From Bacteroidota bacterium (GTDB taxonomy: Bacteria > Bacteroidota > Bacteroidia > AKYH767-A > 2013-40CM-41-45): a stretch of 64,000 nucleotides of DNA. This document shows positions 1 to 64,000 of this stretch, in pieces (positions within the stretch are counted from its first letter, which is position 1; each line of letters opens with the position of its first letter). The notes beneath the pieces were generated by a model, which saw only the letters and a program-made list of their open reading frames with translations, searched no databases and was not told the origin of the DNA. Location of the stretch: NCBI GenBank assembly GCA_003389385.1, contig QQVM01000011.1, forward strand, positions 1-64,000. Direction: 5' to 3'. The position numbers and the translations under genes are program-made.

Positions 1-1
1 T

Positions 2-559
2 ACCCTGGGTAATGGAAAGCAGACAATATTGATGCTTTGCGATGCAAACGGAGATTCTTTGTGGACCCGGAAATTTAATGGTGTACAAGGCCCTGCTCCA
101 GGTGGTGGGTATACTAAATGTATGGATGCCAACCAAACCAGCGATGGTGGATTCATTCTGACGGGAGAAACTTATTGCTGCAACTTCACTCCGGGCCTGG
201 GTTGGACCAGCAGTCTTTGGGTGTTGAAAACAGATTCTCTTGGATTGATCACATCAATAATCAACCAGGAAAAACCGCGATTGGACAATGTGTTCATGGA
301 CTTGCCATTCCCGAACCCTGCCACCGAATTCTGTTTTGTCAATACCATGATCCCTCCTGGCAATTATTTAAATGCCGGATCAGATGCCTACCTGCATTTA
401 TTTGATATGAGTGGCAAGGAACTCAGCAGAATAAAGGTTGGTATTGGATTAAACATAACCCGAATAGCTTTAAGCTCTTATCCAAATGGCGAGTATTTAA
501 TTGCACTTAGTGTGGATGGTTTCAATGCTGGAACCAAAAAGATTTTGCTGCAGCGTTGA
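2..559 (+). CDS. T9SS type A sorting domain protein, 3' part
   Basis: Only the C-terminal 185 codons are inside the window; the frame is open to the left edge, so the start is missing. The visible part begins with repeat-like motifs (SDGGFILTGET followed by WVLKTDSLG) typical of bacterial beta-propeller-like secreted proteins. It ends in a Bacteroidota type IX secretion sorting domain: FPNPATEFCF, then YLHLFDMSGKEL, then a final YPNGEYLIAL strand. In this family the C-terminal domain carries the protein through the outer membrane, where it is removed and the protein is attached to the surface or released. Function beyond secretion cannot be told. It converges on the next gene, with 72 bases between them and no obvious terminator. 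Confidence 0.85.
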   Translation, partial: TLGNGKQTILMLCDANGDSLWTRKFNGVQGPAPGGGYTKCMDANQTSDGGFILTGETYCCNFTPGLGWTSSLWVLKTDSLGLITSIINQEKPRLDNVFMDLPFPNPATEFCFVNTMIPPGNYLNAGSDAYLHLFDMSGKELSRIKVGIGLNITRIALSSYPNGEYLIALSVDGFNAGTKKILLQR

Positions 560-631
560 GTGCAGCAAAGTCTCATTCATCAGGGTACTTGCGACCGACC
601 AGTAACACCCCTTCCTACAAATTGAAATAAC

Positions 632-1438
632 TTACTGCAACAAAAACTTATTCACCTTTTCGAAATACATGTTCTTGTCGGTCTCAAAATTTTTCGCATT
701 GGAAGGACTTGATGTCACCACATAGGTCTGTGTCGCGCAGCGAAGGGCTTTCATGTCTTGCGGATTGAGCATTTCATCCTGCGGAGAAACGATTACCAGT
801 ACGCCTTTCAGATTCGGACGTGCTTTGTCGCAGCCGTAAAGTGGTTCGAAGTTTTTGTCGTAACCGAAAGGTATTACCACATCCTTGTTATGCTTTTCCT
901 TGTATTTCTTTTTCATCTGTTCCAGCCCGATCCAGGGGCCATCGGCGATGATCTTTCGTGTCTCTGTGCGGTTGGCGCCTACTCCGAGTGATAATCCCGC
1001 GCCAATGTGCTGTCCGTAAAGATCAAATTTGGTCACGGCTCTGGTTTTGCGGAGGTAGTCAAGGACTCCGTTCAGGTCATTCAGAAACTGCGGATAAATG
1101 TATATGTCCGGATCAATCTCAAACTCGCTGCTTGAGCCGAATCCACGATAGTCGTACATGGCCACATTCCATCCGGCCGAGAGAAATTGGCTGGCGAGCT
1201 CGATGTTATCCGCCATGTTGCCGTCACCGCTTCCGCTGATGACGATCCAGTTGGTAGTCTTCTTGCTGGTTTCAAAAAACCAAGCGTTCAGCATTGCTCC
1301 GTCCTTGAGTGATACCTTCTCTTCCTTGTAAGACATCCCGTATTTATCGGGTTTCACAGAATATTCCTTCGATGGATTGAGTGCGAATGAAAAAGTTGCA
1401 GCCAGGCAAAATGCTGCTGCGGCCATTAGTTTTTTCAT
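632..1438 (-). CDS. secreted alpha/beta-hydrolase-fold protein, apparently without catalytic Ser and His
   Basis: 268 residues with a clear signal peptide (MKKLMAAAAFCLAATFSFA), so it acts in the periplasm or outside. The fold is recognisable: an oxyanion-type loop SGSGDGNM around residue 70, a YDYRGFGSS strand-turn near residues 95-103, and the strand-elbow-helix LYGQHIGAGLSLGVG. In active relatives the elbow is GxSxG (often GQSLG), but here residue 144 is His. The acid loop VSPQDEM is kept. Where the catalytic His is expected near the C-terminus the sequence reads SNAKNF, with no His. The fold assignment is firm; the lack of hydrolase activity is an inference. The gene is transcribed alone, convergent with the preceding T9SS gene. 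Confidence 0.75.
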   Translation of the reverse strand: MKKLMAAAAFCLAATFSFALNPSKEYSVKPDKYGMSYKEEKVSLKDGAMLNAWFFETSKKTTNWIVISGSGDGNMADNIELASQFLSAGWNVAMYDYRGFGSSSEFEIDPDIYIYPQFLNDLNGVLDYLRKTRAVTKFDLYGQHIGAGLSLGVGANRTETRKIIADGPWIGLEQMKKKYKEKHNKDVVIPFGYDKNFEPLYGCDKARPNLKGVLVIVSPQDEMLNPQDMKALRCATQTYVVTSSPSNAKNFETDKNMYFEKVNKFLLQ

Positions 1439-1566
1439 GTTTGATGATTGAATTTTGATGAGGGTTAAAATTACTAATACCCTTCAATAAAATCTGTCTC
1501 CCGAATGAAAAACAGGAAGAAATTATCGACAATCCTTGAAAAATTTCAGAAAAATTTTCCGTTATA

Positions 1567-2421
1567 TCAAAATAAATACCCTATGGTGAGTCCTCCGGAC
1601 AAGATCATCGGAAATTCCTTGCCCATGTACAGATGGCTGTATGAATATCCCTCATAGTCAAGATAATCATAAGGCAGGTCTGTTTTGTAATTAGATGACT
1701 GAAGTCCATAGCCAACTCCAAAGTAATAATCCAAAGTCAGGTGTTTCCCAAGAAGATGTTGCTTTCCAAAAACAATGTTTACTGCAATGTTTGTGTAGCG
1801 AACATCCACCAGTTCATTCTGAGGGTAGGTCAATGAATAATTATAAACGTACTGGTTAATTTTGTAAGTATTGAAAATGATTTCGGGCTTAATGTATTTC
1901 CCTTTCAAAGCATGTACTAGTTTGGTTCCTTTCTGATAAAAATCTTGTCCTATCAGAAACTTAGGCCCGGCTTTGAAAAAAACTCCGCTGGGTTTTTCAA
2001 AATCATTTACTCGTTCTCCGATTCCCGGTCCAATAATGCCAAACTTATATTCCATATTCATCCCCACATTGATTATGTGTTCATACCCGAAGGTGATGTT
2101 GTGGGTAAGAGGCGAGAAAAATTCAAACTTGACTGCACTTGTCTTCTTGCGCAAGTCTTCATTTACAGACTGGTTATAAGGATCCTGTACCAGCTTCAGT
2201 TCCGAGCCGTTTTCATACCTGATGTATTTGACATCTGATTTAGGAATTACGATTACCGGAGAATCCTTGTCCTGGTAATCACGGTATTTTATTTCATCCA
2301 ATCCGATTTCCAGCACTTTGGCTTTGATGATTTCAGAATTGTTCATGTGGATTTGATCCTGGGCTTTTGCAATGGAACAGGACAGGATAAATGCGAAAAA
2401 TAAAATCAGTCTGGTTTTCAT
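1567..2421 (-). CDS. secreted protein with predicted outer-membrane beta-barrel
   Basis: 284 residues from the ATG that begins MKTRLILFFAFILSCSIAKA, a good signal peptide. A TTG 33 bases further upstream is in frame but lies at or before the predicted transcription start, so the ATG is preferred. After the signal is a small N-terminal segment (MNNSEIIKAKVLEIGLDEIKY, a pattern common at the N-terminus of Bacteroidota envelope proteins of unknown function). The rest has alternating hydrophobic strands ending in GGLTIGYLF, with the terminal aromatic residue typical of outer-membrane barrels. I do not recognise a specific function. It sits just downstream of the glmS terminator and has its own promoter. 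Confidence 0.7.
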   Translation of the reverse strand: MKTRLILFFAFILSCSIAKAQDQIHMNNSEIIKAKVLEIGLDEIKYRDYQDKDSPVIVIPKSDVKYIRYENGSELKLVQDPYNQSVNEDLRKKTSAVKFEFFSPLTHNITFGYEHIINVGMNMEYKFGIIGPGIGERVNDFEKPSGVFFKAGPKFLIGQDFYQKGTKLVHALKGKYIKPEIIFNTYKINQYVYNYSLTYPQNELVDVRYTNIAVNIVFGKQHLLGKHLTLDYYFGVGYGLQSSNYKTDLPYDYLDYEGYSYSHLYMGKEFPMILSGGLTIGYLF

Positions 2422-2440
2422 ATTTAAATGATTAGATACA

Positions 2441-2448
2441 CAAATGTA
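2441..2448 (-). promoter_or_regulatory. predicted -7 element (TACATTTG)
   Basis: On the minus strand this reads TACATTTG, a perfect match to the Bacteroidota -7 consensus TAnnTTTG. Transcription would start about 7 bases on, near 2434, giving a leader of about a dozen bases before the ATG at 2421. No good -33 TTTG is seen at the usual distance. Confidence 0.5.
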
Positions 2449-2477
2449 TAACAAGGAAGTTGAAAGAATATTGAAAT

Positions 2478-2501
2478 AAAAAAAGGGCTATGAAGCCCTT
2501 T
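2478..2501 (-). terminator. intrinsic terminator of the glmS operon
   Basis: Perfect 8-bp stem AAAGGGCT/AGCCCTTT with a 4-base loop, followed on the minus strand by a run of T. It starts 25 bases after the glmS stop codon. Confidence 0.9.
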
Positions 2502-2525
2502 ATCAAAACATTTTGAGGAATCGCC

Positions 2526-4367
2526 TTATTCAACAGTCACGGATTTTGCCAGGTTTCTTGGCTGGTCCACGTTACATCCGCGCATTACTGCAATGTGATA
2601 TGACAAAAGTTGTAATGGCACTACAGAAATCAATGGCATGAGCACATCATCACATTCAGGAATTTCAATGCAGTAGTCGGCAAGCTGTTTCACAGTTTCG
2701 TCTCCTTCCGTAACAATCGCTATGATTTTCCCTTTTCTTGCTTTCACTTCCTGGATATTGCTCACCACCTTTTCATAGGTTTCGTTCTTGTTTGCAATCA
2801 CCACCACCGGCATTTCCTCATCAATCAGGGCGATCGGACCGTGTTTCATCTCTGCAGCAGGATATCCTTCGGCATGTATATAGGAAATTTCCTTCAGTTT
2901 CAGGGCGCCTTCAAGTGCAACCGGGAATCCGTATCCTCTTCCGAGGTAAAGGAAGTTCCTGGCATCCTTATGCCTTTCGGCGATGTCGATCAGTTGTCCG
3001 TTTAACTGAAGCACTTTCTCCACTTTGGCAGGAATGCTTTCGAGTTCGTTCAGAAGCTGGTGATACCTTGAATCAGTAATGGTTCCGCGCTGCCTGGCAA
3101 TCTGCAGAGCGATCATCGTAAGTACGGTAACCTGGGCTGTGAAAGCCTTGGTAGAAGCCACTCCGATCTCAGGACCGGCATGTGTGTATGCTCCTCCATG
3201 TGTGGCACGAGGAATGGAAGATCCAACCACATTGCAGACTCCGAAAATGGTAGCGCCTTTGGACTTCGCAAGTTCAATCGCCGCCAATGTGTCGGCTGTT
3301 TCACCTGACTGTGAAATAGGAATCACGATATCGTCTTCATAGATCACAGGATTGCGGTAACGAAACTCGGAAGCGTATTCCACCTCAACCGGAATGCGTG
3401 CGAGGTCTTCGATGAGGTATTCAGCCACAAGTCCGGCATGCCAGGATGTTCCGCAGCCAATAATGACAATGCGCTTCGCGTTGACAAATTTGTTTTCGTA
3501 TTCTGCCACACCACCCAGACGAAGGAAACCTTTCTGCGCATCAATTCTTCCACGCATGCTATCCCAGATGGAACGAGGTTGCTCGTAAATTTCCTTCAAC
3601 ATGAAATGCTCATAACCGCCTTTTTCAAGCTGCTCGAGTTTCATTTCAAGTTCGTGGATGTATGGTGTCTTTACCTGGTTTTCTATCGTCTTGACAGTAA
3701 GTTCACCGTCACTGATGTGACCTACTTCTCCGTCGTTCAGGTAAATGACATTGTTTGTGTATTCGATAATCGGAGTCGCGTCTGAAGCAACGAAGTACTC
3801 TCCCGGCTCTTTTCCCACACCAATTACGATCGGACTTCCTTTCCTCGCGCAAATCAGATCATTCGGGTGATCATTTGCCAGGATTACAATGGCGTATGCA
3901 CCGATGACTTCACCGAGTGCCAGACGCACTGCTTCATCCAGAGATACATTTCCGTTTTCATAAATGTCTTCAATCAGATGAACCAATACTTCCGTATCAG
4001 TGTCGCTCCTGAATTCATGTCCTCGTTTGGTGAGTTCGGCCTTGATGGATGCGTAATTCTCGATGATGCCATTGTGAATGATGGCGAATCTTCCTGCCTG
4101 GGAATAATGAGGGTGCGCATTTCTGTCGTTTGGTTCGCCGTGCGTGGCCCAGCGTGTATGCCCCATGCCGAGCTTACCCTTGGTATCGAAATCTTTCGCG
4201 TACTCATGCAGGTCGCTGACCTTGCCGGCTTTTTTAAACACTTTCAGGTCGCCATTCAGAATGGCGATTCCCGCGCTGTCATATCCCCTGTATTCAAGAC
4301 GCTGAAGGCCCTTTATCAGGATGGGGTAAACTTCCTTCGGTCCGATGTAAGCTACAATTCCGCACAT
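2526..4367 (-). CDS. glmS: glutamine--fructose-6-phosphate aminotransferase (isomerizing)
   Basis: 613 residues, the normal length. It makes glucosamine-6-phosphate from fructose-6-phosphate and glutamine, the first committed step to UDP-GlcNAc for wall and outer-membrane sugars. The N-terminus MCGIVAYIG exposes Cys2, the glutaminase nucleophile, followed by GHTRWATHG and the HNGIIENY motif. Two SIS sugar-isomerase domains follow (about residues 290-430 and 460-600), with SQSGETADTL and the C-terminal PRNLAKSVTVE that is invariant in the family. It is the last gene of a minus-strand operon behind a GT5-like gene and a DUF4270 lipoprotein; only 5 bases separate it from the latter. This neighbourhood is, to my knowledge, conserved in Bacteroidota. 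Confidence 0.98.
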   Translation of the reverse strand: MCGIVAYIGPKEVYPILIKGLQRLEYRGYDSAGIAILNGDLKVFKKAGKVSDLHEYAKDFDTKGKLGMGHTRWATHGEPNDRNAHPHYSQAGRFAIIHNGIIENYASIKAELTKRGHEFRSDTDTEVLVHLIEDIYENGNVSLDEAVRLALGEVIGAYAIVILANDHPNDLICARKGSPIVIGVGKEPGEYFVASDATPIIEYTNNVIYLNDGEVGHISDGELTVKTIENQVKTPYIHELEMKLEQLEKGGYEHFMLKEIYEQPRSIWDSMRGRIDAQKGFLRLGGVAEYENKFVNAKRIVIIGCGTSWHAGLVAEYLIEDLARIPVEVEYASEFRYRNPVIYEDDIVIPISQSGETADTLAAIELAKSKGATIFGVCNVVGSSIPRATHGGAYTHAGPEIGVASTKAFTAQVTVLTMIALQIARQRGTITDSRYHQLLNELESIPAKVEKVLQLNGQLIDIAERHKDARNFLYLGRGYGFPVALEGALKLKEISYIHAEGYPAAEMKHGPIALIDEEMPVVVIANKNETYEKVVSNIQEVKARKGKIIAIVTEGDETVKQLADYCIEIPECDDVLMPLISVVPLQLLSYHIAVMRGCNVDQPRNLAKSVTVE

Positions 4368-4372
4368 GGTAA

Positions 4373-5656
4373 TTATCTGGGTACTTTGGTATAATAAAGA
4401 TTGAGTTTCATCCTGTAAGATGGATTTTTCCCGCTGCCAAGAATGGCGCGCGCTGACTGCACGGATGAACCTGAAACAACCAGGTAAAATCCGTGATTGG
4501 AATATCTGCCGGTGAGAATGTTCTGTATGTGCCGGCCCAGATTAAAAGTATAAGAATTATCTGATGTATTCAATTGTCCTCCAAAAAATCCGGTTGATTC
4601 GAAATAGTCGAGCGGGAATGTGAAACTACCTACAGAATCTGCTGCCAGAATGAGCAATTGCCCTGGCAGGGGGAATTCAGCCGGTGCTCCGGGTTGTGCT
4701 GTGATTTTCAATTCTGCTCTGTTGATTACAATACTGCCTGAATCGGTAAAATGTTTCAGAAAAGGCATATCAATTTTCGCCCTGAGTCCAGCCATGGACT
4801 GAAGGAAAATTAAAGAGTCCTGAAATGTTGAATCTGCCAATTGCTGACCAGCCGTACTTCCTGAATAATCGTGTGAAAAGGAGCTCATCCTCGCTCCTGT
4901 GAGTGAGAAAGCGTAGGATTTCACCGCATTGCTGGTATCGTGATAATACAGGATCATGGAAGAGTTGAAAAAATCGAAATATGACATGGAGCCTGTATTT
5001 CCCGGCCCTGCAGGATCTGCAGCAATGTGCAATCCTTTGAAATAGGCCTTCCAGTTATCATTGCTGGCAAAGGTGCTGCTTCCATCAAGCAGCATCAGAC
5101 TGTCAGCCAGAGTCTGGGAAAGTCGAATTCTCAGTCTCGGTGTCAGCGTGTCTGAGCCCACCGTAACTCTGGTGTTCGGCCTTGGCGCCGCAGTGATGCT
5201 GCCTATGCTTTGAGGATCGAATGAGAAAGTCCTGTTTGAATAATAAGCGCTATCGATAAACAGATCTTCTGTCATCCTGTATACGTTGATTGTCTGTGAC
5301 AAAGTGGTATCTCCATAAAAACCTCTGTAAGCAAGTGAAAGCACCAGGGAATCTGCTGTAGTGATTCCGCTGAAAGAAGGGGTGCCTGCAAGCAGGGCCT
5401 GCGTGAAAACGGATGCGCTGTGTTTGCCAAAGGCCGGGTCATAAATGCTTCCAAGAACCTGGGTTGTAAGTTCATCCGTGCGAAGGCTGTCTTCCAAAAT
5501 AGTTCTGCTAAAGACACTTACAGAATCTGTAAATACAAAACCAAGCAGATCTGAATCCGGCAATACATCCAGTCCAATTTCATCGGGCTCCTTGCATGAC
5601 TGGAGCAGAGAGATCGCGAGGAATGATGTCAGAAAAAAATATTTCCCCCGTGACAT
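4373..5656 (-). CDS. DUF4270 family lipoprotein
   Basis: About 427 residues. I chose the ATG at 5656 because it opens a lipoprotein signal (MSRGKYFFLTSFLAISLLQSC) whose Cys would be lipidated. An upstream in-frame ATG at 5752, two bases after the preceding stop, would put 32 extra residues before the signal and is less likely, although it would allow translational coupling. After the Cys comes KEPDEIGLDVLPDSDLLG, the signature start of DUF4270. The remainder is beta-rich and ends in a strand-rich domain. Function is unknown. The family usually sits with the GT5-like gene and glmS in this phylum, which suggests an envelope role. Confidence 0.85.
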   Translation of the reverse strand: MSRGKYFFLTSFLAISLLQSCKEPDEIGLDVLPDSDLLGFVFTDSVSVFSRTILEDSLRTDELTTQVLGSIYDPAFGKHSASVFTQALLAGTPSFSGITTADSLVLSLAYRGFYGDTTLSQTINVYRMTEDLFIDSAYYSNRTFSFDPQSIGSITAAPRPNTRVTVGSDTLTPRLRIRLSQTLADSLMLLDGSSTFASNDNWKAYFKGLHIAADPAGPGNTGSMSYFDFFNSSMILYYHDTSNAVKSYAFSLTGARMSSFSHDYSGSTAGQQLADSTFQDSLIFLQSMAGLRAKIDMPFLKHFTDSGSIVINRAELKITAQPGAPAEFPLPGQLLILAADSVGSFTFPLDYFESTGFFGGQLNTSDNSYTFNLGRHIQNILTGRYSNHGFYLVVSGSSVQSARAILGSGKNPSYRMKLNLYYTKVPR

Positions 5657-5754
5657 AGCGGAGGAAATAAAATTTTGAATGATTCCGGATTTTATTTGTT
5701 GCGGAGAATCAAGCCGCAGGTGAGACATGTTGTCCCGAATAAGTTTGCTCATAT

Positions 5755-6591
5755 TTAATCGGCAAGCACCGGCTCCTGTTCGAGGAGCTCATCGTAAAAA
5801 TCAGAACAAGCATTCACAAAACCTCCATCCTCATCAAATGGCTGGAACTGGAGGAATGGCTTGTTCGCTTTCTTTAAGTAATTGTCAAGGGTTGCGTGTT
5901 TTCCATCGCAACCTTTTACGATTCCGTCGCTGAGTTTCATAGCAGCCATCTGAACATTTACCATGGACGGATCCTTGAATAATTTCAGATCTTCCGCATT
6001 CACTCCGTCGAGTTTCAGCTTTTTGGTCAGGTTCGGACTGAAGTTTTCTTCCATGTCCTGATAGTATGCAGAGTAAACAATCCTTGAATTCTTGAACATC
6101 GGATCGTCCTTATAACCTGTCTTTACAAAGAAAGGAATCAGTGATGTCATCCAGCCGTGGCAATGAATCACATCCGGAGCCCATCCCAGTTTTTTCACCG
6201 TTTCAAGTACCCCACGGCAGAAAAACACCATTCGGTCTTCATTGTCTTTGTGAAATTTCTTTTTGCTGTCGCGGAAAACATTCTTACGCTGGAAGTATTC
6301 TTCGTTGTCGATAAAATACACCTGCATGCGTGCGCTCTGAATGGATGCCACTTTGATAATCAAAGGGTGATCCGAATCGTCAATGATCAGATTCATTCCG
6401 GAAAGCCGGATGACTTCATGCAATTGGTTTCTTCTTTCATTGATGACGCCAAAGCGGGGCATGAAAGTCCTGATTTCCTTTCCTTTTTCCTGTATGCCCT
6501 GCGGAAGATGTCTGGCGATTTGTGCTACTTGTGTTTCTTCTAAAAAAGGAGTGATCTCCTGTGAAATAAATAAAACCTTCGCTTTCTTCAT
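5755..6591 (-). CDS. half-length glycogen/starch synthase-like protein (GT5 N-terminal domain only)
   Basis: 278 residues, whereas true GlgA is about 480. The start VLFISQEITPFLEE aligns with the GT5 N-terminal Rossmann domain (in GlgA: SSEVAPFAKTGG), and VIHCHGWMTSLIPFF matches the GlgA HxHDW segment. The ADP-glucose-binding KTGGL is replaced by EETQV (residues 18-22), HDW has become HGW, and the whole C-terminal donor-binding domain is absent. It is therefore unlikely to make glycogen. Similar short proteins, annotated as glycogen synthase, are common beside panC and DUF4270 genes in Bacteroidota. First gene of the operon ending in glmS; a role in envelope sugar metabolism is inferred only from context. 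Confidence 0.8.
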   Translation of the reverse strand: MKKAKVLFISQEITPFLEETQVAQIARHLPQGIQEKGKEIRTFMPRFGVINERRNQLHEVIRLSGMNLIIDDSDHPLIIKVASIQSARMQVYFIDNEEYFQRKNVFRDSKKKFHKDNEDRMVFFCRGVLETVKKLGWAPDVIHCHGWMTSLIPFFVKTGYKDDPMFKNSRIVYSAYYQDMEENFSPNLTKKLKLDGVNAEDLKLFKDPSMVNVQMAAMKLSDGIVKGCDGKHATLDNYLKKANKPFLQFQPFDEDGGFVNACSDFYDELLEQEPVLAD

Positions 6592-6617
6592 AATCTTCTA
6601 TTAATACTATTGGACTG

Positions 6618-6648
6618 CAAAGGTACGGATATTAACCTAATCATTCAA
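6618..6648 (-). promoter_or_regulatory. promoter of the GT5-like/DUF4270/glmS operon
   Basis: On the minus strand: TTG at 6648-6646, a 20-base spacer, and a perfect -7 TACCTTTG at 6625-6618. The predicted start site is near 6611, giving a leader of about 20 bases before the ATG at 6591. Confidence 0.6.
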
Positions 6649-6790
6649 GTAATGCAAGTCCCCTTAACACTTTTTGGCCCATTTTCGCGGTTTTTGAACT
6701 AATATTAAGATTGAATTTTCCATAATGAGGTGAAAATAAAAGGATTAATCTGTGCCCTGAAATTCTTGGCAGAACAAAGGATTCTACTCA

Positions 6791-6798
6791 TATATTTA
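6791..6798 (+). promoter_or_regulatory. probable panC -7 element (TATATTTA)
   Basis: Seven of eight match to TAnnTTTG, with TTG at 6766-6768 at a slightly long spacing of 22. The leader to the panC ATG would be about 60 bases. The rest of the 271-base divergent region between the two operons shows nothing else I can name. Confidence 0.35.
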
Positions 6799-6862
6799 CG
6801 CTCAGAGCTTGTTTCAAATTGCTGAATAAGAATTTATTGAATGGATAGTCAATACAGGAGGA

Positions 6863-7744
6863 ATGATAATTAAAAATCGCATCGATTTTGTTTTTGAGAA
6901 CTTAAACTCCCTGCAAAAGGTTCTGGATGATTTTCGTTCTGAAGGATTGAGCATCGGATTTGTTCCAACTATGGGTGCCTTGCATGATGGACATTTGTCA
7001 TTGGTTAGACAGGCTGCTGCAGAAAATGATCGCGTCATCATCAGTATTTTTGTAAATCCGACTCAGTTCAATAATCCGGATGATTTGAAAAACTATCCCC
7101 GTACTTTGGAAAAAGATTTGAAGCTTCTGGAGCAGAGTTCTTGTGATCTGGTATTTGCTCCCGGTGTGGAAGTGATTTATCCTGATGGATTAAAATCCGA
7201 GAGGCCGCTTGTTGACTTGGGATATCTTGAAGAATGTATGGAAGGGAAATTCCGCCCCGGACATTTTAATGGCGTGGTTCAGGTGGTCTACAGGCTTTTC
7301 GACATCGTGAAACCTGACAGCGCGTACTTTGGGGAAAAGGATTTTCAACAGTTAGCTGTGATCAGGGAAATGACTAAGCAGCTGAAACTTCCTGTAAGAA
7401 TTGAAGCTTGTCCAACGCTGCGTGAGTCGGACGGACTGGCGATGAGTTCCAGAAATTTATTGCTGACTGATGAGTACAGGAGGGAAGCCCCAATAATTTC
7501 AAGGGCGCTTTTTTATATCAGGGATAACTGGATGCAGTCATCAGTGGATGAAATTCGGCTGAAGGCGATACAGGATATTGAAAAGAATAATCTGCTGAAA
7601 GTTGAATATCTCGAAATTGTAGACAGCATGACGCTAAAACCAATTCATGATTGGCATGAAACGGAACACATCCGTTGCTGTGCTGCAGTATTTGCAGGGA
7701 AAGTACGTCTGATAGACAATGTAGGCATCGTCACAGCCCAATAA
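6863..7744 (+). CDS. panC: pantothenate synthetase
   Basis: 293 residues, slightly longer than the usual 280. It joins pantoate and beta-alanine using ATP, the last step to pantothenate (vitamin B5, coenzyme A precursor), in the cytoplasm. Family motifs are all present: PTMGALHDGHLSLV (nucleotide-binding HIGH-like), FVNPTQFNN, YFGEKDFQQL and the AMSSRN loop (KMSKS equivalent). The start is the ATG at 6863; an AGGAGG sits only one base before it, too close for a classical ribosome binding site. It is divergent from the GT5-like operon. No panD follows in this window, where a convergent methyltransferase gene begins 12 bases later. Confidence 0.97.
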   Translation: MIIKNRIDFVFENLNSLQKVLDDFRSEGLSIGFVPTMGALHDGHLSLVRQAAAENDRVIISIFVNPTQFNNPDDLKNYPRTLEKDLKLLEQSSCDLVFAPGVEVIYPDGLKSERPLVDLGYLEECMEGKFRPGHFNGVVQVVYRLFDIVKPDSAYFGEKDFQQLAVIREMTKQLKLPVRIEACPTLRESDGLAMSSRNLLLTDEYRREAPIISRALFYIRDNWMQSSVDEIRLKAIQDIEKNNLLKVEYLEIVDSMTLKPIHDWHETEHIRCCAAVFAGKVRLIDNVGIVTAQ

Positions 7745-7756
7745 GAAAATTCCAAT

Positions 7757-8515
7757 TTACTTTCGCTTCACTTCTACAAGCCAATCCCATGGATAAGGAT
7801 CGCGAATCCACTTTGGCGGCGATTCAAGTTCAGTGTCCCAGTCGTATTCCACTTTCTCTATGCTCTCAATTTTCCATTCATCTGAATTGAAGATGGAGAA
7901 GAACTCGGGGAAACGATAATGTTTAGTCGGTGCATCCTGAATGTTCACAATTCCCTTCTGAAGATTTTTTTCGAATTTGGCATCAATGTGTTGCAGTTCG
8001 CTTTTAGGGATGTCGCCAATGCTGACATTCTCGCGATGATACCAGTCGACGAGTTTCCATGTGGAAAGCGACATGGATTCAAAGGAAGGAACAACGAACA
8101 AGGCTGTTCCGCCTTTTTTAACGCATGACATTGCATTACGAAGAATTCTGTAATTGCGCTGATTATTTCCTGATATCGCCACGTTGCAACAAATCAGAAA
8201 ATCTGCTTCCGGCAAATTGACGGAATTTTGTGCCAAATCTATTTTCTGAAAACGGACATTATCAAATCCCAGATCGTTTGCTTTGTCAATGCACTTTTGT
8301 GATATGTCCACAGCAAGAATATTTTTAAATCGTGGAGACAACAGAGAAAGTGCGTTACCGATTCCGCAGCCGAAATCAATAGCGAATGCATTCTTATTCG
8401 CATGCTTGTTGAGGTATTCTTTTATGATACCTTTCTTATCGCTTTGAAATACATTGAAGATTTCACTCTCGTAAGTGGCAGCGTTGTTGTCCCAAACAAT
8501 ATTATCGTTCATCAT
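7757..8515 (-). CDS. class I SAM-dependent methyltransferase
   Basis: 252 residues. The SAM-binding motif I is AIDFGCGIGNALSLL (about residues 44-58), followed by LAVDISQKCIDKA (motif II, acidic residue binding the ribose) and FLICCNVAISGN (motif IV region). The fold and SAM use are clear; the substrate is not. Two adjacent ATGs at 8515 and 8512 are equally good starts. The gene faces panC with 12 bases between stops and has no partner, so context gives no clue. Small-molecule methylation is possible, as in other stand-alone enzymes of this type. Confidence 0.85.
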   Translation of the reverse strand: MMNDNIVWDNNAATYESEIFNVFQSDKKGIIKEYLNKHANKNAFAIDFGCGIGNALSLLSPRFKNILAVDISQKCIDKANDLGFDNVRFQKIDLAQNSVNLPEADFLICCNVAISGNNQRNYRILRNAMSCVKKGGTALFVVPSFESMSLSTWKLVDWYHRENVSIGDIPKSELQHIDAKFEKNLQKGIVNIQDAPTKHYRFPEFFSIFNSDEWKIESIEKVEYDWDTELESPPKWIRDPYPWDWLVEVKRK

Positions 8516-8645
8516 ATTCTGGTTTTAATAAGCCTAAATAATATAATCAATAATACTCATCAAAGCAAAATCTTCTTTGAGAATGTAAAATGATTAACAG
8601 GTAATTGTGAAATTCAATTATCTGGATTTAAAAATAGAAAGCATC

Positions 8646-8870
8646 TCATTTGAAAAATTTATTGAAGAGATAGATTAAAATGCTTATCACGACACTGAGA
8701 ATAATCATGCTCATCAATGGAAAATAAATTTTGATGTTTTCTTTTTCAATTTTGATATCACCGGGAAGATTTCCAAACCAGCTGAATTTATTTCCGAAAA
8801 AATAAACGATCAAGCCAATCGCGATAATTACGATTCCAAGAGCAATAATCCATTTTCCTGTCTGTTCCAA
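8646..8870 (-). CDS. DUF2905 family small membrane protein
   Basis: 74 residues with two transmembrane helices (about 8-26 and 50-70) flanking the conserved loop WFGNLPGDIKIEKENIKIYF, which is the hallmark of DUF2905. Function unknown. The start is a TTG at 8870; there is no ATG near it, and the preceding cysteine desulfurase stop lies one base upstream, so the two are co-transcribed and probably translationally coupled. No terminator is evident in the 130 bases that follow. Confidence 0.85.
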   Translation of the reverse strand: MEQTGKWIIALGIVIIAIGLIVYFFGNKFSWFGNLPGDIKIEKENIKIYFPLMSMIILSVVISILIYLFNKFFK

Positions 8871-8871
8871 A

Positions 8872-10008
8872 TCAATTCGATTTGATGTGTTCTTTGAATT
8901 TTGAAATTACGATTTCAATTTCTTTTTCGGTAGTGAATCTTCCCAGAGAAAATCTTATGGAAGAATACGCATTTTCTTCAGTCAGTCCCATTGCCATCAA
9001 CACATGCGATGGCTGAGGAATTGCAGAAGTGCAGGCGCTCCCGGTCGCCAATGCGATTTCCGGCATCTTCTTCAGCAGTCCGCTCGCTTTAATATTGTGA
9101 AAACAAAGGTTGCTTGTATTTGGCAATCGCTGTTTTACATCACCGTTGATGCTGATATTCCCTGATTCCATGATTTCCTTTTCCAGTTTATCGCGCAGAG
9201 CGGAAATCCGGACCGCATCATCTTTCATTTCCTTAGCTGCAATCTCGCAAGCTGCTCCCAGCCCGACTATCCCAGGCACATTAAGTGTACCGCTTCTCAA
9301 ATCTTTTTCATGGCCTCCTCCGTGAATTTGTGCGTTGATGCTTACTCTTGGACCTTTGCGTCGAACGAAAAGTGCTGCGACGCCTTTGGGGCCGTACATC
9401 TTATGTGCAGACATGCATAGCAAGTCAATCCCCAATTCATTCACATTCACCGGAATTTTGCCGCATGCCTGTGTGGTATCACTCATCAGGATTGAATTTT
9501 TATTATGCACAACCTCCGAAATTTTTTTCATGTCCTGAATAACACCGGTTTCATTGTTAGCCATGATTACACTCACAAGAATGGTGTCAGGCCGGATCAT
9601 GTTTTCCAATTCTTCAATGTCAATCAATCCTGCTTCATTTACACTAAGCATGCTGATTTCCGCTCCTTGCTTTTCAAGATATTTGCAGGTATCCAGCACC
9701 GCTTTGTGTTCCGAAGCAGTTATGATAATGTGTTTTCCTTTTCGGTGATACAAATCATACACTCCTTTGATCGCAAGATTGATCGACTCAGTGGATCCGG
9801 AGGTGAAAATGATTTCCGAAGAATCTGCCGAGATCAGTGCAGCAATTTTTTCCCTTGATTGCTCGACAGCATCTTTCGCTATCCAACCAAATGAATGAGT
9901 GCTGCTAGCCGCATTGCCGAATTTGTCTGTGAGATAAGGCAACATCGCCTTCAAGACACGATCATCAATTTTTGTAGTGGCGTTATTATCCAAATAAATA
10001 GGTTGCAT
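8872..10008 (-). CDS. cysteine desulfurase (NifS/IscS type)
   Basis: 378 residues from the ATG; an in-frame TTG six bases upstream is less likely. The PLP enzyme takes sulfur from cysteine for Fe-S clusters, tRNA thiolation or cofactors. Motifs: IYLDNNATT at the N-terminus, TASEHKAVL (His stacking on PLP), MSAHKMYGPKG (Schiff-base Lys), and ATGSACTSA carrying the persulfide Cys in a longer loop of the IscS/NifS class rather than SufS. No iscU, iscA or suf genes adjoin, so which pathway it serves cannot be told. Its neighbour downstream is the DUF2905 gene. Confidence 0.95.
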   Translation of the reverse strand: MQPIYLDNNATTKIDDRVLKAMLPYLTDKFGNAASSTHSFGWIAKDAVEQSREKIAALISADSSEIIFTSGSTESINLAIKGVYDLYHRKGKHIIITASEHKAVLDTCKYLEKQGAEISMLSVNEAGLIDIEELENMIRPDTILVSVIMANNETGVIQDMKKISEVVHNKNSILMSDTTQACGKIPVNVNELGIDLLCMSAHKMYGPKGVAALFVRRKGPRVSINAQIHGGGHEKDLRSGTLNVPGIVGLGAACEIAAKEMKDDAVRISALRDKLEKEIMESGNISINGDVKQRLPNTSNLCFHNIKASGLLKKMPEIALATGSACTSAIPQPSHVLMAMGLTEENAYSSIRFSLGRFTTEKEIEIVISKFKEHIKSN

Positions 10009-10215
10009 GAGCAAGGGCTAAGTTTTATATTTTCCTTAAAAATCGGGATTATTTTAAATACTGCCTGATTTGCCCTTTCTTTTTGGTGGAACTGTATGCA
10101 CCCGGTTTCTTGAAGGAAACAATTAACTAATGTATTATTTACAGACTGATCACATTAAGCTATTCTTTTACCCGTATTTTTACCACATTAACGGAAAGAA
10201 TGCTGAAAGTTCTTA

Positions 10216-10233
10216 TAATTTTGATTAATTTTG
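10216..10233 (+). promoter_or_regulatory. two tandem -7 elements upstream of the beta-helix gene
   Basis: Two perfect TAnnTTTG matches, both TAATTTTG, start at 10216 and 10226, exactly 10 bases apart. No convincing TTTG is seen at -33 for either. The leader would be about 30-45 bases. Confidence 0.4.
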
Positions 10234-10266
10234 AAGGTTTAACCACATAAATGCAACTAAGCCCGG

Positions 10267-13200
10267 ATGCTTAAATCATTGCGCTTTTTTGGGTTGGGAA
10301 GATGTTTTGTACCATTCTTCCTGCTTGTGCTTAGCTGCCTGAGATTCAGTGCATCTGCACAGAACGTGAATGTCGCAGGGGCATTGGTAGGAAATGGAAC
10401 TTACCCTACACTTCAATCAGCTTTCACTGCCATCAACGGAGGCGCACAGACTGCTACAAACATCATTGTCACAATTGTAAACAACACTACAGAAACCGGT
10501 ACTGCTGTTCTAAATCAAAGTGCGGGGGTATGGACCACGCTAAGCATCGGGCCTTCCGGAGCAATCACTGTCAATGGGAATATCGCCGGACCGCTAATTG
10601 ATCTTAACGGAGCAGACAATGTTTCCATCAACGGATTGAACAGCGGCGGGAACTCACTTACAATTGTCAACACTTCCACAAGCAATCTCGCGTCAACAAT
10701 ACGATTGATCAATGATGCCCGAAGCAATCTGATTGCCAACTGCACCATCCAGGGTTCATCTACTGGTACTTTCAGCACATCCACTGATGGTGCGGTAATT
10801 TTGTTCAGCACAGTGGCTGCAGGAACCGGAAACGACAACAATACAGTAAGTGCGAATGACATTGGTCCTGCAGGCAGCAATCTTCCTCACCAATGCATTA
10901 AGAGCTCAGGAACTGCGACGAGGGAGAATAAAAACAATATCATCAGCAATAATCTCATCCACGATTATTTTTCTCCCGGTACCAGCACTTCAAACAGCAA
11001 GGGAATTTATTGCGGACCGAATACTAGCGGATGGACAATTACCGGTAACCGCATTTATCAGACTGCCACCCGCGTATGGGCAGCAGGAGGCAGTGGTACC
11101 CTGGAAAATATTTATTCATGTATCGATGTGCAGTCAGGTTCTGGCTACACAATCAACAACAACATCCTTGGATTCGGTAATTCTGCAGGAACAGGATACA
11201 CTATACTTACTAATCCAGGCGCATCAAATTATGCCAGTATGATTCACGCAATTACGCTGAATCAAACCACCGCTGTGAACTCTACGGTGAACAGCAACGT
11301 CATTGGAGGATTCGACATTACCTCCAGCCGATCCAAAACCACTGCGGGCGAAAATATATTTCTTGGCATCTACATTGTGGCCGGACCGGCATCCGTGAAC
11401 ACCAACACAATAGGAAGCGCAACAATTGCTAATTCCATTCTAATCAGGTCGACATCACTGACTACAACGGGAGCTTTGCCGGTACCCGCTGTTGCCATTT
11501 ATAACAGAGGAGCCGGATCAAATACGATTAACTCAAACTCTGTAGGTGGAATTCGGCTTTCATTTGGGAGCCCGGGCATAAGCGGCGGCGACAGGATTTC
11601 TCTCATCGGTATATTGAATGAAGGCAGCGGAGCCATCAACATCACCGGAAACAATATCGGAAATTCCGGTGCGGCGAATATCAGCAGTTCACACCGACAG
11701 GGCAATGTGGTGGGAATAATGAACAGTAATTCCACAGCGCTTGTGAGAATACAGGGCAATACAATCCAGAATCTTAACCACTCCGAAGCGAATTCCGGAA
11801 TCAACGAATTTTCTTCAGTTGTTGGAATTGTAGACAAGCCATTGTCCGGCACGGTTGGGACACAGATACAAGCCAATGTAATTTTTAATCTATCGAATAC
11901 ATACGGCGGAGGAGGGTTTATTTTGCACGTACGTGGAATCTTTGAGCAGCCGCTTTCTGGCGGAACTATCAGCCTGGAACGTAACAGAGTTCATACACTC
12001 ACAGTAACATCAAGTGTAACTGGGTCTTCAGCAATCGGAATACAGGTGACTAATACCGCTCCCGGAACACCGACGATCAACATGTTCAATAACATGATCA
12101 GCATTGGTAATACCCAAGGCACCAATCTGAGTATTGCGGGAGTACGACAGGATGGTGCATATGTACTTTCCTATCATAATTCAATTCGAATTATGGGAAC
12201 ATCAGGCGGAGGATCAGACAGTTCATTCGCATATCTGTACAACACATCCGGAAATCTTTTCAGGTCCAGAAACAATATCTATTATAATGAAAGAACAGGT
12301 GGAACCGGTTTGCATCTTGCCATTCGTACAGTAAATGCTCCTTTCAGTTATCAGGCATCCAATAATCTGTTTTATACCGTCGCTGCTCCACTGGCCATGT
12401 GGACCAATATCAGCTGCGCGACACTAGCCAACTGGTCTGCGTTTTCTGCACAGGATCCTGCTCCGGCTTCCAAGCAAAGTGCCATGGTATTTGCATCTGC
12501 AACTGATTTGCATACTACGGATTTGGTTGTGCGTAATGCCGGACTTTCTCCGCTTTCACCTGTAGTGACTCTGGATATTGACAATACTACCAGACCAAGT
12601 TGTGTAGACATTGGCTGCGATGAATTTGACGTAGCCACAATTGTTGGCAATACATGGACCTGGCTTGGATCCCAATCTAATCTATGGTGCAACAGCTGCA
12701 ATTGGGACAGGGAGACAGTGCCTGTAGCGACAAGTGATGTACTCATTCTTGATAACAGGCCGAGATATCCGCTTCTTCAGGCCGGAGTAGGTTGCGGCAA
12801 TGTGACTGTGAATCATTTTACTGTTCAACAAAACGCAAGTTCCGCTTTGAGTGGGCAAATGGATGTAGGCACATACACCCTCACAATCAATGGTAATGCA
12901 ACTATTGCCGGAACTTGTCTTTGTACCGGTGCAACAGCTCTCAGCGGAATTACTTCCGGGCTGATTGACATTGCAAGTACTACACAGGTGCAGATTGTCG
13001 ATATCAGAAACAGCAACGGAGTTTTCCCGGGAACAATTTGCAAATTGAGAATCAATAAAACTGCCCCGACGGCTGTACCGTCTACAGTACATGAAGCACA
13101 TCTCAGAGGCAATCTCATTATACTTTACAATTTTGACATAGCCAACGGTGTATTGCTTTCCAAAACCGGCGCAACTTATGATGCAGATGAAAATACCGCG

Positions 13201-14541
13201 GTGAATTACAAGACCATAACAATTGTTTCCGATGAACCGGGAGCGGTGACTCGGCAGTCAATTCCTGCACAGGAGACAAGGAATGGCTTCTTCCAGGGTC
13301 GCCTGAACAGAAGAATAAAAAACACAGGAGCAGGTAATGAATATTTATTCCCACTAGGATACAGAAGCAGCGGAGGAACAGGAGTGTTGGCAGATTATTT
13401 TTATACTCCAGCGATGATGAAGAACAATAGCATCACGAACAACCAATACATGGTGGGTACATATTTAAATAATAACTCCAATGGGACTGTAGACGGAGTG
13501 AACATAGGGTTCACAGGACACGGTTGCATGAATGCTTTTGAGATAGATGATATCGGTGGACCAACCGCAGTGACATGCAACAACAAAGAGATTGATATTG
13601 TCAGCACTTTCTACTGGGATTTCCAGGAGAATACCGGTGCGGCTGCAAACGGTGATCCGGTAATATCAGCAGGAGCTTTGGGTGCGATTAATTACGACTT
13701 GCAGATTGCCGGCGATGTCTTCAATCTTCAAAATCTTGACGGACTCACCGGCTCTGAGCTGAGAGTCATCAGGAGGCCAAGCGTAGTCATTCCCGGAAAT
13801 GCCGGACAGGGACCATTTGTTTCATCCGCAGGAACACACAGCGGAATCGACATTAGCGCCAATACCGGTATAGCGATGTATTCAATCAATGCTGCAAGTT
13901 TGCAAGGTGCCAGAAGAAACGGTCTGACAACACCGGGAGGAATGGCTTCTGCAGGGAATGGACCTTCACCGCTACCGGTGGAGCTGATTCATTTCTCTGC
14001 TGCTAAATCAGGAAAGGAACAGGTCGTTTGTGAATGGACCACAGCAGGTGAAATCAATAACGACAGATTTGAAGTCGAGGCTGCACGAGAAAAAGACGGA
14101 TTAATTGTTTTCGAAAAAATCGGTGTGATAGCCGGAGCAGGAACGATTTCTGAAAACAGAGATTATTCATTTACAGATAACAGTCCATTGTCGGGCCGAA
14201 ATTATTACAGACTGAAACAAATTGATTTCGACGGCAGCTCACGGTATTCACAAACTGTGATTGTGTATTTCAGCAAGAACAAGAATTTCGGATTGACAGG
14301 AGTCTATCCGAACCCATTCAGCACACAGGCGACAGTTTCAATATACTCGGCTTTCGAAACGCGCATGCAGATCAGCCTGGAAAACTCTCTCGGACAGATA
14401 CTCTTTTCAGATGAGCAGATAGTTCAAAATGGTGAGCAATCTTTGCAGATATATTTTCCTCAAGACTTATCTGCCGGAGTTTATTTCATGAGATTGATGC
14501 ATGAGGACGAATCTCAGGTGATCAGAATGATCAAACAGTGA
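10267..14541 (+). CDS. large secreted parallel-beta-helix protein with T9SS sorting domain
   Basis: 1424 residues. The signal peptide ends around SASAQ (residue 32). Residues from about 35 to 780 are rich in Asn, Gly, Ser and Thr, with recurring NTIG, TITGN and NNNI rungs like a right-handed parallel beta-helix. The start, YPTLQSAFTAINGG, is a typical beginning of such domains. A second region (TWTWLGSQSNLWCNSCNWDRE onward) resembles the repeat found in many Bacteroidota adhesins. Near the C-terminus come an LPVELIHFSA linker, a small beta domain, and the T9SS sorting domain (YPNPFSTQATVSI ... LSAGVYFMRL). It is most likely a surface-attached adhesin or polysaccharide-binding protein; no catalytic motif is visible. 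Confidence 0.88.
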   Translation: MLKSLRFFGLGRCFVPFFLLVLSCLRFSASAQNVNVAGALVGNGTYPTLQSAFTAINGGAQTATNIIVTIVNNTTETGTAVLNQSAGVWTTLSIGPSGAITVNGNIAGPLIDLNGADNVSINGLNSGGNSLTIVNTSTSNLASTIRLINDARSNLIANCTIQGSSTGTFSTSTDGAVILFSTVAAGTGNDNNTVSANDIGPAGSNLPHQCIKSSGTATRENKNNIISNNLIHDYFSPGTSTSNSKGIYCGPNTSGWTITGNRIYQTATRVWAAGGSGTLENIYSCIDVQSGSGYTINNNILGFGNSAGTGYTILTNPGASNYASMIHAITLNQTTAVNSTVNSNVIGGFDITSSRSKTTAGENIFLGIYIVAGPASVNTNTIGSATIANSILIRSTSLTTTGALPVPAVAIYNRGAGSNTINSNSVGGIRLSFGSPGISGGDRISLIGILNEGSGAINITGNNIGNSGAANISSSHRQGNVVGIMNSNSTALVRIQGNTIQNLNHSEANSGINEFSSVVGIVDKPLSGTVGTQIQANVIFNLSNTYGGGGFILHVRGIFEQPLSGGTISLERNRVHTLTVTSSVTGSSAIGIQVTNTAPGTPTINMFNNMISIGNTQGTNLSIAGVRQDGAYVLSYHNSIRIMGTSGGGSDSSFAYLYNTSGNLFRSRNNIYYNERTGGTGLHLAIRTVNAPFSYQASNNLFYTVAAPLAMWTNISCATLANWSAFSAQDPAPASKQSAMVFASATDLHTTDLVVRNAGLSPLSPVVTLDIDNTTRPSCVDIGCDEFDVATIVGNTWTWLGSQSNLWCNSCNWDRETVPVATSDVLILDNRPRYPLLQAGVGCGNVTVNHFTVQQNASSALSGQMDVGTYTLTINGNATIAGTCLCTGATALSGITSGLIDIASTTQVQIVDIRNSNGVFPGTICKLRINKTAPTAVPSTVHEAHLRGNLIILYNFDIANGVLLSKTGATYDADENTAVNYKTITIVSDEPGAVTRQSIPAQETRNGFFQGRLNRRIKNTGAGNEYLFPLGYRSSGGTGVLADYFYTPAMMKNNSITNNQYMVGTYLNNNSNGTVDGVNIGFTGHGCMNAFEIDDIGGPTAVTCNNKEIDIVSTFYWDFQENTGAAANGDPVISAGALGAINYDLQIAGDVFNLQNLDGLTGSELRVIRRPSVVIPGNAGQGPFVSSAGTHSGIDISANTGIAMYSINAASLQGARRNGLTTPGGMASAGNGPSPLPVELIHFSAAKSGKEQVVCEWTTAGEINNDRFEVEAAREKDGLIVFEKIGVIAGAGTISENRDYSFTDNSPLSGRNYYRLKQIDFDGSSRYSQTVIVYFSKNKNFGLTGVYPNPFSTQATVSIYSAFETRMQISLENSLGQILFSDEQIVQNGEQSLQIYFPQDLSAGVYFMRLMHEDESQVIRMIKQ

Positions 14542-14584
14542 TCCGCTTTTAAATAATTCCTATACTTGTTTTCATTCTTCTCGC

Positions 14585-15331
14585 ATGATTGCAGAGTTCC
14601 ATCATTCAGGACATACTTTCAGGGCAGATCTTTCTAAGCCTATTGATATTTCCATGCCACTCAGAGCGGGAGAAAAAAATGTCAATGCCTTTTACCTTCC
14701 ATCTGTGATCATTGAGCCTTTTAAGTCAGGTGATTTTGTTGGGAGCGTAGAAAAGGGCGGCCCTTGCAATGTCAATGTTTTGCAGATGAACATACACGGC
14801 AACGGAACACATACTGAATGTGTTGGTCACATCAGCAAGGAGAAATATAATATACATGATTGCCTGAAAGAGTTTTTTTTCATTGCTGAACTTATCAGCA
14901 TTCAGCCCAGGAGCATATTCAATGATTTGATCATCATGCCTGAGCAGATCAGCCACGCGCTTGGTGAAGCAAAACCCGAAGCCCTTATCATACGAACCCG
15001 GCCGAATCCGGAACATAAGCTGGAAAAAAATTACTCAGGAACGAATCCGCCGTATCTTCATCATGAGGCATCAAAAATGATAAGAGAAAAGGGAGTCAAA
15101 CATCTCCTCATAGATTTACCGTCCGTTGATAAGGAAGAGGATGGAGGCAAGCTACTTTCACATCATGAGTTCTGGAACTATCCGCTTAGTCCCCGTCTGG
15201 ATGCAACTATCACGGAACTGATTTATGCCAACGATTCAATACATGACGCTAAGTATTTACTCAACTTGCAGATTTGCAGTTTGATAAATGATGCCAGTCC
15301 AAGTAAGCCATTGCTTTTCAAATTAATATAA
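14585..15331 (+). CDS. cyclase family protein (kynurenine formamidase-like hydrolase)
   Basis: 248 residues of the Cyclase/KynB fold. The metal-binding motif appears as HGNGTHTE (family HxGTHxD/E), and a second conserved block DLPSVDKEEDGGKLLSHHEFW has the Asp-His pair near the active site. Relatives are metal-dependent amidases or cyclases such as N-formylkynurenine formamidase, but the family is broad and no other tryptophan-degradation gene is near. The start at 14585 lies 43 bases after the preceding stop and could be on the same transcript. There is no signal peptide, so it is cytoplasmic. Confidence 0.8.
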   Translation: MIAEFHHSGHTFRADLSKPIDISMPLRAGEKNVNAFYLPSVIIEPFKSGDFVGSVEKGGPCNVNVLQMNIHGNGTHTECVGHISKEKYNIHDCLKEFFFIAELISIQPRSIFNDLIIMPEQISHALGEAKPEALIIRTRPNPEHKLEKNYSGTNPPYLHHEASKMIREKGVKHLLIDLPSVDKEEDGGKLLSHHEFWNYPLSPRLDATITELIYANDSIHDAKYLLNLQICSLINDASPSKPLLFKLI

Positions 15332-15344
15332 CTCGTTTGATATC

Positions 15345-15404
15345 CAGTGATTTTTATATATCAGATTATCAGTGATTTGCGTTGATTGATCAATTCGCAA
15401 TCAA
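15345..15404. repeat. short direct and inverted repeats upstream of the respiratory operon
   Basis: CAGTGATTT occurs at 15345-15353 and again at 15370-15378. TTGATTG (15382-15388) and CAATCAA (15398-15404) form an inverted repeat around a nested 10-bp palindrome ATTGATCAAT (15385-15394). Either could be an operator for the operon or the 3' end of the cyclase transcript; nothing shows which. The rest of 15332-15570 is AT-rich without further structure. Confidence 0.3.
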
Positions 15405-15572
15405 GTTAAATTAATTTAGGATGTGAATACTTAAGTCTTATTGATGTGAAAAACAAGGTGTTCTGAAATTAACATTTTGAGGATTATTTCTAGTAAGTAC
15501 CTATCCTTCTTAGATTAAAAGTTTGCCTCTTAATTCTATAGATGTTTTTGTTAAATTTTTTTTAAAAATTTC

Positions 15573-15602
15573 TTTATAGAAATATTGTTTCTGATAAATT
15601 TG
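15573..15602 (+). promoter_or_regulatory. promoter of the act-cox operon, with an 89-base leader
   Basis: TTTA (15573-15576), an 18-base spacer and a perfect -7 TAAATTTG (15595-15602). The transcript would begin near 15609, leaving about 89 untranslated bases that contain two short hairpins: GCGG/CCGC (15626-15645) and CGCT/AGCG (15667-15681). Confidence 0.6.
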
Positions 15603-15697
15603 CACCCATTCGAAAATCTGACATTGCGGTGACCTAGCTCCCCGCATAATCAGAATTGCTGTGAGTCGCTTATAATGAGCGTGTTAATAAAATAAAA

Positions 15698-16936
15698 ATG
15701 AACAAATCGTACTATCTGAGGTCACTCGCCTTTTTGTTTCCGTTCATTCTGTCCGCTTTTGTATCCTTGAATGTTTTCGCCCAGGACGGAGAAGCCCTTT
15801 ACAAAGCCAATTGTACCGCATGCCACGCCATCAATGACAAATTGATCGGACCTGCTCTCAAGGACATGCACAAGCGTCACTCTGAGGATTGGCTGATTAA
15901 ATGGATCCGTAATTCACAGGCAATGGTGAAGGCCGGTGATCCAGTAGCAGTAAAGCTCTTCAACGAATACAACAAAGTGGCCATGCCTGCCAATAATTTC
16001 AGCGATGATGAAATTAAAGCGGTAATAGCATATGTAAAAGCGGAATCCGAAAAACCTGAAGCAGCGCCTGCGGCAGGAGGAGCTCCTGGCGCGGGACCAG
16101 TTTCACAAGAAAAAGCCCCTGTCGGCTGGTATCTTGTGATTGCCCTGAGTGTTCTTTTGCTACTCAGTTCAGTGCTTGGAAAAGTTAAAGCCACCCTGGA
16201 GAAAACCCTTCGTCAGAAGGAGGGTTTGCCTGAGCCTCCTCCAATGACTTCATGGCAGAAGACTCTTCACTGGGCCAGGAATAACAAAAAACTTATTGCG
16301 GTTCTCCTTGTCACATTCACACTTTGGGGTTCTGTAAAAGGATGGTATGCTCTGCAGTCAATAGGAATTTCACAAGGTTACACTCCTGACCAGCCAATCG
16401 CTTACAGCCACCAGCTTCATGCAGGTGAATTGCAGATCCAGTGTGTGTATTGCCACTCTGGTGCAGAGAAAGGAAAAGTTGCCGGTATACCTTCTGCTAA
16501 TGTTTGTATGAACTGTCATAAGTATGTTCGTCAGGGTCCAACCACAGGCAAGGAAGAGATTGCGAAAATCTATGCTGCGCTTGATTATGATCCTTCCACC
16601 GGTGTTTATGGTCCGAATCCAAAGCCAATTCAATGGGTAAGAGTTCACAACCTGCCTGATCTTGCATATTTCAATCATGCCCAGCACGTAACTGTTGGTA
16701 AAATTGATTGCCAGACCTGCCATGGTCCTGTTCAGGATTCAATGACAGTGGCCGGACAGTATTCACCGCTGACAATGGCATGGTGTATTGATTGTCACAG
16801 AAAAACAGAAGTGAAGATGGAAGGCAATGCTTATTACGCAGACTATCATAAGGCATTGGTTGAGAAGCACGGCCATGATTACAAGATCACTGTAAACACA
16901 ATCGGCGGCCTTGAGTGTTCACGCTGCCACTATTAA
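15698..16936 (+). CDS. actA: alternative complex III subunit ActA, multiheme cytochrome c
   Basis: 412 residues. Signal peptide to about residue 29, then a class I monohaem cytochrome c domain with CTACH (39-43) and the axial-Met region VAMPANNF. An Ala/Pro/Gly-rich linker, two membrane helices (about 144-164 and 200-222) and a C-terminal pentahaem domain follow: CVYCH 249, CMNCH 270, CQTCH 338, CIDCH 363, CSRCH 407. That makes six haem sites. ACIII replaces the bc1 complex: it takes electrons from menaquinol and passes them to cytochrome c or directly to the oxidase. It is first in an operon with actB-F and coxBA, and the C-terminal domain faces the periplasm. Confidence 0.92.
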   Translation: MNKSYYLRSLAFLFPFILSAFVSLNVFAQDGEALYKANCTACHAINDKLIGPALKDMHKRHSEDWLIKWIRNSQAMVKAGDPVAVKLFNEYNKVAMPANNFSDDEIKAVIAYVKAESEKPEAAPAAGGAPGAGPVSQEKAPVGWYLVIALSVLLLLSSVLGKVKATLEKTLRQKEGLPEPPPMTSWQKTLHWARNNKKLIAVLLVTFTLWGSVKGWYALQSIGISQGYTPDQPIAYSHQLHAGELQIQCVYCHSGAEKGKVAGIPSANVCMNCHKYVRQGPTTGKEEIAKIYAALDYDPSTGVYGPNPKPIQWVRVHNLPDLAYFNHAQHVTVGKIDCQTCHGPVQDSMTVAGQYSPLTMAWCIDCHRKTEVKMEGNAYYADYHKALVEKHGHDYKITVNTIGGLECSRCHY

Positions 16937-17015
16937 TCAGATTTTATTTCCTGCCGGACAAGAAGTTTGAAGGGCAGAGCAGGAACAACATAAAAAAGTA
17001 AACTATCCAAAAGCA

Positions 17016-20087
<3,072 letters not shown>

Positions 20088-20125
20088 TTAAGAATAAAAA
20101 AATACAGCATACAGTTTAGATAAAC

Positions 20126-21514
20126 ATGAGCGGTAATCACGAAGCGGCAGTCCGGGACCCATTAATACTCGGCAACAAGACCTACCATCAGATGACGGAA
20201 GATATCTGCCGTCCGATTGAAGGCAAGGCAAATAAGTACTGGTGGATCTCTTTTGTAATTTCCGCCACCGCGATGGTATGGGGGCTCATATGCCTTGCTT
20301 ATACTATTGGTGTGGGAATCGGAACATGGGGTGCCAATAAAACTGTCGGCTGGGCCTGGGATATCACCAACTTCGTTTGGTGGATCGGTATTGGTCACGC
20401 TGGAACACTGATCTCTGCGATCCTTCTTCTTTTCCGCCAGCGCTGGAGAATGTCTATCAACCGTTCCGCGGAAGCGATGACGATTTTTGCTGTAATCTGC
20501 GCTGGTCTATTTCCGCTTTTCCACACAGGCCGTCCATGGCTTGACTACTGGATGCTTCCAATTGCTAACCAGTTTGGTTCACTCTGGGTAAATTTCAATT
20601 CACCGCTTCTTTGGGACGTATTCGCGATCTCGACATACTTCACTGTATCCCTTGTATTCTGGTATCTCGGATTGCTTCCGGACCTTGCAACCGTTAGAGA
20701 TCGTTGCGTAACGCCAACAAAGAAATTTATATACGGTTTGCTTTCATTTGGCTGGAAGGGTACAGCTCGCGACTGGCACCGATTTGAAGAAGTGTCACTT
20801 GTTCTCGCAGGTTTGTCGACACCGCTCGTACTTTCTGTACACACCATCGTATCATTCGACTTCGCCACTTCCATTATTCCGGGTTGGCACACCACGATTT
20901 TCCCGCCATACTTCGTAGCCGGTGCGATTTTTTCTGGATTCGCAATGGTGCTCACGCTGATGCTTATCGCGAGAAAAGTTCTTTCTCTTGAAAGCTACAT
21001 CACTATACAGCACGTTGAGCTGATGAATAAAATTATCATCCTGACCGGATCCATTGTGGGTGTGGCTTATATCACTGAGTTCTTTATCGCATGGTATTCA
21101 GGAGTAGAGTATGAACAATACGCATTCATGAACAGAGCATTTGGACCATACTGGTGGGCATACTGGAGCATGATGACCTGTAACGTGATCACACCTCAGC
21201 TGTTTTGGTTCAAGAAAATCAGAACAAGCGTGATGGCAACATTCATCATATCCATATTCGTGAACATAGGAATGTGGTTTGAGAGATTTGTAATCATCGT
21301 AACTTCCATCCACAGGGACTATGTGCCTTCTAGCTGGACCATGTATTCACCGACTTACATTGAAGTCGGAATATTCGTAGGAACTATCGGATTGTTCTTT
21401 ACACTCTTCCTGATATTTGCCAGAGTATTCCCTGTGATCGCCCTGGCTGAGCTGAAGTCAATTCTTAAAAAGACAGGAAATCAATACAAGAAAGGAGATC
21501 AGAATCATGGCTAA
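20126..21514 (+). CDS. actC: alternative complex III subunit ActC, NrfD-like membrane protein
   Basis: 462 residues with about ten hydrophobic helices, of the NrfD/PsrC family. These bind quinol in the membrane and hand electrons to the partner Fe-S subunit. Recognisable stretches include WWIGIGHAGTLISAILLL and FWYLGLLPDLATVRDR, both typical of ActC and related subunits. Together with ActF it forms the membrane core of the complex and may contribute to proton translocation. The stop overlaps the actD start by 8 bases, so translation is probably coupled. Confidence 0.95.
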   Translation: MSGNHEAAVRDPLILGNKTYHQMTEDICRPIEGKANKYWWISFVISATAMVWGLICLAYTIGVGIGTWGANKTVGWAWDITNFVWWIGIGHAGTLISAILLLFRQRWRMSINRSAEAMTIFAVICAGLFPLFHTGRPWLDYWMLPIANQFGSLWVNFNSPLLWDVFAISTYFTVSLVFWYLGLLPDLATVRDRCVTPTKKFIYGLLSFGWKGTARDWHRFEEVSLVLAGLSTPLVLSVHTIVSFDFATSIIPGWHTTIFPPYFVAGAIFSGFAMVLTLMLIARKVLSLESYITIQHVELMNKIIILTGSIVGVAYITEFFIAWYSGVEYEQYAFMNRAFGPYWWAYWSMMTCNVITPQLFWFKKIRTSVMATFIISIFVNIGMWFERFVIIVTSIHRDYVPSSWTMYSPTYIEVGIFVGTIGLFFTLFLIFARVFPVIALAELKSILKKTGNQYKKGDQNHG

Positions 21515-22040
21515 AAGAATTTACGGCATTTTCGACGACGAAGAAATCCTGATGAACGCTATTCCTTCCCTGAAGGAAAAAGGTGTTGTGTGCAAGGATG
21601 TGCAAAGTCCTTTCCCCATTCACGGAATCGAAAAGCTTTTGAATGTTCCCAGGACCAGAATTTCAACAGTAGCTTTCCTTTTCGGAATAACAGGCACATC
21701 GCTGGCGCTTCTGATGACCTGGTACATGATGATCGCTGACTGGCCGGTCAACATCGGAGGAAAACCCAATTTTGCATTCTATTTGAACATACCGGCATTT
21801 ATTCCGGTAACATTTGAAATGACTGTGTTCTGCGCCGCTCACGGAATGGCACTGACCTTTCTGCTCAGGAGCAAGCTGCTGCCCGGTGTGACTGCTCCAA
21901 TGCCACATCCGAGAATCACTGATGATAAGTTCGTATTACACGTAGATGTGAAAGACGAATCCAAGATGAATGAAGTGGTATCCCTGATCAGGAATTCCGG
22001 CGCGAGTGATGTATTAATGAAATCCATGCAATTTGCCTGA
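21507..22040 (+). CDS. actD: alternative complex III subunit ActD (DUF3341)
   Basis: 177 residues. An N-terminal soluble segment starting YGIFDDEE is followed by two membrane helices (about 53-77 and 90-116, with NIGGKPNFAFYLNIPAFIPV between them) and a C-terminal soluble domain (VKDESKMNEVVSLIRNSGASDV). This is the DUF3341 pattern seen only as ActD in these operons. It is thought to anchor and stabilise the complex. It overlaps actC by 8 bases, and actE starts 8 bases after its stop. Confidence 0.93.
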   Translation: MAKRIYGIFDDEEILMNAIPSLKEKGVVCKDVQSPFPIHGIEKLLNVPRTRISTVAFLFGITGTSLALLMTWYMMIADWPVNIGGKPNFAFYLNIPAFIPVTFEMTVFCAAHGMALTFLLRSKLLPGVTAPMPHPRITDDKFVLHVDVKDESKMNEVVSLIRNSGASDVLMKSMQFA

Positions 22041-22048
22041 TTAATAAA

Positions 22049-22663
22049 ATGAGAAAGATATATACATACTTCCTCCCTGTGTTGGCGGTTTCGCTCATGG
22101 CATCCTGCGCATACGAGGACAAGAAGACTCCCGGTTACGAATACATGCCAAACATGTACCGCTCTCCTTCTTATGAGACTTATGAGGCAAATCCTAATTT
22201 CCAGGACAGCACTTCTGCGCGTCCATCGGTGAAAGGAACCATTGCCAGAGGAAACTCGGTTCACAGTGACTTGGACATGATGCCTTATCCATACCCGAAC
22301 ACCACTGAAGGATATGAAAAGGCGGGTGCGGAATTGAAAAATCCTGTGCCTCTTGATGAATTTGCAATGTCAGAAGGTAAAAGACTTTATGACAACTATT
22401 GCCTTGTTTGTCACGGCAGCACCGGAATGGGGGATGGACCTGTAGTTCAAAGGAACGGTCCTAAGCCACCTGCATATAATTCAGAACAGCTGAGGAATCT
22501 GCCTGTCGGAAAAATGTATCATGCCATCCATTGGGGAAAAAATATGATGGGCTCCCATGCTTCACAGCTAACTCCGACAGAACGCTGGAAAATCATTCAT
22601 TACATTCAGACCATGCAGAAGCCTGCAATGGCTGACAATACTGCTGCTGCAGAAAAGAAATAA
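22049..22663 (+). CDS. actE: alternative complex III subunit ActE, monohaem cytochrome c lipoprotein
   Basis: 204 residues. The leader MRKIYTYFLPVLAVSLMASC is a lipoprotein signal, so the Cys is probably lipid-anchored on the periplasmic face. A single haem site CLVCH is at residues 118-122, in a cytochrome c fold whose candidate Met ligand is GKNMMGSHASQL. ActE is the exit-side cytochrome of ACIII, passing electrons from ActA to the oxidase or a soluble carrier. The order and spacing fit the operon. Confidence 0.94.
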   Translation: MRKIYTYFLPVLAVSLMASCAYEDKKTPGYEYMPNMYRSPSYETYEANPNFQDSTSARPSVKGTIARGNSVHSDLDMMPYPYPNTTEGYEKAGAELKNPVPLDEFAMSEGKRLYDNYCLVCHGSTGMGDGPVVQRNGPKPPAYNSEQLRNLPVGKMYHAIHWGKNMMGSHASQLTPTERWKIIHYIQTMQKPAMADNTAAAEKK

Positions 22664-22692
22664 TAATTAAAATTCCATTATTCATACACAAT

Positions 22693-23874
22693 ATGATGGA
22701 CAGGAAATACGAGCTAACTCAGAATAATAAGGTGATTCCATTGATCATGATGGCTGTCGGTGTGGTAGCAATTGTGATGGGATTCATGACAGATCACTAC
22801 AGAGCATGGGCGACGCTCCTGCACAACAATTTTTACTTCACAGCAATCGCATTGTGCGGAACATTTTTTGTCGCAGTGCAATACGTTGCTCAGGCAGGTT
22901 GGGCAACCGGAATTAAAAGAGTGCCAGAGGCAATGGGTGCTTATCTGAAATATGGAATGGCCTTCATGCTGGTCATATTCATCTTTGGTCACCACGATCT
23001 ATATCACTGGACTCATAAAGAACTTTACGATCCCAGCAGTGATAAATACGATCCGATTCTGGACGGAAAGAAAGGATTTCTGAACGTTCCTTTCTATGTA
23101 ATCAGATTGATTGCTTATGCTGCAATATGGGTTGGATTTACATACCTGCTGCGTAAGCAGTCTTTACTTGAAGACCAGAACGGCGGTCTTGAGCCATACA
23201 ATAAAAGCGTAGTGCTCGGCGCGGTTTTCATTGTGCTGTTCGGTGTTACTTCTTCAACTTCCGCATGGGATTTCCTGATGAGCATTGACTCTCACTGGTT
23301 CTCCACTCTGTTTGGCTGGTACACTTTTGCGGGATTGTTTGTGAGCGGACTGGCTATGATGGCATTGTTCATCCTTGTACTCAGGAAAAAAGGTTATATG
23401 CCGCATGTGAATGAGAACCACCTTCATGATGTAGGTAAATTCATGTTCGCGTTTTCTGTATTCTGGACTTACCTGTGGTTCTCTCAGTTCATGCTGATCT
23501 GGTATGCCCACCTTCCTGAGGAAGTTGTGTATTACCAGGTAAGATGGGAGTACTTTAAAAACCTTTGGGTGGCGAATCTTCTGATAAACTTCATTGCACC
23601 ATTCCTCGTCCTCATGACACGTGACGCAAAACGTCAGAGTGCAATTCTGTGGGTTGCCGGAATCATCATTCTTGCAGGCCACTGGCTTGATGTGTATCTG
23701 ATGGTAACTCCGGGAGTACTCGGCAAAGACTGGCAGCTTGGCTTCATAGAAGTGGGTACGATGGTCGGTTTCCTCGGATTGTTCCTAAGAACGACATTCG
23801 TTGAGTTGAGCAAAGCGCCAATTGTGCCTCAGAATCACCCGATGTTGCAGGAAAGTTTGCATCATCATATTTAA
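22693..23874 (+). CDS. actF: alternative complex III subunit ActF, NrfD-like membrane protein
   Basis: 393 residues with about ten predicted membrane helices, a divergent NrfD-like subunit paralogous to ActC. The segment SIDSHWFSTLFGWYTFAGLFV with HHDLYHWTH is characteristic. Two ATGs are adjacent at 22693 and 22696; either may be used. It completes the six-gene act set and is followed by coxB after 32 bases, so the complex and the oxidase are made together. Confidence 0.94.
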   Translation: MMDRKYELTQNNKVIPLIMMAVGVVAIVMGFMTDHYRAWATLLHNNFYFTAIALCGTFFVAVQYVAQAGWATGIKRVPEAMGAYLKYGMAFMLVIFIFGHHDLYHWTHKELYDPSSDKYDPILDGKKGFLNVPFYVIRLIAYAAIWVGFTYLLRKQSLLEDQNGGLEPYNKSVVLGAVFIVLFGVTSSTSAWDFLMSIDSHWFSTLFGWYTFAGLFVSGLAMMALFILVLRKKGYMPHVNENHLHDVGKFMFAFSVFWTYLWFSQFMLIWYAHLPEEVVYYQVRWEYFKNLWVANLLINFIAPFLVLMTRDAKRQSAILWVAGIIILAGHWLDVYLMVTPGVLGKDWQLGFIEVGTMVGFLGLFLRTTFVELSKAPIVPQNHPMLQESLHHHI

Positions 23875-23906
23875 AATATTATTGAATACAAAAGGAATAG
23901 AAATTC

Positions 23907-24953
23907 ATGATTAAGCTACTGACCCTTTTAGTAATAGTATTCGCATTGATCACCATCTGGCGGATAATTCGTGTGCTTGAGCTGGTTCGTGACCTGCGCG
24001 GAGAAGAAGAAGAAGAAATCACCGATAAGGATAACAAATTGAACGGCTTGCTATCCATGATCTTCCTTTTCGTGGGCTTTGCCGGAATGATCTACTTCAC
24101 CATAGATGCGAAAAAATATCTTCTTCCGGTTGCGGCATCAAAACATGGCGTGCTGACTGATGAGTACCTCAATCTGAATTTTATTCTCATCATCATTGTA
24201 TTCTTCATTACCCAGACTCTATTGTTTTACTATGCCTGGAAATACAGTTATAAGAAGAATGTAAAGGCGTTTTTCTGGCCGGACAATCATAAACTTGAGT
24301 TTATTTGGACAGTTGTTCCAGCAGTTGTATTGATGGGACTCATCGTTTACGGTTTGAAACTCTGGATTAATATTACTGCTCCTGCTCCTCAGGAAGCTAT
24401 GGTGATAGAGGTGTACGGTAAGCAGTTTGACTGGACCGCCCGTTATTCTGGATCTGATAATAAGTTGGGACATTCAAACTTCCGCCTCATTACGGATGAT
24501 AATATTCTTGGCGTGGATGTGAATGACTCAGCAGCGGCTGATGATAAGATTGCACGTGAGTTATATCTTCCTGTCGGAGGTAAGATCGTGTTCAAGTTTC
24601 ATTCCCGTGATGTGATTCACAGTGCATACTTCCCGCACCTCCGCGCTCAGATGAATACCGTACCGGGTATGACCACGGAGTTTTTCCTTGAGCCAACTAT
24701 CACTACAGACAGCATGAGGCTGATCACCGGAAATCCAAAATTCGATTACATCCTGCTTTGCAACAAGATTTGCGGAGTTGCGCATTATAATATGAAAATG
24801 AAAGTGGTTGTGACCACTCCTGAAGATTTCAAGAAATGGTACAAAGAGCAAAAGTATGTATTTGCAAAACCTGAAGCAGCATCCGCAACTTCGGATACAT
24901 TGCAAACTGCCCTGCTTCCTGAAAGTTCAGCTACTCTGGTAGCAGCCAAATAA
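23907..24953 (+). CDS. coxB: cytochrome c oxidase subunit II
   Basis: 348 residues. The CuA site is intact: C285, C289, H293 and M296 in CNKICGVAHYNM. The upstream HDNHKLEFIWTVVP-like segment (here WPDNHKLEFIWTVVP) and the following helix are the usual anchor. Two extra hydrophobic helices precede this, giving four in all, more than the normal two. An acidic stretch GEEEEEITDKD lies between the first helices. The periplasmic cupredoxin domain takes electrons from ActE or a cytochrome c and passes them to haem a in CoxA. No cytochrome c domain is fused to it. Confidence 0.96.
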   Translation: MIKLLTLLVIVFALITIWRIIRVLELVRDLRGEEEEEITDKDNKLNGLLSMIFLFVGFAGMIYFTIDAKKYLLPVAASKHGVLTDEYLNLNFILIIIVFFITQTLLFYYAWKYSYKKNVKAFFWPDNHKLEFIWTVVPAVVLMGLIVYGLKLWINITAPAPQEAMVIEVYGKQFDWTARYSGSDNKLGHSNFRLITDDNILGVDVNDSAAADDKIARELYLPVGGKIVFKFHSRDVIHSAYFPHLRAQMNTVPGMTTEFFLEPTITTDSMRLITGNPKFDYILLCNKICGVAHYNMKMKVVVTTPEDFKKWYKEQKYVFAKPEAASATSDTLQTALLPESSATLVAAK

Positions 24954-25018
24954 CAGAATAAAGAGTTATAAATTAAATGTCGAATCCCTTTTGGGGATAG
25001 AAAATAAAAGCCAAAATA

Positions 25019-26836
25019 ATGTCAAATCATTCACACGATCATGCAGTTGATGCCCACGGAGGCCACGACCACCATGATCATGAGCATCACGACACATTCT
25101 GGACGAAATATATTTTCAGTCAGGATCACAAGATGATTTCAAAGCAGTTCCTCGTAACTGCAATTGCAATGGCGCTTGTTGCCATGTTCATGTCGCTCAT
25201 ATTCCGTCTTCAGCTTGGTTGGCCGGATCAGAAGTTCCCATTCCTGGAAAGCATCATCGGCGACTGGGGAAAAGACGGACGACTTGATCCGAACTTCTAT
25301 CTCGCTCTTGTGACAATCCACGGTACCATCATGGTGTTCTTCGTACTCACCGGTGGTTTATCAGGAACATTCAGTAACCTGCTCATTCCATTGCAGGTGG
25401 GAGCCAGAGATATGGCCAGCGGATTTCTCAATATGCTGTCATACTGGTTCTTCTTCCTTTCCTGCGCTGTAATGACAGCTTCTTTATTCGTTCAGGCAGG
25501 TCCGGCTTCTGCGGGATGGACAATCTATCCGCCTTTAAGTGCCTTACCCCAGGCTATACCCGGCTCGGGGGCAGGTATGACCTTATGGCTCGTGAGCATG
25601 GTATTCTTCATAGCCAGCGCACTTCTTGGCGGTATCAACTACGTGGTAACAATCATCAACCTGAGAACAAAAGGAATGAGTATGACCAGACTGCCTCTTA
25701 CAATCTGGGCATTCTTTATTACTGCAATCCTTGGTATTCTTTCATTCCCTGTGTTGTTTGCAGCGGCACTTCTCCTGTTGTTTGACCGCAGCTTCGGCAC
25801 CAGTTTCTTCCTGTCGGATATTTTCATCAATGGAGCGCCACTGGATTATGTAGGAGGTAGCCCGATTCTCTTCCAGCACCTATTCTGGTTCCTCGGCCAC
25901 CCTGAAGTATATATTGTACTGCTTCCGGCCCTTGGACTAGCTTCTGAAATCATTGCAACACAATCACGTAAACCGATTTTCGGATACAAAGCGATGATTG
26001 GTTCCATGCTGGTGATCGCCTTCCTCTCATTCATCGTATGGGGACACCACATGTTTATCACGGGTATGAATCCATTCCTTGGATCAGTGTTCGTATTCAC
26101 CACACTCCTTGTGGCTATACCCTCAGCAGTCAAGGTCTTCAACTATCTCGCGACATTGTGGAAAGCAAATATTGTCCTCTCGCCGGCTATGTTGTTTGCG
26201 ATTGGACTGGTTTCCTTCTTCATCTCAGGTGGTCTGACCGGTATCATCTTAGGGGACTCTGCACTTGACATACAGGTTCACGATACTTACTTCGTTGTTG
26301 CTCACTTCCATATTGTAATGGGAAGTTCAGCCATCTTCGGAATGTTCGCAGGAATTTATCACTGGTTCCCCAGGATGTATGGAAGAATGATGAATAAGCG
26401 AATGGGATATCTGCACTTCTGGATTACATTCATCAGTGTGTATGGAACATTCTTCCCGATGCACTTCGTCGGATTATCAGGTGCTCCAAGAAGATATTAT
26501 GCCTATACAGCTTATGAAGGATTCGATGCAGCCATTAACATTAACGTGCTCATTTCAATTTTCGCTATCGTAGGTGGTTTAGCACAGCTGATCTTCGTTG
26601 CAAACTTCTTCTATTCAATGTACCGCGGAAGGAAAGCCAGCCAGAACCCATGGAAATCCACCACGATTGAATGGACAGCCCCTGTTGAACATCTTCATGG
26701 CAACTGGCCAGGAGCAATTCCTGAAGTCCACCGCTGGCCGTATGATTATGGAAAGCCGGGAGAGGATGATGATTTCATCCCGCAAACTGTTCCATTCTCC
26801 CAGACGAAGAAGTCTAATCTTCCGGGGGAAGAGTAA
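25019..26836 (+). CDS. coxA: cytochrome c oxidase subunit I (haem-copper, A type)
   Basis: 605 residues, 12 or more helices. The active site is recognisable: FWFLGHPEVYIVLLPALG (CuB His and the His-crosslinked Tyr, the A1-type pattern), WGHHMFITGMNP (CuB His pair), and HDTYFVVAHFHIVMG (haem a3 and haem a ligands). It reduces oxygen to water and pumps protons. The N-terminus is unusually His-rich (10 His in the first 25 residues), ahead of the first helix. It is the last gene of the operon; a strong terminator follows. Subunit III is not in this window. Confidence 0.97.
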   Translation: MSNHSHDHAVDAHGGHDHHDHEHHDTFWTKYIFSQDHKMISKQFLVTAIAMALVAMFMSLIFRLQLGWPDQKFPFLESIIGDWGKDGRLDPNFYLALVTIHGTIMVFFVLTGGLSGTFSNLLIPLQVGARDMASGFLNMLSYWFFFLSCAVMTASLFVQAGPASAGWTIYPPLSALPQAIPGSGAGMTLWLVSMVFFIASALLGGINYVVTIINLRTKGMSMTRLPLTIWAFFITAILGILSFPVLFAAALLLLFDRSFGTSFFLSDIFINGAPLDYVGGSPILFQHLFWFLGHPEVYIVLLPALGLASEIIATQSRKPIFGYKAMIGSMLVIAFLSFIVWGHHMFITGMNPFLGSVFVFTTLLVAIPSAVKVFNYLATLWKANIVLSPAMLFAIGLVSFFISGGLTGIILGDSALDIQVHDTYFVVAHFHIVMGSSAIFGMFAGIYHWFPRMYGRMMNKRMGYLHFWITFISVYGTFFPMHFVGLSGAPRRYYAYTAYEGFDAAININVLISIFAIVGGLAQLIFVANFFYSMYRGRKASQNPWKSTTIEWTAPVEHLHGNWPGAIPEVHRWPYDYGKPGEDDDFIPQTVPFSQTKKSNLPGEE

Positions 26837-26860
26837 TACAAAAATCTCATTTTAGATATT

Positions 26861-26894
26861 AAATCCCGTTGAGTTTTCAGCGGGATTTTTTTTT
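26861..26894 (+). terminator. intrinsic terminator of the act-cox operon
   Basis: AAATCCCG (26861-26868) pairs with CGGGATTT (26881-26888) around a 12-base loop and is followed by nine T to 26894. It starts 25 bases after the coxA stop. Confidence 0.9.
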
Positions 26895-26908
26895 AAGATT
26901 ACGTGCTT

Positions 26909-26946
26909 CAGACTACGCGCTTGGCGCTTCGTCTGACAAGGTCAGA
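26909..26946. repeat. overlapping small palindromes
   Basis: CAGAC (26909-26913) pairs with GTCTG (26931-26935), with GCGC/GCGC inside. TCTGAC (26932-26937) pairs with GTCAGA (26941-26946) around AAG. The stretch is richer in G and C than its surroundings and abuts the IS remnant. It could be a REP-like element; with one copy in the window I cannot tell. Confidence 0.35.
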
Positions 26947-27056
26947 TGTTTCATCGCTGCGCACTTTGTCTGTCGAAAACAAACGTTTCCTTGTTTCACA
27001 CAGAATTCCTTTAAGATTGAAATGATTTGTTCTTCTGTGAATTTTGACTTTTTCAT
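26913..27056 (-). pseudogene. decayed 5' end of an IS3-family transposase OrfA
   Basis: The minus-strand reading frame from the ATG at 27056 encodes 47 residues and stops at 26913. The first 17 (MKKSKFTEEQIISILKE) match the conserved N-terminus of IS3-family OrfA, the helix-turn-helix protein that usually runs on for about 90-100 residues. After residue 17 (near 27006) the sequence is unlike any transposase, so the insertion has been truncated and the rest is foreign to it. No OrfB with a DDE core exists in the window. Non-functional. Confidence 0.75.
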
Positions 27057-27118
27057 TGACGTTTATTATTAAGGTTAAGATAGACTTCTATTTTTAACCT
27101 GTCTGAAAAAGTCAGCCA
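27006..27118 (-). mobile_element. left-end remnant of an IS3-family insertion sequence
   Basis: Upstream of the OrfA start, the minus strand has a TGGCTGACTTTTTCAGACAG-type stretch ending at 27118. It resembles the terminal inverted repeat of IS3-group elements and sits at the expected distance of about 60 bases from the start codon. No matching right end was found. Confidence 0.55.
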
Positions 27119-27135
27119 CTTACCAGCGTACAATT

Positions 27136-27160
27136 AAAAAAACCAAGCCCGAAGGGCTTG
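27136..27160 (-). terminator. orphan intrinsic terminator
   Basis: CAAGCCC (27144-27150) and GGGCTTG (27154-27160) form a 7-bp stem with a GAA loop. On the minus strand it is followed by a run of seven T. No gene ends here: the nearest minus-strand gene ends at 27589 behind its own terminator. Confidence 0.75.
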
Positions 27161-27255
27161 AATGTGAATTCCGTTTGGGTCACGTTTTGAATTACGGATC
27201 ATGTGTTACGAATAATAATTTTATAAGAGGAGCATATGGTGAAATCAGCCTTCGC

Positions 27256-27275
27256 TCTTGTGGCCGGCCACAAGA
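27256..27275. repeat. perfect 20-bp palindrome
   Basis: TCTTGTGGCCGGCCACAAGA is identical to its own reverse complement, with no spacer. It could be a dimeric protein's binding site or a cruciform or hairpin. No known family motif was recognised. Confidence 0.8.
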
Positions 27276-27320
27276 TTTAGCACCGCATTTGTACTATTGG
27301 AGCAGGTAAAAATCACATTA

Positions 27321-27344
27321 ATCCCAACAATCCCATAAATCCCA
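27321..27344. repeat. three ATCCCA units with a 9-bp period
   Basis: ATCCCA occurs at 27321, 27330 and 27339 with AAT-rich spacers, and a weaker fourth unit (ATCACA) lies at 27312. Similar degenerate ATCCCA-type runs occur in many bacterial intergenic regions. I cannot assign a function. Confidence 0.6.
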
Positions 27345-27392
27345 GTTCAGACATCATTCTTACCCGACAAATCGCATAGCACGAACTTCCTT

Positions 27393-27400
27393 CAAATGTA
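27393..27400 (-). promoter_or_regulatory. possible orphan -7 element (TACATTTG)
   Basis: On the minus strand it is a perfect match to TAnnTTTG, pointing at the orphan terminator 230 bases further on. No TTTG is present at -33, so this is weak on its own. Confidence 0.3.
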
Positions 27401-27533
27401 AGTTTGAGAAATAGTGCAGCTTATATTATCGCATCAGTCTTTCATTCAGACAACGACACCCGGTTACTTCTAATATAGCGTAAAGTACGAAGGCAAAACG
27501 CTGAACAGATCAGTTGTAATTCTCCTGAAAATG

Positions 27534-27555
27534 AAAAACCCCCGAACTCCGGGGG
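27534..27555 (-). terminator. terminator of the dockerin/cohesin-like T9SS gene
   Basis: CCCCCG (27539-27544) pairs with CGGGGG (27550-27555) around AACTC. It is followed on the minus strand by five T. It lies 34 bases past the stop codon. Confidence 0.85.
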
Positions 27556-27588
27556 CTTTTCAAACAACATGAGAAAATAAACGAACAA

Positions 27589-29745
27589 CTATTTTATAAC
27601 CTGAATTTTTCTTTGAGCCACTCCATTTGGAGTATGAATGTTCAGAATGTACACTCCTTCCGAAAGGGTACTGATGTCAATACTTTTCTTCGCTTGCGGA
27701 TATTCGTTTTGTACGACGACTCTGCCGGCAAGATCAGTGATGCTGATCTTACTGACATTCATGCCTGCGGGATTGATAAAGAGCTCGGATTTTGCCGGGT
27801 TTGGATAAACTGAAATATTATTCAGCTCTGCACGGCTAATGCCTGTGGTCGATGAATAAATGCTGACACTGTCGTTTACCACATTGAAGTAGTGTTCCAG
27901 ACCGTCAGCAGTGATGCCGCGTACATTCGACAAACTGAAGCGGCTCACGGCTCTTGCAGAGATATTGTCAACGATCACCACATCAAGAATACCTACAGTG
28001 CTGTCTGCTAAGGAATTTTGTTGGTTATTTCTGACTGAAACGGCGTCCACATATCCTGCTGCCCAATTGAATTTCGTGAATGTGATGATGTCGTTTCCAG
28101 GTGTTCCGAAGTTTGACGAAACAAAAGAGAAACCGGAAAGGGTAGAATCGACAAGTGCTGAACTGAAGTGGAGACGGAATGCAATTCCGTAAATCGGAGA
28201 TACCGGGAATGCTGATGAGCCGAGTCCAACCTGAACCCTGAATGAATCACTTGGGCCGGCTGAATCCCGACTCGCAGACAGATATATCGAATTAATTATT
28301 CCGGAAGGAGGCAGGGAAGAAACACGCAAAGGGTGACTCAGGCCATAATTCTGAGCAATGACCAAAGTGTCCTGCGCATCTATTATTCCGTCACCGTTGC
28401 AGTCGGCATGCTTGTAGTTAACACCACTGATGAAGTCCTGTGACCATGCTGAAGCAGACTCTGCAACCCAGTTCGTAGTTGCGGCCGGCCTTACAGGTCC
28501 TGTTGCATTGAATGCCAGTCCTATTGAAAGGACATCGTACATGTTACATTGCAAATCAGAGTTTGCATCACCAGGCCATACATCAGCAGTGCAGCTGTTT
28601 ACAAATAATCTGTAAGTGTACGACTGGCGACCGAAGTAAGGACAGGCATTGTCTGATACGTTCAAATGCAGGAGATAAGGAGATGAACTCACCATTGTTG
28701 TATCAGTGATGAATTCAACCAAAACTGAATCCTGCTGTCCTCCAAAACTACTGATACTCATTCCTGGAATACCGGATAAGCTGATGAAAGTCGAATCTGA
28801 AGTGTCTGCATCCGCAGAATACACCATGAAACGCAAAGTGTCTCCGGCGCATAGGTTGCTATAAAAATTATTACTGCCATTGACTCCGCTGAGTTGCGGA
28901 AGGTTGTTTGGGAAGTTGGTGATGGATACTTGCACATCTCTGGATGTTCGACCAACCATTATCCCATTACGGTATTCGGTAATTTGATAAACGATCACAT
29001 CCACTTCGGTAACAACAGGTGAAACCACAAAATCTCCGGTGCTTTGGTTTAGGTAAGAAGCAGGGTTGCTGAATACTGGATTCAGGTGATCATATCCCGG
29101 ATTGTAAGGGATGAAAGTGTTGATGTTGGATCTGGCTGGTGCGAGTTCCATAACTATTGAGTCGCCGTCTACATCATATATGCCGTTATTCATGGTATGT
29201 GTAGTGCCGGTGCTCAAAAAGAATATGGGATGGTTCGAAAACTGAACAGAGTTGTTGAATGGGAAGTCAAGGTTGTTCAGCTCAGCTGTAAACATTGCAG
29301 GCTGTGAAGAGGCATTCGTAAGGTTTGTTATACTGGAATTTCTGCAGCATTCCTGGCGACTGATGATCCAATCGTTGCAAGCTGAAGGTAAAGTCACCGT
29401 ACCGCTATAATCCCATTTTTCCACTCCAACCAGTGATCCTCCGTTGCATGTCGTCAGCAAGGAAGGGCAAGCGGGAGTGATGATAGTAGGTGAGGAAGAG
29501 GTTGGAAATAAATTTGCAGTCAGTCCGCTGATTCCGCATGACGCGGAACTGATGTTTACCATTGCTGAAGTTGGCGCATTGATCCCGGAACAGTCTCTGT
29601 ACAGAGAAAGTGTAACCTGATATGAATTCCCGCTGACCCAGGAATAGGTGATTTCTCCACCCATAATGTGGGAAGCGCGAAGTCCGCTGCAGGTTATCAG
29701 CATGATGCTGAGCATAATGAGCAGTGTGATGAAGTCTCTTTTCAT
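27589..29745 (-). CDS. T9SS secreted protein with dockerin-like and cohesin-like modules
   Basis: 718 residues from the ATG that opens the signal peptide MKRDFITLLIMLSIMLITC. The N-terminal domain starts SHIMGGEITYSW...SLYRDCSG, common in large Bacteroidota surface proteins. In the middle are two calcium-binding loops of dockerin type: DANSDLQCNMYD and DCNGDGIIDAQD (DxNxD spacing). A beta-rich segment follows, beginning IYLSASRDSAGPSDSFRVQV, which resembles a cohesin/carbohydrate-binding jelly roll. The C-terminus is a T9SS sorting domain (VYPNPAKSELFINPAG ... LSEGVYILNIHTPNG). It probably sits on the cell surface; no enzyme motif is seen. It is preceded by 236 bases without a convincing promoter. 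Confidence 0.85.
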   Translation of the reverse strand: MKRDFITLLIMLSIMLITCSGLRASHIMGGEITYSWVSGNSYQVTLSLYRDCSGINAPTSAMVNISSASCGISGLTANLFPTSSSPTIITPACPSLLTTCNGGSLVGVEKWDYSGTVTLPSACNDWIISRQECCRNSSITNLTNASSQPAMFTAELNNLDFPFNNSVQFSNHPIFFLSTGTTHTMNNGIYDVDGDSIVMELAPARSNINTFIPYNPGYDHLNPVFSNPASYLNQSTGDFVVSPVVTEVDVIVYQITEYRNGIMVGRTSRDVQVSITNFPNNLPQLSGVNGSNNFYSNLCAGDTLRFMVYSADADTSDSTFISLSGIPGMSISSFGGQQDSVLVEFITDTTMVSSSPYLLHLNVSDNACPYFGRQSYTYRLFVNSCTADVWPGDANSDLQCNMYDVLSIGLAFNATGPVRPAATTNWVAESASAWSQDFISGVNYKHADCNGDGIIDAQDTLVIAQNYGLSHPLRVSSLPPSGIINSIYLSASRDSAGPSDSFRVQVGLGSSAFPVSPIYGIAFRLHFSSALVDSTLSGFSFVSSNFGTPGNDIITFTKFNWAAGYVDAVSVRNNQQNSLADSTVGILDVVIVDNISARAVSRFSLSNVRGITADGLEHYFNVVNDSVSIYSSTTGISRAELNNISVYPNPAKSELFINPAGMNVSKISITDLAGRVVVQNEYPQAKKSIDISTLSEGVYILNIHTPNGVAQRKIQVIK

Positions 29746-29987
29746 GGTATTCAAGTTAATTATTTTGGGTCGATTTATTGATTTCATGTGAGGGTATAAT
29801 TTCACGATACAATGATAGACGGAGAATGACTCTGATCCAAGGACAAAAAATCAGCTTTGCCGGACATATATAAATATCAAAAACCTCAAAAAAATCATAA
29901 AATATGCGAAAAGTCTTAGTTAAATTATAAATTTAATGGTTATTTGCCGGATACTTAATTACTTTGCACTGAATTCGACATTTGCTG

Positions 29988-31403
29988 ATGAAAAACGGCA
30001 AGCTATATGAACTCCTGAAATCTTTCAGTGGGCATGATTACCTGAGGGCAGAAAAATTCCTGGCATCACCATTTTTCAATGAAGATACAAACCTTCTCAG
30101 GATGATCAGATACTTCCATGAACTGCATGATAAAAGGGAAGAGTTTCCTGCTGATAAAGAAGAGCTCTACAGGAAGATTTTTTCTGAAGAGGACAATTAT
30201 GATGAGAAAATGTTCCGTTACAGACTTTCCTCCTTAAGCATGTTGCTCGAAGATTTTATATCGGTCAAGTTCCTTCAGCAAGATTCTGTTCAGTGGAATG
30301 TAATCAGGCAAAAAGCCATATTTGCCCGTTCGTGTAACAAGTCATTTGAATATGTAAGCGCTCTGATTGGTAAAGAGCTTTCAAGAGCATATAAAGATAA
30401 GGATAGTCTTCTTCAGTCTTATATGTCTAATCTGAATCTGCTCGAATTCCAGGCGAGTCGGTCTGGACGTGCTTCCGGATTGCCTTTCCGTGAAGCTCTG
30501 ATCAGCCTGGATAAGTTTTATCTCAGCTCAAAACTGAAGTTGTCTGCAGAGTTTATCAATGCAGGTAATGTTCTTTCGGAAGAGAACAATGTGCTTCTGC
30601 TTGATGAGGCAAGGAAAGCTGCGGCATTCGATGAATTCAGAGAGGAGCCTTCAATAGCGGTGTATTCTGCGGTTGTTGATTTGCTTCTAAGCGTCGAAAG
30701 TACAGATGAGTTTGAAAGATTCTATTCATTATTGAAAACAAATATTCAGTTTTTTTCTCCTCACGAAAGATTGGAGCTCTACCATTACTTAAAGAATTTT
30801 TGCATTCGCATGATCAATACAGGAAGACAGGAATTTTTAAGTGTGCTGTTTTCGATTTATAAAATGAATCTCAGCGACATTAAAATTTTCCGGGACGAGT
30901 TTCTGTCTCCTTGGGAGTATAAAAACATAGTCACACTTGGTTTGCGACAAGGAGAGCATGAATGGGTACATGATTTTATTCACGGCTACCGTAAATTCAT
31001 TGAGCCCAATCAACAGGAAAATGCTTATTTGTACAATCTTGGTAACTGGTATTTCCATCAGGGCCGTCACTCGGAGATGCTGAAAATATTTCAGCAGGTT
31101 GAATTCACGGATCTGTTTTATCAGCTCGATACCAGGTCGCTATTGCTAAAAACATACTACGAAACAGGCGAGGATGAGCAATTACTCTATCATGCTTCAG
31201 CCTTCAGAGTCTTTCTCTCCCGCAATAAACAGGTTTCATCTTATCAGAGAAAAGTATACAGGAATTTCATTTCCTATACGGTGAAATTGTTCAGGTCAGG
31301 TACAAGCAAGGATAAACTGATTAAGCTTTTGGATGAAGTGAGATCTGTCAGACAAATTGCTGACCTCCGATGGCTGGAAAAGAAAATCACCGAATTGCTC
31401 TGA
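29988..31403 (+). CDS. uncharacterised helical protein
   Basis: 471 residues from the ATG at 29988; two upstream in-frame codons would be a TTG start and are less likely. I do not recognise a family. The sequence is almost entirely predicted helix, with charged amphipathic segments like a helical-repeat scaffold, for example AYLYNLGNWYFHQGRHSEMLKIF, which resembles a TPR unit, near residue 340. There is no signal peptide or membrane segment, so it is cytoplasmic. A TTACTTTG at 29959-29966 (one mismatch to the -7 consensus) may be its promoter. It precedes hemA by about 220 bases and is not obviously in the same operon. Confidence 0.75.
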   Translation: MKNGKLYELLKSFSGHDYLRAEKFLASPFFNEDTNLLRMIRYFHELHDKREEFPADKEELYRKIFSEEDNYDEKMFRYRLSSLSMLLEDFISVKFLQQDSVQWNVIRQKAIFARSCNKSFEYVSALIGKELSRAYKDKDSLLQSYMSNLNLLEFQASRSGRASGLPFREALISLDKFYLSSKLKLSAEFINAGNVLSEENNVLLLDEARKAAAFDEFREEPSIAVYSAVVDLLLSVESTDEFERFYSLLKTNIQFFSPHERLELYHYLKNFCIRMINTGRQEFLSVLFSIYKMNLSDIKIFRDEFLSPWEYKNIVTLGLRQGEHEWVHDFIHGYRKFIEPNQQENAYLYNLGNWYFHQGRHSEMLKIFQQVEFTDLFYQLDTRSLLLKTYYETGEDEQLLYHASAFRVFLSRNKQVSSYQRKVYRNFISYTVKLFRSGTSKDKLIKLLDEVRSVRQIADLRWLEKKITELL

Positions 31404-31624
31404 GTAAAAGGAGAAACTTGAAATCTGACATATTCATGACTTTGAACTTTTGATTCAGGTGATTTTGAGAAGCCTTGGCAGCCAGGTGTTTGCGGGGATT
31501 AAAAATCTGGTCTGAAAAACTGCTCCATTGAAAACCGATTCTCATGATGAAAGTCATGTACTCTTTTCAGATTCGCTTTTTCTTTACGTTCATGAGACTG
31601 AGTAAAAATGTTCATGACAAATCT

Positions 31625-32926
31625 ATGACAGTAAAACAGCCCGTTTTTGGACATTTGCACTCGGAAACACCTGACAAAGCGTTGAATTTTCTAAAAACAA
31701 TTGCTTTTACGCATCACAACACTCCTGTGAAGGAGTTGCATCGTTTCTTCCTCCACGAGGAAAATCGAAAGGAAAGACTGGCCTATATTAAATTCAATTG
31801 TGAATTGAATGAGGTCATGTACCTGGCAACTTGCAACAGGATTGAATTCATATTTACAACTCATCAGAGCTGTGATGAAATTTTCCTGGCAAGATTCTTT
31901 AAAAATTTCCGTCCGGATTGGGAAGAGAAGGACATAGAATTTGCGGTTAAGCATGCCTCTGTGTATGAAGGAGAAGATGCTCTTCGGCATCTGTACCGCG
32001 TGGCATCTTCACTCGAATCACTTGTGGTGGGCGAAAGGGAAATCATAACACAAGTCAGGAAAGCCTATGATGCGTGTTATTCCGAAGGACTAACAGGCGA
32101 TTTTCTGAGACTGGTAATCAAAAGCACCGTCACTGCCGCGAAGCAGGTTTATACCAATACTAAGATTGCGAACAATCCTGTTTCCGTTGTTTCACTTGCT
32201 GAGAGAAAAATCCGTGAATTGAAGCCTGATCCGAATCAGCGAATCCTCATGGTCGGTTCAGGTGAAACGAATGCAAATCTTGCCAAGTACCTCGTAAAAC
32301 ACGGCTTCAAACAGTTTGACATTTTTAACAGAACTCTGGAGCATGCGGAAAGCCTCGCCAGGATGATTTCTTCCGACTCTGTTTCTGCAAATGCTTATTC
32401 TCTTGATTCGCTTGCGACTTATTATAATGGATTTGATATCCTGATAACTTGCACTTCCTCAGCCGAACCTGTGATTACACCGGCCGTTTATACAAATCTG
32501 TTGAACGCAGACACATCAGAAAAACTTCTTGTGGATCTTGCCATTCCTTCGGATATACATCCTTCTGTGTTGGCCACAAATAATGTCGCAGTGATTGACA
32601 TTTCAGAACTGAAAGTTCTTGCTGAGAAAAATCTGGAAGAAAGAAAATCAGAATTTGCGGCAGCCGAAGAAATCATCGATGAAAATGTTCGCGGATTCCG
32701 GCATCTTCACAGGACTCGCTCTCTTGAGCTGAAGATGAAAGAGGTTCCTGAAAAGATCCGGGAAATTAAGGACAAAGCCGTAAATGATGTATTCGCAAGA
32801 GAGATAGAAGGGCTTGATGATAAGTCCAAAGCTCTCCTGACACAAGTACTTGATTACATGGAGAAGAAATGCATCAGCGTACCCATGGTAATGGCCAAGG
32901 AAATTATTCTGGAAACTTCCGACTGA
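31625..32926 (+). CDS. hemA: glutamyl-tRNA reductase
   Basis: 433 residues from the ATG at 31625, close to the usual 415-430. It reduces glutamyl-tRNA(Glu) to glutamate-1-semialdehyde with NADPH, the first step of C5-pathway tetrapyrrole synthesis. Motifs: LATCNRIE with the catalytic Cys70, the SLESLVVGEREIITQVRKAY block, the NADPH loop MVGSGETNANLAKYL, and the C-terminal dimerisation helix. An ATG at 31544 is in frame and would add a 27-residue hydrophobic stretch (MYSFQIRFFFTFM) not expected in the enzyme; I consider it untranslated or a minor form. It is first of the hem genes on this strand. Confidence 0.94.
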   Translation: MTVKQPVFGHLHSETPDKALNFLKTIAFTHHNTPVKELHRFFLHEENRKERLAYIKFNCELNEVMYLATCNRIEFIFTTHQSCDEIFLARFFKNFRPDWEEKDIEFAVKHASVYEGEDALRHLYRVASSLESLVVGEREIITQVRKAYDACYSEGLTGDFLRLVIKSTVTAAKQVYTNTKIANNPVSVVSLAERKIRELKPDPNQRILMVGSGETNANLAKYLVKHGFKQFDIFNRTLEHAESLARMISSDSVSANAYSLDSLATYYNGFDILITCTSSAEPVITPAVYTNLLNADTSEKLLVDLAIPSDIHPSVLATNNVAVIDISELKVLAEKNLEERKSEFAAAEEIIDENVRGFRHLHRTRSLELKMKEVPEKIREIKDKAVNDVFAREIEGLDDKSKALLTQVLDYMEKKCISVPMVMAKEIILETSD

Positions 32927-32955
32927 TATTTTTCTGAGCATTTTTATGCATCGCG

Positions 32956-32963
32956 TAAATTTG
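32956..32963 (+). promoter_or_regulatory. predicted -7 element for hemCD
   Basis: TAAATTTG is a perfect TAnnTTTG match, 51 bases before the hemCD ATG. TTTC at 32931-32934 is a weak -33 at a 21-base spacing. hemCD-hemB could therefore be transcribed independently of hemA. Confidence 0.45.
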
Positions 32964-33014
32964 CCTGCGACATTAAATTACTTTTGGAATTCCTGAATGT
33001 TTTAATTTCACTTA

Positions 33015-34589
33015 ATGCGTAATCCTTTAATAATAGGCACACGCGGCAGCGATCTGGCCCTTTGGCAAGCCCGTCATGTTCAATCTCTGCTTGCAGAAAT
33101 CGGACTTGATTCTGAATTGAAGATCATCAAGACTCAGGGAGATAAGATTCAAAACCTTTCTTTCGATAAAATGGAAGGCAAGGGTTTCTTCACAAAGGAG
33201 ATCGAAGAGGCACTGATCAATGAAGAAACTGATATTGCTGTTCACTCTCACAAAGATCTTCCCACTGAACAAACCAATGGCCTGATCATCGCAGCGGTTT
33301 CATCACGTGAAGATCCTGCCGAAATACTTCTGATCAGAAAAGAATGTCTGGATCAGGGACAAAAATTCGGTCTTAAAAAAAATGCAGTGGCCGGGACTTC
33401 TTCCGCCCGAAGGAAGGCTCAGTTGCTGGCCTTCAGACCCGATCTCACAATTAAAGATCTTAGGGGCAATGTGCCAACCAGAATCAACAAGCTGATTGCA
33501 GGAGACTACGATGCCATCCTGATTGCCGCTGCCGGAATAGAGCGCCTTCAACCGGATCTCGGTCACTTGCACACCGAACGTCTGGATCCGCGAGAATTTG
33601 TTCCTGCTCCTGCACAAGGTGTGTTGGCGATTCAGGTGAGACAAAAAGATACAGACCTGATCAAGCATTTGAATAAAATCAATGTGAAGGGTAGCGCCGT
33701 CCTGACTGAAATAGAAAGAACCGTGCTGAATATGTTTCATGGTGGATGCCAGATGCCGGTAGGTGCTTACGCGGAATTTGATGATGAGAAGGAAATGTAT
33801 TGCCTTCGCCTGAGTAAAGCGGAGGCATGGGATAAGATGCCTGTTTCAGTCTATGTGGAATCACGGGATCCAATGACTTTACCTGTACGTGCAGTCGAGA
33901 AAGTTCGTCATATCAAACCTTGCAGTGTCTTTATAAGCAGGAACCTGAACGATACTTCATACCTGAAGAATGTGCTGGAAGGAAATGGTTTCCATTTGGA
34001 ATCCAGGGCCCTCATTGAAATGAAGGAAGTGCCAATTAAAGATTTGCCTGATGCAAAGTGGATTTTCTTCAGCAGCAAACATGCAGTGAAGTTTTTTTTC
34101 AGCCAGAACCCTGATGTGTCGAATGCCAAATTTGCCTGCATCGGAAAATCAACAGCTGAATCACTCAGGAAGCATGGTGTCAGAGCGGAATTTATCGGTA
34201 ACTCTGCTGATACTCGCATGACCGGAAAAAAGTTTGCGGCCATTGCAGGAAGAGACAAAGTGCTCTTTCCTCAGGCGAAAGACAGTTTGAAAACTGTTCA
34301 GCAACAACTGGTGCAGAAAGATCAGGCAGTTGATTTGGTTGTGTATGAAACGCTGAAGAAAAATTCGGATGTTCAGCCTGATGCAGATATTCTGGTATTT
34401 ACATCGCCTTCAAATGCAGATGCCTGGTTTGAAAATTATAAATTGAAAGAAGGACAACAATGCATTGCTATGGGCGATGCCACAGCAAAGGCTTTAAATT
34501 CTCACGGTGTCAGAATGATTAGCAAGACGGATTCATTTGATGAGGCCGGTCTGGCAAGAGCAGTGTTTAATGCAAGTGCAAGAGTTTAA
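33015..34589 (+). CDS. hemC: porphobilinogen deaminase / uroporphyrinogen-III synthase fusion (HemCD)
   Basis: 524 residues, two enzymes in one chain. The N-terminal 295 or so residues are HemC: IGTRGSDLALWQA, HSHKDLPT, GTSSARRKAQL, and the dipyrromethane-cofactor Cys245 in FHGGCQMPVG. The remainder is HemD, starting near PCSVFISRNL: WIFFSSKHAVKFFF, FACIGKSTAESLRKHG, and DILVFTSPSNADAWFENY. HemC polymerises four porphobilinogens into hydroxymethylbilane; HemD closes and inverts ring D to give uroporphyrinogen III. Fusion would pass an unstable intermediate directly. There is no stop or frameshift at the junction. Confidence 0.94.
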   Translation: MRNPLIIGTRGSDLALWQARHVQSLLAEIGLDSELKIIKTQGDKIQNLSFDKMEGKGFFTKEIEEALINEETDIAVHSHKDLPTEQTNGLIIAAVSSREDPAEILLIRKECLDQGQKFGLKKNAVAGTSSARRKAQLLAFRPDLTIKDLRGNVPTRINKLIAGDYDAILIAAAGIERLQPDLGHLHTERLDPREFVPAPAQGVLAIQVRQKDTDLIKHLNKINVKGSAVLTEIERTVLNMFHGGCQMPVGAYAEFDDEKEMYCLRLSKAEAWDKMPVSVYVESRDPMTLPVRAVEKVRHIKPCSVFISRNLNDTSYLKNVLEGNGFHLESRALIEMKEVPIKDLPDAKWIFFSSKHAVKFFFSQNPDVSNAKFACIGKSTAESLRKHGVRAEFIGNSADTRMTGKKFAAIAGRDKVLFPQAKDSLKTVQQQLVQKDQAVDLVVYETLKKNSDVQPDADILVFTSPSNADAWFENYKLKEGQQCIAMGDATAKALNSHGVRMISKTDSFDEAGLARAVFNASARV

Positions 34590-34603
34590 AATTATTTATT
34601 GTC

Positions 34604-35572
34604 ATGATTAAAAGACCGAGGAGATTAAGAGTAACAGAAACTGTCAGGAACATGATCGCAGAAACGAGGCTGAGCGAGGATATGTTCATTTATCCTTATT
34701 TCGTCAAGCCTGGAAAAAATATCCAGGAGGAGATCGAAGCAATGCCCGGCATTCATCGCTTTTCCATTGACAATTTGATAAAGGATGTTGAAAAAGGACT
34801 TAAAGCGGGAGTAAATAAGGTGTTGCTGTTTGGTGTAGGGGAAAATAAATCAGCTGATGCCAGCTCTGCCTTTCATCCACATAGTGTTGCTGCTGATTCT
34901 GTGCGTGAGTTGAAAAAGCAGTTTGGTGCCGATTTGCATGTTACGACTGATATTTGCCTTTGTGCTTACACAACACACGGTCATTGCGGGATTTTGAAGG
35001 ACGATTATGTACTGAATGATCCGACTCTTGAGGTGCTCGCTCAAATGGCACTTGCGCATGCTGAGGCCGGCGCAGATATGGTTGCGCCTTCAGACATGAT
35101 GGATGGTCGTGTGCTCGCCATCAGAAGTGCATTGGATTCTGAAGGTTTCGTCAATACCGCGCTGATGTCTTATGCGACAAAATTCGCTTCTGCTTATTAC
35201 GGACCTTTCCGCGAAGCTGCAGGATCTGCGCCAGGTAAAGGCGACAGGAAGTCGTATCAGATGGATTTCAGAAATCCCAGGGAAGCGCTGCGTGAAGCCA
35301 GACTTGACGAAGCTGAAGGGGCTGACATTATCATGGTTAAGCCTGCACTTGCTTATCTTGACATCATCCGTTTGGTCCGAAAAAACACAACACTTCCTGT
35401 GGCATGCTATAATGTCTCAGCAGAGTATTCTATGGTCAAGGCTGCCGCGCAATCAGGTTATATTGACGAGCAGCGAATTGTCATGGAAAATATGTATGCA
35501 TTTGCCAGAGCCGGAGCCGGGATCATTATCACTTACCATGCAAGGGATATAATGGAAAACAAATGGCTTTAA
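34604..35572 (+). CDS. hemB: delta-aminolevulinic acid dehydratase (porphobilinogen synthase)
   Basis: 322 residues, the normal size. It condenses two aminolevulinic acids to porphobilinogen. Both active-site lysines are present: SYATKFASAYYGPFREA and Lys246 in MVKPALAYLD. The Cys-rich DICLCAYTTHGHCG is the zinc-type site, so a zinc-dependent rather than purely magnesium enzyme is inferred. PSDMMDGRV is another family block. It is 14 bases after hemCD, so in the same operon, and the next gene begins 5 bases past the stop. Confidence 0.97.
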   Translation: MIKRPRRLRVTETVRNMIAETRLSEDMFIYPYFVKPGKNIQEEIEAMPGIHRFSIDNLIKDVEKGLKAGVNKVLLFGVGENKSADASSAFHPHSVAADSVRELKKQFGADLHVTTDICLCAYTTHGHCGILKDDYVLNDPTLEVLAQMALAHAEAGADMVAPSDMMDGRVLAIRSALDSEGFVNTALMSYATKFASAYYGPFREAAGSAPGKGDRKSYQMDFRNPREALREARLDEAEGADIIMVKPALAYLDIIRLVRKNTTLPVACYNVSAEYSMVKAAAQSGYIDEQRIVMENMYAFARAGAGIIITYHARDIMENKWL

Positions 35573-35577
35573 CAGCT

Positions 35578-36075
35578 ATGGGAAAAACAATCGTTCTCGT
35601 CAGACACGCAAAGTCTTCATGGTCAGATCCGGAGTTGAAGGACCATTGGAGACCATTGAACGAAAAGGGCTACCATGATGCTCCATTGATTGCACGCTAT
35701 CTGCAGGAAAAAGATTTATCTCCTGACCTGATAGTAAGCAGCACTGCGGTAAGGGCATACAGCACGGCAATAATTTTCTCTGAAATGTTTTCCTGTCTTG
35801 CAAGCCTGATTCTTCTCAGGTCCGACTTATATGAATCTTCGGTTTCAGATTACCTGGAGGTGTGCAGGCAGCTTGACGACTCAGCAAACACGGTTTTTCT
35901 TTTCGGGCATAACCCGACGATTTCGGCCTTTTCTCATTTCCTGGCCGGAGTGCCGACAGAAGCCTTTTCAACCTGCGCTGCGGGTATTCATACATTTTCT
36001 GGAAAGTCATGGGCAAATCTCAATCCCGGTACAGCTCCGATGAGCTTTTACATCAAGCCCAAGATGCTGAAATAA
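35578..36075 (+). CDS. SixA-like histidine phosphatase
   Basis: 165 residues. RHAKSSW at the N-terminus (RHG/RHA motif with the phospho-accepting His), then VSSTAVRAYSTAI, and GHNPTISAFS with the second His. These are the features of the SixA branch of the histidine phosphatase superfamily. E. coli SixA removes phosphate from histidine phosphotransfer domains, but the substrate here is unknown. I use the ATG at 35578; another at 35563 would overlap hemB by 10 bases and is possible. It is the last gene of the hem run. Confidence 0.85.
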   Translation: MGKTIVLVRHAKSSWSDPELKDHWRPLNEKGYHDAPLIARYLQEKDLSPDLIVSSTAVRAYSTAIIFSEMFSCLASLILLRSDLYESSVSDYLEVCRQLDDSANTVFLFGHNPTISAFSHFLAGVPTEAFSTCAAGIHTFSGKSWANLNPGTAPMSFYIKPKMLK

Positions 36076-36144
36076 TGCCTGCCGAAATTGCTTTCTTCTC
36101 GGTTTGAAATAAGCATTGGCCACATCAAAGGCACTAAAAATCAT

Positions 36145-36152
36145 TATCTTTA
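36145..36152 (+). promoter_or_regulatory. possible -7 element of the kor operon (TATCTTTA)
   Basis: Seven of eight match to TAnnTTTG, 24 bases before the ATG. No -33 element at normal spacing. Confidence 0.35.
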
Positions 36153-36176
36153 CACCCATAAATTCCAATTTAAATT

Positions 36177-38021
36177 ATGGAACGTCAGAATGAAGTTTTA
36201 GAAAAGGTGATCATCAAGTTTGCCGGTGACTCAGGCGACGGAATGCAGCTCACTGGAACACAATTCACCAATACCGCAGCATTGTTCGGAAACGATCTCA
36301 GTACATTTCCTGACTTCCCTGCGGAAATACGCGCCCCTCAAGGCACTCTTGCCGGAGTCTCAGGATATCAGCTGCATTTCGGCAGCGTGGAGATTTTCAC
36401 ACCCGGTGATCATTGCGATGTGTTGGTAGCCATGAATGCTGCTGCTCTCAAAGCCAACCTCAGGAATCTAAGAAAAGGAGGGACTATTATTGCCAATACA
36501 GACGGCTTCGATCCTAAAAATCTACGCTTGTCAGGCATTGAGGAAAAGGATAATCCACTTGAGAACGGATCACTGGATAATTACCGTGTGATCAAAATTG
36601 ATATCACCAAGATGACTCGTTCGGCCCTCACTGACAGTGGCCTTGGCGTGAAAGAAATTGACCGCGCCAAGAACATGTTTGTGCTTGGTTTTCTTTACTG
36701 GATGTATAACCGTTCCATGGAACACACTGAGAAGTTCCTGACGGATAAGTTCGGCAAGAAGCCCGAAATTTTAAAAGCGAACCTGGATGTTCTTCGTGCC
36801 GGATATAATTTCGGCGATACGAGAGAAGAGTTTACTACTCGATATACCATTGGCCCCGCGAGCATAGCTCCGGGCGTTTACAGAAATATAATGGGAAATC
36901 AAGCGGTCGCACTCGGACTGATTGCAGCAGCAAAGAAATCAGGCCTGCCTTTGTTCTACGGAACTTATCCCATCACTCCTGCGTCCGACATTCTTCATGA
37001 ACTTTCACGACACAAGAATTTCGGAGTGAAAACATTTCAGGCTGAAGATGAGATTGCTGCTATTTGCTCGACCATTGGTTCCAGTTTTGGCGGATCACTA
37101 GCTGTAACTGCATCATCAGGTCCGGGTATAGCATTAAAAGCTGAAGCGATTGGTCTTGCAATCATGCTTGAGCTTCCTTTGGTTATTATCAATGTGCAAA
37201 GAGGAGGTCCATCAACCGGTCTTCCAACTAAGACAGAACAAAGCGACCTCATGCAGGCGGTATACGGAAGAAACGGAGAAGCTCCTATGCCTGTATTGGC
37301 TGCAGCCACTCCTTCGGATTGTTTTCACATGGTTTACGAAGCCTGCAGAATTGCTCTGCAGTCAATGACACCAGTAATGTTTCTTTCTGACGGTTACATT
37401 GCCAACGGTGCAGAGCCTTGGGCTTTCCCTTCATCCTCTGATTTGGCTGAGATAAAGGTGAAGTTCGCCAAAGAGAAAAATGCAGGTGAAAAATTTTTGC
37501 CGTACAAGCGTGATGAAAGACTTTCAAGACCCTGGGCTGTGCCAGGAACTAAAGGACTCGAACACAGAATCGGTGGAATCGAAAAACAACATGAAACAGG
37601 AAATATCAGTTATGATCCGGCAAACCATGAATTCATGGTGCATATGCGAGAATCAAAAGTGGAAAAATTAGCAGACTACATCCCTGAAATCACACCTGAA
37701 GTTGGTAATGCAAAAGGTAAGCTTCTAATCCTTGGCTGGGGTTCAACGTTCGGCGCAATTAAGAGTGCTGTGATTCGTGCCCGCAATAAAGGTTATGATG
37801 TTTCTCACGCTCACCTGCGTTACATTAAGCCTTTTCCGAAAAACCTGGGAGAGCTTTTGTACGCATTCGATCAGGTGATAATTCCTGAGATGAATAACGG
37901 ACAGCTTGTTCGCATCATTCGTGACAAGTTCCTGATTCCTGCAATTCCTTATAACAAGATTCAAGGACTGCCGTTTTCAGCGGAAGAGATTTATGCTAAA
38001 ATAGAAGAAACCTTAAAATAA
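36177..38021 (+). CDS. korA: 2-oxoacid:acceptor oxidoreductase, fused gamma-alpha subunit
   Basis: 614 residues. The N-terminal 190 residues are the gamma domain ([20 protein letters not shown]), followed by the alpha domain with [18 protein letters not shown] and [18 protein letters not shown], then a C-terminal domain. Together with the next gene it oxidises a 2-oxoacid, most likely 2-oxoglutarate, to the acyl-CoA, giving the electrons to ferredoxin or a similar acceptor. Oxoglutarate as substrate is inferred from family resemblance, since pyruvate-type enzymes differ in subunit make-up. No ferredoxin gene is adjacent. Confidence 0.92.
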
Positions 38022-38068
38022 CAAACGCGATCCCGTATTAAAGAACGGGGTATAACATAAGCCATACT

Positions 38069-39103
38069 ATGGAAAGTTCAACTTTACCGGCAGAAAAATT
38101 CACTCCGAAAGAATTAGTAACTGATCAGGATGTCCGATGGTGTCCGGGTTGCGGTGATTATTCAATCCTGAAGCAGGCGCAAACAGTGATTCCTGATCTC
38201 GGAATACCAAGGGAAAATATTGTCTTTATTTCAGGTATCGGTTGCTCCTCCCGTTTTCCGTATTATATGGAAACCTACGGTATGCATTCCATTCACGGAA
38301 GAGCGACAGCAATTGCGAGCGGACTGAAAGCTTCGCGTCCGGATCTGAGCATCTGGATAGTGACAGGTGATGGTGATGGTCTTTCAATTGGGGGAAATCA
38401 TACCATTCATTTGTTGCGAAGAAATTTCAATGTGAACATTCTTCTATTTAACAATGAGATTTATGGTCTGACCAAAGGACAGTATTCTCCGACATCGGAA
38501 GAAGGAAAGGTTACGAAATCCACTCCTATGGGTTCAATTGATTATCCTTTCAATCCTGTTGCACTTTGCCTTGGAGCCAGCGCTACTTTCGTTGCTCGCT
38601 CCATGGACAGAGATCCTAAGCATCTTCAGGCCATACTGAAGAGAGCAAATGAGCATAAAGGTGCTTCCTTCGTCGAGATTTACCAGAATTGCAATGTCTT
38701 CAATGATGGCGCATTTGAAGTGTTCACAGAAAAGAGCAGCAAGAAGAATGAAACTCTTTTCATGGAACATGGAAAACCTCTGGTGTTTGGAGAAAATGCT
38801 GATAAGGGAATCAGACTTGACGGATTTACTCCTGTAGTGGTTCAGATTGGTAACGGAGTTTCAGCAAATGACCTTTGGATCCATGATGAAAAAGACAGGA
38901 TGAAGGCCGGAATACTTTCCAGATTCTTTGATAACCCTTCTAAGCCTGATCATCTGCCTCGTCCTTTTGGTGTCTTCTACGTAGAGGATAGATTCTGCTA
39001 TGAAGACAAGATGCAGGTTCAGATCGACGAGATGAAAGCTAAAAGAGGTGAGGGCGATCTTGATGCACTGCTGCGTGGCAAAGAAACCTGGACTGTCGCT
39101 TAG
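38069..39103 (+). CDS. korB: 2-oxoacid:acceptor oxidoreductase, beta (thiamine-diphosphate) subunit
   Basis: 344 residues. WCPGCGDYSIL opens the family; ThDP-binding is shown by VTGDGDGLSIGGNH and FNNEIYGLTKGQYSPTS (GDG...NN spacing). GIGCSSRFPYYMETYG is also typical of KorB. It pairs with the gene before it, 47 bases away. The gap holds a small hairpin (CCCGT at 38032-38036 with ACGGG at 38045-38049) that may adjust the ratio of the two subunits. A terminator follows. Confidence 0.94.
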   Translation: MESSTLPAEKFTPKELVTDQDVRWCPGCGDYSILKQAQTVIPDLGIPRENIVFISGIGCSSRFPYYMETYGMHSIHGRATAIASGLKASRPDLSIWIVTGDGDGLSIGGNHTIHLLRRNFNVNILLFNNEIYGLTKGQYSPTSEEGKVTKSTPMGSIDYPFNPVALCLGASATFVARSMDRDPKHLQAILKRANEHKGASFVEIYQNCNVFNDGAFEVFTEKSSKKNETLFMEHGKPLVFGENADKGIRLDGFTPVVVQIGNGVSANDLWIHDEKDRMKAGILSRFFDNPSKPDHLPRPFGVFYVEDRFCYEDKMQVQIDEMKAKRGEGDLDALLRGKETWTVA

Positions 39104-39125
39104 TAATTGTCAACATAAAAAATGG

Positions 39126-39149
39126 AGGGCCATAATTGGCCCTTTTTTT
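39126..39149 (+). terminator. intrinsic terminator of korAB
   Basis: AGGGCC (39126-39131) pairs with GGCCCT (39138-39143) around ATAATT and runs into seven T ending at 39149. It is 22 bases after the korB stop. Confidence 0.92.
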
Positions 39150-39173
39150 ATAATTGAAATAATGAGTTGAAGT

Positions 39174-40826
39174 TTAAGACAGATACTTTCCAACAATAGG
39201 AAGCCTTCTGCCGGATCCGAATGATTTTGATGAAACCCGAAGAATTGGAGGAGTTTGAAAGCGTTTATATTCATTCGTGTTCACCATTTTCAGAACTCTT
39301 TGTATCAGCTCTTTTTCAAATCCCATGCTGATGAGTTCTCCGGGGCCTTTTCTTTTTTCGATGTATTGATAAAGGATTTGATCCAGAATTCCGTAGTCGG
39401 GAAGTGAATCTGAATCTTTTTGATCAGGTCTCAACTCGGCTGAAGGGGCTTTTTCAATAATACTTTGCGGAATTGTTTTTTTCTTGCTGTTTATAAAAGC
39501 AGCCAGTTCGTAAACTTCACTTTTGTACAAGTCCCCAATCACAGAAAGACCTCCGCACATGTCTCCGTACAGGGTTCCGTAACCCACTGCAATTTCACTT
39601 TTGTTGGAAGTGTTCAGTAGGATATATCCGAATTTGTTGGACATGGCCATGAGAAATAATCCACGAATCCTTGCCTGAATATTCTCTTCAGCTACTCCGA
39701 AAGGAAGATCACCAAATTGTGGAGCAAGGCTTTCCCTGAACAATTGAAAGGCTGGTTCAATTGGAATGATGTCGTGACTGATGCCTGCGTTTTTCACCAA
39801 CTCCAGCGAATCTTTCACGGATCCTTCAGAGGAAAATGCAGAGGGCATTAAGAGAGCTCTCACGTTTTCACTGCCCAGAGCGTGTGCTGCAAGCACTGAA
39901 ACAACTGCAGAGTCTATTCCGCCTGACAGACCGAGTATGGCTTTCTTAAAACCAAGTTTTCCAAAATAGTCACTTATTCCTGTGATCAGTGCCTGGTAAA
40001 TTCTTTCCGTTTTGCCAGAAGGTACAGGATAAGATCTTTCTCCCTGAATATGGGTGATGTTTCCGGTATCTTTGTTGAATTCGAAGTACTGAATGTCTTC
40101 TCTGAAGTAATTCATTTCATGCAGCATATTTCCATGCTTGTCATACACCACCGAGCCACCGTCAAAAATGATTTGTGTCTGAGCCCCTACGTGATTTACG
40201 TACATGAGAGGAAGTGAATATTTCCTGACATTTCTTAAAAGAATTGCCTGCCTTTGGTCCCTATGCTCATAACTGAAGGGAGAAGCTGCAATGTTGATCA
40301 TCAGTTCGGGATTCTCATTGATGATACTATCCATAGGACAATGAACATACATGGGATCATCTTCGATGTTCCACAGGTCTTCGCATATGGTCAGAGCAAT
40401 TCTTGTGTCATCAATGACAACTGAATGCGGATTGCGGCCAGGCTCAAAATATCTGTACTCATCGAAAATGTCATAGTTAGGAAGCAGGGCTTTGTGAACT
40501 ACATCAGTTATCCTGCCTTCGCTCAGAATTGCTGCCGAATTGAAGAGGTTTTTTCCTTCTGGTTCCGGGTTAACGGTAGGTAATCCAATGATTGCAGTGA
40601 TGCCGGTACATTCCTTTGCAATTTCCTGTGCGATCTTGTTACATCTTTCAACGAAATCATCGAATTCAAGAAAATCCTGAGGCGGATAAGCACTGATGCA
40701 AAGTTCAGGAAAGACAATCAGACTTGCTTGATTGGATTTGGCCTTTGAAATGCTTTCTTTAATCCGGAGGGAATTCTTTTCAAAATCTCCGATCACAAAA
40801 TTAAGCTGGGCAAGTGCTATGCGCAT
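39174..40826 (-). CDS. nadE: glutamine-dependent NAD+ synthase
   Basis: 550 residues, the two-domain form. The N-terminal nitrilase-like glutaminase (about 1-260) has the triad Glu in FPELCIS, Lys in VHKALLPNYD and Cys in LTICEDLW. The C-terminal synthase has the ATP P-loop LGLSGGIDSAV and KSEIAVGYGTLYGDMCGG. It amidates nicotinate adenine dinucleotide to NAD+, using glutamine. The ATG at 40826 lies only 9 bases after the neighbouring gene's terminator stem. Divergent gldB and gldC are close, an arrangement I recall as common in Bacteroidota. Confidence 0.97.
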   Translation of the reverse strand: MRIALAQLNFVIGDFEKNSLRIKESISKAKSNQASLIVFPELCISAYPPQDFLEFDDFVERCNKIAQEIAKECTGITAIIGLPTVNPEPEGKNLFNSAAILSEGRITDVVHKALLPNYDIFDEYRYFEPGRNPHSVVIDDTRIALTICEDLWNIEDDPMYVHCPMDSIINENPELMINIAASPFSYEHRDQRQAILLRNVRKYSLPLMYVNHVGAQTQIIFDGGSVVYDKHGNMLHEMNYFREDIQYFEFNKDTGNITHIQGERSYPVPSGKTERIYQALITGISDYFGKLGFKKAILGLSGGIDSAVVSVLAAHALGSENVRALLMPSAFSSEGSVKDSLELVKNAGISHDIIPIEPAFQLFRESLAPQFGDLPFGVAEENIQARIRGLFLMAMSNKFGYILLNTSNKSEIAVGYGTLYGDMCGGLSVIGDLYKSEVYELAAFINSKKKTIPQSIIEKAPSAELRPDQKDSDSLPDYGILDQILYQYIEKRKGPGELISMGFEKELIQRVLKMVNTNEYKRFQTPPILRVSSKSFGSGRRLPIVGKYLS

Positions 40827-40865
40827 AAATAAAAATGTCCTGCTGTTTTTTAATGCAGCAGGACA
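40827..40865 (-). terminator. terminator of the beta-barrel gene, abutting nadE
   Basis: TGTCCTGCTG (40836-40845) and CAGCAGGACA (40856-40865) form a perfect 10-bp stem. On the minus strand it is followed by TTTTTATTT and then directly the nadE ATG. Confidence 0.85.
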
Positions 40866-40893
40866 AAGTTACACAAAGCCTATTTAGAACAAA
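40864..40893 (-). promoter_or_regulatory. nadE promoter inside the 3' end of the upstream gene
   Basis: On the minus strand: TTTG (40893-40890), an 18-base spacer, and a perfect -7 TAACTTTG (40871-40864). The start site would fall near 40857, inside the terminator stem, so nadE mRNA would begin partway through it and could not form the full hairpin. Confidence 0.6.
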
Positions 40894-41558
40894 ACGCCTA
40901 CGGTAAGCGCTATGTAATTGCTGTTTGATTTCAGTGCTGAAGCGTCAAATACGTCCAGGAAACCATTGTTAAACTGAATTCCTGCCAGCATGACTGTAGA
41001 TCCGCTGAGTGTGTATTCAACCCCGCCGCCTATGATCATGGAGAGATTGACATTATTGATTTCTTTCTTAATGTCTTCTCCTTCTGTTGAGGAAGAGTTT
41101 GTCACACTTCCAGTTTGGATTCTGACATCAGAATCACCTCTGGCTCTGATATTGACTCCCGGGGCGACTCCAAACTGCAGAAAATAAGTCAGGTACCCAA
41201 TCTCATTGGTTTTAAGTTTAAGGGTGATTGGGATTTCGATGAACTGAAGGTTGAATGTGGAACTTACAGTTGTGGTGGTTGTTGTTCCTCCGGTATCAAT
41301 GCTGGTAGCGCTTTTTAGCTTACCCCCACGGTAAGTGATGTCAAGTCCGGTTGAAAAAGCGTAATTATCAGCAAAATTAAAATCAGTGATAAGTCCGTAG
41401 CTGAATCCGAATTTACTTCCATTCGATTCAAAATCTTTGGAATCAGTTTTGAGCCAGGCCAGCGATGGCGCTGCTTTCAGTCCGAAATGGAGGTTGCTTT
41501 GAGCCGTAGCAACTGAGAGGTTCAGGCAAAGGATAGCTGCAATTAAAAGCCTTTTCAT
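40884..41558 (-). CDS. outer-membrane beta-barrel (porin-family) protein
   Basis: 224 residues. Signal peptide MKRLLIAAILCLNLSVATA. It begins NLHFGLKAAPSLAWLK, the usual opening of PorT-like Bacteroidota barrel proteins, and has repeated amphipathic strands; it ends in ALTVGVLF, an outer-membrane terminal strand. Function is unknown beyond membrane insertion; PorT itself is part of the T9SS, but this protein cannot be assigned to it from sequence alone. Transcribed divergently from gldB with 46 bases between. Confidence 0.85.
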   Translation of the reverse strand: MKRLLIAAILCLNLSVATAQSNLHFGLKAAPSLAWLKTDSKDFESNGSKFGFSYGLITDFNFADNYAFSTGLDITYRGGKLKSATSIDTGGTTTTTTVSSTFNLQFIEIPITLKLKTNEIGYLTYFLQFGVAPGVNIRARGDSDVRIQTGSVTNSSSTEGEDIKKEINNVNLSMIIGGGVEYTLSGSTVMLAGIQFNNGFLDVFDASALKSNSNYIALTVGVLF

Positions 41559-41566
41559 ATCTGTCG

Positions 41567-41596
41567 TTTAATTTGTTTTATAGATTCTTATTTTTG
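41567..41596 (+). promoter_or_regulatory. gldBC promoter
   Basis: TTTA (41567-41570), 18 bases, then a perfect -7 TATTTTTG (41589-41596). The start site near 41603 is almost on top of the gldB ATG at 41605, so the mRNA would be nearly leaderless. Confidence 0.55.
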
Positions 41597-41604
41597 TCGA
41601 CCTA

Positions 41605-42648
41605 ATGACAATGATACAACATAAATGCTTCCGGGCATTATCGCGTCTTCTGATCTTTTTATACATGCCTATGTTGATTTCTTCCTGTGGCAGAGAAAGA
41701 GAAGAAGCATCTGAAGTGCCCACTGACAATCTTGAGATACTTAGATTTGAGCGAGATCTTTTCGAAACTCAGGTTGATGAAGAAGGGAAGTGGCGTGAGT
41801 CGCTGCATTCCAAATACGGCAGTTTTTTTAATCTTTATGCTTTTCAGGTAATGCGCCTTGGCTCAAGGGATTCCTCGCTCATGCAGGAAAACTTCAGAAG
41901 TTTTCTGTCAGATACTAATTTCAGGAACTTGTATGACGAAACTTCCCGTATGTATGCAGACTTCAGCCCGTATGCATCTGATTTGTCCAAAGCATTCAGC
42001 CGATACAAGAATGAGTTCCCTGATATGGAGCTTCCCAGGATTATCACTCTCATTACAGGTTTCAGTTATCCTGTAATTGCCGATTCGGCACTGCTTGCCA
42101 TAGGACTTGACATGTATCTGGGAACTGACAATCGATTTTACAGCACAATTGATCCTCCGCTGCCGATGTATATGAGGAAAAGAATGCGCTCAGAATATAT
42201 TGTCCCTGATGCTCTGCGCGGTTGGTTGCAAAGCGATTTTGCTGTTGACGAATCCTCATCAAAAATGATTGAGCTCATGATTGATCAGGGCAGAATTATC
42301 TTTGCACTTCAAAAGTTATTGCCCGATAAACCAGATACACTTCTGTTTGGATATTCGACAGTGCAGCTTGAATGGTGTAAGAATAACGAAGCGAAAATCT
42401 GGTCATTCTTTATTGAAAACAAATTGTTATTCAGCAATGATCCTAATCAGCTTATGAAATATGCCGGAGATGGACCTGGTACGAAAGGATTCCCTCCTGA
42501 GGCTCCAGGTAATATAGGAAAATACATCGGCTTCAGAATCGTGCAGGCATACATGAAGAAATCTGATGATGCCGGTTTATATGAGTTGATGAAGAATCAA
42601 GATCTGCAGGAGATTTTCAGCAACTCTGGTTATAAGCCTGCAAAATGA
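41605..42648 (+). CDS. gldB: gliding motility lipoprotein GldB
   Basis: 347 residues. A lipoprotein leader ends in LISSC. The body matches GldB: NLEILRFERDLFETQ near the start, YGSFFNLYAFQVM, IGLDMYLGTDNRFYSTIDPPLPMYMRKRM, and VQLEWCKNNEAKIWSFFIENKLLF. GldB is an envelope lipoprotein needed for gliding in Flavobacterium and is widespread in non-gliding Bacteroidota, so presence does not prove motility. gldC follows 24 bases later. A second ATG at 41611 is possible, given the predicted start site. Confidence 0.9.
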   Translation: MTMIQHKCFRALSRLLIFLYMPMLISSCGREREEASEVPTDNLEILRFERDLFETQVDEEGKWRESLHSKYGSFFNLYAFQVMRLGSRDSSLMQENFRSFLSDTNFRNLYDETSRMYADFSPYASDLSKAFSRYKNEFPDMELPRIITLITGFSYPVIADSALLAIGLDMYLGTDNRFYSTIDPPLPMYMRKRMRSEYIVPDALRGWLQSDFAVDESSSKMIELMIDQGRIIFALQKLLPDKPDTLLFGYSTVQLEWCKNNEAKIWSFFIENKLLFSNDPNQLMKYAGDGPGTKGFPPEAPGNIGKYIGFRIVQAYMKKSDDAGLYELMKNQDLQEIFSNSGYKPAK

Positions 42649-42672
42649 GATGATATTTAACAAAAGAAAACT

Positions 42673-43014
42673 ATGAAAAAGTCTGAGATAAAATTTACTG
42701 TCACTCTGAATGATGAGTTGGTACCTTCAAAACTTGAGTGGGAAGCGAGCGACAGCGGAGTGGAAGGAAAAAAATCATGCAATGCTATGTTGCTGAGTAT
42801 GTGGGACCCATCAGAAAAAACTACACTAAGGATTGATCTTTGGACCAAAGACATGCTGGTGGATGATATGAAAAGATTTTTTTATGAAAACATGATGACC
42901 CTTGCCGACACATTTGACAGAGCGACACAGGAGCATGAGTTAGCTGCAGACATGAAAAAATTCGCTGAAAATTTTGCTGGCAAAGCCGGACTGTTTGGTA
43001 AAAATAAGTCCTGA
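42673..43014 (+). CDS. gldC: gliding motility protein GldC
   Basis: 113 residues, no signal peptide, so cytoplasmic. It matches GldC by the opening EIKFTVTLNDELVPSKLEWEA, the mid-block LSMWDPSEKTTLRIDLWTKDM and a helical tail. Molecular function is unknown; loss impairs gliding in F. johnsoniae. It is co-transcribed with gldB and converges with the ysxC gene, whose stop lies 12 bases further on. Confidence 0.93.
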   Translation: MKKSEIKFTVTLNDELVPSKLEWEASDSGVEGKKSCNAMLLSMWDPSEKTTLRIDLWTKDMLVDDMKRFFYENMMTLADTFDRATQEHELAADMKKFAENFAGKAGLFGKNKS

Positions 43015-43025
43015 TTTCAGGAATA

Positions 43026-43634
43026 CTACTTTTGTTTTTTAAACTCTTCATTCACCTGCTGAATGAAGTCAAGTATCTCTTCTCTTCCTGTTTTTTTCTC
43101 AGCAGAGCTGATGAACATGACCGGTAGTTCTTCCCAGGTTTTTTTTAATTCGCGTTTGAACTGTTCAACGGAGTAAATTATTTGCTGCTTTGAAATTTTG
43201 TCTGACTTGGTAAAAATCAATACCAGAGGAATTCCTTTTTCTCCCAGCCATTGGATGAATCGCAAATCTAATGCCTGAGGTTCAAGACGTATGTCTATGA
43301 GTACAAAGACATACATCAGGTTCTCCCGCTTTTCAAGATAATCGCGTATCATCTTGTCCCACTCGGCTCTTGAGCTTTTTGAAACTTTTGCGAAACCGTA
43401 TCCCGGCAGATCCACCAGGTACCAGTTTTCATTCATAAGAAAATGGTTGATCAGGCGAGTCTTGCCCGGACTGGCGGATGTTTTTGCCAAACCCTTGCGG
43501 GCTGCAAGCATATTGATTAAGGATGATTTACCCACATTGCTTCGCCCGATAAAAGCATATTCAGGCTTATCTGGCGGAGGACATTTCAGATAGGTGGTCT
43601 GACTAGTAATAAACTCTGCTTGCTTGATATTCAT
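43026..43634 (-). CDS. ysxC: ribosome-biogenesis GTPase YsxC/EngB
   Basis: 202 residues of the YihA/EngB family: G1 GRSNVGKSSL, G3 DLPGYGFAKVSK, G4 FTKSDK, and G5 SSAEKKTG. It helps assemble the 50S ribosomal subunit in the cytoplasm. The start at 43634 is the only good ATG. A hydrolase gene follows upstream in the same direction at 43668, 33 bases away, so the two may share a transcript. Confidence 0.96.
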   Translation of the reverse strand: MNIKQAEFITSQTTYLKCPPPDKPEYAFIGRSNVGKSSLINMLAARKGLAKTSASPGKTRLINHFLMNENWYLVDLPGYGFAKVSKSSRAEWDKMIRDYLEKRENLMYVFVLIDIRLEPQALDLRFIQWLGEKGIPLVLIFTKSDKISKQQIIYSVEQFKRELKKTWEELPVMFISSAEKKTGREEILDFIQQVNEEFKKQK

Positions 43635-43667
43635 TCCTGTGAGGGCGGATCTTGCCTGCTGTGCTAA

Positions 43668-44432
43668 TCAGACAGCAAGCAATTTGTTAAGCCATTGGTC
43701 AAGATAGCTGTTGAATTCCTGAGGTCTTTCCATCATGGGAGCGTGTCCGCATTTGTCAATCCAGAATAGATCTGCTTTTGGGAGAAGCCGTTGAAATTCT
43801 TCAGCAACATCAGGTGGTGTAATGTTGTCCTGTTTGCCCCATATGAGACAAGTTGGATGAGGCATATCCTTCAGGTCATCACTCATGTTGTGTCTGATTG
43901 CTGACTTTGCAAGTGACAGAATTCGTATCAATTTGTTTTTGTCATTCACTATGCCAAAAACTTCGTCGACCAATTCCTTCGATGCAGTTTTAGGATCATA
44001 AAAAGTGTATTCGACTTTCGACTTGATGAAATCATAATTCTCACGCTTGGGAAAGGTGCCACCCATTGCATTTTCATAGAGCCCTGAACTTCCTGTCAGC
44101 ACCATAGCCTTGACGTTTTGAGGATGACGCTTAACATATACCAAGGTCACATGACCGCCAAGTGAATTTCCAATAAGAATCGGATTCTTGTATTGCTTGA
44201 ATGTGATGAAGTCGTGGACGAATTCCGCTAGAGCCTTAACATTAGTATTAAGTACAGGGAGGGTGTAAATCGGCATCAGTGGAATGACCACTTTGTATTT
44301 GGCCGAAAAATGATTTACTACATCTGCCCAGTTGCTCAGGGCGCCAAAGAGTCCATGCAACAGGATCAGTTCCTGGCCGCTTCCTTCCTCAATGAAATGA
44401 AAATCATTCTCGCGTTTGATGTCGTAACGCAT
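43668..44432 (-). CDS. alpha/beta hydrolase, active-site residues intact
   Basis: 254 residues. Oxyanion loop LLHGLFGA, nucleophile elbow IGNSLGGH, acid in WGKQDNITPP, and His in IDKCGHAPMMERP: a complete Ser-Asp-His triad. This contrasts with the inactive-looking homologue at the start of the window. No signal peptide, so cytoplasmic. Substrate unknown; esterase, thioesterase or C-C hydrolase all possible. It is upstream of ysxC in the same direction. Confidence 0.9.
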   Translation of the reverse strand: MRYDIKRENDFHFIEEGSGQELILLHGLFGALSNWADVVNHFSAKYKVVIPLMPIYTLPVLNTNVKALAEFVHDFITFKQYKNPILIGNSLGGHVTLVYVKRHPQNVKAMVLTGSSGLYENAMGGTFPKRENYDFIKSKVEYTFYDPKTASKELVDEVFGIVNDKNKLIRILSLAKSAIRHNMSDDLKDMPHPTCLIWGKQDNITPPDVAEEFQRLLPKADLFWIDKCGHAPMMERPQEFNSYLDQWLNKLLAV

Positions 44433-44446
44433 ACTTGGAGTTTTTC

Positions 44447-44454
44447 CAAATATA
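44447..44454 (-). promoter_or_regulatory. -7 element of the hydrolase-ysxC unit
   Basis: On the minus strand it reads TATATTTG, a perfect consensus match. The start site would be near 44440, with a leader of about 8 bases. A TTG at 44472-44470 is a short-spaced candidate -33. Confidence 0.45.
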
Positions 44455-44512
44455 GATAAAATCTAAAATCAACACCTGCCTTAATAGTGCATACGTTTCT
44501 GATCACAATGAT

Positions 44513-44545
44513 ATCAGATTAACCAGAGCCAAGACTCTGCCTGAT
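44513..44545. repeat. stem-loop in the region between the hydrolase and mraZ
   Basis: Nested inverted repeats ATCAG...CTGAT (44513-44517 and 44541-44545) and CAGAG...CTCTG (44524-44528 and 44535-44539). Neither strand has a T-run afterwards, so it is not a clear terminator. Beyond this, the MraZ box and the two promoters, the 306-base gap shows nothing else. Confidence 0.4.
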
Positions 44546-44673
44546 TAATGAGAAGAGAATCAGACTATATGCTCTCTTGTTTGGTTGCGAAAGGTCTGCT
44601 CAGAAGGCTTGGTGTGAATCTTGCAGCAGCCCTAAAAGCCTTGCCAGTGGCGGGATTCAAAAAAGTTTTCAAC

Positions 44674-44700
44674 AAAGTGTCAAAAAGTGGTAAAAAGTGG
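44674..44700 (+). promoter_or_regulatory. MraZ operator: three AAAGTG[T/G] boxes
   Basis: AAAGTGT (44674-44680), AAAGTGG (44684-44690) and AAAGTGG (44694-44700) are spaced exactly 10 bases apart with 3-base spacers. This is the known MraZ binding pattern (AAAGTG[T/G]N3 direct repeats). It lies 38 bases before the mraZ ATG, over the -33 region of a likely promoter (TACATTAG at 44713-44720, one mismatch), so bound MraZ should repress the dcw cluster. Confidence 0.85.
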
Positions 44701-44738
44701 AAAAAATTCCATTACATTAGCGCAAGCAAAAAATCAGG

Positions 44739-45212
44739 ATGGCTGGCTTTATCGGTGAGTTTCCGTGTACTGTTGACACCAAGGGAAGGTTTCTTTTGCC
44801 TCAGGCTTTGAAAAAACAGGTGCCTGCGAAAGAGCAAAAGCGCTTTGTGGTGCACAGGGGGATTGAAAAACATCTTGTGATTTACACAAACAAGGAATGG
44901 GGCCGGATCAGTGAAGAAGTTAACAGCCTGAATATTTACGTGAGAAAGAATCGCGAGTTCATCAGGAAATTCAACAGGGGTGCGACGGAAATTGATCTGG
45001 ATGGTACAGGACGCCTGCTGCTTCCCAAAGTATTGATGGACTACGCAGGAATTGATAAAGACATTGTGCTCTTTGCTTATGGAAACCGTATTGAAGTCTG
45101 GGCGGAGAAGGAGTATGAAAGGCTTATGAAGGAAGATAACAGTGACTTCGCAAGTCTGGCTGAAGAAGTGATGGGTAAGCCAGGAAAGAACAGAGATGAG
45201 GACTTATCATGA
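44739..45212 (+). CDS. mraZ: transcriptional regulator MraZ
   Basis: 157 residues. Two AbrB-like SpoVT repeats are visible: the first from IGEFPCTVDTKGRFLLPQAL, the second from RGATEIDLDGTGRLLLPKVL. MraZ forms a ring and represses the dcw cluster by binding repeated boxes upstream of itself. The matching boxes lie at 44674-44700. The start is set by MAGFIGEF, and its end overlaps the rsmH start by 17 bases. Confidence 0.96.
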   Translation: MAGFIGEFPCTVDTKGRFLLPQALKKQVPAKEQKRFVVHRGIEKHLVIYTNKEWGRISEEVNSLNIYVRKNREFIRKFNRGATEIDLDGTGRLLLPKVLMDYAGIDKDIVLFAYGNRIEVWAEKEYERLMKEDNSDFASLAEEVMGKPGKNRDEDLS

Positions 45213-46107
45213 ACCGGTCATGCTTCAGGAAAGCGTGGATGCCCTCAGGATTAGGCCCGACGGTGTATATGTGGATGTGACTTTTGGCGGTGGCGGACAT
45301 TCGAATAGGATTCTTGAGCTTCTTGGCTCTAAGGGTCGGTTGGTTGTTTTTGACCGTGATGAAGATGCTGCTGCCAATGTGATTCGCGATAACAGGCTTG
45401 TCTTTGTCCGGCATAATTACCGCTATCTCTACCAGTTCATGCGTTACTATGATTTCCTGAACGTTGATGGATTGTTGGCTGATCTGGGAATATCATCTTA
45501 CCAGATTGATGAGGCCTCCAGAGGTTTTTCAATCCGTCAGGATGCACCACTGGATATGAGGATGAACAGGTTGTCGGGAATGACTGCTGCAGATGTGCTT
45601 AACCAGTATTCTGAAGAGGAATTGTTAAAGGTTTTTAGCGCATACGGAGAGGTTCACAATTCGAAAACGCTCGCTGGCAGGATTGTAAGGGAACGCATGG
45701 TAAGTCCGATCAGCGGAATAGCTGATTTCAGGAAAATGATTGCACCGGTAGCAGATAAAAAAAATGAAACTCAATATTACGCGAAAGTATTTCAGGCTCT
45801 CCGGATAGAAGTGAATGATGAAATGAATTCCTTGAAAGAAATGTTGTCTCAATGCATCCGGGTCCTCAAACCTGGAGGACGTCTTGCAGTGATTACATAT
45901 CATTCCCTTGAAGATCGTGTCGTGAAAAATTTTATTAGCAAGGGAAAGTTTCATGGTGAACTGGAAAAAGATCTGTTCGGAAATATCAGCGGTACTCCAT
46001 TTCAGTCTGTTGTTAAGAAACCTGTCACACCGGGCGAGGAAGAATTAAAAAAGAACCCGCGGTCAAGAAGCGCCAAGCTTCGTATCGCAGAAAGAACCGA
46101 ACACTAA
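45196..46107 (+). CDS. rsmH: 16S rRNA m4C1402 methyltransferase RsmH
   Basis: 303 residues, normal length. YHEPVMLQESVDAL at the start, the SAM site VDVTFGGGGHS, LADLGISSYQIDEASRGFS, and the catalytic-region motif YHSLEDRVVKNF. It methylates N4 of C1402 in 16S rRNA. It is classically the second gene of the dcw cluster. It overlaps mraZ by 17 bases. Confidence 0.97.
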   Translation: MRTYHEPVMLQESVDALRIRPDGVYVDVTFGGGGHSNRILELLGSKGRLVVFDRDEDAAANVIRDNRLVFVRHNYRYLYQFMRYYDFLNVDGLLADLGISSYQIDEASRGFSIRQDAPLDMRMNRLSGMTAADVLNQYSEEELLKVFSAYGEVHNSKTLAGRIVRERMVSPISGIADFRKMIAPVADKKNETQYYAKVFQALRIEVNDEMNSLKEMLSQCIRVLKPGGRLAVITYHSLEDRVVKNFISKGKFHGELEKDLFGNISGTPFQSVVKKPVTPGEEELKKNPRSRSAKLRIAERTEH

Positions 46108-46116
46108 CACAAAAAC

Positions 46117-46509
46117 ATGTCAGAAGAACTGGAAACTGAAAATGATGTGGCTGAGGAGTCTGCTCCACCAAGGAAGAAGAAGAAAAAGAAAGCTTTCCTG
46201 CGTTTTATAAACATCTTTGGCATTATGGACAGAAATCAGATTGTCCATTCAATGCCTTTCATTCTTTTCGTCACTGTTATCATCATCGGATACATAGCCA
46301 ATAGTTATTACGCTGAAAAAATGGTTCGTGAAATTAAAAAGACTAAAAGCGAGCTTAAGGATAAAAATGCCGAGTACATCTATACCAAATCCGAAGTGAT
46401 CACTCATAGCAGACAATCGCAGGTTGCAAAGTCTGTCGAACCTATGGAAATAAAAGAAAGTACTGAGCCGCCAAAACTTATTTTGAAAGAAGATAAAGAA
46501 AAGCCCTAA
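46117..46509 (+). CDS. ftsL: FtsL-like divisome protein
   Basis: 130 residues with a basic, Lys-rich N-terminal tail (PPRKKKKKKAF), a single membrane helix (about residues 46-64) and a C-terminal coiled-coil-like stretch (AEKMVREIKKTKSELKDKNA). In size, topology and position between rsmH and ftsI it corresponds to FtsL, which with FtsQ and FtsB recruits FtsWI. Sequence is too diverged to be sure from motif alone; position decides it. The gap to ftsI is 6 bases. Confidence 0.75.
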   Translation: MSEELETENDVAEESAPPRKKKKKKAFLRFINIFGIMDRNQIVHSMPFILFVTVIIIGYIANSYYAEKMVREIKKTKSELKDKNAEYIYTKSEVITHSRQSQVAKSVEPMEIKESTEPPKLILKEDKEKP

Positions 46510-46515
46510 GCTTCA

Positions 46516-48618
46516 ATGAAAATAAAGAAGGACATATTCTGGAGGATTCACCTTTCATTCATTGTATTGTGCATGATGGGACTGGCTATCATTGTACAAA
46601 TTGTAAGAATACAATTTGTTGAGGGAGAGCAGTGGAAAGAAAAAGCAAATAGCATGACGCTGAAATATTTTCCAATCGAAGCTTCGAGGGGAAATATCTA
46701 TTCGTCAGACATGAGTATGCTGGCCACTTCTGTACCTATGTATGATATCCGGTTCGATACACGTGCGAGCGGTTTAAGTACGGAGTATTTCAAAAAGAAT
46801 TTGGATTCTTTAGCCATCTCTCTCTCATCACTATTTAAAGATAAGTCCTGGCAACAATACCGACAGGAATTAAAGGAAGCTCATGCTGAAAAGCAGAGGT
46901 ACTATTTGGTGAAGAGGAATGTGAATTACGCTGAGCTGCAAAAAATAAAACAGTTTCCTCTATTCCGTGCAGGAAGAAACAAAGGCGGACTACTGGTTGA
47001 ACAAAGAAATGTTCGTGAACTGCCTTATAAGAAGCTTGCAAGCCGTGTGATTGGAACTTTAAGAGATGTCAAGCCGGTTGGAATAGAAGCGGCTTTTGAT
47101 GAAGAACTTAAAGGAACTCACGGGAAAAGACTCATGCAGCGACTTTCAGGAAATGTTTGGATGCCAGTAAGAGACAGGTCGGAAATGGAGCCAAGAGATG
47201 GCAGGGACGTGATTTCTACCATCGACATTCACATTCAGGATGTGGCTGAGCAGTCTCTTGAAGAGCATCTTCGATTTCATAATGCCGATCACGGATGTAC
47301 AATATTGATGGATGTTCAAACAGGAGAAATCAAAGCCATAGCCAATCTCTCCAAAACTGCTGATGGTAATTATGATGAAACTTTCAACTACGCAATAGCC
47401 GAGTCCACAGAACCCGGTTCCACTTTCAAGCTTGCCTCTCTGCTTGCCGCAATGGAAGACGGCTTGGTTAGTCCCGAGGATACTGTTGATGTCGGTTCCG
47501 GTCAGATGAGATTTTACGGACAAATCATGAAAGATTCTCATCCCCCTAAGAAAAGCAGGATGTCCGTTCAGGAAGTATTTGAAACGTCTTCAAATGTCGG
47601 AGTGTCCAAGCTGATAAACCGGCTTTACTTAAAAAATCCTCAGGCATTTGTAGACAGATTGCATTCATTCGGATTGAATGATCGACTGGATCTTCAGATC
47701 GACGGAGAGGGAAAGCCCAGAATTAAAACTGTGAGGGACAAAGATTGGTCGGGTGTTTCATTGCCATGGATGTCAATCGGTTATGAAACGAAACTGACTC
47801 CGCTTCAGATTCTCACCTTCTACAATGCCGTTGCCAACAACGGGAAAATGGTGAAGCCCAAGTTCGTTCGGGAAATTCAACATCACGGAAAAACAGTTAA
47901 GAAATTTCCGACAGAAATATTGCGCGACTCCATTGCCGGCGAAAAGTCAATCATGGCCGCACGCAGAATGATGGAAGGTGTTGTGGAAAGAGGCACTGCT
48001 ACAAGCTTGAACAAATCACCTTATAAAATAGCCGGAAAAACCGGTACGGCCCAAATTGCTAATCCTAAGTATGGCTATGATATAAAGATGCGTTCATACC
48101 AGGCTTCCTTCGTTGGATATTTTCCTGCCGATGAACCCCGATATTCATGCATAGTGGTAGTATATGCTCCATCAAATAACTTCTATTACGGTGGCGCTGT
48201 TGCTGCTCCGATTTTTAAGGAGATTGCAGATAAAGTTTATTCTAACCACCTGGATTTTCAGAACTCACCGCTGCAACAGGATACCAGCATCAATACTCTT
48301 CCTCTTGCTTTGGCGGGAGTTCAAAAGGATACACGCCGTGTGCTCGCCGGAATAAATATTCCCGTGGTTTCGGATGATGATGATGCTAAGTGGATTAACC
48401 CGGTTTTAAAAGAAGATAAATTATTGCTCACAGAAAGAGTTATTTCCATGAAGTCCATTCCCAATGTAGTTGGTATGGGCGCGAAGGATGCCACTTATGT
48501 TCTTGAAAATTCAGGATTGAGAGTGCTGATAGTCGGAAGAGGAGCTGTAATAAGGCAATCCATCGCTCCCGGAAGTAAAATAGAAAGAGGACAAACAATC
48601 ACAATCGAATTAGGCTGA
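46516..48618 (+). CDS. ftsI: peptidoglycan transpeptidase FtsI (class B PBP) with one PASTA domain
   Basis: 700 residues. One N-terminal membrane helix, an N-terminal dimerisation domain, then the transpeptidase: SxxK as S302-T-F-K305, SxN as S358-S-N360, KTG at 508-510. It cross-links peptidoglycan at the septum. The C-terminal 60 or so residues are a single PASTA domain (IPNVVGMGAKDATYVLENSG). The domain order is normal for this phylum. Followed two bases after the stop by murE. Confidence 0.96.
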   Translation: MKIKKDIFWRIHLSFIVLCMMGLAIIVQIVRIQFVEGEQWKEKANSMTLKYFPIEASRGNIYSSDMSMLATSVPMYDIRFDTRASGLSTEYFKKNLDSLAISLSSLFKDKSWQQYRQELKEAHAEKQRYYLVKRNVNYAELQKIKQFPLFRAGRNKGGLLVEQRNVRELPYKKLASRVIGTLRDVKPVGIEAAFDEELKGTHGKRLMQRLSGNVWMPVRDRSEMEPRDGRDVISTIDIHIQDVAEQSLEEHLRFHNADHGCTILMDVQTGEIKAIANLSKTADGNYDETFNYAIAESTEPGSTFKLASLLAAMEDGLVSPEDTVDVGSGQMRFYGQIMKDSHPPKKSRMSVQEVFETSSNVGVSKLINRLYLKNPQAFVDRLHSFGLNDRLDLQIDGEGKPRIKTVRDKDWSGVSLPWMSIGYETKLTPLQILTFYNAVANNGKMVKPKFVREIQHHGKTVKKFPTEILRDSIAGEKSIMAARRMMEGVVERGTATSLNKSPYKIAGKTGTAQIANPKYGYDIKMRSYQASFVGYFPADEPRYSCIVVVYAPSNNFYYGGAVAAPIFKEIADKVYSNHLDFQNSPLQQDTSINTLPLALAGVQKDTRRVLAGINIPVVSDDDDAKWINPVLKEDKLLLTERVISMKSIPNVVGMGAKDATYVLENSGLRVLIVGRGAVIRQSIAPGSKIERGQTITIELG

Positions 48619-48620
48619 TT

Positions 48621-50084
48621 ATGAAAATCCTCAAGGACATCATATACAAAGCGGGAATTGTGGAGATTTCAGGATCTACCGCGATTAATATTATTGATGT
48701 CACTTTTGATTCCAGAAGCGTAAAGGAAGGCAGTTTATTTATTGCTGTAAAAGGATTACAGTCCGACGGCCACAATTTTATCGAGCAGGTAATTGCTTCG
48801 GGAGCTGTTGCAGTGGTGTGTGAAAAACTTCCAGACATACTTCATGATTCAGTTGTTTACATAAGAGTTAACGACAGCTCTCTTGCCTTGGCACAAATCG
48901 CGGCAAATTATCATGGCAATCCAAGCGAAAAACTTAAGTTGATTGGAATTACAGGAACGAACGGGAAAACAACTACGGCGACACTTCTATTCAGCTTATT
49001 CAGGAAACTGGGTTATTCATGCGGATTGCTTTCTACTGTGAAGAATATGATCAACGAGCAGATTATTCCTGCGACTCATACAACTCCTGATCCTCTTAAG
49101 CTTAATGCGCTTCTTTCTGCGATGGTTGACGAAGAGTGTGAATACTGCTTCATGGAGGTCAGCTCACATTCAGTGGTTCAGAACAGAGTGTCCGGCCTGA
49201 ATTTCGCCGCTGGCGTATTCACCAACATCACTCATGATCACCTTGATTATCACAAGACATTCGATGCTTACCTGAAAGCAAAAAAAGGGTTTTTCGACAT
49301 GCTTCCTTCTGGCTCATTCGCCCTTGTAAATTCTGATGACAGAAACAGCAAAGTGATGTTGCAGAATACAAAAGCGAGCAAATATTCTTATGGCCTTCAT
49401 TCAATGTGTGATTACCGCTGCAAGTTGCTTGAAAACGAATTCACCGGCATGTTGCTGAATCTCGACGGACAGGAATTGCATTGCCGACTGGTTGGCTCCT
49501 TCAATGCATACAATATCACTGCAGTGTATGCTGTTGCACGTCTGCTGGGAAAACCAAAAATGGAGGTTCTGACAGAGTTGAGCAACCTTGAACCTGTTGA
49601 AGGAAGATTTGATTATGTGAGCTCTCAGAAAAATATCATTGGAGTTGTCGACTATGCGCATACTCCCGATGCATTGCAAAATGTGCTTAACACAATTAAT
49701 GATGTCCGTTCCGGTAAAGGAAGAATTATAACAATAGTCGGTTGCGGCGGAGATCGCGACGCTTCCAAGCGTCCGGTCATGGCCAAAATCGCTGCTGAAC
49801 TGAGCGATCGAATTATTCTGACCTCCGATAATCCAAGATCCGAAGATCCAGGAGAAATTATTTCCCAGATGGAAAAAGGAATACCTGCGTCTGATTCTGG
49901 AAAAAGTCTGTCGATCGTCGACAGAAAAGAAGCGATAAAAACTGCTGTGGCACTTGCACAACCGGGAGACATCATACTTCTGGCAGGTAAGGGGCATGAG
50001 AAATACCAGGAGATCAAAGGAAAAAGAACTCCTTTCGATGATAAGCAAATACTCAGTGAACTTTTAAAATCCGTTGTGAAATAA
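48621..50084 (+). CDS. murE: UDP-MurNAc-Ala-Glu--meso-DAP ligase
   Basis: 487 residues. ATP loop [15 protein letters not shown]; substrate region [14 protein letters not shown]; the DNPR specificity motif at residues 403-406, which selects meso-diaminopimelate over lysine. It adds the third residue of the wall peptide, so the peptidoglycan is A1-gamma type, typical of this phylum. The stop shares its last base with the mraY start codon (ATAATG), so translation is coupled. Confidence 0.97.
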
Positions 50085-51343
50085 TGCTGTATTACCTGTT
50101 TGAATACATACATCAGAATTTCAGCATGCCCGGAAGCGGAGTGTTTCAGTACATCTCCTTCCGCTCAGCAATGGCATTGATAACCTCATTGATCATTTCT
50201 CTGTTGTTTGGCAAGAGAATCATTCGATTGCTGATGAAAATGCAGATCGGGGAATCTGTGAGAGATCTCGGTCTTGAAGGGCAAAAGGAAAAACAAGGAA
50301 CTCCTACAATGGGCGGACTGATTATCCTGGCTGCGATTCTGATTCCGACTTTCCTTTTTGCACGTCTGATGAATGTTTATGTGATCATCATGATCATTAC
50401 AACTGTGTGGCTCGGCCTCATCGGATTCATTGATGATTACATTAAAGTTTTCAAAAAAGATAAGGCCGGCCTTGCAGGACGGTTTAAAATACTGGGACAA
50501 GTAGGGCTGGGAATCATTATCGGATTTACAATCTATTTCAATCCGCATGTGTTGGTCAAAGAAAAGATTGCTAAGGAGAACATCGTAGTTCAGAAATCTA
50601 CAGGAACAATCATTGATGATATCCGTCAAAGCGAAAACGAATTGTTCTCCAAAACTTCTGTAAAGTCAACCAAAACCACAATTCCATTTGTCAAAAATCA
50701 TGAGTTTGATTATGCTCTTCTGATAAAATGGATCGGGAAAGACTATAAGAAATGGGCCTGGATCATTTTTGTTCCCGTTGTGATACTGATTATAACTGCA
50801 GTCTCTAACGGTGCGAATATCACAGATGGCATAGACGGTCTGGCTACCGGAACATCAGCAATTATTGGAAGCACCCTGGGAATCCTGGCATACGTATCCG
50901 GAAATACCGTGTTCGCGGATTACCTCAACATCATGTATATCCCCAATACAGGCGAGTTGGTTGTATTCATATCTGCATTCGTCGGAGCCTGCGTCGGATT
51001 TCTCTGGTATAACGCATATCCGGCTCAGGTTTTCATGGGAGATACGGGCAGTCTTGCACTCGGAGGAATCATTGCAACATTCGCGATTTGCATCCGAAAG
51101 GAACTTCTCATTCCTATACTGTGCGGAATTTTTCTTGTAGAAAATCTTTCAGTGATGATCCAGGTAAGCTACTTCAAATACACAAAGAAAAAATACGGAG
51201 AAGGAAGAAGAATATTCAAAATGTCTCCTCTTCATCACCATTACCAGAAACTGGGATATCATGAGTCTAAAATCGTGACAAGATTTTGGGTAGTGGGAAT
51301 TGTGCTTGCAGTACTGACTGTCGTAACACTGAAGTTACGCTGA
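50084..51343 (+). CDS. mraY: phospho-MurNAc-pentapeptide transferase MraY
   Basis: 419 residues, about ten membrane helices. Makes lipid I on the cytoplasmic face. Motifs: [59 protein letters not shown], and [14 protein letters not shown]. It is longer than the E. coli enzyme (360) because of an extra loop (about residues 155-220) that is usual in Bacteroidota. Overlaps murE by one base. Confidence 0.97.
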
Positions 51344-51351
51344 TATATGTA

Positions 51352-52707
51352 ATGAAGGAATCTAAAGATATAAATGGACCTGTAGTGATTCTTGGCGCTG
51401 CTGAAAGCGGTGTGGGAGCAGCTATCCTTGCCACAAAGCTCGGACTTGAGGTTTTTGTATCTGATTCCGGAAGCATCAAAGACAATTATAAGAAGCAGCT
51501 TAATCATCACCGGATATCATTTGAAGAAAACGGACATAGTTCCGACCGGATACATGATTCGTCTGTGGTAATTAAGAGTCCCGGTATTCCAGATAATAAC
51601 TCATTGGTAATCTCGCTTAGAGAAAGAGGCATTCCAGTGATCAGTGAAATTGAATTCGCCGGAAAATATACCGATGCTAAAATGATTGGCATCACAGGTA
51701 CTAACGGAAAAACGACAACCACTTTGCTTACTTATCATATTCTCAACAAGGCCGGACTTAATGTAGGACTTGCCGGGAATGTTGGTAAAAGCCTCGCTCT
51801 TCAGGTGGCTGAGTCAAGCTTCGATTATTATGTGCTTGAGCTTTCGAGTTTTCAACTTGATGGAATGTACAGTTTTAAATGTGATGTGGCAGTATTAACC
51901 AACATCACTCCTGATCATCTTGACCGATATGATTACAAACTGGAGAACTATGCCCGCTCAAAATTCAAAATCACAAATAACCAGGGACCTGATGACTCGT
52001 TCATTTATTGTGCCGATGATCCGATTACCCATCAGTACATGATGAAAGAAGAAATTAAATCTCACATGTTTCCATTTTCCATTAAAAAAAAATTGGAAGA
52101 GGGAGCGTGGCTTGAAAATGATCAATTAATAATTCACACACATAAACAACACTACTCTATGCTTATTCATGAACTTGCTCTCCAGGGAAAACACAACCTG
52201 TACAACTCCATGGCCGCTGGAATTTCCGCGCGCGTACTCGAAATCCGCAAGGAAATTGTCAGAGAAAGCCTTTCCGATTTCAAAAATGTGGAACATCGTC
52301 TTGAACACGTAGCCACTGTTCACGGAATAGATTTTGTCAATGACTCAAAAGCTACTAATGTCAACTCAACCTGGTATGCTCTCGAAAGTTTTAACAGACC
52401 GGTCATTCTCATCCTAGGCGGAGTCGATAAAGGAAACGACTATTCAATGCTTGCGGAACTTGTGAAAGAAAAGGTGAAGGGAATTGTCTGTCTTGGCAAG
52501 GATAATAAGAAAATCCGTAAAGCTTTTGCGGAGCAGGTTTCACAAATCGTGGAAACTGAAACTGCTGATGCCGCTGTAAAGGCTGCTTATGCAATGGGTA
52601 AAAAAGGTGATGTAGTTCTGCTTTCTCCTGCTTGCGCAAGTTTCGATCTCTTCGAAAACTATGAAGATCGCGGAAGACAATTCAAGATTGCTGTGAAATC
52701 GCTATAA
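51352..52707 (+). CDS. murD: UDP-MurNAc-Ala--D-Glu ligase
   Basis: 451 residues from the ATG at 51352, 8 bases past the mraY stop; the reading frame opens earlier, inside mraY, but without a plausible start. Motifs: VVILGAAESGVGAA at the N-terminus (Rossmann-like UDP-binding), [24 protein letters not shown], and NDSKATNVNSTWYAL, with the C-terminal block LLSPACASFDLFENYEDRG. It adds D-glutamate to UDP-MurNAc-Ala. Confidence 0.96.
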   Translation: MKESKDINGPVVILGAAESGVGAAILATKLGLEVFVSDSGSIKDNYKKQLNHHRISFEENGHSSDRIHDSSVVIKSPGIPDNNSLVISLRERGIPVISEIEFAGKYTDAKMIGITGTNGKTTTTLLTYHILNKAGLNVGLAGNVGKSLALQVAESSFDYYVLELSSFQLDGMYSFKCDVAVLTNITPDHLDRYDYKLENYARSKFKITNNQGPDDSFIYCADDPITHQYMMKEEIKSHMFPFSIKKKLEEGAWLENDQLIIHTHKQHYSMLIHELALQGKHNLYNSMAAGISARVLEIRKEIVRESLSDFKNVEHRLEHVATVHGIDFVNDSKATNVNSTWYALESFNRPVILILGGVDKGNDYSMLAELVKEKVKGIVCLGKDNKKIRKAFAEQVSQIVETETADAAVKAAYAMGKKGDVVLLSPACASFDLFENYEDRGRQFKIAVKSL

Positions 52708-52717
52708 ATCATACCTC

Positions 52718-53881
52718 ATGCAGACTACCTGGCTGGATAAATACTTCAAGGGAGACCGCACCATTTGGGTGATCGTATTCCTGCTGTCAATACTTTCTCT
52801 GCTGGCTGTGTACAGCAGCACTGGAACATTGGCTTACAAATACCAGAGCGGAAATACCGAATACTATCTCTTCAAGCATCTTGTCATTTTGTTTTTTGGC
52901 CTGGTCCTTATGTACGCCGCCCACAAAGTGAAATACATATATTATTCACGCTTGTCCGCTATCGCTTTAATCATCACTATTCCGCTCCTGCTGATCACTT
53001 TGCTCGGTGGAACCAGTCTGAATGAAGCGAACAGATGGCTTACACTTCCGGTAATTAACATCACATTCCAGACATCTGACTTTGCAAAACTTGCTCTGAT
53101 TATGTTTGTTGCCAGGATGCTGTCCAAGAAGCAGGACGAAATAAAAAGTTTTAAATCAGCATTTCTCCCAATCATTCTTCCTATTCTCCTGGTTTGCGCA
53201 TTGATTCTTCCTGCAAATTTTTCAACTGCAGGGATTCTCTTCATATCCTGTTGCTTCCTGATGTTTATTGGACGGATCAACATGAAATTCATTATGGCAC
53301 TGCTCGGATTGGCAATTGTGGGTTTCGTCTTATTCGTTCTTGTAGCAAAAGCCATAGGTAAAACCGGAAGGATTGACACATGGTCAGCACGTATCGAAAG
53401 GTTTGTGAACTCGTCTGAAGAAGATAACTATCAGGCAGAGCAGGCAAAGATCGCTATAGCTTCAGGAGGAATACTGGGTAAATTTCCGGGTAACAGCATA
53501 CAGAGGAATTACCTTCCTCATCCGTACTCTGATTTTATCTATGCCATCATCATTGAAGAGTATGGTTTGATAGGAGGTATCGGAATTATTGTTTTATATC
53601 TCGTGCTCTTTGTAAGAGTTATTCGATTTTTACATCACAGCCCAATGGCCTTCGGAACATTGCTTGCAGTAGGTTGTGCATTCAGCCTGGTATTCCAGGC
53701 AATGATAAACATGGCCGTAGCAGTAAACCTCTTCCCGGTAACAGGGCAGCCACTACCCATGTTAAGCATGGGCGGAACGTCAATTTGGTTCACCAGTATT
53801 TCTATCGGAATTATACTCAGCGTTAGCCGTCAGGTCGAAAGGGAAAAGAAAGAAGGAGGAACTGAACTTGCTCTGGCCTGA
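52718..53881 (+). CDS. ftsW: septal peptidoglycan polymerase FtsW
   Basis: 387 residues with about ten membrane helices of the SEDS family. FtsW/RodA motifs: GGTSLNEANRWLTLP, LPHPYSDFIYAIIIEEYGLIGG, and NLFPVTGQPLPMLSMGGTS. The position between murD and murG indicates FtsW rather than RodA. It polymerises lipid II with FtsI as partner. Its last 14 bases overlap the murG start. Confidence 0.95.
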   Translation: MQTTWLDKYFKGDRTIWVIVFLLSILSLLAVYSSTGTLAYKYQSGNTEYYLFKHLVILFFGLVLMYAAHKVKYIYYSRLSAIALIITIPLLLITLLGGTSLNEANRWLTLPVINITFQTSDFAKLALIMFVARMLSKKQDEIKSFKSAFLPIILPILLVCALILPANFSTAGILFISCCFLMFIGRINMKFIMALLGLAIVGFVLFVLVAKAIGKTGRIDTWSARIERFVNSSEEDNYQAEQAKIAIASGGILGKFPGNSIQRNYLPHPYSDFIYAIIIEEYGLIGGIGIIVLYLVLFVRVIRFLHHSPMAFGTLLAVGCAFSLVFQAMINMAVAVNLFPVTGQPLPMLSMGGTSIWFTSISIGIILSVSRQVEREKKEGGTELALA

Positions 53882-54998
53882 AATAAAAGTGATCATCAGC
53901 GGAGGCGGAACCGGTGGACATATTTTTCCGGCCATCTCGATTGCAAATGCGCTTATGGAACTGAACAGCAGAAATAAAATACTGTTCGTTGGAGCTCAGG
54001 GCCGCATGGAAATGGAAAAAGTTCCTGCAGCCGGGTATGAAATTATTGGCCTGAAGATAAAAGGCATCAGAAGGAAGTTGAGCCTGGAGAATTTTAAACT
54101 GCCGTTTCTTCTCATTTCAAGTTTATTTAAATCAGCTAAAGTGATAAAGAGATTTAGTCCGGATGTTGCAGTCGGTGTGGGTGGCTATGCCAGCGGACCA
54201 TTGCTTTTCATGGCAGGCTTGAAGAATGTCCCATCTCTCATCCAGGAGCAAAATTCATATGCCGGAATTACAAACCGCCTTCTCGCTAAACGAGCTTCCA
54301 AAATTTGTGTTGCGTACGATGGTATGAATAAATATTTTCCTCAAGAAAAAATTGTTCTGACGGGCAATCCGGTCAGAAAACAAATCAGGGAAATGTCCAT
54401 GGATAAGGCTTCGGCGCGGGCAAGTTTTGGCCTTGACCCCGATCGAAAAACTTTGCTGGTAATCGGTGGTAGTCTGGGCGCTGCAAGCATTAATAAGTCT
54501 GTCCTCGCAGGCTTGAATAAATTATCAGAAAAAGGCATTCAACTTATTTGGCAGACAGGAAAATCAGGTGCTTATTTTATTGATAAAGCCGGAAATCCGA
54601 ATGAAATAAAGAGACACATCAGTCCATTTATTGAAAGAATGGATCTCGCATTCGCAGCTTCAGATTTCATCATCTCAAGGGCTGGAGCCGGTTCCATCTC
54701 CGAATTGCAGATTGCCGGAAAACCTGTCATTCTTGTGCCTTCTCCTAATGTGGCCGAAGACCATCAGACTAAAAATGCAATGGCATTGGTGGAGATGAAT
54801 GCTGCCCTTCTGGTTAAGGACTCTGAAGCTGAGATGGTTCTGATCGATAAAGCAATTTCAGTTTCGGAAAGTGAAGCGCTCTGCAGGTCATTGTCAGAAA
54901 ATATCAAGAGTCTTGCAATTTTCGATTCCGACTTAAGAATAGCAAAAGAAGTGTACCGCTTGGCCGGAGTAATTGAAGGATCTGTTTCAAAGAATTGA
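53868..54998 (+). CDS. murG: lipid II synthase MurG
   Basis: 376 residues from a TTG start. An AGGAGG at 53854-53859, 8 bases before it, is one of the clearest ribosome binding sites in the window, although it lies inside ftsW. A GTG at 53889 is the only other option and would cut into the first strand. Motifs: VIISGGGTGGHIFPAISIA, LIQEQNSYAGITNRLLAK, IVLTGNPVR, and ISRAGAGSISELQIAGKPVILVPSP. It adds GlcNAc to lipid I. Confidence 0.95.
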   Translation: MLWPEIKVIISGGGTGGHIFPAISIANALMELNSRNKILFVGAQGRMEMEKVPAAGYEIIGLKIKGIRRKLSLENFKLPFLLISSLFKSAKVIKRFSPDVAVGVGGYASGPLLFMAGLKNVPSLIQEQNSYAGITNRLLAKRASKICVAYDGMNKYFPQEKIVLTGNPVRKQIREMSMDKASARASFGLDPDRKTLLVIGGSLGAASINKSVLAGLNKLSEKGIQLIWQTGKSGAYFIDKAGNPNEIKRHISPFIERMDLAFAASDFIISRAGAGSISELQIAGKPVILVPSPNVAEDHQTKNAMALVEMNAALLVKDSEAEMVLIDKAISVSESEALCRSLSENIKSLAIFDSDLRIAKEVYRLAGVIEGSVSKN

Positions 54999-55005
54999 AA
55001 AGCTG

Positions 55006-56415
55006 ATGACGAAATTTGATGATATCAGGTTTGTTTATTTCCTTGGAATAGGCGGTATCGGCATGTCAGCTCTGGCTCGTTTCTATATGGCAAGAGGAGT
55101 TTCCGTCAGCGGATATGATAAAACACGAACGGCTCTTACTGATGAATTGGAGTCTGAAGGAATGAAAATTTCCTATGATGAAGCTGCTGAAAAGCTTCCT
55201 GATTTTATACTTGATTCAAAGAACAATAAAAATTCAATTCTGATAATTTATACACCCGCTATCCCTTCCGATCATGCGGGGAAAAACTGGCTCATCAGTC
55301 AGGGCTTCAAATTATATAAACGCTCTGAAGTGCTTGGTCTGATTGCAAGTAAGTATTACACTGTTGCTGTTGCCGGTACGCATGGGAAAACAACCACCTC
55401 GTCAATGATCGCCCACATGTTGGTGCACGCAGGAAAACGCTGTACGGCATTTCTTGGCGGTATACTTAAAAATTACAACTCAAACTTTCTGGACAACACA
55501 AAAGGTGAAGGAAGTCACATATTGGTTGCTGAAGCTGACGAATATGACAGGTCATTTTTGACACTTTTTCCTGATGTTTCAATCATCACTTCCATGGACC
55601 CAGACCATCTTGACATATACGAAGATGCTAAATTCATGGAGGAGTCTTACCGGCTTTTCGCCTCACAGCTAAAAGACAAGGGAAAACTGATATATAAGAA
55701 AGGTCTTCCTCTTTCTAATACGTCTGCAAAAAGCAGTGCATATTCGCTGAAGACCGATGCAGATTGTTACCCTTCTGATGTAAGAATAGAGAGAGGTCGA
55801 TATTATTTCGACTGGAATGAAGGAGATGTTAGGTTAAAGGATCTCAGTTCCGGATTACCTGGATTGCACAATGTGGAAAATGCTGTTGCCGCAATTGCAG
55901 CCTGCAGACATCTTGGACTTACTGAAGAAGAGATACGTTCTGGAATCACATCTTATTCAGGTGTAAAACGAAGATTTGAAAGGATACTTGACACTGACCG
56001 GTTTACATACATTGACGATTATGCACATCATCCGGAAGAATTAAGAGCAAGCATTAGTTCTGCAAGAGAGATGTATCCCGGGAAGCATATTACAGGAATT
56101 TTTCAACCGCACCTGTATAGCAGGACACGCGATTTTGCTGACGGATTTGCAAAGAGCCTTTCTCTGCTTGACAGCCTCATTCTGATGGATATTTATCCGG
56201 CAAGGGAAAAACCAATACCTGGAGTCACTTCAGAGTTAATTTTCAATAAAGTACCCCTTGAGAATAAAATACTGGTTTCAAAAGATAATTTGATTGGCGA
56301 ACTGAATACGGAAGGTATTGAAGTCCTTCTTACACTTGGTGCCGGTGATATTGACTTATTTGTTGAACCGATAAGGGATCTTCTCTTGTTATCAAAACAA
56401 CAGAAACATGAATAA
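55006..56415 (+). CDS. murC: UDP-MurNAc--L-alanine ligase
   Basis: 469 residues from the ATG at 55006, 7 bases after the murG stop. An upstream TTG would add 11 residues and overlap murG by 26 bases, which is less likely. Motifs: FLGIGGIGMSALARF, VAGTHGKTTTSSMIAHML, EADEYDRSFLTL, DDYAHHPEELRASI, FQPHLYSRTRDF. It attaches the first L-alanine to UDP-MurNAc. The stop overlaps the ftsQ start by 8 bases. Confidence 0.97.
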   Translation: MTKFDDIRFVYFLGIGGIGMSALARFYMARGVSVSGYDKTRTALTDELESEGMKISYDEAAEKLPDFILDSKNNKNSILIIYTPAIPSDHAGKNWLISQGFKLYKRSEVLGLIASKYYTVAVAGTHGKTTTSSMIAHMLVHAGKRCTAFLGGILKNYNSNFLDNTKGEGSHILVAEADEYDRSFLTLFPDVSIITSMDPDHLDIYEDAKFMEESYRLFASQLKDKGKLIYKKGLPLSNTSAKSSAYSLKTDADCYPSDVRIERGRYYFDWNEGDVRLKDLSSGLPGLHNVENAVAAIAACRHLGLTEEEIRSGITSYSGVKRRFERILDTDRFTYIDDYAHHPEELRASISSAREMYPGKHITGIFQPHLYSRTRDFADGFAKSLSLLDSLILMDIYPAREKPIPGVTSELIFNKVPLENKILVSKDNLIGELNTEGIEVLLTLGAGDIDLFVEPIRDLLLLSKQQKHE

Positions 56416-57220
56416 TGGAATTGTTCTTAAAAAATCCGTAAGGATCGCGCTCTGGATTTCACTTCTATTCGCATTTATCATATCAGTCGGCTTCACTGAT
56501 TCGAGACAAGCTAACATGAAATGTTCTGAGCTCATGATTTCTGTCAATGATTCAACCGGACAATCATTTGTGGAAGCCCGCGATATCAGGCAAATCATAC
56601 TCGATAAATTCGGAGAAATTGAAGGACAGACGCTGAGTAATATTAACATATCTCTGTTGGAAAAAATCATTGATAATAACCCCTTCGTTGCGGATGCAGA
56701 AGTATTTTCATCCGTTAATGGAAAGCTTAACATTGAAGTGACTCAGCGCAAACCTGTCGTCAGGGTTTTCAATATCAAACAGGAGAGCTTTTACATTGAT
56801 GATCAGGGAGAATTCATGCCTTTGTCAGAGAAATATACAGCCAGAGTTCCGGTGGCAAACGGCTTCATACCGGAGCAGGAAAGTGATATCAATCTGCTGA
56901 TAAAAAAAGAATTTAATTCGCCTGATACTACCGGAAAAAAATCCGCCATATCAAGGGTGTATGCTATAGCGGATTTTTTAAACAGAAATGATTTTTGGAA
57001 TGCTCAAATTGAACAGATTTACATTAACGCTTCAGGTGAAATCGAACTCATTCCAAGAGTCGGCTTACATACCATCATCATTGGCAATACAGAAGGGCTT
57101 CAGGAAAAATTCGACCGCCTGTACACCTTTTACAATGATGGCTTGAATAAAACGGGTTGGAATAAATACAGTACAATTAATCTCAAATTCAAAGACCAGG
57201 TGGTCTGCACAAAAAAATAG
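56408..57220 (+). CDS. ftsQ: cell division protein FtsQ
   Basis: 270 residues. One N-terminal membrane helix (about 11-30), a POTRA domain (SVNDSTGQSFVEARDIRQI, NPFVADAEVFSSVNGKLNIEVTQRKPVVRV) and a C-terminal periplasmic domain. Sequence is diverged, but order and position between murC and ftsA make the call solid. Linked tightly to ftsA, one base after its stop. Confidence 0.9.
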   Translation: MNNGIVLKKSVRIALWISLLFAFIISVGFTDSRQANMKCSELMISVNDSTGQSFVEARDIRQIILDKFGEIEGQTLSNINISLLEKIIDNNPFVADAEVFSSVNGKLNIEVTQRKPVVRVFNIKQESFYIDDQGEFMPLSEKYTARVPVANGFIPEQESDINLLIKKEFNSPDTTGKKSAISRVYAIADFLNRNDFWNAQIEQIYINASGEIELIPRVGLHTIIIGNTEGLQEKFDRLYTFYNDGLNKTGWNKYSTINLKFKDQVVCTKK

Positions 57221-57221
57221 T

Positions 57222-58526
57222 ATGGAAAATAACGACATAGTTACAGGTCTGGATATTGGCACCACGAAAATCTGCACCATAATCGGCAGAAAGAATGAGT
57301 TTGGGAAGATCGATATCCTCGGATACGGAAAGTGCGAATCACTGGGCGTGACCAGAGGGGTTGTTACCAACATAGTTCACACAATCAATTCCATTAAGGC
57401 TTCTGTGGAAGAAGCAGAGTTGAAGGCTGGAGTGAAGGTCAGTGATGTATATGTCGGTATCGCAGGCCAGCATATCAAAAGTCTTCAGCATCGTGGAATG
57501 AGAACAAGAACCACTCTTGATGATGAAATCAGCCAGATGGATATCGATGCGATTGTGGAAGATATGTATCGCCTGGCTATGCCTCCGGGAGAAGAAATCA
57601 TTCATGTGATTCCTCAGGAGTATATCGTTGATAACGAGCAGGGAATTAAAAATCCGATCGGTATGTCTGGCATTCGCCTCGAAGCAAATTGCCACATCAT
57701 AACCGGACAGGTTACAGCCGCGAAAAATATCGGAAAATGCGTGAAGCGGGCCGACCTTGAATGCAATGGCTTGTTCCTTGAGCCATTGGCATCCTCAGAA
57801 GCTGTGCTAACCGAAGAAGAAAAAGAAGCGGGTGTTGTGCTGGTTGATATCGGTGGCGGAACAACAGACATAGCCATTTTTCAGGATGGCGTCATCCGGC
57901 ATACTGCTGTGATTCCATTCGGGGGTAATGTTATCACTGATGACATCAAGGAAGGCTGTACAATTATTCGCAGCCATGCAGAACTTTTGAAATTAAAATT
58001 CGGTTCTGCTCTGGCCAGCGAGAACCAGGAAAATGAGATTGTTGCCATACCCGGACTTCGCGGCAGAGAACCAAAGGAAATTTCAGTGAGAAATCTTGCC
58101 AGCATCATCCAGGCAAGAATGGAAGAGATCATCGAACATGTCTATTACGAAATCCGAAATTCAGGTTATGAGAAAAAGCTAATAGCAGGAATAGTAATCA
58201 CAGGCGGTGGAGCACAGTTGAGGCATATCGTTCAACTGGTTGAATTTATAACAGGAATGGACACACGTATCGGTTATCCTAACGAGCATCTCGCAAAGGG
58301 AATGGATGAACTGAAAAGTCCGATGTTCGCCACCGGCGTAGGTCTTGTCATCAAAGGCTTCCAGGAAATGAGCAAGAAAAAGAAGGATAATAAATCAGCC
58401 GAAGCACTGGATGAAATTGTCGGTAGTCTTGGTGAAAAAAGAGGGAAAGAAATGAGACAACCTTCATTCTTCGATAAGATCAAGGCCATGCTCACAGAGG
58501 ACGATCAGGATACCAAGATTGAATAG
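57222..58526 (+). CDS. ftsA: cell division protein FtsA
   Basis: 434 residues of the actin fold. Motifs: IVTGLDIGTTKICTIIG, an SHS2 insertion, VLVDIGGGTTDIAIF (phosphate loop), and a C-terminal amphipathic helix (MRQPSFFDKIKAMLTED) that tethers FtsZ to the membrane. It follows ftsQ by one base. Confidence 0.97.
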   Translation: MENNDIVTGLDIGTTKICTIIGRKNEFGKIDILGYGKCESLGVTRGVVTNIVHTINSIKASVEEAELKAGVKVSDVYVGIAGQHIKSLQHRGMRTRTTLDDEISQMDIDAIVEDMYRLAMPPGEEIIHVIPQEYIVDNEQGIKNPIGMSGIRLEANCHIITGQVTAAKNIGKCVKRADLECNGLFLEPLASSEAVLTEEEKEAGVVLVDIGGGTTDIAIFQDGVIRHTAVIPFGGNVITDDIKEGCTIIRSHAELLKLKFGSALASENQENEIVAIPGLRGREPKEISVRNLASIIQARMEEIIEHVYYEIRNSGYEKKLIAGIVITGGGAQLRHIVQLVEFITGMDTRIGYPNEHLAKGMDELKSPMFATGVGLVIKGFQEMSKKKKDNKSAEALDEIVGSLGEKRGKEMRQPSFFDKIKAMLTEDDQDTKIE

Positions 58527-58569
58527 TAAACATTTTTTGAAAAGAACTTAACTTATAAAACAAAACTTC

Positions 58570-60105
58570 ATGGAATTTGATTTGCTGAAAGAAAAAACCT
58601 CAATCATCAAGGTAATTGGTGTTGGAGGCGGCGGGAGCAACGCTGTAAATCACATGTACAGGCAGGGCATCAAAGGTGTTGAATTTGTAGTGTGCAACAC
58701 AGATGCTCAGGCGCTTGAAATGTCGCCTGTGCCAACAAAACTTCAACTTGGATTGAGCCTGACAGATGGCAGAGGAGCCGGCTCAATTCCCGAAGTAGGG
58801 CGAAATGCTGCGATTGAAAATATTGAAGACCTTAGAAAGGTATTACTGGAAAACACCAAGATGGTTTTCATCACTGCCGGAATGGGCGGAGGTACAGGAA
58901 CCGGTGCAGCTCCCATCATCGCGCAAACCGCAAGGGAGATGGGAATTCTTACTGTCGGCATTGTTACAATCCCATTCGATTTCGAAGGCAAGAAAAGAAA
59001 ACATCAGGCAGACGAGGGAATCGAAGCGTTGAAGAACAGTGTAGATACAATCCTGATCATTCGCAATGAAAAACTCCGGGAAATGTTTGGCAATCTCCGT
59101 CTCTCCGAAGCTTTTTCACATGCCGACAACATTCTCACCACTGCTGCGAAAGGAATTGCTGAAATTATCACAGTGACTGGATATATCAATGTGGATTTCG
59201 AAGATGTGAAAACTGCTGTCCACAACAGTGGTGTCGCAATCATGGGATCTTCAGTTGCTGAAGGTGAAAACCGCGCGACAAAAGCTGTGGAACTTGCATT
59301 GGCATCTCCGCTTCTGAATGACAACAACATCAAAGGCGCCAGATACATTCTCATGAATATCGCCTCGGGTTCCCGTGAAGTAACAATGGATGAAATCGGT
59401 GACATTACTGATTATATCCAGGATCAGGCTGGCCTTACCGCCGATATCATCTGGGGAAATTGTCATGATGAGTCTTTGGGCGACAAACTTTCAGTTACTA
59501 TAATAGCAACCGGGTTCAAGACGCGTGCAGAAATAGGCCACGAAGTAGAACAGGCCAAGAGCTCTGCAAAAACAGTTCGTGTTCTTGGTGTAGATGAACC
59601 GGTATCTGAGAGCAAGATTTCAAGTGAAGAGAAAGCGAAAGGAAAGGACCAGGAAATTTTCGAACCTGTGCTCATTAGGAAAAATGATTCAAACAACCCG
59701 CCATCAGGACAAAATGATGGTTCAGACAGAACCTTCGAGTTCAGTTTTTCAAACGAGCAAAGTGCACCTGAAAAAAACGTTTCTAAATCTGGAAATGAAA
59801 CCGATCAGGATTCGCCAGTAGTTTATGATCTTCATTCACATTCTCTTGAAGATCCTACAGAAGAGCAATTCAGAAAAACCCGTGACAGAATTGCGAGACT
59901 GAAAGCTCTCAATTACAGGATCGGTGCCTCTGGAAGCATCAGTGACATGGAGAAGGAGCCGGCTTATAAAAGGAGAAATGTAAAGCTCGAAAATGTTCCA
60001 CATTCTAGCGAGAATCCTGTTTCCAGATATACTCTGTCCTCTGAGGATGAAAAAAAAACTGAAATAAAACCACATAACTCATTCCTGCATGATAATGTGG
60101 ATTAA
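58570..60105 (+). CDS. ftsZ: cell division protein FtsZ
   Basis: 511 residues. Tubulin-like core: GVGGGGSNAVNHM, GGGTGTGAAPIIAQ (T4 loop), the T7 region INVDFEDVKTA. A disordered linker of roughly 150 residues follows (rich in Ser, Glu, Asp and Lys, from about residue 335), and the protein ends HNSFLHDNVD, the conserved tail that binds FtsA in this phylum. The linker is longer than in E. coli. Separate from ftsA by 43 bases. Confidence 0.98.
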   Translation: MEFDLLKEKTSIIKVIGVGGGGSNAVNHMYRQGIKGVEFVVCNTDAQALEMSPVPTKLQLGLSLTDGRGAGSIPEVGRNAAIENIEDLRKVLLENTKMVFITAGMGGGTGTGAAPIIAQTAREMGILTVGIVTIPFDFEGKKRKHQADEGIEALKNSVDTILIIRNEKLREMFGNLRLSEAFSHADNILTTAAKGIAEIITVTGYINVDFEDVKTAVHNSGVAIMGSSVAEGENRATKAVELALASPLLNDNNIKGARYILMNIASGSREVTMDEIGDITDYIQDQAGLTADIIWGNCHDESLGDKLSVTIIATGFKTRAEIGHEVEQAKSSAKTVRVLGVDEPVSESKISSEEKAKGKDQEIFEPVLIRKNDSNNPPSGQNDGSDRTFEFSFSNEQSAPEKNVSKSGNETDQDSPVVYDLHSHSLEDPTEEQFRKTRDRIARLKALNYRIGASGSISDMEKEPAYKRRNVKLENVPHSSENPVSRYTLSSEDEKKTEIKPHNSFLHDNVD

Positions 60106-60144
60106 TGATAATTGTTTGTTTTCATGTTAAGTTTCTTTTCTGAC

Positions 60145-60166
60145 AGGGCCCCCGCAAGGGGGCTCT
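60145..60166. terminator. hairpin after ftsZ, probably the dcw terminator
   Basis: GCCCCC (60148-60153) pairs with GGGGGC (60158-60163) around a GCAA tetraloop, with outer pairs extending it to 60145-60166. No clean T-run follows (TCATTTG), so termination may be partial. Confidence 0.55.
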
Positions 60167-60173
60167 TCATTTG

Positions 60174-60181
60174 TAACTTTG
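60174..60181 (+). promoter_or_regulatory. -7 element for the yqeY gene
   Basis: TAACTTTG is a perfect consensus match just past the hairpin, 54 bases before the start codon. The -33 position falls in the GC-rich hairpin and has no TTTG. Confidence 0.4.
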
Positions 60182-60235
60182 CATCTAATAATGAATTTAT
60201 AATTTTATAGTCTGATTTTAACCAACACAAACATT

Positions 60236-60679
60236 ATGAATCTGGAAGAAAAAATTAATGCAGACCTTAAATCTGCAATGCTTGCAAAGGATGAACCTGC
60301 CGTGCGAGGCCTGAGGGCTATAAAACAAGCAATTTTGCTTGCTAAAACTTCCGGGGGAGGATCAATACATGCAGATGAGGAATTAAAAATGCTTCAAAAA
60401 CTGGTCAAGCAAAGAAAAGAATCCGTTGATATTTATATTCAGCAAAACAGGGAAGATCTTGCAGCGCCTGAAAAAGAAGAAATCGCAGTCATCGAAAAAT
60501 ACCTTCCTGCGCAAATGTCCGAAGATGAAGTCAGACTTGAACTTAAAAATCTTATTGGCAGTTTGGGTGATGTATCGGCAAAGGATATGGGAAAAATTAT
60601 GGGTTTAGCAAGCAAACATTTCGCTGGCAAAGCTGATAATAAACTCGTTTCGCAAATTCTCCGGGAAATTTTAAAGTAA
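60236..60679 (+). CDS. yqeY: GatB/YqeY domain protein
   Basis: 147 residues of the YqeY family, which resembles the C-terminal domain of the glutamyl-tRNA(Gln) amidotransferase subunit GatB: AMLAKDEPAVRGLRAIKQAI, QKLVKQRKESVDIYIQQNREDL, EIAVIEKYLPAQMSEDEV and GDVSAKDMGKIMGLASKHF. It lacks the GatB catalytic part. A role in tRNA binding is inferred only. Its position after ftsZ is frequent in Bacteroidota. Confidence 0.9.
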   Translation: MNLEEKINADLKSAMLAKDEPAVRGLRAIKQAILLAKTSGGGSIHADEELKMLQKLVKQRKESVDIYIQQNREDLAAPEKEEIAVIEKYLPAQMSEDEVRLELKNLIGSLGDVSAKDMGKIMGLASKHFAGKADNKLVSQILREILK

Positions 60680-60693
60680 ATGGCCCTGATTTT

Positions 60694-60724
60694 TTTGCCC
60701 GAATAAAGTATAATTATACCTTTG
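60694..60724 (+). promoter_or_regulatory. promoter of the cold-shock gene
   Basis: TTTG (60694-60697), a 19-base spacer, TACCTTTG (60717-60724): both halves are perfect. The start near 60731 leaves an untranslated leader of about 84 bases before the ATG at 60815, which could hold temperature-responsive structure. Confidence 0.8.
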
Positions 60725-60814
60725 GTATTAATATACCCGCATTTGCAAAATTAATTATTCGCAAAGGCAGTCAAAGCGGGTAGTGACTGGCCTGGCGAAA
60801 TAAAATTTATTTTA

Positions 60815-61009
60815 ATGAAAACAGGTAAAGTAAAATTCTTCAATGAATCAAAAGGATACGGATTCATTGTTGTGGATGGTGACAATTCAGAAGTCTTTGT
60901 ACACCACAGCGGCTTAATCGAAAAAGTACGCGAAAATGACCTGGTTGAGTTTGAAATCATTGACGGAAAAAAAGGACAGAATGCTGTGAACGTGAAACGT
61001 GTACAGTAA
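60815..61009 (+). CDS. cold-shock domain protein
   Basis: 64 residues, a single cold-shock domain. RNP1 reads KGYGFIV and RNP2 reads VFVHHSG. These bind single-stranded RNA or DNA and act as RNA chaperones. Start MKTGKVKFFNESKGYGF. It has its own promoter and terminator, so it is a monocistronic gene. It may be cold-inducible, but its expression pattern cannot be known from sequence. Confidence 0.95.
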   Translation: MKTGKVKFFNESKGYGFIVVDGDNSEVFVHHSGLIEKVRENDLVEFEIIDGKKGQNAVNVKRVQ

Positions 61010-61025
61010 AGATATCTCAACGAAG

Positions 61026-61060
61026 AAAAAGGGAAGCTGAATCGGTTTCCCTTTTTTTTT
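61026..61060 (+). terminator. intrinsic terminator of the cold-shock gene
   Basis: AAAGGGAA pairs with TTTCCCTTT across a loop of about ten bases and ends in nine T. It lies 16 bases past the stop. Confidence 0.85.
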
Positions 61061-61080
61061 AACCGGATAAAACTGACCGG

Positions 61081-61518
61081 TCAGGTATGCTCATGTTTGC
61101 GCATAAAATTATCCACTGAATAGGCTCCTGAGCCGCTGAATAGGAAGAAAATCAACAGTGCCAGTACAAGCAGTGAAAGTCCTAATTCCGATTCCATTGA
61201 AAAGAAGCCTCTTTCAGCGTTCACGAATATTATCGCGCCGAGCAATACCGGTATTTGAAATAAGATGGCCACACGGGTGAGAAGCCCAAGGATGATGAGT
61301 ATGCCACCCATCAGATGAGCCAGCGCTACGTAGTGAGCCAGTCCAACAGCATAAAGTGAAACAGCACTGTTAGCGATCATTTCAGAAATTGCACTTGTAT
61401 TCTGAATGAAAAATATTCCCTTCAAAAGAATAATAATGCCAAGAAGAATGCGAAAGAGTGCTAACCATTTAGGCTGATGCGTATCACCCCAGTGTTCGAT
61501 TTTTTGAATGAGGTTCAT
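61081..61518 (-). CDS. DoxX family membrane protein
   Basis: 145 residues with four hydrophobic helices (about 19-39, 52-70, 73-93, 107-127), of the DoxX family. RILLGIIILLKGIFFI and LIILGLLTRVAILFQIPVLLGA are typical. Function in most members is unknown; some act with thiol or sulfur metabolism or membrane stress. Transcribed toward the cold-shock terminator, alone. It has a promoter of its own at 61575-61582. Confidence 0.85.
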   Translation of the reverse strand: MNLIQKIEHWGDTHQPKWLALFRILLGIIILLKGIFFIQNTSAISEMIANSAVSLYAVGLAHYVALAHLMGGILIILGLLTRVAILFQIPVLLGAIIFVNAERGFFSMESELGLSLLVLALLIFFLFSGSGAYSVDNFMRKHEHT

Positions 61519-61561
61519 GGGTTAAATGTTTATAATATTATTATACAAAGTTTATGAAAAA

Positions 61562-61592
61562 AAGACGACAAAATCAAATGTAAGCTCGTCTT
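61562..61592. repeat. inverted repeat AAGACGA/TCGTCTT around the doxX -7 element
   Basis: AAGACGA (61562-61568) and TCGTCTT (61586-61592) flank a 17-base spacer that holds the predicted -7. A regulator of doxX could bind it; equally it could be chance. Confidence 0.35.
61575..61582 (-). promoter_or_regulatory. -7 element of doxX (TACATTTG)
   Basis: On the minus strand it is a perfect consensus match. The start site near 61568 gives a leader of about 50 bases. No -33 TTTG. Confidence 0.45.
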
Positions 61593-61709
61593 AAATGGAA
61601 TTTTTAATTTTATTTTTATCCTTAATTAGACAGGGGAATAATTAATGGTTCCTTTGATTGTATCATTCACCGGTTGCGTAATAGTTAGAATCGGATAAAT
61701 TGTTTCACA

Positions 61710-62681
61710 TTGAGTAAGCCTGCAGCTGATTTTATTCTAGGAATTGACATAGGAGGGACCAACACCGTATTTGGTTTGGTGAACGAAGCAGGAAAAATTC
61801 ACAACAAAGGGCATCTGCCAACAGAACACTTTTTAAAACCAGAAGACCTGATTAAGTCAATTCTTGATGTGTTGCAGTCTTGGAAGAAGCAAGGTCTGAT
61901 CAATACCATGCCCCAACTTGCAGGTATTGGAGCACCTAATGCAGGAATGCCGGACTCTATTATTGATAATCCTCCTAATCTCAAATGGAAAGGAAAAATT
62001 CCATTCGGAAAACTTTTTACAGAAATCACCGGAATAAATTGCGTGCTTACGAACGATGCGAATGCTTCTGCATTGGGTGAATTGCATTATGGAAGCAGAC
62101 GAAAAATAAAAAACTTTGTTTACGTTACACTTGGAACCGGACTTGGCTGCGGAATAGTCATGAACGGAGAACTTGTCACTGGCATCAACGGTTTTGCCGG
62201 AGAACTCGGACACACCATAATTATGCAACATGGCAGGATGTGCGGATGCGGAAGACGGGGTTGCCTCGAACAGTATTGCAGCGCAAACGGACTTGTAAAA
62301 TCTTATCTTGAAATCCTGAAAAATTCTGGCTCTGAAATTTATCAGAATGTAATTAATGATCCTCCGGATGCTGAAGGGATTTGTTCCAGAGCACTTGCAG
62401 GTGATGAAGCAGCTTTTTACTCGTTTAAGTATACCGGAGAATTGCTGGGACTTGCTCTTGCAAATAGCGTTGCTTATACCTCACCTGAAGCGGTTTTCCT
62501 CGCAGGCGAACTGTCAGATTCGGGAGAGCTTCTTATGGCTCCGCTCATACAGAGTTTTGAAAGAAATTTATTTCATCCTTATAAATCTACTGTAAAGCTG
62601 ATGCGCGCAAGCTTTGATGCTAAAGAATCTGCAATATTGGGTGCAGCCGCATTGGCCAAAAAAGAATTGATAATTGTATGA
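61710..62681 (+). CDS. ROK family sugar kinase
   Basis: 323 residues from a TTG start; no ATG precedes the conserved FILGIDIGGTNTVFGLV. The phosphate loop is followed by LTNDANASALGELHYG (catalytic Asp), GTGLGCGIVMNGELVTG and the zinc-type CGCGRRGCLEQYCSANG. It phosphorylates a hexose such as glucose, N-acetylglucosamine or mannose; ROK members differ by few residues, so the sugar is not certain. Because it overlaps the GH20 gene that follows by 4 bases, N-acetylglucosamine is the most likely substrate. Confidence 0.93.
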   Translation: MSKPAADFILGIDIGGTNTVFGLVNEAGKIHNKGHLPTEHFLKPEDLIKSILDVLQSWKKQGLINTMPQLAGIGAPNAGMPDSIIDNPPNLKWKGKIPFGKLFTEITGINCVLTNDANASALGELHYGSRRKIKNFVYVTLGTGLGCGIVMNGELVTGINGFAGELGHTIIMQHGRMCGCGRRGCLEQYCSANGLVKSYLEILKNSGSEIYQNVINDPPDAEGICSRALAGDEAAFYSFKYTGELLGLALANSVAYTSPEAVFLAGELSDSGELLMAPLIQSFERNLFHPYKSTVKLMRASFDAKESAILGAAALAKKELIIV

Positions 62682-64000
62682 GAATTTGTGTTGCAAAGAC
62701 TTGCTTTAACAGCATGTTGGTAATTATTCTGAACATTTCTCTGATGAATGGAGTTTTCGCGAATCCTGAAAAATCAATTTCAGACATTCCGCTGATTCCA
62801 TTTCCAAATTCGATTGTACAAACGCCTGGTAAATTCAGTCTTGATGAGAATGTGTCTATTGTAATGGTCGGAGAAAATCTTCGCAACGAAGCTGAAATTC
62901 TCAATGATCACATTCACTTACGCTACGGTATCAGGCTCAGGGTTACAAATGCGAAATCTGCTCGCAATGCAGCAATAAATCTGAGTATAAAAAAATCAAA
63001 TGAAAATAATCAGTTATCTGCTTACAGGTTAATCTCAACTCCTGACCGTATTCTTATTGAAGCAGGTACAAGCACCGGCGTCTTTCATGGAATTCAAACC
63101 CTGATTCAGCTCATGCCTCCGGGTAATGTTCGGATTTTGGATATACCTTGTGTCAATATTGAGGATAAACCCAGATTTTCCTGGAGGGGAATGCACCTGG
63201 ATGTAAGCCGCCATTTTTTTCCTGTTTCGTTCATTAAAAAATACATCGACTATCTTGCCTTGTACAAATTCAATACTTTTCACTGGCACCTTACTGATGA
63301 CCAGGGATGGAGAATAGAAATAAAAAAATATCCGAAGCTTCAGGAAATCAGCGCATACAGAAAACGTACTTTGAAAGGTCATCTTGGTAATCCAAAACAA
63401 GAATATGATGAAATCAGATATGGAGGGTATTATACGCAACAGGAAATTCGCGAAGTTGTCGAGTATGCCTCAAAGCGACACATCAACATTGTGCCAGAAA
63501 TTGAAATGCCCGGGCATGCGCAAGCAGCTCTTGCAGCCTATCCTGCCTTGTCTTGCACGGGTGGTCCTTTTGAAGTAGCTGATAAATGGGGAGTGTTTTA
63601 CGATGTGTTCTGTCCGCGTAATGAAACGTTTGAGTTTTTACAGAATGTACTTTCAGAAGTGGTCAGTCTCTTTCCTGGAAAATACATTCACATTGGCGGT
63701 GATGAATGTCCGAAAGACCGATGGGAAAATTGCGTACACTGCCAGGAGCTGATTAGAAAAGAAGGCCTGAAAGATGAAAATGAACTTCAAAGCTATTTTA
63801 TCAAAAGGATCCAGCAGTTTCTCTCGTCAAAAAATAAGAAACTTATCGGCTGGGATGAGATCCTGGACGGTGGTCTTGCACCTGAAGCAACTGTTATGTC
63901 CTGGCGGGGATATCGTGGTGGAATACAGGCAGCCAAAGCCGGTCATGATGTTGTGATGACTCCTACTTCCTTCTGTTATTTTGATTTTTATCAGTCAGAT
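62678..64000 (+). CDS. beta-N-acetylhexosaminidase (GH20), 5' part
   Basis: 441 codons are in the window and the frame is open to the right edge; the C-terminal part is missing. A signal peptide (about residues 1-28) directs it out of the cytoplasm. A GH20b-type N-terminal domain is followed by the catalytic barrel: WRGMHLDVSRHFF, FHWHLTDDQGWR, EIEMPGHAQAAL, and the catalytic pair D342-E343 in HIGGDECPK. It removes terminal GlcNAc or GalNAc from chitin fragments, wall sugars or glycans. The ATG overlaps the ROK stop by 4 bases (ATGA), so the two are coupled: the enzyme frees the sugar and the kinase can trap it. Confidence 0.95.
   Translation, partial: MRICVAKTCFNSMLVIILNISLMNGVFANPEKSISDIPLIPFPNSIVQTPGKFSLDENVSIVMVGENLRNEAEILNDHIHLRYGIRLRVTNAKSARNAAINLSIKKSNENNQLSAYRLISTPDRILIEAGTSTGVFHGIQTLIQLMPPGNVRILDIPCVNIEDKPRFSWRGMHLDVSRHFFPVSFIKKYIDYLALYKFNTFHWHLTDDQGWRIEIKKYPKLQEISAYRKRTLKGHLGNPKQEYDEIRYGGYYTQQEIREVVEYASKRHINIVPEIEMPGHAQAALAAYPALSCTGGPFEVADKWGVFYDVFCPRNETFEFLQNVLSEVVSLFPGKYIHIGGDECPKDRWENCVHCQELIRKEGLKDENELQSYFIKRIQQFLSSKNKKLIGWDEILDGGLAPEATVMSWRGYRGGIQAAKAGHDVVMTPTSFCYFDFYQSD

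Follow-up and report, generated by a model that had tools for sequence, protein, structure and literature searches.

A predicted MraZ operator abutting a conserved DnaA-like element at the promoter of the division and cell-wall cluster in Bacteroidia

The promoter of the division and cell-wall (dcw) cluster in the DNA analysed here (a stretch of 64,000 nt from a member of Bacteroidota, below called the window) combines a three-box MraZ operator with a DnaA-like element, AAGTTTTCAACA, which directly abuts the first of the boxes (Table 1). The explanation which accounts best for this arrangement is that the element is a second input to the dcw promoter, independent of MraZ, and most likely a weak DnaA box.

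Table 1. Predicted features of the mraZ promoter and of the cluster behind it (positions in the window)
Feature	Position	Strand	Basis
DnaA-like element AAGTTTTCAACA	44663..44674	+	read from the sequence; conserved in relatives; recurs at other genes
MraZ box 1, AAAGTGT	44674..44680	+	letters of the sequence; consensus position over 113 class promoters
MraZ box 2, AAAGTGG	44684..44690	+	letters of the sequence, pattern match
MraZ box 3, AAAGTGG	44694..44700	+	letters of the sequence, pattern match
Likely -7 promoter element TACATTAG, TAnnTTTR variant	44713..44720	+	12 nt after box 3; read from the sequence
mraZ, 157 aa	44739..45212	+	Pfam MraZ PF02381, E 7.5e-29; solved MraZ relatives
Remaining genes of the cluster (rsmH to ftsZ)	45196..60105	+	Pfam / NCBIfam
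Terminator-like hairpin after ftsZ, 9 pairs, 7 of them G-C	60145..60166	+	hairpin scan

The operator itself had been recognized by the first-pass annotation, and its finding was correct: three boxes with the spacers CAA and TAA follow each other at a period of exactly 10 bp across 44674-44700. An MraZ operator should have at least two direct repeats with a GTGG-type core at this period; here there are three, the core being GTGG in boxes 2 and 3 and GTGT in box 1. The pattern AAAGTGN4AAAGTGN4AAAGTG was matched exactly at 44674-44699, the sole triple in the window, while dinucleotide shuffles of the window gave a mean of 0.15 matches even with up to three mismatches allowed. It is the triple, and not the pair, that lies beyond chance, because the pair AAAGTGN4AAAGTG, present in the organism's own 3.36-Mb genome at this place only (two overlapping matches), was equalled by the reversed-pattern pair with likewise two matches. 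No fourth box was found at the place ahead of box 1 where the 10-bp period would put it. The end of box 3 is separated by 38 nt from the ATG of mraZ, and by sequence and by place, immediately before mraZ and the dcw cluster which it heads, the three repeats are the predicted operator of MraZ. Taken alone, such boxes are ordinary.

The comparison with relatives, proposed in the first-pass annotation, was made with loci collected by MraZ and rsmH matches, whereby the class of the window was taken as Bacteroidia, in part from the promoter type. An MraZ match was present in 372 of 395 genomes drawn from the phylum and in 39 of 42 drawn from the order, the class draw by rsmH had a match in 287 of 295 genomes, and rsmH was found in 17 of the 22 class or phylum genomes lacking an MraZ match. 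From each of the phylum mraZ, order mraZ and class rsmH draws 30 loci were used, to which 80 further mraZ regions (71 from the phylum listing and 9 from the order listing), 60 further rsmH regions and 6 class loci from genomes without an MraZ match were added. All 140 loci of the mraZ set had a recognisable mraZ, and 62 of them belonged to the window's class. With one locus per genome this resulted in 156 class genomes, 148 with mraZ and 8 without, a sample which is non-random, as the genome listings favour the best-scoring genomes.

Conservation of the operator in the relatives possessing mraZ was evident: at least two strong boxes were present in 133 of the 148 class mraZ promoters (shuffles: mean 0.7, maximum 2), and the box finder detected three boxes in 114 promoters, four in 14, two in 17 and a single one in 3. 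TAnnTTTR, the promoter element downstream of the boxes, occurred 4-20 nt after the last box in 103/148 class promoters and 11-12 nt after it in 90/148, compared to 9.0 and 1.7, respectively, when only the sequence behind the boxes was shuffled; the window's own variant, TACATTAG, is not matched by this pattern. Since the -7 element follows the last box by 11-12 nt, MraZ bound at the boxes would cover the -33 slot, and the earlier proposal that the boxes lie over the -33 region holds, a TAnnTTTR-type element being located downstream of them. A -33 element is expected 17-23 nt before the -7 element, and TTG was found at this distance in only 7 of 103 class mraZ promoters. A sigma-70 promoter of the TTGACA type was rejected for the window's mraZ after a consensus scan found no plus-strand site from 44440 to mraZ, and TTGACW paired with a -10 element is absent from 141 of the 148 class promoters. 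In the other classes of the phylum the order is different: in 63 of 78 promoters TTGACW/-10 is followed by the boxes downstream, none of the 78 has boxes on the upstream side, and the other 15 lack a promoter of this type. The MraZ boxes of E. coli, reportedly those of Eraso 2014, have GTGG cores every 10 bp, as in the window, but in MG1655 (NC_000913) they are located downstream of a TTGACA/-10 promoter, in contrast to the window, where they precede the -7 element. Thus, the MraZ box is general, while its position relative to the promoter is lineage-specific. The form of the boxes cannot be called that of Mollicutes, as had been done at first, since E. coli has AGTGGGAAATTGTGGGGCAAAGTGGG and most of the promoters sampled in Bacteroidota have the same box.

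Autorepression by MraZ is predicted, and likely, at this promoter. The reports summarized in PMC8475190 do not agree on whether MraZ lowers or raises expression: it is described there as a repressor in E. coli, and its loss in Mycoplasma genitalium raises the cluster, while its overexpression in M. gallisepticum went along with more FtsZ. The latter result would fit an MraZ which activates, standing in for the missing -33 element, and so would the rarity of TTG at the expected distance and the location of the boxes upstream of the -7 element in the window's class only; with repression recorded in both E. coli and M. genitalium, activation is considered unlikely here.

The genes behind mraZ are typical of a division and cell-wall cluster. 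The rsmH gene, identified by Pfam, overlaps mraZ by 17 nt; murE, mraY, murD, murG, murC, ftsA and ftsZ all exceeded the NCBIfam cut-offs, the genes at 46516-48618 (penicillin-binding type) and 52718-53881 (FtsW/RodA type) gave matches only below the cut-off, and an NCBIfam search with 56408-57220 gave no match. Control of the whole cluster from the mraZ promoter is plausible, because all genes from mraZ to ftsZ are co-directional with gaps of at most 43 nt and a terminator-like hairpin stands behind them, although the scan as a whole gave such hairpins no more often than expected by chance (15, compared to 13.5 in shuffles). Six class genomes (G190, G249, G347, G351, G371, G394) have rsmH and no MraZ match genome-wide; therefore, the regulator can be lost with the cluster retained.

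The 9-mer core of the element abutting the operator, TTTTCAACA (44666-44674), shares its last base with MraZ box 1 and has a single mismatch to TTWTNCACA (C6 to A), while copies with C6 occur at related sites. The consensus AAG-TTWTYAACA is located just before box 1 in most class promoters, and a logo anchored on box 1 alone also shows it, blurred by a one-base shift. Within 200 nt upstream of mraZ, on either strand, TTWTYMACA was present in 129 of the 148 genomes and in 42 of the 46 families (shuffles: mean 12.5 genomes, maximum 20), and the stricter TTWTCMACA in 94 genomes and 33 families (shuffles: mean 3.9, maximum 10). The neighbouring 200 nt contained the two motifs in only 11 and 5 of 146 genomes, respectively, the reversed motif was found in 5 of 148, and three altered motifs in 3, 7 and 0. 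In the other classes of the phylum TTWTCMACA and TTWTYMACA occurred in 9 and 12 of 78 promoters (shuffle means 1.7 and 4.5), and 7 of the 9 were of the C6 form. On the minus strand the C6 form may be confused with an MraZ box; the A6 form alone was present in 69 of the 148 class genomes, compared to 2.5 in shuffles. Some lineages lack the element, e.g., five of six genomes of family f9 and both genomes of f104.

The geometry is constant as well. In 95 genomes a plus-strand copy adjoins box 1 at a distance of -2 to +1 nt (-1 in the window), and 62 of the 81 copies measured start 46-48 nt before the -7 element (47 in the window). Among the 95 abutting copies the core is preceded by G in 76% and has A at position 6 in 96%; of 108 copies at the mraZ slot, 65 have CA at positions 5-6, 27 have TA and only 4 have CC. 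Near mraZ the orientation of the element and its distance also vary, with copies on either strand, and in family f2 the same slot is occupied by TGTGGAAAACTT and TGTTGAAAACTT, i.e., by C6 beside A6 forms in one family. In seven loci of family f3 (L008, L009, L011, L068, L074, L075, L085) the plus strand has a perfect TTATCCACA about 170-200 nt ahead of mraZ. In most of them it faces a site of the TGTGGATAA type closer to the gene, at about 80-95 nt; the TGTGGAWAA on the minus strand in this family may be an isolated MraZ-like box and not a DnaA box.

The element is also found apart from MraZ. Two of the eight class rsmH promoters without mraZ (G347 and G351) keep TGTTGAWAACTT about 60 nt before TAnnTTTA, and it is absent from the other six; of these eight genomes, six, including G347 and G351, have no MraZ match genome-wide, and G529 and G661 were judged from the sequence of the locus only. 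The 12-mer AAGTTWTCMACA is not enriched genome-wide, as its counts were not above those of the reversed control in any of the five genomes analysed from the window's family. Its 26 sites in these genomes were intergenic in 20 cases by a mechanical ORF test, with the recurrent neighbours mraZ (three genomes), HU (three), uracil-DNA glycosylase ung (two), a basic SWIB-domain protein (three) and a SAM-hydrolase gene (three), the remaining sites having no recurrent neighbour. In the organism's own genome dnaX is divergent to HU. The compared HU and ung intergenic regions were otherwise 61-69% identical over the aligned columns. The SWIB sites have C6, and the one in the own genome is exactly TTATCCACA. 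Upstream of HU, three loci of family f1 (L193, L200, L204) and one of f5 (L314, genome G134) have two DnaA-like boxes whose starts are exactly 20 bp apart. Most likely, the element is independent of MraZ and not merely a part of its site, because it is kept in two of the eight mraZ-less promoters and is present at the HU, ung, SWIB and SAM-hydrolase genes.

Judged from its letters and its recurrence, AAGTTTTCAACA is a putative DnaA-type box, an assignment we hold with somewhat better than even confidence; the main doubt comes from position 6, which has A and not the consensus C. Either A6 is tolerated by the DnaA of the class, or the weakness of the site serves a purpose, or its ligand is another protein. 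The DnaA of the organism is a clear DnaA and has GGKDHATV at the place of GGRDHTTV in Bacillus subtilis (8btg); its recognition helix reads DHATV, compared to DHTTV in the latter. According to PMC4674748, domain IV of a cyanobacterial DnaA binds an origin fragment with TTATCAACA, albeit less well than perfect boxes.

Close direct pairs of DnaA-like boxes were found in 14 of the 20 class genomes searched. Genome G394 has six boxes within 250 bp (L299, C1:2665745-2665994), three TTATCCACA and three TTATCAACA, at 2.67 Mb, and its GC skew has opposite signs in the samples at 2.52 and 2.64 Mb, the one at 2.85 Mb being discordant; the cluster, near though not exactly at the skew switch, is a candidate replication origin. 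Five TTATCCACA boxes within about 170 bp are present in G095 (L308, C1:1941001-1941168); the skew switch is far away from this place (1.94 Mb), an origin there is not supported by the GC skew, and the cluster is perhaps a DnaA-titrating or regulatory site. In G261 (L310, L317) and G002 (L311), both of family f2, A6 and C6 boxes are mixed between ftsA, named in G261 by resemblance, and ftsZ, near locus position 1500, which makes direct control of ftsZ by DnaA possible in these two genomes; the GC skew of G261 was uninformative on the origin. One TTATCCACA and one TTATCAACA precede dnaN in G563, and in G134 both dnaB and HU are preceded by paired TTATCAACA, which have the 20-bp spacing of starts also seen at HU in the window's family. 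The other close pairs are inside genes or beside unrelated genes. In the organism's own genome the stretch around dnaA (L150) contained no DnaA-like box and the origin was not found; two inverted boxes at C2:201073 could not be shown to be one.

The strongest alternative ligand would be a regulator of palindromic sites (GTTWTYAAC) other than DnaA, which would control division, nucleoid and replication genes together. The G before the core and the A6 in most abutting copies make GTT-N3-AAC symmetrical, and the occurrence in both orientations is consistent with a palindrome as well. However, C6 copies break the symmetry and yet occupy the same slot in family f2 and stand beside A6 copies in the clusters, and the fit to TTWTNCACA at the other positions would have to be a coincidence, which makes such a regulator rather unlikely. 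An additional contact of MraZ, i.e., a degenerate or inverted MraZ box, is improbable: its reverse complement, TGTTGAAAA, is similar to GTGGNAAA, and the overlap of an MraZ site with a DnaA box at mioC of E. coli (PMC4446571) indicates that sites of the two kinds may be alike, but the element is out of the 10-bp register, has both orientations and several distances, is kept without mraZ in two genomes and, in the stretches inspected at other genes, is not accompanied by a second GTGG copy at 10-bp spacing. Still less probable is an UP element, the promoter element contacted by the alpha subunit of RNA polymerase, for which the A/T-richness and the constant distance to the -7 element would speak and against which stand the conserved G and C positions, the reversed copies in f2 and f3 and the tandem copies 20 bp apart at HU.

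Besides the MraZ boxes of E. coli described above, three known systems come closest to the arrangement in the window. The MraZ operator of Mollicutes, with direct repeats of AAAGTG[T/G] according to PMC8475190 (citing Fisunov 2016), has the box, the repeats and the place upstream of mraZ in common with the window, which differs from it by the phylum, the TAnnTTTR-type promoter and the DnaA-like element abutting box 1. According to PMC4446571 (citing Eraso 2014), the DnaA box of the mioC promoter in E. coli is overlapped by a binding site of MraZ, and mioC is reduced about 12-fold when MraZ is overexpressed. MraZ and DnaA-type sites thus touch at mioC as the predicted ones do in the window; however, mioC is an origin-adjacent gene, while in the window it is the division cluster itself, with the arrangement present in most sampled families of the class. 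This precedent makes the window's arrangement less foreign and at the same time keeps alive the alternative that MraZ touches the element. In Caulobacter ftsZ is controlled by DnaA, and in B. subtilis DnaA binds at the promoter of ftsL (both according to PMC8203912); these cases likewise have a DnaA-type site upstream of division genes, but the putative site of the window abuts an MraZ operator and its position 6 is mostly A. Among the papers listed by a literature search, none had a conserved DnaA-like element attached to an MraZ operator for this phylum.

With MraZ as a repressor and DnaA as the ligand of the element, the promoter might function as follows. An MraZ oligomer on the GTGG cores, one helical turn apart, would cover the -33 region and thereby the contact made there, which would decrease the transcription of mraZ and of the dcw genes behind it. 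The putative weak DnaA box, 47 nt away from the -7 element on its upstream side, touches MraZ box 1, so that DnaA and MraZ could be bound side by side or in competition, with DnaA either activating or competing with MraZ. The expression of the dcw cluster would thereby be tied to the state of the replication initiator.

A more far-reaching possibility, which we regard as tentative and as falling short of an even chance, is that in most of the class the dcw promoter works as a fixed switch with two inputs, the MraZ operator and, fused to it, a DnaA box kept weak on purpose. DnaA charged for initiation would displace or override MraZ at this switch, and the same DnaA regulon would include HU, dnaX, ung, dnaB and dnaN, as well as ftsZ itself in some lineages. 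If true, the switch would act as a transcriptional clock by which division is coupled to the initiation of replication. The coordination of these two processes has been described as poorly understood, and a DnaA-like site joined to the MraZ operator and found near mraZ in nearly all families sampled offers a concrete promoter where it is testable via nine bases. The location of the MraZ operator directly against a DnaA-like site in most of the relatives examined suggests a testable link between replication and division.
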